From an uncultured Alphaproteobacteria bacterium (GTDB lineage Bacteria; Pseudomonadota; Alphaproteobacteria; Geminicoccales; Geminicoccaceae): a DNA stretch of 33,785 nucleotides. The translations under genes and the position numbers were made by a program. Positions 1 through 33,785 of the stretch are shown here, piece after piece (positions within the stretch are counted from its first letter, which is position 1; each line of letters opens with the position of its first letter). The stretch spans positions 1 through 33,785 of the forward strand of contig CADEGR010000008.1 in assembly GCA_902826935.1 (NCBI GenBank), written 5' to 3'. The notes beneath the pieces are model-generated. The model did not search any database. It was not told where the DNA came from and saw only the letters and a list, made by a program, of their open reading frames with translations.

Positions 1-499
1 TCGATGCGCCTCCGGCTGCACGGCGCGGGTTGCTGGACCAGGCCCACCATTGGCGCTGCTGTTCATGGCCGCTCCAGATATGTGGGGCTGCCGGCGGCCA
101 GGCGATGACAATCGGCGCTGGCCCGCTGGAATGGCGACGCCGGATAACTTGGCGACGCCGGATGACCTGGCGATGCCGGATGAGGTGACGCCGCCGGATG
201 ATGTGACGAAGCCAGATGATGTGGCGAAGCCAGATGATGTGGCGCCGCTGGATGAGGAGGCGATGCCAGATGACGTGACGCCGCCGGATGACGTAGTGCT
301 GCCGGATGAGGTGGCGACCTGCCTGATGAACCAGCGTCGGCAAGAGCAGGTGAGCGTGCCTGGCAGGGCTGGTCCTGCCGGGGCTCGGGCCCAAGGCGGT
401 CGAGGTCGCCCGCGCCGCTTGCCGGGCGCACCGGGCGACCGGGGTCGTGCCGGCCGCGCCAGGGCGGCTCAGACATCGCGGCGGGCGCCGCGCCGGGAG
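1..499. other. Gene-free or undecided stretch at window start
   Basis: Apart from the 18-bp tandem repeat I see no gene I can support here. Two overlapping open frames, + from 50 and - from 704, cover the stretch. Both have low-complexity or Arg/Gly/Pro-rich translations typical of GC-rich shadows, and neither has a recognisable domain. Confidence 0.5.
134..313. repeat. Ten tandem 18-bp units (minisatellite-like)
   Basis: Ten head-to-tail units of 18 bp run without a gap, with consensus near GCGAYGCCGGATGAYGTG. The GAT in the middle is invariant and the flanking codons vary. Read on the + strand in the frame of codon 134 the units spell a hexapeptide series of the type A-x-P-D-D-V (ATPDNL, AMPDEV, TPPDDV, TKPDDV). 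Several differences between units are silent in that frame (CCG/CCA, GAT/GAC, GTG/GTA), which hints at past or present coding. The open frame around it (50-853) looks non-genic after about 330 and runs through a convincing gene on the other strand, so I call only the repeat. Degenerate units may extend upstream to about 75. Confidence 0.85.
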
Positions 500-592
500 C
501 TAGCTGGCGGCATCGGCGATCAGGAAGGCGATCAGGACCACGAAGATCAGCCCCATGGTGGTGGCGGCCAGGATGATCGCGAGCTTCGGCAT
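500..592 (-). CDS. 30-residue single-pass membrane peptide
   Basis: This short ATG-to-TAG frame encodes 30 residues beginning MPKLAIILAATTMGL. It has one Lys after the start, then an unbroken hydrophobic helix (about residues 4-26), and ends DAAS. A purine-rich AAAGGGAAA lies 6-14 bases before the ATG and can serve as ribosome binding site. It is divergent from the M20 peptidase gene about 260 bp away. The composition is that of a small inner-membrane peptide with a short tail. Its function is unknown to me and I recognise no family. An ORF finder with a 60-residue cut-off would miss it. The hydrophobic pattern, start context and stop argue that it is real, but conservation is untested. Confidence 0.55.
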   Translation of the reverse strand: MPKLAIILAATTMGLIFVVLIAFLIADAAS

Positions 593-849
593 CGGCTTTC
601 CCTTTTGGCGCTGGCCCGGCGAGCGGGCCTGGCCTGCAGCGCGGCCGGCCGCCGGCACGCGGCCGGGCGGCGGACCTGCTCTGTTTCGCCAGGATCCGGG
701 GCAATCGTCAAGCGCCGTTGCCGCCGCCCGGGCCAGCGCTTGCCGGATCGACTATTCCGCCCGGCGCCGGCATGCGCTACCTGTCGGGGGCAATCTGGCA
801 ATCGGACGGCCGCAGCAGCCTTGGGGCGCGGCTCCGGGGGAGTGGCGGC

Positions 850-2016
850 ATGACGAACTGGCCGGCCGAGGCGCCGCATCTGGCCTGGCTTGCCGACCAG
901 CGGCCGGCCATGACCGAGCTCCTGGCCGCGCTGGTCAACACCGATTCCGGCTCCTACGACCAAGCCGGCGTCGATCGGGTCGGCGATCTGCTCCGACACC
1001 ATCTGACCACGCGCGGCATCGCCAGCGAGCGGATCCCCTGCGCCGGCGCCGGCTATTGCCTGAGCGCCCGGGTGGAAGCGGCAGCAGGCGTGCCGGCGGC
1101 GCCGCCGATCCTCCTGCTCGGCCACCGCGACACGGTGTTCGGGCCGGGCGAGGCGGCGGCGCGGCCGTTTCGGATCGAGGGCGATCTGGCCTTTGGCCCA
1201 GGCGTCGCCGACATGAAGGCTGGGCTGGTGCTGAACAGCTTCGTGCTCGAGGCGTTTGCCCGCTTCGGCGGCCAGCGCCATCCGGTGGTGGCGCTCTACA
1301 CGGTCGACGAGGAGATCGCGTCCCGCGCCTCGCGGCCGGTGATCGAGGCGGTCGCGACCGGCGCGCGGGCGGTCTTCAACGCCGAGCCGGGGCGGCTGTC
1401 CGGCAATGTCGTGACCGGCCGCAAGGGGGCGATGTTCCTGACCATCGAGGTCACCGGCCGGGCGGCGCATTCGGGCGTCGCCCATGCCGAGGGGGCGAGC
1501 GCGATCGAGGCCCTGGCGCGCAAGATCCAGGCCCTGCACGCGCTGACCGACCACGTCAGCGGCACGACCGTCAATGTCGGCCTGATCCGCGGCGGCCAGT
1601 CGATCAACACGGTGGCGCCCCTGGCCGTGGCCGAGGTCGATCTGCGCTTCGTGACCATGGCGGCACTCGCGCAACTCGAGGCGGTGGTCCGGCGGATCGT
1701 CGAGGCGGTCGAGCTGCCGGGCACGACCGGCCGGATCGTCGACCAGGCGACCTTCCTGCCGTTCGAGCAGACCGCCGCCAACCAGGCGCTGTTCGAGCAT
1801 TACGTGGCCTGCGCGGCCGAGCTGGGCCTGACCGTGGCGGGCGAATTCACCGGCGGCTCGGCGGATTCCGGCTTCACCTCGGCGCTTGGCGTGCCCACCT
1901 TATGCGCGACCGGACCGCTCGGCGCCAAGGCGCATGCGCCGGACGAGGTCTGCCGGCTGGACAGCCTGGTGCCGCGCGCCCAGGCGCTGGCCTTAGCGAT
2001 TTTGCGCCTGGAATGA
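850..2016 (+). CDS. M20-family metallopeptidase, glutamate carboxypeptidase-like
   Basis: A 388-residue zinc peptidase of the M20 (CPG2/ArgE/DapE) superfamily, expected to hydrolyse a C-terminal or N-acyl amino-acid bond. The metal and catalytic motifs are all visible: GHRDTV (H92, D94), the bridging Asp in GVADMKAG (D121), VDEE with the general base E154 and metal ligand E155, an acidic ligand in NAEP (E179), and the C-terminal GAKAHAPDE (H362). The GRAAHSG segment near residue 210 belongs to the dimerisation domain. I chose the ATG at 850 because GGGGGAG precedes it at good spacing. An in-frame extension to 718 is low-complexity and has no RBS. No signal peptide is evident, so it is probably cytosolic. 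The substrate cannot be read from the sequence. The ferrochelatase gene follows after 121 bp and seems unrelated. Confidence 0.9.
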   Translation: MTNWPAEAPHLAWLADQRPAMTELLAALVNTDSGSYDQAGVDRVGDLLRHHLTTRGIASERIPCAGAGYCLSARVEAAAGVPAAPPILLLGHRDTVFGPGEAAARPFRIEGDLAFGPGVADMKAGLVLNSFVLEAFARFGGQRHPVVALYTVDEEIASRASRPVIEAVATGARAVFNAEPGRLSGNVVTGRKGAMFLTIEVTGRAAHSGVAHAEGASAIEALARKIQALHALTDHVSGTTVNVGLIRGGQSINTVAPLAVAEVDLRFVTMAALAQLEAVVRRIVEAVELPGTTGRIVDQATFLPFEQTAANQALFEHYVACAAELGLTVAGEFTGGSADSGFTSALGVPTLCATGPLGAKAHAPDEVCRLDSLVPRAQALALAILRLE

Positions 2017-2137
2017 GGGACTGGCGCGGCCGGGCCCAGGGTGCCAGGTTGACCTGGCCGCTGCCGACGCTATCTCCGAGGCTGATCCCGGTTGCTGGCG
2101 GCCCGGCCGCCGCCCGCGAGGTCGCGAGAGGGAGACG

Positions 2138-3205
2138 ATGACCGCGCTGCTGCCGCCCGACCATCCGCCCGTGCCGAGCCCCAAGATCGGCGTGCTGCTG
2201 CTCAATCTCGGCACGCCCGACAGCACCGGCTACTGGGACATGCGCCGCTATCTCAAGGAATTCTTGAGCGATCGGCGGGTGATCGAGGTCAATCCGCTGC
2301 TCTGGCAGTTCGTGCTCAACGTGATCATCCTGACCAGGCGGCCCTTCTCGAGCGGCGAGGCCTACAAGGCCATCTGGAACCACGAGCTGAACGAATCGCC
2401 GCTGCGCACCATTACCCGCGCCCAGGCCGAAGCGCTCAGCACCCGCCTTGCCGGGCTGGATGACGGCCGCGTGGTGATCGATTGGGCGATGCGCTACGGC
2501 AAGCCCTCGACCGCGTCCCGGATCGAGGCGCTGCAGCGCCAGGGCTGCGATCGGATCCTGCTGCTGCCGCTCTATCCGCAATATGCCGCCGCGACCACGG
2601 CGACCGCCTGCGACGCCGCCTTCCGGGCGCTGATGACCCTGCGCTGGCAGCCGGCGGTGCGCACCGTGCCGGCCTACTACGACGAGCCGGGCTACATCGA
2701 CGCGCTGGCCGGCTCGGTCCGACAGCATCTGGCGACGCTGGATTGGCAGCCGGAGGTCCTGGTGACCTCGTTCCACGGCTTGCCGAAGCGCTATCTGCTG
2801 GCCGGCGATCCTTACCATTGCCAATGCCAGAAGACCGCCCGGCTGCTGCGCGAGCGCCTGGGCTGGCCGGCCGAGCGGCTGCAGATCGCGTTCCAGTCGC
2901 TGTTCGGCAAGGAGGAATGGCTGCGGCCCTACACGGTCGAGCATGTGGTCGCGCTCGCCGAGCAGGGCGTGCGCGACCTGGCGGTGATGGCGCCGGGCTT
3001 TGCCGCCGACTGCGTCGAGACCTTGGAAGAGATCCAGGGCGAGATCCGCCACGCCTTCGAGGCAGCCGGCGGAACCCGCTTCACCTACATCCCCTGCCTG
3101 AACGACAGCCCGGCCCATATCGACTTCCTGGCCCGGCTGATCGAGCGCGAGCTGGGCGGCTGGCTGGCGCCCGGCCAGGCGGCGACCTTGGCCGCGGCGG
3201 AATAG
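2138..3205 (+). CDS. hemH: Ferrochelatase
   Basis: Inserts Fe2+ into protoporphyrin IX, the last step of protoheme synthesis. The 355-residue protein is full length for bacterial HemH. It opens with the typical core start GVLLLNLGTPD after a short leader, then YLKEFLSDRRVI. The family signature is TSFHGLPKRYL with the metal-binding catalytic His at residue 213, and near the C-terminus GFAADCVETLEEI carries the second conserved Glu. A Cys-x-Cys (CQCQK) follows the signature, as in many proteobacterial enzymes; I see no clear C-terminal Fe-S cluster cysteines. The start is preceded by GAGAGGGAGACG, an excellent RBS. It stands alone on the + strand, and the next genes are convergent. Confidence 0.97.
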   Translation: MTALLPPDHPPVPSPKIGVLLLNLGTPDSTGYWDMRRYLKEFLSDRRVIEVNPLLWQFVLNVIILTRRPFSSGEAYKAIWNHELNESPLRTITRAQAEALSTRLAGLDDGRVVIDWAMRYGKPSTASRIEALQRQGCDRILLLPLYPQYAAATTATACDAAFRALMTLRWQPAVRTVPAYYDEPGYIDALAGSVRQHLATLDWQPEVLVTSFHGLPKRYLLAGDPYHCQCQKTARLLRERLGWPAERLQIAFQSLFGKEEWLRPYTVEHVVALAEQGVRDLAVMAPGFAADCVETLEEIQGEIRHAFEAAGGTRFTYIPCLNDSPAHIDFLARLIERELGGWLAPGQAATLAAAE

Positions 3206-3225
3206 GCGCGCCGGCCAGGCCCGCC

Positions 3226-3927
3226 TCAGCGTGCGAGATCGGGCGGCGGCGGGCCGGCGACCGGCCAGGCGCCGCTCGCGGTCAAGATGTCAGCCGCCCA
3301 GCCACCGGCGCCCTTGGTGCAGCGCACCGGCAGGGCGTTGTGGCTGGTCCACTCGGCGACGGTCAGGCCGAGCGCTGCGAACAGCACGCGCCGCACGCCG
3401 CCATGGGACACGACCAGGACATCATCGGCGACGAGAGCCGCCGCCAGCCCGGTGAGGCAGCGATCGACGAACGCCTCGATCGGCTCGACGCTGGCATCGG
3501 CCTGGGCCCAGAGCGGCCCCTGGATCGGCTGGCCCTCGAAGCGGCCAAAGCCACGTTCGCGCAGGCGTGGATCCAGGCTCGCGACCAGGCCAAGACGCGC
3601 CGCCAGCGGCGCCGCCGTCGCGGTGACGCGGCTGAGATCGCTGGCGCTGATCGCGCGCAGCCCGACCGGCGCGAGGAGGTCGGCCGCGGCCAGAGCCTGG
3701 GCCCGGCCGGCGGCATTCAGCGGCACATCCCGCTGACCCTGGCAGATCCAGCGCCGATTGTGCTCGGTCTGGCCATGGCGCAGGAAATAGAACCGGCTGG
3801 CGAGCGGCGCGAAGCCATGGCCGCGGGCATGGGCCTCGAGCCGCTGGCGCCAGCCTTGATCGAGCACCGCGCCGTCTTCGGCCGGTGCGCCCGGCTCGAG
3901 CCCGATCGGCTCGGACGTTTCGGTCAT
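3226..3927 (-). CDS. Histidine phosphatase family protein
   Basis: A 233-residue member of the phosphoglycerate-mutase-like histidine phosphatase superfamily. The phospho-acceptor motif is FYFLRHGQTEHN (R50, H51, G52) and the second catalytic His is in VVSHGGVRRVL (about H175). LRERGFGRFEGQP supplies the acidic/loop element. An N-terminal extension of about 45 residues precedes the core. The ATG overlaps the stop of the upstream lipoprotein gene as ATGA, so the pair is probably translationally coupled. The substrate is unknown; small phospho-metabolites and sugar phosphates are typical of the family. A longer frame reaching 4188 runs back through the lipoprotein gene and is a shadow. Confidence 0.85.
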   Translation of the reverse strand: MTETSEPIGLEPGAPAEDGAVLDQGWRQRLEAHARGHGFAPLASRFYFLRHGQTEHNRRWICQGQRDVPLNAAGRAQALAAADLLAPVGLRAISASDLSRVTATAAPLAARLGLVASLDPRLRERGFGRFEGQPIQGPLWAQADASVEPIEAFVDRCLTGLAAALVADDVLVVSHGGVRRVLFAALGLTVAEWTSHNALPVRCTKGAGGWAADILTASGAWPVAGPPPPDLAR

Positions 3928-5471
3928 TGGGTCGAGCTCAGGGCACCGCCCGGCGCTTCGACGTTCAAGAACAGATGGCTGACCGCGAGGCGCCCGCCGC
4001 TGCTGACGCGCAGCGCCGCCAACCGCTCCTCGAGGGTCGCCAGATACGCGTCGGCCGGTTCCTCCTCGGGCCGCGGCCCCTCGAATAGGGGCGTCGGCGT
4101 GGCCACCGCCACCACCAGCGACAAGCCGAACGGCTCCGCCAGGCGATGGCCGGTCTCCTCGACATAGCTGCCCAGATCGGCCGGCCACAGCTCGCTGGTC
4201 GAGATCAGATGCTTGACCATGCCGTCGCGCTGGACATAGGCCAGATGCAGGTAGGAATCGAAGCTCGGCAGATCGATGTTGACCGCTAGCTCGCTGCCAG
4301 CCGGGCGGCTGGTGACGCCATCCGGCACGCTGATCGCCAGGCCGAGACCGGCCTCGACATTGATCTTGCGGTAGGGCGCCGTGATCTGCAGCAGGCGGCA
4401 GAACGGCTGCTCGACGCCAGCGCAGTCGAGCGAGGCCAGGACCGCGGCATCGGCGCGGTCGATGAAGCTGGCGGTCTCGCTGACACTGCCGGGATCTGCC
4501 GTGGGCGGCGCGCCGGGCGCCGGCTCGACGGCCGCCAAATCGCCGGGCGGCGGCCCTTCGGGGGTCACCGCATCGGCGATCCGATCGGCGATCTCAGCGC
4601 CGCCAGCCGCGGCGGTCGCCGCTGCTTCGGGCGTGCCGCCGCCCTCCGCTGCCAGCGCTGCCGCCGGGTCCGCCACCGGTTCCGGACGATCCAGCGCCGC
4701 CTCGATCTCGGCTGCCTCGGGCGGCGGGCTCAGCGTCTCGGGCGCGGCCGCGAGCGGCACCGGCTCCGGCTCCGCCTCCTCTGGCGCGGCCGGCGGCAGG
4801 GGGCTCGGCAGATCGGCCTGGGCGATCGTCGGACCGCCGAAATCGCTCGGCACGCCGTCCAGCAGCGCCGCCTCGAACACGCCCTTCGACTGGCAGATCG
4901 TGCCCTTGTCGAATGCGCCGCGGCTGCCGGAATTGAAGGTCACGGTCTCGCGGCTGCCGCGCCGCAGCTGGCCTTGGCGGTCCTCGAAATCGACCACCTT
5001 GGTGGCGACGTAGGTGGTATCCGCCTTGACCACGGTGTCAGCGCCCTGCGGCTCGAGGCTGACCACGACCCGGCCGTCCAGCTGCAGGCTGCGCTTGAGC
5101 AGGACCTGGCGCTTGGCGAGCTTGTAGTCGAGGGCGACCTGGGGCAGCGCTCCGGACAGCTGGGCCAGGGCCTCGCCATCATTGGTGACGATCGAGCCGC
5201 AATCCAGATATTGCTCGGGATCACCGCGAAAGCGCGCCACGATCACCCGCTCGGCGCGGTCGGCATGCTCGATCGTGTAGGGCTGCTGGCTCAACACGTC
5301 GCGCAAGCTCGCCCAGACCGTGTCGGCGTCGCCGCGCACGACCTTTTCGGTGCGCTGCGCCGGCTGGCTGGACGGGGGCACATAACCGACCATCTCGCGT
5401 GCCGGCGGAGTAGCGGCGCAGCCGGCCAGCAGCAAGGCCGCCATGGCGCCCAGGGGCACAGCGCGATTCAT
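3924..5471 (-). CDS. Lipoprotein with acidic Pro/Ala-rich linker and DUF4384-like C-terminal domain
   Basis: A 515-residue exported lipoprotein. Residues 1-18 are a type II signal with lipobox LLAGC (C18). Residues about 35-215 form a globular domain I cannot name. Residues about 220-335 are a disordered Pro/Glu/Ala linker. Residues about 350-480 read like DUF4384 (GLAISVPDG, then DSYLHLAYVQRDG and a conserved W/P region), a module seen on envelope-associated and signalling proteins. The start has GAGG at good spacing. It is first in a two-gene unit with the histidine phosphatase. A role as a periplasmic scaffold or sensor is inference only. It is divergent from the glutaminase-like fusion gene across 214 bp. 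Confidence 0.8.
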   Translation of the reverse strand: MNRAVPLGAMAALLLAGCAATPPAREMVGYVPPSSQPAQRTEKVVRGDADTVWASLRDVLSQQPYTIEHADRAERVIVARFRGDPEQYLDCGSIVTNDGEALAQLSGALPQVALDYKLAKRQVLLKRSLQLDGRVVVSLEPQGADTVVKADTTYVATKVVDFEDRQGQLRRGSRETVTFNSGSRGAFDKGTICQSKGVFEAALLDGVPSDFGGPTIAQADLPSPLPPAAPEEAEPEPVPLAAAPETLSPPPEAAEIEAALDRPEPVADPAAALAAEGGGTPEAAATAAAGGAEIADRIADAVTPEGPPPGDLAAVEPAPGAPPTADPGSVSETASFIDRADAAVLASLDCAGVEQPFCRLLQITAPYRKINVEAGLGLAISVPDGVTSRPAGSELAVNIDLPSFDSYLHLAYVQRDGMVKHLISTSELWPADLGSYVEETGHRLAEPFGLSLVVAVATPTPLFEGPRPEEEPADAYLATLEERLAALRVSSGGRLAVSHLFLNVEAPGGALSSTQ

Positions 5472-5685
5472 CCTCTGTCACCTCGCTTGGGGCTGGTTGA
5501 CCAAGACTTATTGTGCGGCGCCCCATTTGCCAAGCCGGGCGTGACCCGGGGGCCGGCGAGCCAGCCCGGGCCAGCCGGCCTCCGGGTGCGGCGTGGCCGG
5601 CCATTTTCGCGCATAAGGCAATTGCCCACGCGGCCTGGGCACGGCATCCTCCGGGCGCGCCTCAAGGCTATCGGAGCACCTGATC

Positions 5686-7482
5686 ATGATGGCTCGGCAA
5701 GGCCCGCCCGCCCAGGCGGAGCCCCTTTCGCCGATCGATGCGATTCTCGACGAGGTCTATCTGCGCCAGCGCGCCAACGCCCAAGGCAAGCGGGCGGCGC
5801 TGGTGCCGGACACGGCCGATCTGCGCGCCTTCGGCCTGACCATCGAGACCATCGACGGCCATTGCTACGAGCGGGGCGAGGTCGCGGTCAGCTTCCCGCT
5901 GCACAGCCTGGCCGACATGTTCGTGCTGGCGCTGGCGCTGCAGCTGATCGGCAGCGACACTCTGCGCAAGCGGCTGGCGAGCGACCGGCCGGCGGGCCGC
6001 CCGGCCGGCGACAATGGCGCGCCGCGCGAGCCGACCGCGGTGTTGTGCACCAGCCTGATCACCGAGCAGCTCGGCCAGAAGACCTGCGAGAGCCTGCGCC
6101 GCTATGTCTCGGCCTTCGTCGGCCGGCAGCTCGCGGTCAACCCGTCGGTCTATCGGGCGCGGCTGGCGGACGGCGAGCGGCGGGCGGCGCTGGCGGCGGC
6201 GCTGGGCCAGCGGCCGAGCCTGCAAGCCCCGGCGGACGCGGTGATCGAGACCTATCTGCAGCTGGGCAGCCTCTGCCTGAACGCCGCCGAGCTGGCCCTG
6301 GCGGCGGCGACCTTTGCCAATGCCGGCACCAACCCGCGCTCCGGCGAGCGGGTGATCCACCCCGATATCGTGCCGCATGTGCTGAGCGCCCTGGGCGTCG
6401 CCAACGCGGCGGGCGGCTGGCACTACCGCCTCGAGCTGCCGACCCAGAGCGGCGCCGGCAGCGGCCTGATCGCGGTGGCACCGGGCCAGCTGGGGCTCGC
6501 CGCCTACTCGCCGCTCCTGGACGAGCAGGGCTTCAACAGCCGCGGCCTCGCCGCATTGCACGAGCTGGCCCAGCAATTCGGCCTGCAGGTGCTCAAGGGC
6601 GGCCAGAGCCGGCAATCCCAGGTCCGCCATGTCACCAGCCTAGCCGATCGGCGCTCGGTCCAGCGGCGCGGCCACGACGAGCGCAAGGTGCTGGACAAGC
6701 ACGGCCGGCGGGTCCTGATCTTCAGCCTGACCGGGATCCTGGGCTTCGGCGCCGCGGAGTACATTGCGCGCCGGCTGACCGATCAGCCGGACCTGATCGC
6801 CTTCGTGGTCGATCTGAGCGAGGTCAGCACGATCGACCGGGCCTGCGGCATGCTGCTGGCGGATCTGGCCGATCGCGCCGCCGGGCGCGGCATCGAGGCC
6901 CTGTTCGTCGGCAAGGAGCTGCTGTTCCACGGCATCGCCCAGCGCTCTTCCGCCTTGGCCGAGGGTGGGTTCCATCCTTACCTGGATGACGCGCTGGAGC
7001 AGGCCGAGGACCGGCTGCTGGCGCGCTGCCTGCGCGAGGTCGCCCAGCCCGCGGCCGCCGAGCTTGGCCAGAACGAGCTCCTGACCGGGCTCGAGAGCGC
7101 CGATATCGCCTGGATCGAGAGCCTGTGCGTGCCGACCGAGTTCGCGGTCGGCGCCTATCTGATGGAGGCCGGCACGATCGGCTCGGGCATCTATTTCCTG
7201 CTGGACGGCCAGGTGCGCGTGCAGAATGCCAAGGGCATGCCGCTGGCGGTGCTGCGCCAGGGCAGCGCGGTCGGCGACATGGCGCTGATCGATGGTGGCC
7301 CGCGCTCGGCCGACGTGGTGGCGATGACGCCGGTCGAGGCGCGGCTCCTGACCGGCCATGCCTTCGCCTCGATCCGCAGCGCCCGGCCGGACGTGGCCCT
7401 GACCATCGTGACCAATCTCTGCCGGACGATCAGCGGCCGCTTGCGCGACATGCAGCGCCTGGTCCAGGCGCTGGGCGGCTAG
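5686..7482 (+). CDS. Degenerate glutaminase domain fused to STAS and cyclic-nucleotide-binding domains
   Basis: A 598-residue fusion. Residues about 15-315 align by eye to the serine-dependent glutaminase (GlsA) fold: GLTIETIDGHCY, FPLHSLADMFVLALAL, SLCLNAAELALAAATFANAGTNP, YRLELPTQSG and GQLGLAAYSPLLDEQG. Residues about 330-435 are a STAS domain (LIAFVVDLSEVSTIDRACG). Residues about 475-590 are a cNMP-binding domain (GSGIYFLLDGQVRV, then VGDMALIDGGPRSADV). In active glutaminases the catalytic block is QS-x-x-K; here it reads H73-S74-L-A-D77, so the Ser is kept but the Lys is Asp and the preceding Gln is His. The NAGA(I/L) block and the PAKSG lysine are also absent. The domain is therefore probably a ligand-sensing or scaffolding pseudoenzyme. 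The start may be 5686 or 5689. Confidence 0.85.
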   Translation: MMARQGPPAQAEPLSPIDAILDEVYLRQRANAQGKRAALVPDTADLRAFGLTIETIDGHCYERGEVAVSFPLHSLADMFVLALALQLIGSDTLRKRLASDRPAGRPAGDNGAPREPTAVLCTSLITEQLGQKTCESLRRYVSAFVGRQLAVNPSVYRARLADGERRAALAAALGQRPSLQAPADAVIETYLQLGSLCLNAAELALAAATFANAGTNPRSGERVIHPDIVPHVLSALGVANAAGGWHYRLELPTQSGAGSGLIAVAPGQLGLAAYSPLLDEQGFNSRGLAALHELAQQFGLQVLKGGQSRQSQVRHVTSLADRRSVQRRGHDERKVLDKHGRRVLIFSLTGILGFGAAEYIARRLTDQPDLIAFVVDLSEVSTIDRACGMLLADLADRAAGRGIEALFVGKELLFHGIAQRSSALAEGGFHPYLDDALEQAEDRLLARCLREVAQPAAAELGQNELLTGLESADIAWIESLCVPTEFAVGAYLMEAGTIGSGIYFLLDGQVRVQNAKGMPLAVLRQGSAVGDMALIDGGPRSADVVAMTPVEARLLTGHAFASIRSARPDVALTIVTNLCRTISGRLRDMQRLVQALGG

Positions 7483-7555
7483 GGGGAAGGCCCGATTGGG
7501 CGAACCGCGCGCGCCTGATTAACCCAATCTTCAGCTGTTCCGGCGATTCTGCCCA

Positions 7556-7634
7556 TGGTCCATGCGATCCTGGGAATCCGCGCGTCGAGCAATCGACTTG
7601 TTGGCGGGGCGGACTCCCAGGATCGCATGGACCA
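7556..7634. repeat. REPIN-like inverted pair of a dispersed 24-bp repeat
   Basis: Copy 1 (7556-7579, +) begins TGGTCCATGCGATCCTGGGA and ends ATCC. Copy 2 (7611-7634, -) is the same sequence in inverse orientation with one difference (GTCC). They can form a 24-bp stem with one mismatch around a 31-nt loop. A third copy, identical to copy 2, lies at 30333-30356. This fits a REP doublet; no REP-associated transposase is in the window. Confidence 0.85.
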
Positions 7635-7668
7635 AGCAGGCTGCTGCAGATTCGGGCCAAGACGTTAA

Positions 7669-7698
7669 GCAACGGTTCGTGGTGCCGACGAACCTTGC
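7669..7698. repeat. Hairpin in intergenic region
   Basis: GCAA-C-GGTTCGT, a GGTGCCG loop, then ACGAACC-TTGC: 11 base pairs with one bulged C. It has no U-run after it, so it is not a classical terminator. It could be a processed RNA structure or a decayed mobile-element end. Confidence 0.55.
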
Positions 7699-7803
7699 GG
7701 CGGCGCTGTCAGCGGCGTGAGTGGGCTGGCTGGCCTCGCCAGCTGCAGGCGCTGATCGGGTACGGCCCTCGCATCGGTGCGGCGCCGAGGAGCCACCTCG
7801 ATC

Positions 7804-7848
7804 ATTCCTATTCTAGGAATTGACACCTATATCAACCCATGGTAGGTA
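7804..7848 (+). promoter_or_regulatory. Candidate promoter with palindromic operator upstream of the jellyroll gene
   Basis: ATTCCTA-TTC-TAGGAAT (7804-7820) is a perfect 7+7 dyad. Its last base begins a consensus -35 TTGACA (7820-7825). A 17-bp spacer leads to TAGGTA (7843-7848), a poor -10 that is itself dyadic with ACCTA at 7825-7829. The spacing and perfect -35 suggest a regulated sigma-70-type promoter about 65 bp before the gene at 7912. The weak -10 is the main doubt. Confidence 0.45.
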
Positions 7849-7911
7849 TCGCATCGAGGTCAGCGCGATCGGTCGGCCCTGCCGATGCCGCGCCAGCTGG
7901 GAGACCGATCG

Positions 7912-8667
7912 ATGCACGGCACGACCTTTGGCAATGGCCTGAGACTGGGCCTGGACGGCCTGAACCTGGAGCCGCGAACCACGCCCACCAGCCAGTTCCG
8001 GCCCAGCCTGGTGCCGGGCTTGGCGACTTGGGTGTCGGCCAAGAACCCGCTCGGCAACGGCAGCCTGCCGAGCCAGGGCCAGGTGCTGACCAGCCTGGTG
8101 GATCAGTCCGGCAATGGCCGGAACTTCGCCACGCCGGAGGCGACCCCCTCGATCGAGATGGCCGGCATCAACGGCCTGCCAGCAGTCTTCTTCGACGGCA
8201 CCGAGAGCCTGAAGACCAGCGGCCTGGCCCTGGTCTCGCCCTATACCATCCTGTACGTCTCGCGCCTGGCGGGCACGATCAACAAGCGGGTGCTGGGCGG
8301 CGACGCCAATCGTCTGATCGGCTACTGGTCCGGCACCAGCCCGGCGCCGGCGGGGGACTTCGAGCATTCCCTGTTCCTGACCACCAACATCCACCTCAAT
8401 CTGCCGCCGGCGCGGCCGGCGACCACGGCGGTGCATATCTACTCGCTGGTCACCAACGGCACGGCCAAGAAGTTCCGCGACGGCCAGACCGTGATCTCCA
8501 ACACCACCAGCAACACCGATACCGGCTTCGGCGATGTCTGGCTGGGCCGCTCCGGCTTTGGCGAGCGCAGCGCCTGCTTCATCGGCGAGGTGCTGGTCTA
8601 TCGCGCCGCCCTGGACGATGCCACCATCGCCAAGGTGATCGGGTACCTGCAGACGCAGTGGCTGTAG
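7912..8667 (+). CDS. LamG/concanavalin-A-like jellyroll protein
   Basis: A 251-residue single-domain protein. It shows the stretch typical of LamG-like jellyrolls: LATWVSAKNP, LVDQSGNGRNFATP, INGLPAVFFDGTESLKTS, then YTILYVSRL, a DGQ loop, and the closing FIGEVLVYRAALDDATIAKVIGYL. Such domains bind carbohydrate or act as structural modules, often on phage tails and secreted proteins. No signal peptide or membrane segment is visible, so export would need another route. I chose ATG 7912 because GGGAGA lies about 8 bases before it; an in-frame ATG at 7885 has no RBS. It is preceded by an isolated promoter/palindrome and flanked by repeats, which may mean recent acquisition. Ligand and role are unknown. 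Confidence 0.75.
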   Translation: MHGTTFGNGLRLGLDGLNLEPRTTPTSQFRPSLVPGLATWVSAKNPLGNGSLPSQGQVLTSLVDQSGNGRNFATPEATPSIEMAGINGLPAVFFDGTESLKTSGLALVSPYTILYVSRLAGTINKRVLGGDANRLIGYWSGTSPAPAGDFEHSLFLTTNIHLNLPPARPATTAVHIYSLVTNGTAKKFRDGQTVISNTTSNTDTGFGDVWLGRSGFGERSACFIGEVLVYRAALDDATIAKVIGYLQTQWL

Positions 8668-8735
8668 CGCTGCTGGCCCCGCCCGCCGGCATCGGCTAGA
8701 TTAGTCTCTGCCCTGGACCGTGCCGAGACTGCCGG

Positions 8736-9812
8736 ATGCGCAAGATCATCCATATCGACATGGATGCCTTCTACGCATCGGTCGAGCAGCGCGACGATCC
8801 GAGCCTGGCGGGCCGGCCGGTCGCGGTCGGCGGCGGCGGGCCGCGCGGGGTGGTGGCGGCGGCCAGCTATGAGGCGCGGGCGTTCGGCGTGCGTTCTGCC
8901 ATGCCCGGCTTCAAGGCGCGCCGCCTATGCCCCGAGCTGATCTTCGTGCGCGCCCGCTTCGAGGCCTACAAGGAGGCGAGCCGCCAGATCCGGGCGATCT
9001 TCCACAGCTACGCCGATCTGGTCGAGCCCTTGTCCCTGGACGAAGCCTTCCTCGACGTCACCGAGCCCAAGCAAGGCGGGCCCCTGGCGACCGACATCGC
9101 CAAGGCGATCAAGGCCGAGATCCGCGCCACGACCGGCCTCACCGCCTCAGCCGGCGTGTCCTTCAACAAGTTCCTCGCCAAGATCGCCTCGGCGCTGCGC
9201 AAGCCGGACGGCCTGTCGGTGATCCGGCCGGACCAGGCGGCGGGCTTCATCGACGCCTTGCCGATCGAGCGCTTCTTCGGCATCGGCCCCGCGACCGCGC
9301 GTCGGATGCACGCGCAGGGCATTCTGACTGGCGCCGATCTGCGCCGGCGCAGCGAGGCGGAGCTGGTCCGCAGCTTCGGCAGGTCGGGCGCGTTCTACCA
9401 TCGCATGGTGCGGGGTGAGGATGGCCGTGAAGTCCGCCCGGACCGGCCGAGCAAGTCGATCGGGGCGGAGCGGACCTTCGAGAGCAACGTCGCGGCGGTG
9501 CCGGCCATGCTGGAACGCCTGCGCCCGATCGCGATCAAGGTCGCCGAGCGCATGGCGACGGGCGCGAGCTTCGGCCGCACCGTGACGCTCAAGATCAAGC
9601 ACCATGATTTCACGATCAACACCCGCCAGACCACCCGGCCCTGGCCGGTCCAGGATGCGACGGAGCTGCTGGATGTCGCCGATTGGCTGCTGCGCCATCC
9701 GGCGCCGCCGGCACGTGCGGTGCGGCTGCTCGGCTTGTCGGTCTCGAACTTCGCACGCGCGCCCGGTGGCCAGCTGACCCTCGGCTTGGAGCCGCCGGCC
9801 GGGCGCCGCTAG
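8736..9812 (+). CDS. dinB: DNA polymerase IV (Y-family translesion polymerase)
   Basis: A full-length 358-residue Y-family polymerase that copies past lesions such as N2-dG adducts. The palm motif HIDMDAFYASVE (D8) and SLDEAFLDV (D102, E103) give the metal-binding triad. GVSFNKFLAKIAS and the helix-hairpin-helix segment FFGIGPATARRMHAQGI match DinB. The little-finger domain ends with GQLTLGLEP, a variant of the C-terminal beta-clamp-binding motif. I see no obvious LexA box in the 68-bp upstream gap. Its stop overlaps by 4 bp the end of the convergent small gene. Confidence 0.97.
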   Translation: MRKIIHIDMDAFYASVEQRDDPSLAGRPVAVGGGGPRGVVAAASYEARAFGVRSAMPGFKARRLCPELIFVRARFEAYKEASRQIRAIFHSYADLVEPLSLDEAFLDVTEPKQGGPLATDIAKAIKAEIRATTGLTASAGVSFNKFLAKIASALRKPDGLSVIRPDQAAGFIDALPIERFFGIGPATARRMHAQGILTGADLRRRSEAELVRSFGRSGAFYHRMVRGEDGREVRPDRPSKSIGAERTFESNVAAVPAMLERLRPIAIKVAERMATGASFGRTVTLKIKHHDFTINTRQTTRPWPVQDATELLDVADWLLRHPAPPARAVRLLGLSVSNFARAPGGQLTLGLEPPAGRR

Positions 9813-10033
9813 CCGGCCCTGGCCGGGGCGGCTTCGACGATCGACCAGCCGCGCTCTGCGCACATCTCGTCGAGCGGCTGGTCCCAAGGCTCGCTCAGGC
9901 CGTCGGCCAGGACGCGGCTCAGGCCCAGGCGGCCGTCGGGCAGCATGCGCAGCTCGACATAGTGCAATGGCGGCCAGTCACGTCGCCGCACCCGCCAACC
10001 CAATTGCACCGCCAATTCGATCCACATGGTCAC
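9809..10033 (-). CDS. Small hypothetical protein (74 aa)
   Basis: A 74-residue protein beginning MTMWIELAVQLGW, with W/R-rich content and no membrane segment or signal peptide. I do not recognise the family. The start is GTG at 10033 with a strong AAGGAG seven bases upstream; an ATG two codons later is the alternative. The good RBS, plausible amino-acid use and tail-to-tail packing against dinB (4-bp overlap) support a real gene. The upstream region shared with the secreted protein at 10270 is AT-richer than its surroundings, as expected for divergent promoters. Confidence 0.65.
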   Translation of the reverse strand: MTMWIELAVQLGWRVRRRDWPPLHYVELRMLPDGRLGLSRVLADGLSEPWDQPLDEMCAERGWSIVEAAPARAG

Positions 10034-10197
10034 GGGCTGTCTCCTTCATTAAAGGAAACAAAGTACCGATTCGTTCGTTCCCTGATTTAATTTGCCGAAC
10101 CGGCGCTGGAATGTTGGGCGCGAAACGGCTTGACATTGCCGGCTAGCTCGGGATTTTCGAACCTTGGTGCAATCTTGTGAATGTCCCGATCAGGCGG

Positions 10198-10219
10198 GCG
10201 CCGCTGAGCTGAGCGGCGC
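10198..10219 (+). repeat. Perfect hairpin in the leader of the secreted protein gene
   Basis: GCGCCGCT, a six-base loop GAGCTG, then AGCGGCGC: eight G/C-rich pairs ending 50 bp before the GTG at 10270. It lacks a U-tract. It could be a 5'-UTR stability element or a terminator for upstream transcription. Confidence 0.45.
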
Positions 10220-10269
10220 TCGACGACTCTAATTGCTGGTCGGATTTCAGCTGAAGGAGGCAGGCTCCC

Positions 10270-10647
10270 GTGCGTTTCGCTCCGCTTCTTGCCGCCCTGG
10301 CCACGCTCGCGCTCGCTGGCACCGCCGCGGCCGGCACGCCCGCCGTCACCGCGGCCAAGATCAAGAAGGATGCCCGCGAGGTCACCGGCATCTACCAGAT
10401 CACGGTCACGGTGCAGCATCAGGACACCGGCTGGGACAATTACGTCGACGCCTGGCAGATCGTGGCCCCGGATGGCGATATCCTGGGCACGCGGATCATC
10501 TTCGAGCCGCGGCTCGACAAGACCACCCATGTGACCGGCCTGGCCGGCGTGGTCATTCCTGAGGAAATCAAGGAAGTGACGATCCGCGCCCACAATGTGG
10601 CCGAAGGCTACAGCGGCCAGCCCCTCACGGTGCGCGTGCCGCATTGA
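10270..10647 (+). CDS. Small secreted protein of unknown function
   Basis: A 125-residue protein with a Sec signal peptide (residues 1 to about 21: MRFAP, a Leu/Ala core, then GTAAAG). The mature part is a small beta-rich domain with DTGWDNYVDAWQIVAPDG, LGTRIIFEPRLDKTTHVTGL and a late IRAHNVAEG. I associate this pattern with an uncharacterised periplasmic family found in alphaproteobacteria and cyanobacteria, but cannot name a function. Translation starts at GTG with AGGAGG eight bases upstream, an unusually perfect Shine-Dalgarno for this window. A long convergent hairpin follows the stop. Confidence 0.8.
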   Translation: MRFAPLLAALATLALAGTAAAGTPAVTAAKIKKDAREVTGIYQITVTVQHQDTGWDNYVDAWQIVAPDGDILGTRIIFEPRLDKTTHVTGLAGVVIPEEIKEVTIRAHNVAEGYSGQPLTVRVPH

Positions 10648-10653
10648 TCCTGC

Positions 10654-10687
10654 CGGCACCGACGCGCCAGGCAGCGCGCCGGTGCCG
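10654..10687. terminator. Bidirectional terminator hairpin candidate
   Basis: CGGCACCG pairs with CGGTGCCG (8 bp). After one A/C mismatch CGCGC pairs with GCGCG (5 bp) around the loop CAGGCA. It lies between two convergent stops (10647 and 10708), where a shared terminator is expected. There is no U-run on either side. Confidence 0.55.
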
Positions 10688-10707
10688 AGCCGGGCGCCAT
10701 CCGGCGC

Positions 10708-11004
10708 TCAGATCAACCGTTCATGGTTGAAGAACGCCTTGCGCCAGCGGATCACCTCGATCCCGGCGAACAGGCCGGCTTGGGTGAACGGATCATTCTG
10801 GATGAAGGCCTCCGCCTCGGCCCGATCGTCGGTATCGAGGATGATGACGCCGCCATAGCCGCCCTGCCCGGCTTCGTCGGTCAGGCCGCCCGCCGCCAGC
10901 AGCCGCGCCTTGTTGCGCTCCAGATAATCGAGGTGCACCATGCGGTGCTGGTTGCGCAGCTCAAGATGGCCGGGCTTGTCGCGCGTGATAATGACATAAG
11001 GCAT
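10708..11004 (-). CDS. YciI-family protein
   Basis: A 98-residue protein of the YciI/DGPF fold (dimeric alpha-beta ferredoxin-like). It shows the family pattern: MPYVIITRDKPGHLELRNQHRMVHLDYL at the N-terminus (with the conserved His and R-x-x-H-x-x-Y/L), GGVIILDTDDRAEAEAFIQNDPFTQAGLF in the middle, and a W/F-containing end. The conserved NDPF block is clear. The biochemical role of most family members is unknown; some act as small hydrolases or chlorinating/dehydrochlorinating enzymes. ATG 11004 is preceded by GGAGAC. A frame extending to 11793 overlaps the next gene on the other strand and is spurious. Confidence 0.9.
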   Translation of the reverse strand: MPYVIITRDKPGHLELRNQHRMVHLDYLERNKARLLAAGGLTDEAGQGGYGGVIILDTDDRAEAEAFIQNDPFTQAGLFAGIEVIRWRKAFFNHERLI

Positions 11005-11115
11005 GGTCGTCTCCAGACTTGCGGCTGCCAGCCAGCATAGCGGGCGACCGGCCGGCTGTCGCGGCAGCGCCGGCGGGATCTTGCGGTCAATGGTCAGCAG
11101 AGGTTGGGGGAGGGC

Positions 11116-11673
11116 ATGATTCGGCTGATCGGCTATGCCATCGTCTCGGCCGACGGGCTGATCGCCGATGCCCAGGGCGCCATGCCGGCGACGCTGCGCT
11201 TCGATGCCGACTGGCTGTATTTCCAGGATGCGCTCCGGGTCGCCGATCTGGTCCTGCTCGGCCGGCGGACCCATGAGGCCGCTCCCAATCCGCGCCGGCT
11301 GCGCCGGCTGGTGGTTTCCCGCCAGGTGACCGGCCTGACCCAGCAGGACGAGGTCACCCATGTCTGGAACCCGGCGCAGCGCCAGCTGGCGGACGTCCTC
11401 GCGGAGCTGCTGGGGCAGGATGGCACGGTCGCGGTCGCCGGCGGCACGGCGGTCTACGACCTGGCGCGCGCCGGGCCGGGCTACCACGCCTTCCATCTGA
11501 GCATCGCGCACCAGGTGGTGATCGGCGCCGGCCGGCCGCTGTTCAGCGATCTGGCCGATCTCGAGGCGATCCATCTCGATCTGGTCCGGCGCGGCCTCAG
11601 CCGGGTCCAGCGCTCCTGGCTGGACCGGGCGGCGGCGCTGGAGCTGGTGGTCTATGAGCGGCCGGCGCGCTGA
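11116..11673 (+). CDS. DHFR/RibD-like reductase family protein
   Basis: A 185-residue protein with the fold of the RibD C-terminal/dihydrofolate-reductase family. It opens with MIRLIGYAIVSADGLIAD (the usual beta strand plus SxDG), then ADLVLLGRRTHEA with LGRxT, then RLVVSRQ, and TVAVAGGTAVYDL, the VxGG dinucleotide-binding turn. The late HLSIAHQVVIGAGRPLFSDL matches the strand carrying the P-L-F element. Such proteins reduce NADPH-dependent folate or deazaflavin-like substrates; the exact substrate is unknown. ATG 11116 follows GGGGGAGGG and is better than the TTG at 11104. Divergent from the YciI gene. Confidence 0.8.
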   Translation: MIRLIGYAIVSADGLIADAQGAMPATLRFDADWLYFQDALRVADLVLLGRRTHEAAPNPRRLRRLVVSRQVTGLTQQDEVTHVWNPAQRQLADVLAELLGQDGTVAVAGGTAVYDLARAGPGYHAFHLSIAHQVVIGAGRPLFSDLADLEAIHLDLVRRGLSRVQRSWLDRAAALELVVYERPAR

Positions 11674-11809
11674 GCCCGGCTTGGTCGGCCTGCCGTCGGC
11701 CGCGCAAATGGGCTGGCTGGATCGGGCTTGCGGCGCCCTAACCGATGGCCTAGCTTGGGATTTATCCGCGTCAGCAATAGTGAAAACAACCAAAGAGCGC
11801 CCCGTCTAG

Positions 11810-12724
11810 ATGCCATACTTCGTGCAGCAGCTGATCAACGGGCTGACACTTGGCGCCATGTATGGGCTGATCGCGATCGGCTACAGCATGGTCTACGGCA
11901 TCATCGGCATGATCAATTTCGCCCATGGCGAAATCTACATGATCGGGGCCTTCTTGACCGTGATCTGCTTCAGCCTGCTGGGCATGGTCGGAGTCACCTG
12001 GGTGCCGTTGTCGCTGGTCATGGTGCTCCTGGTCGCGATGGCCTGCACCGCGGCCTATGGCTGGACCGTCGAGCGGATCGCTTACCGGCCGCTGCGCGGC
12101 TCGTTCCGCCTGGCCCCGCTGATCTCGGCGATCGGCATGTCGATCTTCCTGCAGAACTATGTCCAGCTGACCCAGGGCGCCACCAACAAGGCCTTGCCGC
12201 CGGTCGTGATCGGCGGCTTCGTGTTCGGCGACGCCAGCGGCTTCACGATCACCATCAGCTACATCCAGATCTTCATGATCCTGCTGACCGTGGTCTTGAT
12301 GATCGGCTTCTCCTACCTGATCGCCAGCACGCCGCTCGGCCGGGCGCAGCGGGCTTGCCAGCAGGACCTGGTCATGGCGGGCCTGTGCGGCGTCAATGTC
12401 GATCGCACCATCTCCTTGACCTTCGTGATGGGCGCGGCCCTGGCCGCGGTCGCCGGCATGATGGCGACCCTCTATTACGGCGTGATCGACTTCTATATCG
12501 GCTTCGTCGCCGGGGTGAAGGCATTCACCGCCGCGGTCCTGGGCGGCATCGGCTCGATCCCGGGCGCCATGCTGGGCGGCCTGGCGCTGGGCTTGGTCGA
12601 GGCCTTCTGGTCCGGCTATTTCGCGACCGGCTACAAGGACGTGGCCGCGTTCGGAATCCTGGTGCTGGTCCTGATCTTCCTGCCGACCGGCCTGCTCGGC
12701 AAGCCCGAGGTCGAGAAGGTCTAG
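11810..12724 (+). CDS. livH: Branched-chain amino-acid ABC transporter permease LivH
   Basis: A 304-residue inner-membrane permease with about eight hydrophobic segments. It begins FVQQLINGLTLGAMYGLIAIGYSMVYGIIGMINFAHGEIYMIGAF, the LivH hallmark, and has the cytoplasmic GVKAFTAAVLGGIGSIPGAMLGGLALGL coupling region. First gene of livHMGF; it pairs with LivM to form the translocation pore. The 136-bp upstream gap has no strong RBS and a TTGGGA-17-TAGTGA pair that is only a weak promoter match. No periplasmic binding-protein gene precedes it, so the substrate-binding protein must be encoded elsewhere. Confidence 0.95.
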   Translation: MPYFVQQLINGLTLGAMYGLIAIGYSMVYGIIGMINFAHGEIYMIGAFLTVICFSLLGMVGVTWVPLSLVMVLLVAMACTAAYGWTVERIAYRPLRGSFRLAPLISAIGMSIFLQNYVQLTQGATNKALPPVVIGGFVFGDASGFTITISYIQIFMILLTVVLMIGFSYLIASTPLGRAQRACQQDLVMAGLCGVNVDRTISLTFVMGAALAAVAGMMATLYYGVIDFYIGFVAGVKAFTAAVLGGIGSIPGAMLGGLALGLVEAFWSGYFATGYKDVAAFGILVLVLIFLPTGLLGKPEVEKV

Positions 12725-12727
12725 GCC

Positions 12728-14043
<1,316 letters not shown>

Positions 14044-14047
<4 letters not shown>

Positions 14048-14886
14048 CGGCGCTGCTCGAGGTGCTGCATCTGACCATGCGCTTTGGCGGCCTGGTCGCG
14101 ATCGACGATCTGTCCTTCACCGCCCATGACCGCGAGATCACGGCGATCATCGGCCCGAACGGGGCCGGCAAGACCACCGTCTTCAACTGCCTGACCGGCT
14201 TCTACAAGCCGACCGTCGGCCAGCTGACCTTCCATGGCCGGGGCCAGCCCTTGCTGCTCGAGCGGATCGACGGCTTTCGGATCGCCCGCGCCGGGGTCGC
14301 CCGGACCTTCCAGAACATCCGGCTGTTCGGCCAGATGAGCGTGCTCGAGAACCTGATCGTGGCGCAGCACAACGCCTTGATGCGCGCCTCCGGCTACACG
14401 CTGCTCGGCGTGCTCGGCCACCCCGGCTACCGCAAGGCCGAGAAGGCCGCAATCGAGCTCGCCAGGCATTGGCTGGACCGGATCGAGCTGACCGACCGGG
14501 CCGATTGGAACGCCGAGAACCTGCCCTATGGCCAGCAGCGCCGCCTCGAGATCGCGCGCGCCATGTGCATGGAGCCGAAGCTGCTGTGCCTGGACGAGCC
14601 GGCGGCTGGGCTAAACCCCCGCGAGACCGCGCAGCTGGGCGACCTGCTGCGCACGATCCGTGACGACAGCGGCATCGGCATCCTGTTGATCGAGCACGAC
14701 ATGGGCGTGGTCATGGGCATCTCGGACCACATCGTGGTGCTCGATTACGGCCGCAAGATCGCGGATGGCAAGCCGGACGAGGTGCGGCGGGACCCGAACG
14801 TGATCAAGGCCTATCTCGGCGAGCCCGAGGAGGCGCCGCTGCCGACGCCAGTCAAGGCCGACCTGGCCGAGGAAGGCCGCTTGTGA
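14044..14886 (+). CDS. livG: Branched-chain amino-acid ABC transporter ATPase LivG
   Basis: A 280-residue cytosolic ATPase. Walker A is GPNGAGKT (residues 37-44), the Q-loop region is VARTFQNIRLF, the signature is LPYGQQRRLEIARAM, and Walker B is LLCLDEPAAGLNPRE. The switch His is in LLIEHDMGVVM. YGQQRR replaces the more usual SGGxQ, as is normal for LivG. It carries the longer insertion typical of LivG relative to LivF and a short Pro/Glu-rich tail. Energises LivHM together with LivF. Confidence 0.96.
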
Positions 14887-15596
14887 TGCTGCAGCTGGCC
14901 GGCGTCCACAGCCATTACGGCAAGATCGAGGCGCTGCGCGGCGTTTCGATCGAGGTGGCGCAAGGCGAGATCGTGACGATCATCGGCGCCAATGGCGCCG
15001 GCAAGTCGACCCTCCTGATGACCATCAGCGGCCGGCCCAAGGCCAGCGCCGGCGAGATCCGCTTCGATGGCCAGCGGCTGAATGGGCTCGAGCCCTACGA
15101 CATCGTCGGCAAGGGCATCGCCCAGGCGCCCGAGGGCCGGCGCATCTTCCCGTCGATGAGCGTGCTCGAGAACCTGCAGATGGGTGCGGTGCCGACCGGC
15201 GGGCGCTATTTCGCCGAAGATGTCGAGAAGGTGTTCCAGCGCTTTCCGCGTCTGCGCGAGCGGCAGAATCAGCGCGGCGGCACCCTGTCGGGCGGCGAGC
15301 AGCAGATGCTGTGCATCGGCCGGGCGCTGATGGCGCGACCACGCCTGCTGCTCCTGGACGAGCCCTCCCTGGGCTTGGCGCCCTTGCTGGTCAAGCAGAT
15401 CTTCGATGCGATCGTCGAGATCAACCAGGAGCAGGGGCTGACCATCCTTCTGGTCGAGCAGAACGCCTATCAGGCGCTCAAGATCGCCCATCGCGGCTAC
15501 GTGCTGGCGACCGGCCACGTGGTGATGCAGGGCACTGGCGCCGAGCTCCTGGCCAATCCGGAGATCCGGGCGGCCTATCTCGAGGGCGGCCATTGA
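14883..15596 (+). CDS. livF: Branched-chain amino-acid ABC transporter ATPase LivF
   Basis: A 237-residue ATPase. Walker A is GANGAGKS (residues 35-42), APEGRRIFPSMSVLENL is a LivF hallmark, the ABC signature is LSGGEQQMLCIGRAL, Walker B is LLLLDEPSLGLAP, and the switch region is ILLVEQN. The start is GTG 14883, overlapping the livG stop by four bases, or ATG 14886. GGAAGG inside the end of livG serves either one. Coupled translation with livG is likely. Confidence 0.96.
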   Translation: MMLQLAGVHSHYGKIEALRGVSIEVAQGEIVTIIGANGAGKSTLLMTISGRPKASAGEIRFDGQRLNGLEPYDIVGKGIAQAPEGRRIFPSMSVLENLQMGAVPTGGRYFAEDVEKVFQRFPRLRERQNQRGGTLSGGEQQMLCIGRALMARPRLLLLDEPSLGLAPLLVKQIFDAIVEINQEQGLTILLVEQNAYQALKIAHRGYVLATGHVVMQGTGAELLANPEIRAAYLEGGH

Positions 15597-15609
15597 GGCG
15601 GCGGGGCGG

Positions 15610-15948
15610 GTGATGGGCGGCAGCTCGATCGGCGTCTTTCTGGGCCTGACCGTGGTCCTGGCGGGCGGGGCCGCGATCCTGGCCGGCCAGGCGATCGCCG
15701 ATCATTGGCGGTCTTTCTGGCAGGTGCTCGGCACCGCCTTCGGCCTCGCCTTGTTCAACCGCTTCCTGGTCTACGCCCTGTTCGACGGGCCGCTGCTCGA
15801 TGTGGGCGCCTTTCTGGTCGAATATGTCGTGATCGCAATTCTTGGCCTGATCGCCTATCGGATCACGGCGGTGCGCAAGATGATCAGCCAATATCCCTGG
15901 CGCTATGAGCGCACCTCGCTCTGGAGCTACCGGGACAAGCAGTCCTAG
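15610..15948 (+). CDS. DUF6867-like small membrane protein, liv-operon companion
   Basis: A 112-residue protein with three hydrophobic helices (about residues 7-26, 37-56 and 64-83) and a cytoplasmic basic/aromatic tail (QYPWRYERTSLWSYRDKQS). It follows livF after 13 bp in the same direction and resembles the DUF6867 proteins that commonly sit behind liv genes in alphaproteobacteria. The position suggests an accessory or regulatory subunit of the Liv transporter, but no function is established as far as I know. The start is GTG 15610 or ATG 15613. Confidence 0.8.
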   Translation: MMGGSSIGVFLGLTVVLAGGAAILAGQAIADHWRSFWQVLGTAFGLALFNRFLVYALFDGPLLDVGAFLVEYVVIAILGLIAYRITAVRKMISQYPWRYERTSLWSYRDKQS

Positions 15949-15958
15949 GCTTGGCCCC

Positions 15959-15976
15959 GCCGGCGCCCGCGCCGGC
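15959..15976 (+). terminator. Hairpin after the liv operon, possible terminator
   Basis: GCCGGCG, CCCG loop, CGCCGGC: a perfect seven-pair G/C stem starting 11 bp after the stop at 15948. There is no U-tract, so it would be an atypical intrinsic terminator or a 3'-end stabiliser. Confidence 0.4.
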
Positions 15977-16041
15977 CGCTCCCGTTAACCGATCCTTGTT
16001 GTCCGGCCGCCATAATGCGGCGGGAACGAGGAAACGCCGCA

Positions 16042-16821
16042 ATGAAATCCCTTCGCCGCGCCGTCTGGGCGCTGCTGGCGCTGTTGCCATGGACGCCCGC
16101 CATGGCCGCCGGGCTGATCGCCGACGACTATGGCGCGGTCAAGCGTGCGCTCTACCGTGACGTGTTCGCCGACCAGGCCCGAACCCTCTATTGCGGTTGC
16201 GCCTACGACGCCGCACGCCGGCCCGATCTCGCCAGCTGCGGCTATCAGCCCGGGCGGGATCTCGCCCGCGCCCGACGGGTCGAGGTCGAGCATGTCGTGC
16301 CGGCAGCCTGGCTGGGCCAGGGCCACGCCTGCTGGCACGAAAAGCTGTGCCGCAACAGCCAGGGCCGTGCCATCAAGGGCCGCCAATGCTGCCTCCAGAT
16401 CGACGCCGCCTTCCGCCGCGCCTATCAGGACCTGCACAATCTCTGGCCCGCGATCGGTGAGGTGAATGCTGCCCGGCGCGACTATCGCTTCGGCGAGCTG
16501 CCGGGCGAGCTGCGCGCCTATGGCCGCTGCGACGTCGAGATCGACCCGGCCCGCGCCATGATTGAGCCGCGGCCGGCGATCCGCGGCGACATCGCCCGCG
16601 TCCATTTCTACATGGCGGCGACCTATCGGCTGACCTTGGCCGAACCGCTGCGGCGGCTGCTGGACGAATGGGCGGCGGGCGATCCGGTCGACGACGCGGA
16701 GCGGACGCGCAACCAGCGGATCGTGCGGCTGCAGGGCCGGGGCAATCCCTTCATCGACGGGCGAGCTGGCTCGACCCAGCCGTTGGCTGCATCCAATGCG
16801 GGGCCACGAGCGTATCCTTAG
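16042..16821 (+). CDS. Secreted endonuclease I (EndA/NucM-like)
   Basis: A 259-residue exported nuclease. Residues 1 to about 22 (MKSLRRAVWALLALLPWTPAMAA) are a Sec signal peptide. The His-Me-finger region is RVEVEHVVPAAWLGQ, where the conserved His acts as general base. DLHNLWPAIGEVNAARRDYRFGEL carries the conserved N (metal ligand) block typical of endonuclease I. Cysteines in CGCAYDA, ASCGYQP, HACWHEKLC and QCCLQ probably form the disulfides seen in periplasmic family members. DIARVHFYMAATYRLTL and ERTRNQRIVRLQGRGNPFIDG complete the domain. ATG 16042 has GAGGAAA upstream. It degrades DNA non-specifically in the periplasm or outside the cell. Confidence 0.92.
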   Translation: MKSLRRAVWALLALLPWTPAMAAGLIADDYGAVKRALYRDVFADQARTLYCGCAYDAARRPDLASCGYQPGRDLARARRVEVEHVVPAAWLGQGHACWHEKLCRNSQGRAIKGRQCCLQIDAAFRRAYQDLHNLWPAIGEVNAARRDYRFGELPGELRAYGRCDVEIDPARAMIEPRPAIRGDIARVHFYMAATYRLTLAEPLRRLLDEWAAGDPVDDAERTRNQRIVRLQGRGNPFIDGRAGSTQPLAASNAGPRAYP

Positions 16822-16850
16822 GCTGAACCCGATCGGCCAGGATCGGCCGC

Positions 16851-17552
16851 ATGCGTCTTCGTCCACTGCTCGCTGCGTCGATGGTGCTGCCGCTTGCCGG
16901 CGCGGCGCTGGCGGCCCTGGCCACGCCGGCAGTCGATCCGGCGCTCGCGGCGCAGGGCTGGCAGGAGCTGGCCTTCGACGGCAAGCCCGCCAACCGCTAC
17001 CGCGCCGGCCCGGACGGCGCCATCGAGGTGGCGGCGGATCGCAGCGTCTCGCTGCTGCAAAAGCCGGTCCAGGTCGATCTGGCGGAGCAGCCGCGGCTGC
17101 ATTGGCGCTGGCGGGTGGATCAGGCGGTGCCGGCCACGGATCTGGCGGTCAAAGGCTCGGACGACCGCTCGCTGGCGCTCTACGTGGCGTTTCCCTTCGT
17201 GCCTGAGCAGGCGAGCTGGTGGGAGCGGGTCAAGCGCCGGATGGTCGAGACCGTCGCCGGCCAGGACGCGCCGGGCCGCGTGCTGAACTATGTCTGGGGC
17301 GGCCAAGGTGCGGCGGGCCAGGTGATCGTCAGCCCCTATTACGGCCGTGCCGGCATGATGAAGATCCTGCGCCCGGCCGCCAGCCCGAGCGGCGTCTGGT
17401 TCGAGGAGAGCGTCGATCTCGTCGCCGACTATCGCGCTGCCTTCGGCAGCGAGCCGCCCGATCCGGTCAACCTCGCCGTGAGCGCGGACGCCGACGATAC
17501 AGGCAGCCAGATCCGGGCCGAGGTGGCGGGGCTCAGGTTCGCCGGACAGTAG
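16851..17552 (+). CDS. DUF3047 exported protein
   Basis: A 233-residue protein with an N-terminal signal sequence (MRLRPLLAASMVLPLAGAALAALA). The body matches DUF3047: GWQELAFDGKPANRYRAGPDGAIEVAADRSVSLL, PRLHWRWRVD, DDRSLALYVAF, RVLNYVWGG, and the late DLVADYRAAFG and SADADDTGS. The function of the family is unknown; the fold is probably a beta-sandwich in the periplasm. It follows the EndA-like gene by 29 bp on the same strand, so the two may share a transcript of exported proteins. Confidence 0.85.
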   Translation: MRLRPLLAASMVLPLAGAALAALATPAVDPALAAQGWQELAFDGKPANRYRAGPDGAIEVAADRSVSLLQKPVQVDLAEQPRLHWRWRVDQAVPATDLAVKGSDDRSLALYVAFPFVPEQASWWERVKRRMVETVAGQDAPGRVLNYVWGGQGAAGQVIVSPYYGRAGMMKILRPAASPSGVWFEESVDLVADYRAAFGSEPPDPVNLAVSADADDTGSQIRAEVAGLRFAGQ

Positions 17553-17561
17553 GTGACAGAA

Positions 17562-18107
17562 TCATGTGGGTTTGCGCAGGAGGTGCGCAAAGCCGGATTC
17601 GTTCAGGACGCGGTGGGCGACCAGACGAGAGGCGCGATTCGGCGCGGGGTCAGGGATGGTGGCGACCCGCGCGAGTGCCGCGACGTACTGGGCCGGCAGG
17701 CCGTTCTGGATGGCACCCGCCAGGACCAAGGCGAGGTACCAGTCGTAGGGGATCAAGCCGGGCTCCGGCTGCTTGGCCAGATAGGTGGTGGCGCTGACGA
17801 TTTCGTTGCGGTCGCGGCTCTCGACCAGGAAGGCGTCGTCCCGCCAGTAGCCGTCACCTTCCCATAGATCCAGCTGATCGCGCTCGCTGGCGGCGATTTC
17901 GAACAGGACGCCATGCGCCTCGAGGTCGTTGCCGGATCCGGCCGGCTCGAGCGTGCCTTTGCCGGAACCGTCAAGGCTGCGTTTGCCGAAGGTCAGGCAG
18001 CGAGCGGATGCAATGGCCGTACCCAGGGGTCGGGCGCTCGGACAGCGGTCGGTCAGCCGCTGATGCAGCATGTTGGAGCCATAGGCGAAATAGATGAAGC
18101 CGGTCAC
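17562..18107 (-). CDS. Gamma-glutamylcyclotransferase-like protein
   Basis: A 181-residue protein with the GGCT fold. The glycine-rich substrate loop is YGSNM (residues 9-13). LTFGKRSLDGSGKGTLEP and EAHGVLFEIAASERDQLDLWEG (with the acidic residue expected at the catalytic position) match proteins that release 5-oxoproline from gamma-glutamyl compounds. YWRDDAFLV and an ATTYLA strand follow. The start is GTG 18107 behind AGGCGG. It lies 30 bp downstream of the EamA exporter gene on the same strand, so the two may be cotranscribed. The substrate is unproven. Confidence 0.85.
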   Translation of the reverse strand: MTGFIYFAYGSNMLHQRLTDRCPSARPLGTAIASARCLTFGKRSLDGSGKGTLEPAGSGNDLEAHGVLFEIAASERDQLDLWEGDGYWRDDAFLVESRDRNEIVSATTYLAKQPEPGLIPYDWYLALVLAGAIQNGLPAQYVAALARVATIPDPAPNRASRLVAHRVLNESGFAHLLRKPT

Positions 18108-18137
18108 CGGCCGCCTGCCTGGCGGCGCGCCAGCGCC

Positions 18138-19058
18138 TTAGCCCTCGACGGCAGGCCGGCGGGCGGCGCGCTCGCGGAGGGCGAGGTAGGTGGTGCTGGC
18201 GAAGATCACCGCGCCGCCCAGGAAGGTGAACAGGTCCGGCACCTGGCTGAAGGCGAGATAGCCGAAGAGGGCGGTCCAGGGCAGCTTGCAGAAGTCGACC
18301 GGCATGATCATGCTGGCATCGCCATGCATCAGCGCCTCGGTCATCAGCCACTGGCCGGCGCCGCCGATCAGGCCGATCACCATCAGCCAGGCGAGCAGCT
18401 CCAGGCTCGGCCATTGCCAGACCATGGCGGCCGGGCCGAAGGACAAGGGGATCATCAAGAGCGACATGTAGGTGATGATGGTGATGCTGCTGTCGGTCTC
18501 GCCCAGGCGCTTGATGGTCATCAGGGCGCAGGCCCAGGCGACCGAGGACACCAGCACCATCAGCTGACCGATGCCGATCGCCTCGAAGCCGGGCCGCAGC
18601 ACCAGCACCACGCCGAGAAAACCGGTCCCGATCGCGATCCAGCGGCGGGCATGGACGTGCTCATGCAGGATCAGTCCGGCCAGCAAGGCAGCGAAGATCG
18701 GCGCGGTGAAGCCGAGCGCCGTGACCTCGGCCAAGGGGATCTGGGTCAGCGCGTAGAAGAAGGCCAGCATGGCCACGACGTTGAACAGCGCGCGCAGGAC
18801 ATGCATGGGCAGATGCCGGGTGCGCAAGGGCTGCAGGCCCAGCCGCAGGAACCAGGGCAGCACGAAGATCAGCCCGAACAGCGTCCGGAAGAACGCGATC
18901 TCGAAGGCATGCAGCTCGTCGCTGACATGCCGGATCATGGTGTGCATGGCCGCGAACAGCACGGTGGAGGCGAACATCAAGGCGACGCCGCGCAACGGAT
19001 CCGCGCTCGCGGCCGACCGGCCCACGCCCTCGCTCTGCGTCGTCTGCACGCGCGCCAT
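18138..19058 (-). CDS. EamA/DMT-family transporter
   Basis: A 306-residue membrane protein with ten predicted helices in two EamA repeats. The first repeat starts ALMFASTVLFAAMHTMIRHVSD with FEIAFFRTLFGLIFVLPWFL, and the second is near LVLVSSVAWACALMTIKRLG. The mid-protein ALGFTAPIFAALLAGLILHEHVHARRWIAIGTGFLGVVLVLRPG is typical of S-adenosylmethionine or metabolite exporters of this class. It is first in a likely two-gene unit with the GGCT-like gene. Two near-identical palindromes 30 bp apart lie about 90-140 bp upstream. The substrate is unknown; gamma-glutamyl or amino-acid compounds would fit its neighbour, but that is inference. Confidence 0.9.
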   Translation of the reverse strand: MARVQTTQSEGVGRSAASADPLRGVALMFASTVLFAAMHTMIRHVSDELHAFEIAFFRTLFGLIFVLPWFLRLGLQPLRTRHLPMHVLRALFNVVAMLAFFYALTQIPLAEVTALGFTAPIFAALLAGLILHEHVHARRWIAIGTGFLGVVLVLRPGFEAIGIGQLMVLVSSVAWACALMTIKRLGETDSSITIITYMSLLMIPLSFGPAAMVWQWPSLELLAWLMVIGLIGGAGQWLMTEALMHGDASMIMPVDFCKLPWTALFGYLAFSQVPDLFTFLGGAVIFASTTYLALRERAARRPAVEG

Positions 19059-19149
19059 GCTCTGCCACCCGCTGCAGGGGCTGGCGCCCTACGGCCACCC
19101 CGCCGGCCCTGCTTTATCACTCTTGGGTAGCATCGTGCCGGTTTTAATT

Positions 19150-19200
19150 GCGCCGAGCAATGACTTGGCGGCTTTGGCTGCGCCAAGCCATGGCTTGGCG
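19150..19200. promoter_or_regulatory. Two phased palindromes upstream of the EamA gene
   Basis: CGCCAAGCCATGGCTTGGCG (19181-19200) is a perfect 20-bp palindrome. Exactly 30 bp away GCGCCGAGCAATGACTTGGCG (19150-19170) repeats the same 21-bp frame with three differences. A 30-bp phase (about three helical turns) and dyad symmetry are what two dimer sites for one regulator would look like. They lie between the EamA start (19058, -) and the end of the RND gene (19209), so the EamA promoter is the natural target. Confidence 0.6.
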
Positions 19201-19208
19201 TGGCGCCA

Positions 19209-22200
19209 TCATCCTGGTGATGGCGCTGCCGGCGCCGGCCGATCGCCGCGGAGCGCGATGTAGATCGCCGGAATCACCAGCACGGTGAGCAAGGTCGACG
19301 AGGCGAGCCCGAACAGCAGCGAGATCGCCAGGCCCTGGAAGATCGGATCGGTCAGGATCACGGCCGCCCCGATCATCGCTGCGAGCGCGGTCAGCAGGAT
19401 CGGCTTGAAGCGAATGGCGCCGGCCGCCAGCAGGACCGAGCGCAGGCTCTCGCCCGGCTGGCCACCATGGCGGATGAAGTCGGCGAGCAGGATCGAATTA
19501 CGCACGATGATGCCGGCCAGCGCGATGAAGCCGATCATCGAGGTCGCGGTGAAGGGCGCCGCGAACAGCCAGTGGCCGAGCATGATGCCGATCAAGGTGA
19601 GCGGAATCGGCGTCAGGATCACCAGCGGCAGCTTGAACGAGCCGAACTGGGCCACGACCAGGATGTAGATGCCGAGCAGCGCCACCATGAAGGCTGCCCC
19701 CATGTCGCGGAAGGTCACCCAGGTGACCTCCCATTCGCCGTCCCAGAGCAGGGTCGGCCGGGCCTCGTCCGCCGGCTGGCCATGGAGCGCGATGGTGGGC
19801 TTGGGCACGTCTTGCCAGTCGACCTGCTCGAGCGCTTCGGCGACCGCCAGCATGCCGTAGACCGGGGCCTCGAAAGCGCCGGCCAGCTCGGCCGTGACCA
19901 TTTCCGCCGCCCGGCCGTTGTGGCGGAAGATCGGGAAGGAGGCCGGCTCGCGCGCCAGCTGGACCACGTCGCCCAGCTCGACGATCGCCCGCTCGCCCGG
20001 CAGGGCGTTGGCCGGCACCGGGGTCGCCAGGCCGCGCTCGCCCACCAGCTGCTCGCTCTTGCTAAGGGCGATCCGGATCGGGATCGGCTGGCGACCGGCG
20101 CCGCGATGGGAGTAGCCGACCGTGCTGGCGCCGTAGAAGGCGCGGATCGTGTCGTAGACGTCGCTCTGCTCGACCCGATGATATTCCAGATTGTCCTGGT
20201 CGATCGCCAGGCGCACCCGCTCGGCCTGGCGGCCGTAGGAATCGTCGACATCGACGATGAACGGCACGCTCGCGAAGGCCGCCCGGACCTTGGCAGCAAC
20301 GGCCCGTCGGGTTTCGGGGTCCGGGCCGTAGATCTCGGCCAGGAGGGTGGCCAGAACCGGCGGTCCGGGCGGCGGCTCGATCACCTTGAGGCTGGTGCCG
20401 GCCGGCAGCGGCAGATCCTTCAGCCGCGCGCGCAGATCGAGCGCGATCGCGTGGCTCGCCCGGCTGCGCTCCGCCTTGCCGACCAGGTTGACCTGCAGCT
20501 CGCCCTGCTCGGGGCTGCTGCGCAGGTAGTAATGGCGGACCAGGCCATTGAAGTTGAAAGGCGCCGCCGTGCCGGCATAGCTCTGGAACGAGACGACTTC
20601 GGGCACGGCCGCCAGCCGCAGCGCTGCCGCCTGCAAGGCGCGATCGGTCGCCTCGACCGAAGCGCCCTCCGGCAGATCCAGGACGACCGCCAGCTCGGTC
20701 TTGTTGTCGAACGGCAGCAGCTTGACCGTCACGTCCTTGCTGTAGATCAGCAGCGTCGACGCCAGCGTCGCCGCGCCGACCAGCAGCAGGAACAGCCAGG
20801 CCCGCCAGCGGGCGGCGAGGATCGGCCCCGCGACCGCGATATAGAGCCGGCCGAGCGCGCCGACGGTCTCGCCATGCCCAGCGCCAGCCGCGGTGGCGTG
20901 GCCGCCCAGCTTCAGCATGAGCCAGGGGGTGAGGGTCACCGCGACGAAGAACGAGAACAGCATTGCGGCGGAGGCATTGGCCGGGATCGGGCTCATATAG
21001 GGGCCCATCATGCCGGCCACGAACAGCATCGGCAGCAGGGCGGCGACCACCGTCAAGGTCGCGACGATGGTGGGATTGCCGACCTCGGCCACGGCGTCGA
21101 TCGCCGCCTGGCTGCGGCTGCGGCCGTCGGCCATCGCCCAGTGGCGGGCGATGTTCTCGATCACCACGATCGCGTCATCGACCAGGATGCCGATCGAGAA
21201 GATCAGCGCGAACAGGCTGACCCGGTTGAGCGTGTAGCCCATGATCCAGGCGGCAAACAGGGTGAGCAGGATCGTGGTCGGGATGATCACGGCCACCACC
21301 ACCGCGGCCCGCCAGCCAATCGCCACAGCGACCAGCGCGACGATCGAGACGGTCGCGAGGCCGAGATGGAACAGCAGCTCGTTGGCCTTCTCGTTGGCGC
21401 TCTCGCCATAGTCGCGGGTGATCAGCAGCGCGACATCGGCCGGCACGATCTGGCCTTGCAGCTCGGCCAGACGCGTCCGGATCGCCTCGCCGATGACCAC
21501 GGCGTTGGTGCCGGCGCGCTTGGCGATCGCGAGCGACACCGCCGGCCGGCGCTCCAGCCCCTCGCCGGCCTTCTGCAGGCTGGCGACGCGGGTCTCGTTG
21601 GGCGCGGTCGCCAGCTGGATGCGCGTGACGTCGCGCACATAGATCGGCCGGCCGTCGCGCGCGGTCAGCAGCAGATTGCCGATCTGGCTCGGGCTCTGCA
21701 GCGTCTGGCCGGCGATCAGCGCCCGCTGCTCCTGGTCCTCGCGCACGCTGGCGATCCGGAACGAGCGGTTGGCGCCCTCGATCTTGCCGGCCAGCTGCTG
21801 CAGGGTGATGCCATAGAGCGAGAGCTGCTCCGGATCGGGCTCGATCCGGAGCTCCTCCGGCTGCTCGCCGACGATATAGGTGAGGCCGACCTCCGGCAGC
21901 TTGGCGATCTCGACCTGGAGCTCGCGGGCCAGCCGGGTCAGGCCGTTCTCGGTCCAGCGATCGCTGGCGCTCGTGGTGGGCGTCAAGGTGACCACCAGGA
22001 TCGCGACATCGTCGATGCCACGCCCGACGATCAGAGGTTCCGGAATGCCGACCGGGATGCGGTCGAGATTGGCGCGGATCTTCTCGTGGACCCGCAGGAT
22101 CGCGGCATCCGAGCTGGTGCCGACCAGGAAACGGGCGGTCACCAAGACGCCGTCGTCCCGGGTCTGCGAGTACACATGCTCGACGCCGTCGATGCTCTTG

Positions 22201-22427
22201 ACGATGGTCTCGAGCGGCTCGGTCACCAGCTTGACCGCGTCCTCGGCCTTGAGGCCATCCGCCCGGATGTGGATATCCACCATCGGCACCGAGATCTGCG
22301 GCTCCTCCTCGCGTGGCAGCATGACCAGCGCCAGGAGGCCGACCGCGAAGGCAGCCAGCAGGACCAGCGGCGTCAGCGGCGAGCGGATCGAGCTGCGGGT
22401 CAGGACGCCAGCCAGGCCCAGCTTCAT
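19209..22427 (-). CDS. RND efflux pump inner-membrane subunit (HAE-type)
   Basis: A 1072-residue AcrB-like proton antiporter with two six-helix halves and large periplasmic loops. It starts with a short N-terminal helix (SPLTPLVLLAAFAVGLLALVMLPREEEPQI). The proton-relay Asp pair is in SIGILVDDAIVVIENIARH (D417, D418). In the second half GIIVRNSILLADFI puts Arg where AcrB has Lys940, as in many uncharacterised HAE clades. Methionine-rich heavy-metal (CusA) features are not evident. Its ATG overlaps the adaptor stop as ATGA. It is last in an operon with a sulfide:quinone oxidoreductase; the substrate is unknown. No outer-membrane factor gene is in the window. Confidence 0.93.
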   Translation of the reverse strand: MKLGLAGVLTRSSIRSPLTPLVLLAAFAVGLLALVMLPREEEPQISVPMVDIHIRADGLKAEDAVKLVTEPLETIVKSIDGVEHVYSQTRDDGVLVTARFLVGTSSDAAILRVHEKIRANLDRIPVGIPEPLIVGRGIDDVAILVVTLTPTTSASDRWTENGLTRLARELQVEIAKLPEVGLTYIVGEQPEELRIEPDPEQLSLYGITLQQLAGKIEGANRSFRIASVREDQEQRALIAGQTLQSPSQIGNLLLTARDGRPIYVRDVTRIQLATAPNETRVASLQKAGEGLERRPAVSLAIAKRAGTNAVVIGEAIRTRLAELQGQIVPADVALLITRDYGESANEKANELLFHLGLATVSIVALVAVAIGWRAAVVVAVIIPTTILLTLFAAWIMGYTLNRVSLFALIFSIGILVDDAIVVIENIARHWAMADGRSRSQAAIDAVAEVGNPTIVATLTVVAALLPMLFVAGMMGPYMSPIPANASAAMLFSFFVAVTLTPWLMLKLGGHATAAGAGHGETVGALGRLYIAVAGPILAARWRAWLFLLLVGAATLASTLLIYSKDVTVKLLPFDNKTELAVVLDLPEGASVEATDRALQAAALRLAAVPEVVSFQSYAGTAAPFNFNGLVRHYYLRSSPEQGELQVNLVGKAERSRASHAIALDLRARLKDLPLPAGTSLKVIEPPPGPPVLATLLAEIYGPDPETRRAVAAKVRAAFASVPFIVDVDDSYGRQAERVRLAIDQDNLEYHRVEQSDVYDTIRAFYGASTVGYSHRGAGRQPIPIRIALSKSEQLVGERGLATPVPANALPGERAIVELGDVVQLAREPASFPIFRHNGRAAEMVTAELAGAFEAPVYGMLAVAEALEQVDWQDVPKPTIALHGQPADEARPTLLWDGEWEVTWVTFRDMGAAFMVALLGIYILVVAQFGSFKLPLVILTPIPLTLIGIMLGHWLFAAPFTATSMIGFIALAGIIVRNSILLADFIRHGGQPGESLRSVLLAAGAIRFKPILLTALAAMIGAAVILTDPIFQGLAISLLFGLASSTLLTVLVIPAIYIALRGDRPAPAAPSPG

Positions 22428-23458
22428 GGCAGCAGCACCCGATCGCCCGCGATCAGGCCGGTCAGGATCTCCTGGTGCCGGCCGGCGTCATCATCGATCG
22501 CCTCGCCCAGCACCACCGCGACCTCCTGCGGCCCCGCTTCGGTCTGGACCCGGACGAAGTCGATGCCGTGGCGGGTGATCACCGCGGCGGGCGGCACCGC
22601 CAGCAGCTCGCGCCGGCCGACCGGGATCCAGACCAGGGTGCGCTCGTTGACGAAGTAGCTGCCGAGGCCCTCGACCTCGACATCGGCGATCACGCGGCCG
22701 GCGTCGATCTCGGGATAGACCTTGACGATCCGGCCAGTGGTCGTGCTGGTTCCGGCCTCCGATGCGGCGCCGCGGCGGGCGCCGATCTGGACCGGATCAC
22801 CATCCTTGATCTCGGCGGCATGCCGTTCGGGCAGCGACAGGCGCAGGTAATAGTGGCCGCTCGCGACCCGCGCCACCTCCTCGCCGGCCATGATCACGGA
22901 ACCAGCCGTGACCGGCACCGTCAGCACGCGCCCGCTCGCCGGCGCCTGGATCTCGCCTTCGCGCGCCTGCTGCTCGAGCACCGCGCGATCGGCGATCGCC
23001 GCCGCCACCTGCTTCACCACCACGTCGAACGCGGTCTTGGCCTGGTCGAGCCGGCTCTGCGCGCCCACGCCCCGCGCCAGCAGCTGCTGCGCCCGCTCGA
23101 GCTCGGTCCGGGCGTTGGCCTCCTGGGCGCGCAGCTGGTCGATCCGGGCATCGGCGGCATCGAGCTGGAGCGCGATCTTGTCGTCGACCACCAGGCCGAT
23201 CGGCTGGTCCTCGGTGACGCTGTCGCCCTCGGTCACGTCGATCCGCCGGATCGTCCCGCCGATGCGCGCGCGCGCCGGCACGATGGTGCGGCTCTCGACC
23301 CGGCCGAACACCGCCTTGGTTTCGACAATGGTCATGGGCTCGACCAGGAACTCGGCCGCGCCCGCGCCGATCGGCACCGCACTGCCGGCGATGGCGAGCA
23401 GCAAGGCCGCGGCCAAGCGTGGCCGGCGCCCGTATCGGTGATGGACCAAGGAGACCAT
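22424..23458 (-). CDS. RND efflux periplasmic adaptor (membrane fusion protein)
   Basis: A 344-residue HlyD/AcrA-type adaptor that links the RND pump to an outer-membrane channel. It begins MVSLVHHRYGRRPRLAAALLL, a signal sequence cleaved near GAGA/A. The lipoyl-like half-motifs are RIGGTIRRIDVTEGDSVTEDQPIGLVVDD and IQAPASGRVLTVPVTAGSVI. Between them is a coiled-coil hairpin (residues about 105-160, ARIDQLRAQEANARTELERAQQLL). The beta-barrel part follows. ATG 23458 is chosen because it gives a clean signal peptide; a longer frame overlaps the DUF2892 gene. It overlaps the pump gene by four bases. Confidence 0.92.
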   Translation of the reverse strand: MVSLVHHRYGRRPRLAAALLLAIAGSAVPIGAGAAEFLVEPMTIVETKAVFGRVESRTIVPARARIGGTIRRIDVTEGDSVTEDQPIGLVVDDKIALQLDAADARIDQLRAQEANARTELERAQQLLARGVGAQSRLDQAKTAFDVVVKQVAAAIADRAVLEQQAREGEIQAPASGRVLTVPVTAGSVIMAGEEVARVASGHYYLRLSLPERHAAEIKDGDPVQIGARRGAASEAGTSTTTGRIVKVYPEIDAGRVIADVEVEGLGSYFVNERTLVWIPVGRRELLAVPPAAVITRHGIDFVRVQTEAGPQEVAVVLGEAIDDDAGRHQEILTGLIAGDRVLLP

Positions 23459-23469
23459 GATGCGTCCGC

Positions 23470-23673
23470 TTACTGGAAGGCGACGCCGCTCCTGCAGCCA
23501 AGCCGGCGGAACAGCATGGCCGCCGGGCAGAAGCCGGTCAGGGACGCCTGGATCAGGTTCAGGCCGACAAAGGCGGTGAGCAGGTGCCAATAGGGCGAGA
23601 CATAGAGCCCCAGCACCAAGGACAAGAGCACCATGCCGCCTGCGAACATCATGACAGCGCGATCAATCGACAT
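23470..23673 (-). CDS. DUF2892 (YgaP-like) inner-membrane protein
   Basis: A 67-residue protein with two helices (VMMFAGGMVLLSLVLGLYVSP and WHLLTAFVGLNLIQASLTGF) and the family's end motif GFCPAAMLFRRLGCR with two cysteines. DUF2892 modules are found alone or fused to rhodanese domains (YgaP) in sulfur-handling contexts. ATG 23673 is set by GAGGAG seven bases upstream. It lies 51 bp after the sulfide:quinone oxidoreductase and 11 bp before the RND adaptor, so it is the middle of the operon. A role in sulfane-sulfur handling or thiol sensing at the membrane is inference from the neighbourhood. Confidence 0.85.
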   Translation of the reverse strand: MSIDRAVMMFAGGMVLLSLVLGLYVSPYWHLLTAFVGLNLIQASLTGFCPAAMLFRRLGCRSGVAFQ

Positions 23674-23724
23674 CAGAGATCTCCTCGTCGGCAAAGACTA
23701 GGTTTAGGACCGGCAGCCGCGCGG

Positions 23725-25017
23725 CTAGTCGGCCTCGGCGATATGGATGGCCTTCAGCTTCTTGATCCCGAGCAGATCGAGGGTCAGGTTCTCGTAGAAA
23801 GTCTCGCTCTTGCCGCGTCGGACCTTGTGCAGGAAGTATTTCTCGAAGCCGATCTTGGCGGCGTGGACCCATTTGCCTTGCGACGACCAGTTGACGTTGC
23901 GCGGCGGGATCTGAGGCTGGGCGACGAAGGCGATGCCTTGATCGCCGAAATCGGCCAGGCAGACCGCGTTCCAGGTCGCGGCGGCATTGGCCGGCGCGCC
24001 CTGCAGCACAGCACCGATATTGTGGGCGGTGGCGGTGACCATCGATTCGATCATGAAGCCGGTCTTGGGCACGCCCACCGGCAAGGGCGTCTTGCCGACC
24101 GGCGGTATCGCGACGCAGACACCGACGGCGAAGATATTGGGGAAGGCCGGGTTGCGCTGGTGCTGATCGATCAGCACGAAGCCGCGCGGGTTGGTCAGAC
24201 CAGGGATTCCGGCAATCGCCGCGACGCCGCGGAAGGCGGGCAGGATCATCGAGAGCGCGAACGGCAGCTCGTGGGCCGCCTTGGCCGCACCGTCCTCGCC
24301 AACCTCCTCGACCAGCATCCGGCCCGGCTCGACCTGATTGATGCGGGTGTTGACGTGCCACTTGATGTGCCGCTCGCGCATGGCGCTTTCGAGCAGGCTC
24401 TTGGTGTCGCCGACGCCATCCAGCCCGAGATGGCCGATATAGGGCTCGGGCGTGACGAAGGTCATCGGCACCCGGTCGCGGACCCGCGCCCGGCGCAAGG
24501 CGGTATCGAGGATGAAGGCGAATTCGTAGGCCGGGCCAAAGCAGGATGCGCCCTGGGCGGCACCGATCACCACCGGTCCTGGCGCCTTGACCAGCGCCTC
24601 GAACGCCGCCTTGGCGTGGAGCGCATGATCAAGCTGGCAGATCGACTGGGTATGGCCCTTTGGGCCCAGCCCCGGCACCTCGTCGAAGGCCAGCTCGGGC
24701 CCGGTCGCGATCACCAGATAGTCGTAGTCGAGCATGCTGCCGTCCAGCAGCTCGAGCCGGTTGGCTTCGGGTTGCAGGCGCTTCGCCCCTTCGGGCCGCA
24801 GCTCGATGCCGCGCCGGCGCAGGACCGCCGCGAGATCGACCGTGATCTCCTCGGGCGCGCGCCAGCCCACCGCGACCCAGGGATTGGACGGCACGAAATG
24901 GAAGCTGCTCCCAAGGTTCACCACCGTCAGCCGATCATCCCGCCGCAGCTTCGCTTTCATCTCGAAGGCCATGAGCACGCCGCCCAGGCCGGCACCAAGC
25001 ACCACGATATGCGCCAT
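23725..25017 (-). CDS. Sulfide:quinone oxidoreductase
   Basis: A 430-residue FAD enzyme that oxidises sulfide and passes electrons to the quinone pool. The N-terminal dinucleotide fold is HIVVLGAGLGGVLMAFEM, with the second FAD block DYDYLVIATGPELAF. Three cysteines fall where the SQR active-site set is expected: C127 (SICQLDHA), C159 (QGASCFGPAYEF) and C353 (NAVCLADFGDQGIAF). They agree closely with C128/C160/C356 of the Acidithiobacillus enzyme as I remember it. GVCVAIPPVGKTPLPVGVPKTGFMIESM is the quinone/FAD-proximal motif. ATG 25017 follows GGGGAGGGAGG. It is first in the operon SQR-DUF2892-adaptor-RND and divergent from the persulfide-sensor-like repressor. Confidence 0.93.
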   Translation of the reverse strand: MAHIVVLGAGLGGVLMAFEMKAKLRRDDRLTVVNLGSSFHFVPSNPWVAVGWRAPEEITVDLAAVLRRRGIELRPEGAKRLQPEANRLELLDGSMLDYDYLVIATGPELAFDEVPGLGPKGHTQSICQLDHALHAKAAFEALVKAPGPVVIGAAQGASCFGPAYEFAFILDTALRRARVRDRVPMTFVTPEPYIGHLGLDGVGDTKSLLESAMRERHIKWHVNTRINQVEPGRMLVEEVGEDGAAKAAHELPFALSMILPAFRGVAAIAGIPGLTNPRGFVLIDQHQRNPAFPNIFAVGVCVAIPPVGKTPLPVGVPKTGFMIESMVTATAHNIGAVLQGAPANAAATWNAVCLADFGDQGIAFVAQPQIPPRNVNWSSQGKWVHAAKIGFEKYFLHKVRRGKSETFYENLTLDLLGIKKLKAIHIAEAD

Positions 25018-25202
25018 CACCCTCCCTCCCCGAGTAGGGCCGGCCCGCACCGGCCGGACGATTGGGGTCGGGCTTGCGGCAGCACAAGGCTCCGACCATC
25101 ATGGCGGACACGGCGTCGCGCCGCTTGATCTGGCGCAATCGCCGCGGCCCGCCGGCCGATGGTCTGGCTGATTCGCAACCAGCGTCTCGGCTCCATTGCA
25201 TC

Positions 25203-25241
25203 TAACATTCAAGAGTATTAAATTCAAGTCTATGAATGTTA
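25203..25241. promoter_or_regulatory. SqrR/BigR-type operator overlapping the repressor start
   Basis: An outer perfect dyad TAACATTCA (25203-25211) / TGAATGTTA (25233-25241) encloses an exact ATTC-N8-GAAT (25222-25237), the motif I recall for SqrR. The right half is shared by both. The site covers the ATG at 25232 and overlaps promoter-like hexamers TTGCAT (25196-25201) and TAAATT (25219-25224) with 17 bp between them. On the other strand TTGAAT and TAGATG, also 17 bp apart, could fire the SQR operon. Binding here would repress both directions. Confidence 0.75.
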
Positions 25242-25531
25242 CGACGATGATCCCCGCCGCGGAACGGGCCGCCGAGCTGATGCGCAGCTTGTCGCATCCA
25301 CAACGCCTGCTGGTGCTCTGCGCCTTGGGCCAGGGCGAGAAATCGGTCGGCCAGCTCAGGCAGGAGCTGGGCATCGAGCAGGTGCCGATGTCGCAGCAGC
25401 TGATGCGGCTGCGCGCCGACGGCCTGGTCGAAGCGCGGCGCGAGGGCACGACGGTCTACTACCGGATCGCGCGGGGCGAGGTGCTGACCGTGGTCGAGGC
25501 GCTGCAGCAGGCCTTCTGCCCCACCCCGTGA
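25232..25531 (+). CDS. ArsR-family repressor, SqrR/BigR-like persulfide sensor
   Basis: A 99-residue winged-helix repressor. The helix-turn-helix is [28 protein letters not shown], followed by the wing [15 protein letters not shown]. The metal-binding ELCVCDL of classical ArsR is absent. Instead one Cys lies in LVLCALGQG (C30) and one near the C-terminus in AFCPTP (C96), 66 residues apart. SqrR (C41/C107) and BigR (C42/C108) have the same spacing and form a tetrasulfide link when sulfide-derived persulfides rise. It is divergent from the SQR operon, with an SqrR-type operator across its start codon. The start could also be TTG 25196; the promoter geometry favours a nearly leaderless ATG 25232. 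Confidence 0.88.
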
Positions 25532-25638
25532 GCAGACTCCCGCCTGCGCCATCCAGCCTCGCGCGGGGGCTTGCCTGGGGCTGCCCTGCGGGCGCAAAGC
25601 TTGGCGCTGCAAGCTCCAAGCCGCCGAGGTGCCGCCCC

Positions 25639-25980
25639 ATGCTCCGGACCACCTTCGTCTATGCGGGCGCCGCCTTGGCGGAGATCGCCGGCTGCTACGC
25701 CTTCTGGGCCTGGCTGCGGCTCGGCCAGTCGGCACTCTGGCTGGTGCCGGGCTGCCTGGCACTCGCCAGCTTTGCCTGGCTGCTCACTTTGGCCGAAAGC
25801 AGCCACGCCGGCCGCGCCTATGCCGCCTATGGCGGCGTCTACATCGCGGCCTCGCTGCTCTGGCTCTGGCGCATCGAGCAGCGGATCCCGGACAAATGGG
25901 ACCTCCTGGGCGGCCTCATCTGCCTGGCCGGCGCCGGCCTGATCCTGTTCGGCCCACGCAGCAGCGTCCAGGGCCTTTAG
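25639..25980 (+). CDS. ynfA: YnfA/UPF0060 family membrane protein
   Basis: A 113-residue protein with four hydrophobic helices. It has the family's typical text: [53 protein letters not shown] and [21 protein letters not shown]. YnfA belongs to the small multidrug-resistance-like fold and its transport role is disputed. The usual length is about 108 residues, so this is complete. ATG 25639 follows CCGAGG. Its last codons overlap by four bases the end of the convergent Calx-beta gene. Confidence 0.93.
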
Positions 25981-26531
25981 TCGTCGTCCTCGATGGTCGC
26001 GGACACCCTGCGGGTGGTGAGCCTGAGCATGGCGGGATCGGTGCTGAGCAGCAGCTCGAGCCGCTCGGTGCCTTCCGGCCGGGCGTCGTCGACCGGGCGC
26101 AGATGCAGCCGCGCGACCTCGGCGCCCGCCTCGATGGTGAGCGCGCCGCGCATGGGCTCGTAGTCCTCGCCGGCCTTGGCGCTGTCATCGAGCGTCGCGA
26201 AGATCAAGACCAGCGGGCGCTCGGCCGGCGCCGAGAGCTCGACCTTGAAGACCGCCTCGGCAGCGCTCTCCTTGATCGACTGGCTGGTCGGCGTGATGGC
26301 CGCCAGCAGCGGCCCGGCTTGGCCGGCCGGCGCCTTGGCCGCCTCCTTGGGCAGGTGCAGCCCGCGGGTCTGCGGTTCGGTCGGCTGTGGTGCCGGCGGC
26401 GACTCGCGGTGGCTCAGGCGCTGCCAATCGGTCAGGCCGAGCGCCATCACCACCGCGCCCAGCACCATCAGGAGCGGACCGGCAGCGCGACGCAGATTGC
26501 CCGCAGCCCCCTCAGGCAAGCTGCGGCGCAA
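25977..26531 (-). CDS. Membrane-anchored single Calx-beta domain protein
   Basis: A 184-residue protein. Residues about 17-34 ([17 protein letters not shown]) form one helix preceded by basic residues, giving an N-in anchor with the rest in the periplasm. A Pro-rich linker (about 42-75) leads to one Calx-beta motif (about residues 85-184): [69 protein letters not shown], ending SATIEDDD. The acidic GEDYEP, EGTE and terminal DDD positions are those that bind Ca2+ in this fold. A single anchored copy is unusual; the motif is normally tandem in large surface proteins. The function is unknown. It overlaps the ynfA stop. Confidence 0.8.
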
Positions 26532-26769
26532 TCGGGCTAGGGCTGCAAAAAAGCACCATTGGGCGAATTAACTCCCACCGCCTATTCAACCTCGTGACAA
26601 GTTTGCACAAGCACAATGAACCGCAACGCAAGGTAAAATCCAAGACCCGACAAATGGATGACGCTGCGCTTGCCCGCACCATAACCGGTGGCTAGGATGC
26701 CGTATCCTTGATGATGGTGCTACGCACAATTTTTTAGCGAGCGCCTCCGGGCTACGAAAGCTGGCTGCC

Positions 26770-27108
26770 ATGATTTTCGACTGGCTGGGCGAACTCCGCC
26801 TGATCGTCACTGTGACCGGTGTCCTGTTGCTGGTGACCGGGTTGATCCTGACCTTGCAGAACCGGCGCCAGCGCCGCGCCACGAGCGAGCCGCCGACGCT
26901 GGCGGTCCTCAATGGCTATCTGCGCTTGCGGCATGGTGCGCCGCCCACGGCCGATGACGGCGGGGTCCAGCTGCAGCTGCCTGATCTGCGGCGCACCGCA
27001 GCCGCCGCACGCAGCCAGGTGACCGACTTGCAGGACGCCGCTGAGGACCAGGAGTCGCAGGCGATCGGCGGCTGGCGGGCGCGGCGGCGGGTGGAGCCGG
27101 CCGCTTAG
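26770..27108 (+). CDS. Small hypothetical protein with one N-terminal membrane helix
   Basis: A 112-residue frame starting MIFDWLGELRLIVTVTGVLLLVTGLILTLQ: a short amphipathic start and one helix (about residues 10-30). A basic stop-transfer NRRQRR and a charged, Gln/Ala/Arg-rich cytoplasmic tail follow. I recognise no family. The RBS is weak (GAAAG). The upstream 240 bp are AT-richer and intergenic in character. A perfect hairpin follows the stop. The membrane topology and clean start argue for a gene; the low-complexity tail argues for caution. Confidence 0.5.
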   Translation: MIFDWLGELRLIVTVTGVLLLVTGLILTLQNRRQRRATSEPPTLAVLNGYLRLRHGAPPTADDGGVQLQLPDLRRTAAAARSQVTDLQDAAEDQESQAIGGWRARRRVEPAA

Positions 27109-27119
27109 GCTCGCCTAGT

Positions 27120-27138
27120 GCGCCAGCGCTACTGGCGC
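27120..27138. terminator. Bidirectional terminator hairpin candidate
   Basis: GCGCCAG, CGCTA loop, CTGGCGC: a perfect seven-pair stem between the convergent stops at 27108 and 27144. It has no U-tract, but the location suits a shared transcription end. Confidence 0.5.
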
Positions 27139-27143
27139 CTGTG

Positions 27144-27494
27144 TTACCGCCTGGCCCAGTGGCGGCAGACGGCCTCGGTCAGGGACTGGGCATGGGCAAG
27201 CGCCGGCGCGCCCGTGGCCGGGCCATCGTAGCTGCCCGCCCGCCGCAGGCTCTCGAAGAAGCCGGCACCCGGCAGGCGATCGCTCTGGCGGACCACCAGG
27301 ACCGCGAGCTCGGGCTCGCCGCGCGCCCGGTTGCGGGCGCAGACCAGGCCCAGATCGCGGCATAGATGGCTGACCAGATAAGGCCCCGGGCGCAGGCCGA
27401 AATAGCGCAGGACCTCGCCATAGGTGATGCTGCGGCCGGCCCGCGCCTGCTCGATCAGGAGCGCTTCCAGCGCATCGATGTCGACCAGCGGCAA
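27144..27494 (-). CDS. Hypothetical protein downstream of prpE (TTG start)
   Basis: A 116-residue protein: ALEALLIEQARAGRSITYGEVLRYFGL, SHLCRDLGLVCARNRARGEPELAVLVVRQSDRLPGAGFFESL. The ITYGEV and LxVLVV...LPGxGFF elements recur in an uncharacterised alphaproteobacterial family; I can give no function. It begins 10 bp after the prpE stop on the same strand. No ATG or GTG is in frame before the conserved part, so the start is TTG 27494 with only a weak RBS. It probably depends on readthrough or coupling from prpE. Confidence 0.6.
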   Translation of the reverse strand: MPLVDIDALEALLIEQARAGRSITYGEVLRYFGLRPGPYLVSHLCRDLGLVCARNRARGEPELAVLVVRQSDRLPGAGFFESLRRAGSYDGPATGAPALAHAQSLTEAVCRHWARR

Positions 27495-27504
27495 GGGCCA
27501 GCGC

Positions 27505-29403
27505 TCACAGCTTAGCGTAGCCCAGGCGCTGCAGCGCGGCCTTGATCTCGTCCAGGATCACCGGATCGTCGATCGTGGCCGGGATGCGGAAGGGCCGGCT
27601 GTCGGCGATGCTGCGCATGGTGCCGCGCAGGATCTTGCCGGACCGGGTCTTGGGCAGGCGCTGCACCACGGTCACCAGCTTGAAGGCGGCGACCGGGCCG
27701 ATCACCTCGCGCACCCGCTGGACCAGCTCGGCCTGCATCTGCTCCTCCGGCCGCTCGGCGCCCGATTTCAGCACGACCACGCCCAGCGGCAGCTCGCCCT
27801 TCAGCTGGTCGGCGACGCCGAACACGGCGCATTCGGCGACGTCCGGATGGCCGGCCAGGACCTCCTCCATGGCGCCGGTCGAGAGCCGGTGGCCGGCGAC
27901 GTTGATGACGTCGTCGATCCGGCTCATGATGAACAGGTAGCCGTCCTCGTCGACATAGCCGGCATCGCCGGTCAAGTAGAAGCCGTCGTAGCGGGCGAGG
28001 TAGCTGTCGTAGTAGCGCTGCTCGTTCTGCCACAGGGTCGGCAGGGTGCCAGGCGGCAGCGGCAGCTTGACCACGATATTGCCAATCGTGCCGGCCGGCT
28101 GCGGATCGCCCGCCTCGTCCAGCACCTGCACGTCGTAGCCGGGCACGGCCTTGGTTGGCGAGCCCGGCTTGACCGGCATCCGCTCGAGGCCCAGGCAATT
28201 GGCGGCGATCGCCCAGCCGGTCTCGGTCTGCCACCAGTGATCGATCACCGGCCGCTGCAGCTTGGTCTCGGCCCAGTGCAGGGTATCGGGATCGCAGCGC
28301 TCGCCGGCCAGGAACAAGGTGCGAAAGCCGCTCAGATCGTAGTTGCGGATCAGAGCGCCTTCCGGATCCTCTTTCTTGATGGCGCGAAAAGCGGTCGGTG
28401 CGGTGAACAGGCAGGCGACCTTGTGCTGCTCGATCACCCGCCAGAACGCGCCGGCATCGGGCGTGCCGACTGGCTTGCCCTCATAGACCAGGGTCGTGTT
28501 GCCGTGCAGCAGCGGGCCGTAGACGATGTAGCTGTGGCCGACCACCCAGCCGACATCGGACGCCGCCCAGAAGACCTCGCCCGGCTTGACGTCATAGATG
28601 TTCGCCATGGTCCAGTGGAGCGCTACGGCGTGGCCGCCATGGTCGCGCACCACGCCCTTGGGCTGGCCGGTCGTGCCCGAGGTGTAGAGGATGTAGAGCG
28701 GATCGGTCGCGGCGACCGGCACGCATTCAGCCAGGGGTGCGGCGGCCAGCCCCGTTTGCCAGTCGAGATCGCGGCCGGGGGTGAGCGCCGCCTCGGCCTG
28801 CGGCCGCTGCAGGATGATGCAGCTGGTGGGCTTGTGGCTGGCGAGCTCGATCGCCTGATCGAGGAGCGGTTTGTAGGGGATGACGCGGGCGCCCTCGATG
28901 CCGCAGGACGCCGACGCGATCGCCTTCGGCTTGGCGTCGTCGATCCGGGTCGCCAGCTCGTTCGCGGCGAACCCGCCGAACACGACCGAATGGATCGCTC
29001 CGATCCGGGCGCAGCCGAGCATCGCGATCACGGCTTCCGGGATCATCGGCATGTAGATGATGACCCGATCGCCCTTGCCGACGCCTTGCTGGCGCAGCAG
29101 CCCGGCGAAGCGCGCGGTCGCTTCTTGCAACGCGGCATAGGTCAGCTTGCGGATGCTCTGGGTGACCGGGCTGTCATGGATGATCGCGACCTGGTCGCCA
29201 CGGCCGGCGGCGACGTGGCGGTCGACGGCATTGTGGCAGGTGTTGAGCTCGCCGCCTGCGAACCAACGGTAGAAAGGCGGGCGCCGGTCATCCAGGACCC
29301 GATCCCAGCTTTTGTGCCAGTCGAGCGCTTCGGCGACCTCGCCCCAAAAGCCTGCGGGATCGTCGATCGAGCGCCGATAGCTCGCCTGATAGCCGCCCGC
29401 CAT
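27505..29403 (-). CDS. prpE: Propionyl-CoA synthetase-type acyl-CoA ligase
   Basis: A 632-residue AMP-forming ligase of the acetyl/propionyl-CoA synthetase group. It starts YQASYRRSIDDPAGFWGEVAEALDW, as in PrpE. The ATP/AMP motif is YTSGTTGQPKG (about residues 239-250). WAASDVGWVVGHSYIVYGPLLHG and TAPTAFRAIKKEDPEG are PrpE-type rather than Acs-type. WWQTETGW and MSRIDDVINVAGHRLSTGAMEE give the later adenylation motifs. The catalytic, acetylation-sensitive Lys is in PKTRSGKILRG (about residue 587). ATG 29403 follows AGGGGGG. It activates propionate or a similar short acid. No methylcitrate genes are adjacent. The 29403-29490 extension seen in the open frame has no support. Confidence 0.92.
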   Translation of the reverse strand: MAGGYQASYRRSIDDPAGFWGEVAEALDWHKSWDRVLDDRRPPFYRWFAGGELNTCHNAVDRHVAAGRGDQVAIIHDSPVTQSIRKLTYAALQEATARFAGLLRQQGVGKGDRVIIYMPMIPEAVIAMLGCARIGAIHSVVFGGFAANELATRIDDAKPKAIASASCGIEGARVIPYKPLLDQAIELASHKPTSCIILQRPQAEAALTPGRDLDWQTGLAAAPLAECVPVAATDPLYILYTSGTTGQPKGVVRDHGGHAVALHWTMANIYDVKPGEVFWAASDVGWVVGHSYIVYGPLLHGNTTLVYEGKPVGTPDAGAFWRVIEQHKVACLFTAPTAFRAIKKEDPEGALIRNYDLSGFRTLFLAGERCDPDTLHWAETKLQRPVIDHWWQTETGWAIAANCLGLERMPVKPGSPTKAVPGYDVQVLDEAGDPQPAGTIGNIVVKLPLPPGTLPTLWQNEQRYYDSYLARYDGFYLTGDAGYVDEDGYLFIMSRIDDVINVAGHRLSTGAMEEVLAGHPDVAECAVFGVADQLKGELPLGVVVLKSGAERPEEQMQAELVQRVREVIGPVAAFKLVTVVQRLPKTRSGKILRGTMRSIADSRPFRIPATIDDPVILDEIKAALQRLGYAKL

Positions 29404-29490
29404 GTTCTGCCCCCCTGGTTCGCGACTGTTGCCGCGACTGTGGCCGACAATACTGCGCCGCGTCGAGCGGACACAATGTCGCCGCGCCAT

Positions 29491-30300
29491 TCAGCCCGCT
29501 TCCGCCAAGGCCCGGCGCGCGGCCGCCTGCAGCAGCCGACCCGCGGCGTCGGCCGGCGACTGGTCGCGGACCCTCTGGAGGAGGCGGCGCGCGAGCGCGG
29601 CCGAGTGCTCGGGATCGACCGCCAGCAGCGAGGTGGCGCAACCATAGAGCACGTCGCCGGCCGCGGGGTCCAGCAATGCCGCCCGCCGGCACAGCGCCTG
29701 GCCGGTCTCGAGGCTGGCGCCATAGAGCTGCCGGGCGAGCGGCGCGGTGCCGCGCCGGACGATCTGCAGATGCCAGATGCCGAGCAGGCCGTTGGCCCAG
29801 GCATTGTCGGGCGCCAAGGCCAGCGCCCGGTCGAGATGCCGCCTGCCGGCGCGGCCGAGGCCCCGTTCATGGGCAGCCAGGGCGGTCAGCGCCTGGGCCT
29901 GATAGCCGAGCACGATGGCCAGCTGCAGATGGGCGTCGACATGATCGGGCGCCTGCTGCAGCGCCTGCCTGGCGTCGGCAGCGGCGGCCGCAAGCAGCTG
30001 AGGCTGCGCGTCCGGTCCGGCCCGATAGGCGGCCTGCACCAGGGTCGCGCGAGCCGCCAGCACCAGGCCATCGGCGGTGCCAAGCGCCCGCGCCAGGCTG
30101 GCGGCCGCGACCAGCTCGCCGGTTCGGTAAAGCTGCAGCGCCTCGGCATAGGTCGTGCTGGCGGCGGCCGTGATGCTGGCATGGCTCAGCCCCAGGCCGA
30201 GCAGCAGCCCCATTGCCAGGTTGGCCCAGCGCGGCCGCCGTCGATCCGCCCGACGGCACGATCGAACGGCAGCCCGAACGACCTGGGCCAGGACCTTCAC
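29491..30300 (-). CDS. Exported TPR-like repeat protein
   Basis: A protein of about 270 residues made of Ala/Leu-rich helix pairs of TPR type: TYAEALQLYRTGELVAAASLARALG, QALQQAPDHVDAHLQLAIVLGYQAQAL, RHLDRALALAPDNAWANGLLGIWHLQ and RAALLDPAAGDVLYGCATSLL. A basic stretch RRADRRRPRW followed by LAMGLLLGLGLSHASITAAAS looks like a signal peptide with a long n-region, so the repeats probably lie in the periplasm. The start is unsure: GTG 30300 (AAAGG upstream) is my choice, with TTG 30324 and ATG 30213 as alternatives. It precedes prpE on the same strand by 87 bp. Role unknown. Confidence 0.65.
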   Translation of the reverse strand: MKVLAQVVRAAVRSCRRADRRRPRWANLAMGLLLGLGLSHASITAAASTTYAEALQLYRTGELVAAASLARALGTADGLVLAARATLVQAAYRAGPDAQPQLLAAAAADARQALQQAPDHVDAHLQLAIVLGYQAQALTALAAHERGLGRAGRRHLDRALALAPDNAWANGLLGIWHLQIVRRGTAPLARQLYGASLETGQALCRRAALLDPAAGDVLYGCATSLLAVDPEHSAALARRLLQRVRDQSPADAAGRLLQAAARRALAEAG

Positions 30301-30332
30301 CAGGTCGTCACCTTTGCCGGCCAATTTGATCC

Positions 30333-30356
30333 TGGTCCATGCGATCCTGGGAGTCC
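30333..30356 (+). repeat. Third copy of the 24-bp REP-like sequence
   Basis: TGGTCCATGCGATCCTGGGA followed by GTCC, identical to the 7611-7634 copy and one base from the 7556-7579 copy. Here it is single, just beyond the start of the TPR-like gene, in a stretch of decayed sequence. Confidence 0.85.
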
Positions 30357-30655
30357 GTGCGCGGGCCTAACATGGTGCGGTCGGGCGGTCGGCCGCGTTG
30401 GCGGCTGGATGATCAGCCTGCGGGACGTGAGCGAGCCTCGCAAGGCGGCAGACTCATGACTTCTGCCTTGCGGTGAGCATTTTGATGGCAGCGCGGAAGG
30501 GGGGTGCCGAGGTCACGCTCGCTCGCCAATATGTCCGCCGCGCCAAAGCGGGCAGCGGCATCAAGCTTGCCAAGCCCATCGGCAGGATGTGCTTGGTCGA
30601 TACGCGAGGCTTAAAACCGCTGGCCGCCATTTGAGGAGATCACCGCTCATGGCGA
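30357..30655. other. Intergenic stretch with hairpin and a 49-codon frame
   Basis: No supported gene. A hairpin CGCAAGGC (30439-30446) / GCCTTGCG (30465-30472) is present. A basic 49-residue frame (30485-30634, MAARKGGAEVTLARQYVRRA...) has no RBS or recognised domain and may be another mobile-element scrap. Confidence 0.5.
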
Positions 30656-31090
30656 ATGACGATTGACGACCACTGGTCTGCCGATGGGGCGCGGACGTCG
30701 ATCGAGCCCTTGCTGCCGACGAACCAGCCTGGTGCCCGGCGGGTCATCAGCGGCATTGGCCACCTGCGGCAAAGCGGCTGCCGCTGGCAGGTCTGCCCTG
30801 CGCGCCCCTGGCGGCGAACGCTGTCTTGCCCGACGATCTTTCGCTCGATCGCACGGCACGAAGGCGCGCCGCTCGGCGAGCGGCCTGAAAGGGCGCAAGC
30901 GCCGGCCATCGGGCGAGAGCGAAGCGGGCGTACGATCAAGCTCCAGCGCTGACAGACGGTTGCGGCCGGCCCTTGGTGCTGGCCCTGACGCCGGCACCAT
31001 CGCCGATCGATCGATCGCGGCTCCGCTCGTCGAAGCCCTGCCGTCCAGCACCCGGCTGCTCGCCAGAAATTCCTCGCCAGCGCGGGCTAC
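30650..31090 (+). pseudogene. IS5-family transposase remnant
   Basis: Pieces of an IS5-family (IS1031-like) DDE transposase lie in order but in different frames. The N-terminal piece DHWSADGARTSIEPLLPTNQPGARRVISGIGHLRQSGCRWQVCPA matches the family's LSDxQWxRIEPLLP...RRVISGI...GCRWxDCP. KARRSASGLKG matches VKAHRSASGGKG, AIGRERSGRTIKL matches AIGRSRGGRTTKI, and then LTDGCGRPLVLALTP and IADRSIAAPLVEALPSSTRLLA follow. About 40 codons between the first two pieces are missing, several frameshifts are present, and the C-terminal DDE part is lost. It is dead. I could not identify terminal inverted repeats. Confidence 0.85.
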
Positions 31091-31198
31091 CGTCGGTCCG
31101 ATTGGTGGCGCAGCCGCGCTGACCGGCCTGGGCGTTTTGGGCTTGGCCCTGGCCAGTGCGGGCTCGTCCGTGGCGCGCCGGCCGGTCGCCAGCCGCGA

Positions 31199-32479
31199 TC
31201 ACCGGTCAGGGTTGCCGGCAACACCTTCGACCTGGGTGTCGGCGCTCGGCCGGCGGCCTTCGAGCAGCTCGCGGTAGACCGACATGGTCTTGCGGCCCAT
31301 CCGCTGGACCGTGTAGTGCCGCTCGATGAAGCGGCGGGCGCGCTGGCTGAGACGCGCCTGCGCATCCTCGGGCATGGCCAGGGCAAGCTCAAGGGCGCCG
31401 GCCAGCTCCTTGGGCGCGTCGGGCGCCACCAGCCAACCGGTCGCGGCCGGCATCACCGTCTCCGACAGGCCGCCGACGTCGGTCACGATCACCGGCCGGC
31501 CCATGGCCTGCGCCTCGATCGAGGTCCGGCCGAAGGCCTCGAGCCCGACTGAGGGCACCGCCACGACATCCGCCAGGGCATAGGCGGCCGGCATGTCGTC
31601 GCAGGCGCCGACCAGGGTCACCTGCTGCTCCAGCTTGGCCTCGATGATCGCCTTTTCGACCTGCGCGACGTAGCTCGCCTTGGGATCACGACTGCCGACG
31701 AAGATCACGGCATAGTCGCGCCGGCTCAGCTCCTGCATCGCCGACAGGAACAGCAGATGGCCCTTCACCCAGGTGATCCGGCCCGGCAGCATGACCACCT
31801 TGCGGCCCGGCGCCAGGCCCCATTGCTGACGCAGGGCCTGCACGCGCTCCGGCGTGACCGCATCGGGGCTGAAGGTGTCGAGATCGACGCCGCGCGGAAT
31901 GACCCGCAAGCGCTCGGCCGGCACGCCATAGGTCTTGGCGACATGCTCGGCGACGAAGTCAGAGATCGCGATGACGCGGTCGCCGCTGGCCATGATCGCG
32001 TTGTAGCGGCGCTTCAAGAACTGCTCGCTGCCGCTGTAGACGCCGTGGAAGGTGGTCATGAAGGGCACGCCGCAGCGGCGGGCGGCGTAATAGGCGCTCC
32101 AGGCCGGTGCCCGCGAGCGGGCGTGGACCAGGCGCACGCCGTGCTCGCGGATCAGCGCGGCCAACCGGCCGACATTGGCGCGCATCACCAGCGGGTTCTT
32201 GGAATCGACCGGCAGCTGCACGCTGAGCGCGCCGATGGCCTTCAGCTTGTCCTCGGTCGGGCCGCCAGCCGACACCACCATGGCGGACCAGCCCTTGTCG
32301 ATCAGGTAGCGGGCGACATCCAGGGTGCCGCGCTCGACTCCGCCATGGCCCAACGCCGGCAGCACCTGCAGGACGCGCGGACCCGGCGACTTCGCTTGTG
32401 GATCGGGGGCCGAGCTCGTCAGGGCCAGATCGTCCATGCTGGGCGGGGCCTCGAGGTCACTGACGACGTCGCTTGTCAT
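31199..32479 (-). CDS. GT4-family glycosyltransferase
   Basis: A 426-residue GT-B glycosyltransferase. After a variable 35-residue leader the N-domain begins RVLQVLPALGHGGVERGTLDVARYL, with VHARSRAPAWSAYYAARR. The C-domain has VVMLPGRITWVKGHLLFLSAMQEL and the GT4 EX7E motif in SVGLEAFGRTSIEAQAMGRPVIVTDVGG. It transfers a sugar from a nucleotide donor, typically in LPS or exopolysaccharide synthesis. The opening VLPALGHGGVERG is usual for core or O-chain enzymes. No other sugar-polymer genes are adjacent except the epimerase at the window end. ATG 32479 follows CCAGG. It is divergent from the hydrolase gene across 37 bp. Confidence 0.9.
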   Translation of the reverse strand: MTSDVVSDLEAPPSMDDLALTSSAPDPQAKSPGPRVLQVLPALGHGGVERGTLDVARYLIDKGWSAMVVSAGGPTEDKLKAIGALSVQLPVDSKNPLVMRANVGRLAALIREHGVRLVHARSRAPAWSAYYAARRCGVPFMTTFHGVYSGSEQFLKRRYNAIMASGDRVIAISDFVAEHVAKTYGVPAERLRVIPRGVDLDTFSPDAVTPERVQALRQQWGLAPGRKVVMLPGRITWVKGHLLFLSAMQELSRRDYAVIFVGSRDPKASYVAQVEKAIIEAKLEQQVTLVGACDDMPAAYALADVVAVPSVGLEAFGRTSIEAQAMGRPVIVTDVGGLSETVMPAATGWLVAPDAPKELAGALELALAMPEDAQARLSQRARRFIERHYTVQRMGRKTMSVYRELLEGRRPSADTQVEGVAGNPDR

Positions 32480-32516
32480 GGGGTCGACCTGGCTCCGCTC
32501 TGGCCCGGGTGCTAGC

Positions 32517-33308
32517 ATGAAATCGGCATTGCGGAAACTCGACGATCCCTTGACCAGTTGCAAGCCAGACTTCCTCGAACTCGCCAACGGCCGCCGGCTG
32601 GCCTTTCGGCACAGCCCCGGCAGGGCGCCCGGCCTCCTGTTCTGCGGCGGCTTCAGGTCCGATATGACCGGCCAGAAGGCGACCATGCTGGCCAGCTTCT
32701 GCCAGCAGCAGGGCCTCGCTTGCACCTTGTTCGACTATACCGGCCACGGCGCCTCGAGCGGCCGCTTCGAGGACGGCACGATCAGCGCTTGGGCGGCCGA
32801 TGCCGAAGCGATCGTCGACCAGATCACGCACGGGCCGCTGCTGGTGGTCGGCTCGAGCATGGGCGGCTGGATCATGCTGCTGCTGGCGCTGGCCCGGCCG
32901 ACGCGAATCCACAGCCTGGTCGGCATCGCGGCGGCGCCCGACTTCACCGAGGCACTGATCTGGCAGGGTGCTACGCCAGCCCAGCGGGCCGAGCTATTGG
33001 CGAACGGCTACTGCCTGGTGCGCTCGGCCTATGATGGCAGCCTCTATCCGATCACCCGAGCCCTGATCGAGGATGGCCGGCGCCGTTGCCTGCTGGCTGG
33101 ACCGATCGCGATCGACTGTCCGGTCCATCTGCTGCATGGCCAGCGCGATCCGGACGTGCCCTGGCAGACGTCCATGCGCCTGGCGGAGCAGCTGACCAGC
33201 AACGACGTGACCATCGAGCTGATCAAGGCGGGCGATCATCGGCTGTCGACGCCGGCTGACCTCGCCCGGCTAAGGGCGGCCATCATCCGGCTCGCCGCCG
33301 ACGCCTGA
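32517..33308 (+). CDS. Alpha/beta hydrolase (ABHD10-like)
   Basis: A 263-residue serine hydrolase. The oxyanion-hole strand is LLFCGGFRSDMTGQKA, the Y-T-G-H-G-x-S block is LFDYTGHGASSGRF, the nucleophile elbow is VGSSMGGWI (GxSxGG), the acid is in HGQRDPDVPW, and the catalytic His is in AGDHRLS. The FCGGFxSDMxGxK text is close to ABHD10/BEM46-type depalmitoylase or acyl-glucuronide esterases. Its cellular substrate is unknown. ATG 32517 is chosen by homology-like start; the RBS is weak. Its 3' end overlaps the convergent epimerase by about 39 bp. Confidence 0.9.
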   Translation: MKSALRKLDDPLTSCKPDFLELANGRRLAFRHSPGRAPGLLFCGGFRSDMTGQKATMLASFCQQQGLACTLFDYTGHGASSGRFEDGTISAWAADAEAIVDQITHGPLLVVGSSMGGWIMLLLALARPTRIHSLVGIAAAPDFTEALIWQGATPAQRAELLANGYCLVRSAYDGSLYPITRALIEDGRRRCLLAGPIAIDCPVHLLHGQRDPDVPWQTSMRLAEQLTSNDVTIELIKAGDHRLSTPADLARLRAAIIRLAADA

Positions 33309-33785
33309 GCTGGCAACCAGGGCCGCGTGCAGCGCCCGCAGGCCGTCGCGGTAGTTCGGATAGCGCAGGCGGACGCCCAGCTCCTGCTTGATCCGCGTGT
33401 TGTCGACCCGCCGATTGTCGGCATAGAAGCTGCGCGCCGCCGGCGAGAGCTCGGCCTCCTCATAGGCGACCTCGGGCGGCGGCTCGACCCCCAATAGTTC
33501 AGCGGCGAAGGTGACCACGTCCTGCGGCGGCGAGGGCTCGTCGTCCGCGACATTGTAGATCGCCCCAGGATTGGGCCGGGCGATCGAGGCGGCCAGGGCG
33601 GCCGCAATGTCGTCGACATGGATCCGGCCGAACACCTGGCCGGGCTTGATGATCCGCCGGGCGGTGCCGCGTGCGACATTGTCCAGCGCGTTGCGGCCGG
33701 GCCCGGGCCCATAGATGCCGGCCAGGCGGAAGATGTGCACCGGCAGGCCGCTCGCGAGCCAGCGGCCCTCCGCCTGGACCCGGCG
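33270..33785 (-). CDS. NAD(P)-dependent epimerase/SDR family protein, 5' end outside the window
   Basis: The C-terminal part of an extended-SDR protein of the YeeZ/epimerase kind; the gene enters from the right edge. The visible 171 residues include LPVHIFRLAGIYGPGPGRNALDN (the RLxxIYGPGR substrate motif), RIHVDDIAAALAASI and AIYNVADDEPSPPQDVVTFAAELLG. The YxxxK and Rossmann start lie beyond the window. GTG 33740 is internal, because the frame stays open to the edge. It ends inside the last codons of the hydrolase gene on the other strand. Confidence 0.88.
   Translation of the reverse strand, partial: RRVQAEGRWLASGLPVHIFRLAGIYGPGPGRNALDNVARGTARRIIKPGQVFGRIHVDDIAAALAASIARPNPGAIYNVADDEPSPPQDVVTFAAELLGVEPPPEVAYEEAELSPAARSFYADNRRVDNTRIKQELGVRLRYPNYRDGLRALHAALVASSGVGGEPDDGRP

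Follow-up and report, generated by a model that had tools for sequence, protein, structure and literature searches.

The gene at positions 5686–7482 of the window (the whole stretch of DNA analysed, 33,785 nucleotides from an uncultured bacterium of the Geminicoccaceae) encodes a protein in which a glutaminase domain is followed by a STAS-like and a cyclic-nucleotide-binding (cNMP) domain, and nearly the whole of the glutaminase active site is gone. The three-part architecture is already known and is common in bacteria; the dead version was seen in this genome only. From its residues, the glutaminase domain is almost certainly one that does not hydrolyse glutamine. On balance we favour a reading in which a dead glutaminase scaffold is joined to a working STAS-cNMP module, so that the protein would act as a cNMP-responsive scaffold or adaptor.

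Gene and domain organisation

The features of the gene are collected in Table 1. A second in-frame ATG at 5689 provides an alternative start. Pfam recognised the glutaminase and cNMP-binding domains, bearing out the preliminary description, which had seen a glutaminase core followed by two regulatory domains; the Pfam STAS match (residues 341–409, 20.8 bits) falls just below the curated cut-off of 22.6. NCBIfam model NF002134, for glutaminases with a C-terminal extension, matches residues 16–411, and a structure alignment with Micrococcus luteus glutaminase Mglu reaches model residues 411–415, covering the STAS region. In the model of the STAS-cNMP half (pLDDT 92), the STAS domain is a confident beta-alpha model.

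Table 1. Features of the fusion gene and its product (positions in the window; residues of the 598-residue protein)
Feature	Position	Strand	Observation
Whole gene, pseudo-glutaminase-STAS-cNMP-binding protein	5686..7482	+	ORF and translation, 598 aa, 598 codons, ATG start; Pfam and NCBIfam
Degenerate glutaminase domain, residues 16–305	5731..6600	+	PF04960 at residues 43–302, 164 bits, E 4e-48; model against YbaS 1u60, Z 33
HSLAD, residues 73–77	5902..5916	+	H73-S74-L75-A76-D77 at the QSxSK site; relatives QS[IVM]SK; Ser74 kept, Lys replaced by Asp77; Lys in 145/145 relatives
PREPTA, residues 113–118	6022..6039	+	NPxxNAGA block absent; gap of four alignment columns between T117 and A118
RLADGERR, residues 159–166	6160..6183	+	E381 replaced by R159, N388 by R166; relatives SE.....RNRAI
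GVANA, residues 237–241	6394..6408	+	Relatives GMYD; Tyr466 replaced by Ala239; three residues deleted just before
PTQSGAGSG, residues 252–260	6439..6465	+	Relatives PAKSGVGGG; K481 replaced by Gln254
STAS-like domain, residues 336–440	6691..7005	+	Pfam STAS, NF002134, Mglu alignment, beta-alpha model
Cyclic-nucleotide-binding domain, residues 455–598	7048..7479	+	PF00027 at residues 485–563, 55 bits, E 8e-15; cassette G530-D531...R540-S-A; model match GlxR 3r6s

The window is part of contig 8 of a 4.77 Mb assembly that is 94.7% complete. No sigma-70-like promoter and no intrinsic terminator were detected close to the gene. A long hairpin lies just 3' of it (7556–7634, arms 7556–7575 and 7615–7634; MFE -72.6 kcal/mol, z -7.9). 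Its 20-base arm occurs in 83 copies in the genome (40 forward and 43 reverse, with at most 2 mismatches; reversed control 0), often paired about 59 bases apart, and a further arm is found in the window at 30333–30352; the hairpin is a dispersed REP- or MITE-like repeat. Three long open reading frames in the window have no Pfam match (3924–5471, reverse strand; 23584–25128 and 27424–30459, forward strand), and these include a probable lipoprotein divergent from the fusion gene.

Loss of the glutaminase active site

We aligned the window protein with 145 relatives, among which near-duplicates are possible: 67 came from family and protein searches, and a pattern-based scan supplied the other 78. 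The scan used two patterns, and because one of them was PAKSGVGGG, these 78 are biased towards an intact KSG block; the 67 are not. Active-site residues are given in human GAC numbering, mapped by motif. S286, K289, N335, N388, Y414, Y466 and K481 were kept in all 145 relatives, and E381 in 142, the exceptions being three single-domain proteins with an MSxSK motif. These three (L006, L066 and L088) are ordinary glutaminases with Ala at the E381 site and Val at the Y249 site, a natural subgroup in which the substrate pocket is altered and the dyad intact.

Among active-site residues, the window protein retains only Ser74 (S286) and Tyr190 (Y414). The preliminary description had read HSLAD at the QSxxK site, with S74 kept and Lys changed to Asp, and the alignment confirms this; among the proteins aligned, K289 was missing from the window protein only. 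It had also reported the NAGA and PAKSG blocks as lost, correctly, the first by a four-residue deletion and the second by a change to PTQSG. The losses are wider than it noted and extend to the Y249, Q285, E381, N388, Y466 and V484 sites (Y249 to L39, Q285 to H73 and V484 to A257, besides those in Table 1), so that far more than one Lys is gone. The only lysines in the domain are at positions 35, 95, 132 and 304. We searched all six frames, on both strands of the gene, for the missing motifs and found none, and a frameshift or sequencing artefact was rejected as the cause of their loss on this ground.

In GAC, catalysis is assigned to Ser286 and Lys289, the lysine taking the proton from the serine (PMC10912226; PMC13204110), and a docked substrate analogue makes contacts with E381, N388 and Y414 (PMC13204110). 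As both serine-hydrolase lysines and Y466 are gone, the loss of hydrolysis predicted earlier from the sequence is strongly supported.

The retained Ser74 and Tyr190 could indicate a neofunctionalised enzyme, in which Ser74 would be the nucleophile for another substrate and D77, R159 and R166 would take part in new chemistry. There is precedent for reuse of the serine-hydrolase fold, for example in the Rhizobium etli asparaginase ReAV, which resembles glutaminases (PMC8602277). However, ReAV keeps two Ser-Lys pairs, both of which are needed, and the active-site mutants tested were inactive (PMC8602277), whereas positions 77 and 254 of the window protein are both non-Lys; one sequence, moreover, is too few to establish a conserved new motif. 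We regard this explanation as unlikely.

The same two residues, in the old pocket of a retained fold, would also suit a non-hydrolytic sensor of glutamine or another amino acid that reports ligand binding through the STAS domain, and glutamine sensing had been proposed in the preliminary description. This proposal does not hold up well, because the binding residues have been lost as well. Tyr190 (Y414) is the only one of the six substrate residues (Y249, N335, E381, N388, Y414 and Y466) to be kept; the other five have disappeared or been replaced by Arg (two of them), Ala or Leu, and the NAGA loop is deleted. An amino-acid sensor is therefore improbable, and more so than a new enzyme.

Retention of the fold and domain-wise divergence

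Forty-four columns of the alignment are near-invariant (at least 95% conserved in relatives), and the window protein keeps 22 of them: 19 of the 28 Gly, Pro or hydrophobic columns, against 3 of the 16 polar ones (Fisher p = 0.004). This is the pattern expected if the fold was kept and the chemistry dropped. The AlphaFold model of the window protein (ten-row alignment; pLDDT 79, pTM 0.69) superimposes on Escherichia coli YbaS (1u60) with an rmsd of 2.3 Å over 275 residues and on human GAC with Z about 31. The predicted structure thus retains the glutaminase fold despite the loss of the active site, with the qualification that the alignment behind it was of active relatives, which biases the model towards the known fold; the loops in the regions of the lost motifs (102–115 and 238–256) are of low confidence.

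Divergence was compared in separate trees for each domain, with 48 rows (the window protein and 47 fusions), as the ratio of the median path from the window protein to the others to the median path among the others. The glutaminase domain gave a ratio of 4.5, STAS 1.08 and cNMP 1.10. Release from constraint is limited to the enzyme domain, and the divergence of the STAS and cNMP domains is normal. Judged by sequence, divergence of 4.5 in the glutaminase domain against 1.1 in the other two has the signature of a pseudoenzyme. The fusions cluster with one another in the glutaminase tree. By path, the rows nearest to the window protein are all fusions, but its placement is unsupported and its position unsure because its branch is very long (3.76, against a median of 0.33).

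The main rival to a retained scaffold is that the gene is in decay, its active site having been lost when the gene was no longer needed and its frame remaining open by chance in DNA of 72% GC. The gene is rich in GC and its other strand carries long open frames as well, which makes an open frame weak evidence, and the gene comes from a single genome. We found no close relative sharing the losses against which purifying selection on the dead domain could be measured. Against decay, only the glutaminase domain shows the excess divergence, and the losses fall on polar catalytic columns and structural ones are kept. Third-codon-position GC is uniform along the whole gene (0.89–0.95; 0.91 in the neighbouring dinB-like gene), and so large a divergence without a stop or frameshift needs long maintenance. 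We consider decay unlikely, though the least so of the alternatives.

The regulatory half

The model of the cNMP domain is nearest to cAMP-binding CRP-type proteins, matching cAMP-bound GlxR (3r6s) with Z 18.8 and an rmsd of 1.9 Å over 139 residues; similarity to the CRP-type group, which includes Mycobacterium tuberculosis CRP, spans Z 17–19 and extends to the cassette Arg. The cNMP pocket had been described as largely intact. This stands for the phosphate-cassette Arg540, which is kept, but not for the usual Glu, which is present in 87 of 90 fusions and is Asp531 here. Unlike the CRP-type proteins, the window protein has no helix-turn-helix (HTH) after the cNMP domain and ends in a long helix, and it is thus not a CRP-like transcription factor. 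The host genome contains 18 class III nucleotidyl cyclase domains (for example C5:10965-11498 and C15:15110-15613 of G000), which makes a supply of cyclic nucleotide likely. With Arg540 kept and these cyclase domains in the genome, cyclic-nucleotide sensing by the window protein is plausible.

Three further proteins of about 750–970 aa (L010, L213 and G825:C1:2559056-2559922), perhaps SulP-type transporters, match only the STAS-cNMP half, and the window STAS domain also matches a BicA model. STAS and cNMP together seem to form a module that can move between proteins. A stand-alone cNMP domain of 139 aa, encoded in a genome of the same family (G018, L069:3659-4078), is 44% identical to the C-terminal domain of the window protein and closer to it than the cNMP domain of any fusion. 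We considered whether this ORF (L005/L069) was a remnant of the same fusion and rejected the idea, since by eye the upstream frames contain neither glutaminase nor STAS.

Intact fusions and the rarity of the degenerate form

Glutaminase-STAS-cNMP fusions were found in at least five phyla (Pseudomonadota, Actinomycetota, Verrucomicrobiota, Planctomycetota and Cyanobacteriota). Their attribution to alphaproteobacteria in the preliminary description was right but too narrow, since beta- and gammaproteobacteria and the four other phyla also have them. The window protein resembles the fusions of Bradyrhizobium, Reyranella, Rhodococcus and Verrucomicrobiaceae (L101, L112, L129 and L118) in domain order and size (about 600–640 aa), with 27–34% identity. 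Every intact fusion checked, however, has preserved the Ser-Lys dyad and the substrate-binding residues; the window protein has not. The salt-tolerant Mglu (3if5, 3ih8) shares the glutaminase fold and the C-terminal part that aligns onto the STAS region, but is active and shorter (456 aa), whereas the window protein carries a cNMP domain after STAS and has no active site. E. coli GlsA/YbaS and human GAC/KGA, alike in the fold of the glutaminase domain, have the active Ser286-Lys289 machinery and lack the STAS-cNMP part.

Over the whole PF04960 profile, normal glutaminases scored about 290–404 bits in a phylum-wide set of 398 genomes and 328–399 bits in a class-wide set of 385, against 167 bits over nearly the whole profile for the window protein. 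Every other match spanning the whole profile in these two sets scored at least 290 bits, and the other low scorers were partial matches, some with a broken frame. In other genomes, some glutaminase genes fell into two matches or contained a stop (G587:C104:58742-59588, G452:C24:17671-18529 and G506:C93:56498-56962); these are probable pseudogenes or assembly errors. In the 31 genomes of the order no comparable fusion was found, and those with a glutaminase had the ordinary kind; a first scan of genome contigs with the window protein as the sole query gave no matches. G743 is a fusion whose linker is similar, and its relatives comprised further fusions and ordinary glutaminases. By these comparisons, the dead version of the three-part design appears in this one genome only, among the relatives whose active sites were aligned. 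No partner shared among the neighbours of intact fusions was found, only clusters of a few related loci. A search of an open paper library, which most subscription journals lie outside, gave no literature on glutaminase-STAS-cNMP fusions or inactive members.

The window protein might instead be the regulatory subunit of an active glutaminase, forming mixed oligomers with an active paralogue. Glutaminases oligomerise (PMC10912226), and some genomes have two glutaminases or two fusions. The host genome has a single PF04960 match, the fusion itself, in an assembly that is 94.7% complete, and we judge this the least probable of the alternatives, by far less likely than decay.

A candidate cyclic-nucleotide-responsive scaffold

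Glutaminases form dimers, tetramers and filaments. In the reading that we favour, a dead scaffold joined to a working STAS-cNMP module, the ancestor would have been an active glutaminase-STAS-cNMP fusion whose glutaminase domain lost catalysis and amino-acid binding. The glutaminase fold may have been retained as a scaffold, most likely for oligomerisation because glutaminases assemble in this way, and the STAS and cNMP domains would have stayed under ordinary constraint. Binding of a cyclic nucleotide at the C-terminal domain could then alter the arrangement of STAS and scaffold and change contact with a partner protein; we infer such signalling by protein contact.

It is possible, and we put this forward tentatively, that the protein is the first pseudo-glutaminase to be identified, a regulated enzyme turned into a cyclic-nucleotide-responsive scaffold, and that the STAS-cNMP part of these fusions has a function apart from glutamine hydrolysis. 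A scaffold-only member would place glutaminases among the enzyme families that have one. Intact three-domain fusions are widespread over several phyla, and a natural version in which the enzyme is dead would allow the role of the STAS-cNMP module to be examined by itself.

Follow-up and report, generated by a model that had tools for sequence, protein, structure and literature searches.

Why should a gene for sulfide oxidation and the genes of an RND efflux pump stand together behind a divergent repressor of the SqrR/BigR type? The question is raised by a locus in the window that we analysed, the 33,785-nucleotide stretch that forms positions 1 to 33,785 of contig CADEGR010000008.1 from an uncultured Alphaproteobacteria bacterium of the family Geminicoccaceae (assembly GCA_902826935.1). 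Four genes on the minus strand, encoding a sulfide:quinone oxidoreductase (SQR), a small DUF2892 membrane protein, a periplasmic adaptor and an RND permease, diverge there from arsR on the plus strand (Table 1). All five lie where a sequence-only reading of this DNA had placed them, ArsR divergent and the pump genes closely packed, the spacing along SQR, DUF2892, adaptor and permease being exactly 51, 11 and -4 bp (two gaps and a 4-bp overlap). Pfam and NCBIfam models agree with the gene names at the locus, ACR_tran scoring 443 bits on the permease. The four genes are predicted to be co-transcribed; no sigma-70 consensus promoters were found at the locus, a result that is uninformative for this GC-rich genome.

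Table 1. Features of the locus, with positions in the window.
Feature	Position	Strand	Basis or remark
RND permease, 1072 aa	19209-22427	-	ACR_tran domain match
RND periplasmic adaptor (HlyD/membrane fusion protein)	22424-23458	-	RND_mfp above cut-off
DUF2892 / YgaP-like membrane protein, 67 aa	23470-23673	-	YgaP-like_TM 45 bits
Sulfide:quinone oxidoreductase (SQR), type I-like, 430 aa	23725-25017	-	alignment to characterised SQR
SqrR/BigR-type ArsR repressor, 99 aa, Cys30 and Cys96	25232-25531	+	HTH_5; SqrR 2e-20, BigR 1e-19
Strong hairpin directly 3' of the RND stop, candidate transcript end	19130-19208	-	no T-run terminator called
Inverted repeat TAACATTCA-N21-TGAATGTTA	25203-25241		the intergenic region has no other perfect 9-bp inverted repeat
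Core site ATTCAAGTCTATGAAT	25222-25237		fits ATTC-N8-GAAT; inside the larger inverted repeat

Several genes around this unit were also noted. A gene for a YnfA/UPF0060 membrane protein (25639-25980, plus strand) follows arsR at about 107 bp in the same direction and could share its transcript. Slightly more than 1 kb beyond the operon end lies a gene for an AIG2 (gamma-glutamyl cyclotransferase-like) protein (17562-18107, minus strand), a possible link to glutathione, and the branched-chain amino acid ABC transporter genes at 12728-15596 (plus strand; a permease and two ATPases) are ordinary.

The enzyme at the head of the unit aligns over its whole length with the SQR of Acidithiobacillus ferrooxidans (1e-143, residues 2-423), and in that alignment Cys127, Cys159 and Cys353 occupy the active-site redox positions, as the sequence-only reading had said of three active-site cysteines. 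By full-length similarity and these three redox cysteines the protein classifies as a predicted type I sulfide:quinone oxidoreductase. It is the one SQR of the source genome; the length given in Table 1 assumes the ATG start, and a GTG at 25050 is an alternative.

The solved relatives closest to the ArsR protein are SqrR of Rhodobacter capsulatus, then BigR, HlyU and YgaV, and both of its cysteines align at the sensor positions. Against the BigR equivalog model NF040642 it scores 85 bits, below the curated cut-off of 155, and it is therefore assigned only to the wider SqrR/BigR group (an alternative arsR start is the ATG at 25247). With SqrR, BigR (Xylella, Agrobacterium) and YgaV (Escherichia coli) it shares the family, both cysteines and a site of the ATTC-N8-GAAT type, but the classical targets of those regulators are sqr, the Blh sulfurtransferase/dioxygenase or ygaVP, and an RND pump is not a defining target.

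The intergenic region between sqr and arsR is 214 bp long, and its inverted repeat, which is conserved at loci with a close repressor, is the probable operator region. The core site inside it follows the pattern ATTC-N8-GAAT, the deduced SqrR site (PMC9774250), and is overlapped by an imperfect second copy at 25207-25224. Exact matches to the core site number one in the 4.77-Mb source genome, at this locus. Upstream of repressors near related pumps a perfect ATTC-N8-GAAT occurred in 38 of 98 regions and in 0 shuffles, and for the closest repressor type the site was perfect or one base off, at a constant offset, in 41/41 upstream regions. As the core site and the first ATG of arsR overlap, the repressor probably controls its own gene; the same site would also control sqr, about 190 bp away. 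Homology, both cysteines and the conserved SqrR-type operator-like site together make persulfide control of the unit very probable, which gives strong support to the sensor control proposed in the sequence-only reading, and we would expect repressor binding and induction by sulfide at this locus.

Is the pump bound to such a neighbourhood elsewhere? Of 289 genomes in the class, 26 carry a copy with at least 61% identity, the window's own genome among them; below this come one fragment at 40% and then sequences at 29% or less, so that the RND clade is bounded; a scan of named genomes found 80 loci at 69-81% identity, mostly in Hyphomicrobiales and Rhodobacterales. We counted neighbours within 7 kb of the RND gene and took as controls the 19 RNDs of the class that scored best outside the clade. 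At least one of the three markers, DUF2892, two-cysteine ArsR or SQR, stood near 19 of the 22 clade members in the class sample (18, 14 and 6, respectively) and near 17 of the 20 in a phylum sample (13, 12 and 12), compared with none of the 19 controls for any marker (Fisher p 8e-9 for 19/22 versus 0/19). The named-genome sample (n=69), a set dominated by close relatives, gave 65 with any marker (62 DUF2892, 50 ArsR, 41 SQR). The sequence-only reading had asked whether the RND clade is specific to sulfur neighbours and had counted a clade mostly away from sulfur genes against itself; the clade proved to lie mostly beside the regulator type, DUF2892, SQR or a rhodanese, but SQR itself was missing near 16 of the 22 class-sample members. 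SQR is thus an accessory, the stable unit being ArsR, DUF2892, adaptor and RND permease, and we reject SQR as the defining partner of the clade.

Clustering of neighbouring ORFs without preselection ranked a rhodanese-type sulfurtransferase first among the additional neighbours, at 14 clade loci; it also accompanied relatives at 37-46% identity in two distant tiers (6 and 12 loci, 18 together) and none of the controls. Persulfide dioxygenase, YeeE and TauE genes were sought beside clade loci lacking SQR and few were found, so they are no general replacement for SQR beside the pump. On a plasmid of Paracoccus denitrificans PD1222 the pump is preceded by an MBL-fold hydrolase (persulfide dioxygenase-like), DUF2892, YeeE, a sulfurtransferase, ArsR, two cytochromes and a second DUF2892. 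Linkage is still frequent in these 37-46% tiers, nearly all of whose members lie beyond Alphaproteobacteria: any marker was present at 10/17 and 17/19 loci. Within the 37-41% tier (loci L204-L217) an outer-membrane factor gene of its own is usually nearby, and SQR and a rhodanese are often present.

These counts bear on the possibility that the pump genes are merely adjacent, the RND not being co-regulated with SQR or having no functional tie to sulfide. The 51-bp gap after SQR would suit it, as would the minority of clade members with no recognised sulfur neighbour, but the tight spacing of the other genes speaks against it, as do linkage across Pseudomonadota and an identical order, divergent ArsR followed by SQR, DUF2892, adaptor and RND, at 30 of 125 clade loci; the same order without SQR recurs at 18 of the 125. 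On a quick tree, with SH-aLRT as its only support measure, the clade is separate and well supported with all controls outside it, and the linked label requires 13 changes compared with a shuffled mean of 36. Chance adjacency is rejected by the control comparison and by this tree, we consider the lack of any co-regulation or functional tie highly improbable, and the linkage of the pump is real and conserved. The tree also holds, among the more distant relatives, one well-supported sister subclade (L184-L189 and L192, about 44% identity) that is unlinked and lacks all the sulfur neighbours; substrate residues could naturally be compared against it.

What kind of pump is it? The permease has the features of an HAE-like RND, with full-length ACR_tran, the Asp-Asp pair in TM4 and an adaptor gene. 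Its Asp417, Asp418 and Arg976 are invariant across the clade; the Asp417/Asp418 pair is the established RND proton relay, and Arg976 stands at the position of Lys940 in AcrB. Family, proton relay and adaptor partner are shared with the HAE-type pumps AcrB, MexB and MexK, whereas from the other RNDs of the class the window's clade differs in being separate, sulfur-linked and almost free of cysteine. No outer-membrane factor gene is present in the operon, and the two OEP-family genes of the source genome lie on other contigs; since a linked factor is often missing from RND systems, its absence does not disqualify the permease as an HAE-like RND. Neither permease nor adaptor in the window contains cysteine, and permeases without it number 112 of 125 in the clade and 3 of 20 among controls. 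Such scarcity would be expected of proteins exposed to persulfides or other reactive sulfur and fits that view, the clade as a whole counting as one observation. The DUF2892 protein, for its part, has a TGFCP motif whose cysteine is Cys49, and motif and cysteine are kept in more than 90% of clade members.

On one reading the cargo of the pump is metal, either as ions or as the sulfides that arise from the reaction of sulfide with metals in the cell, and export of metal sulfides has been proposed for sulfide-induced efflux pumps generally, in work on such RND pumps in Azospira suillum (PMC5358917). We consider it improbable here, since the fit to the CusA/CzcA-type model TIGR00914 is weak (228 bits against a cut-off of 701) and the regulator resembles persulfide sensors, not metal sensors; identity as a CusA/CzcA heavy-metal RND is rejected on the same score. 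A stronger contender, yet still rather unlikely, is a pump that sulfide stress induces for general cleaning of the envelope and that disposes of the hydrophobic toxins, quinone adducts or thiol conjugates that come with sulfide, and not of sulfane sulfur. It would agree with the solved RNDs nearest in sequence, which are largely multidrug pumps, with a multidrug-type model score (383 bits) above the CusA/CzcA-type one, both far under their cut-offs, with the survival of the linkage where SQR is missing, and with the sensing of sulfane sulfur by MarR-family regulators of antibiotic resistance described in the accessible text of PMC11211675. Against it, the clade is tied far more narrowly to persulfide-type regulators and DUF2892 than the 19 control RNDs, none of which has such neighbours.

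Whether the linkage had been described elsewhere was left undecided in the sequence-only reading; in outline, it has. In Azospira suillum PS an operon described in 2017 (Dsui_3440-3443) encodes SQR together with an efflux pump and an adaptor of the RND type; it was flagged by Bar-seq fitness and is sulfide-induced and highly expressed, and deletion of its SQR or of the whole operon left the rate of sulfide oxidation unchanged (PMC5358917). As the experimental case closest to the window's operon it speaks against a need for such a pump in oxidation itself, a result that concerns oxidation rate and not tolerance or export. The operon is likened to that of the window by gene content, SQR, RND pump and adaptor being common to both; the gene order differs, and ArsR is not mentioned in that paper, while the window has a divergent one. 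In 2025 Li et al., as far as the accessible text goes, named RND pumps among the likely targets of two-cysteine ArsR repressors that respond to sulfane sulfur and proposed that those pumps, near sqr-linked ArsR in some genomes, transport sulfur compounds (PMC12423496). Their survey and the window have in common a two-cysteine ArsR near sqr and RND, but the survey, in the same text, is general and does not contain this ordered operon. With the accessible parts of these two papers the general linkage of SQR, RND pump and repressor is known; in the accessible main-text literature we did not find this pump clade, its operator or the primacy of ArsR and DUF2892 over SQR, and no pairing of DUF2892 with an RND pump beyond PMC5358917.

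A functional link between the pump and sulfide stress is likely. The explanation that we put forward as best, tentatively, is a sulfide/persulfide-stress operon that would export a reactive sulfur product or adduct. The two-cysteine ArsR would act at the ATTC-N8-GAAT site to repress the divergent region and, by analogy with SqrR, be released once sulfane sulfur bridges Cys30 and Cys96. SQR would convert sulfide to polysulfide or a low-molecular-weight persulfide and pass the electrons to quinone, and the DUF2892 protein may use its conserved cysteine to keep sulfane sulfur at the membrane or hand it on there. Adaptor and permease, with an outer-membrane channel encoded elsewhere, would then clear the periplasm or membrane of polysulfide, organic persulfide or an adduct of these. 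The role of DUF2892 and the substrate are conjectural, and in our judgement it is just short of probable that the pump exports a sulfane-sulfur product or an adduct of it. A bolder and more doubtful proposal is that this distinct RND subfamily, almost devoid of cysteine and retained beside SqrR/BigR-type sensors and DUF2892 throughout Pseudomonadota, might be dedicated to the export of sulfane sulfur, as polysulfide or organic persulfide, or of elemental sulfur precursors.

The source genome has a SoxZ match and two further SqrR/BigR-like regulators. One, on contig C21 (positions 2277-5191 of locus L273), precedes genes for a persulfide dioxygenase-like protein, a sulfurtransferase and a TauE exporter, and the arms of its upstream repeat match those of the window operator; the other, an ArsR regulator on contig C5 (1655-1927 of L274), is 41% identical to the window's ArsR. 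From the gene set on C21 and the shared repeat arms, the genome seems to hold two arms under related switches, a bigR-type arm of the classical kind, for oxidation to sulfite followed by export, beside the SQR-RND arm, and the two would respond together. As for origin, 16 other genomes of the family carry the pump at 54-65% identity, whereas the window's permease is 81% identical to a copy in Nitratireductor and groups with Hyphomicrobiales on the tree, which suggests that the operon was likely gained horizontally.

The disposal of polysulfide and persulfide from sulfide oxidation is only partly known, dioxygenase and sulfite export being one route. If a conserved pump lineage is indeed under persulfide control, it would offer a second disposal route and a genetically simple place to seek a sulfane-sulfur exporter, and the definition of the clade, the operator site and the candidate cysteines make this directly testable. 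Should the proposal of a dedicated exporter be true, inorganic or persulfide sulfur would be the substrate of an RND pump. Such a lineage under persulfide control could also explain one way in which sulfide exposure alters efflux capacity.
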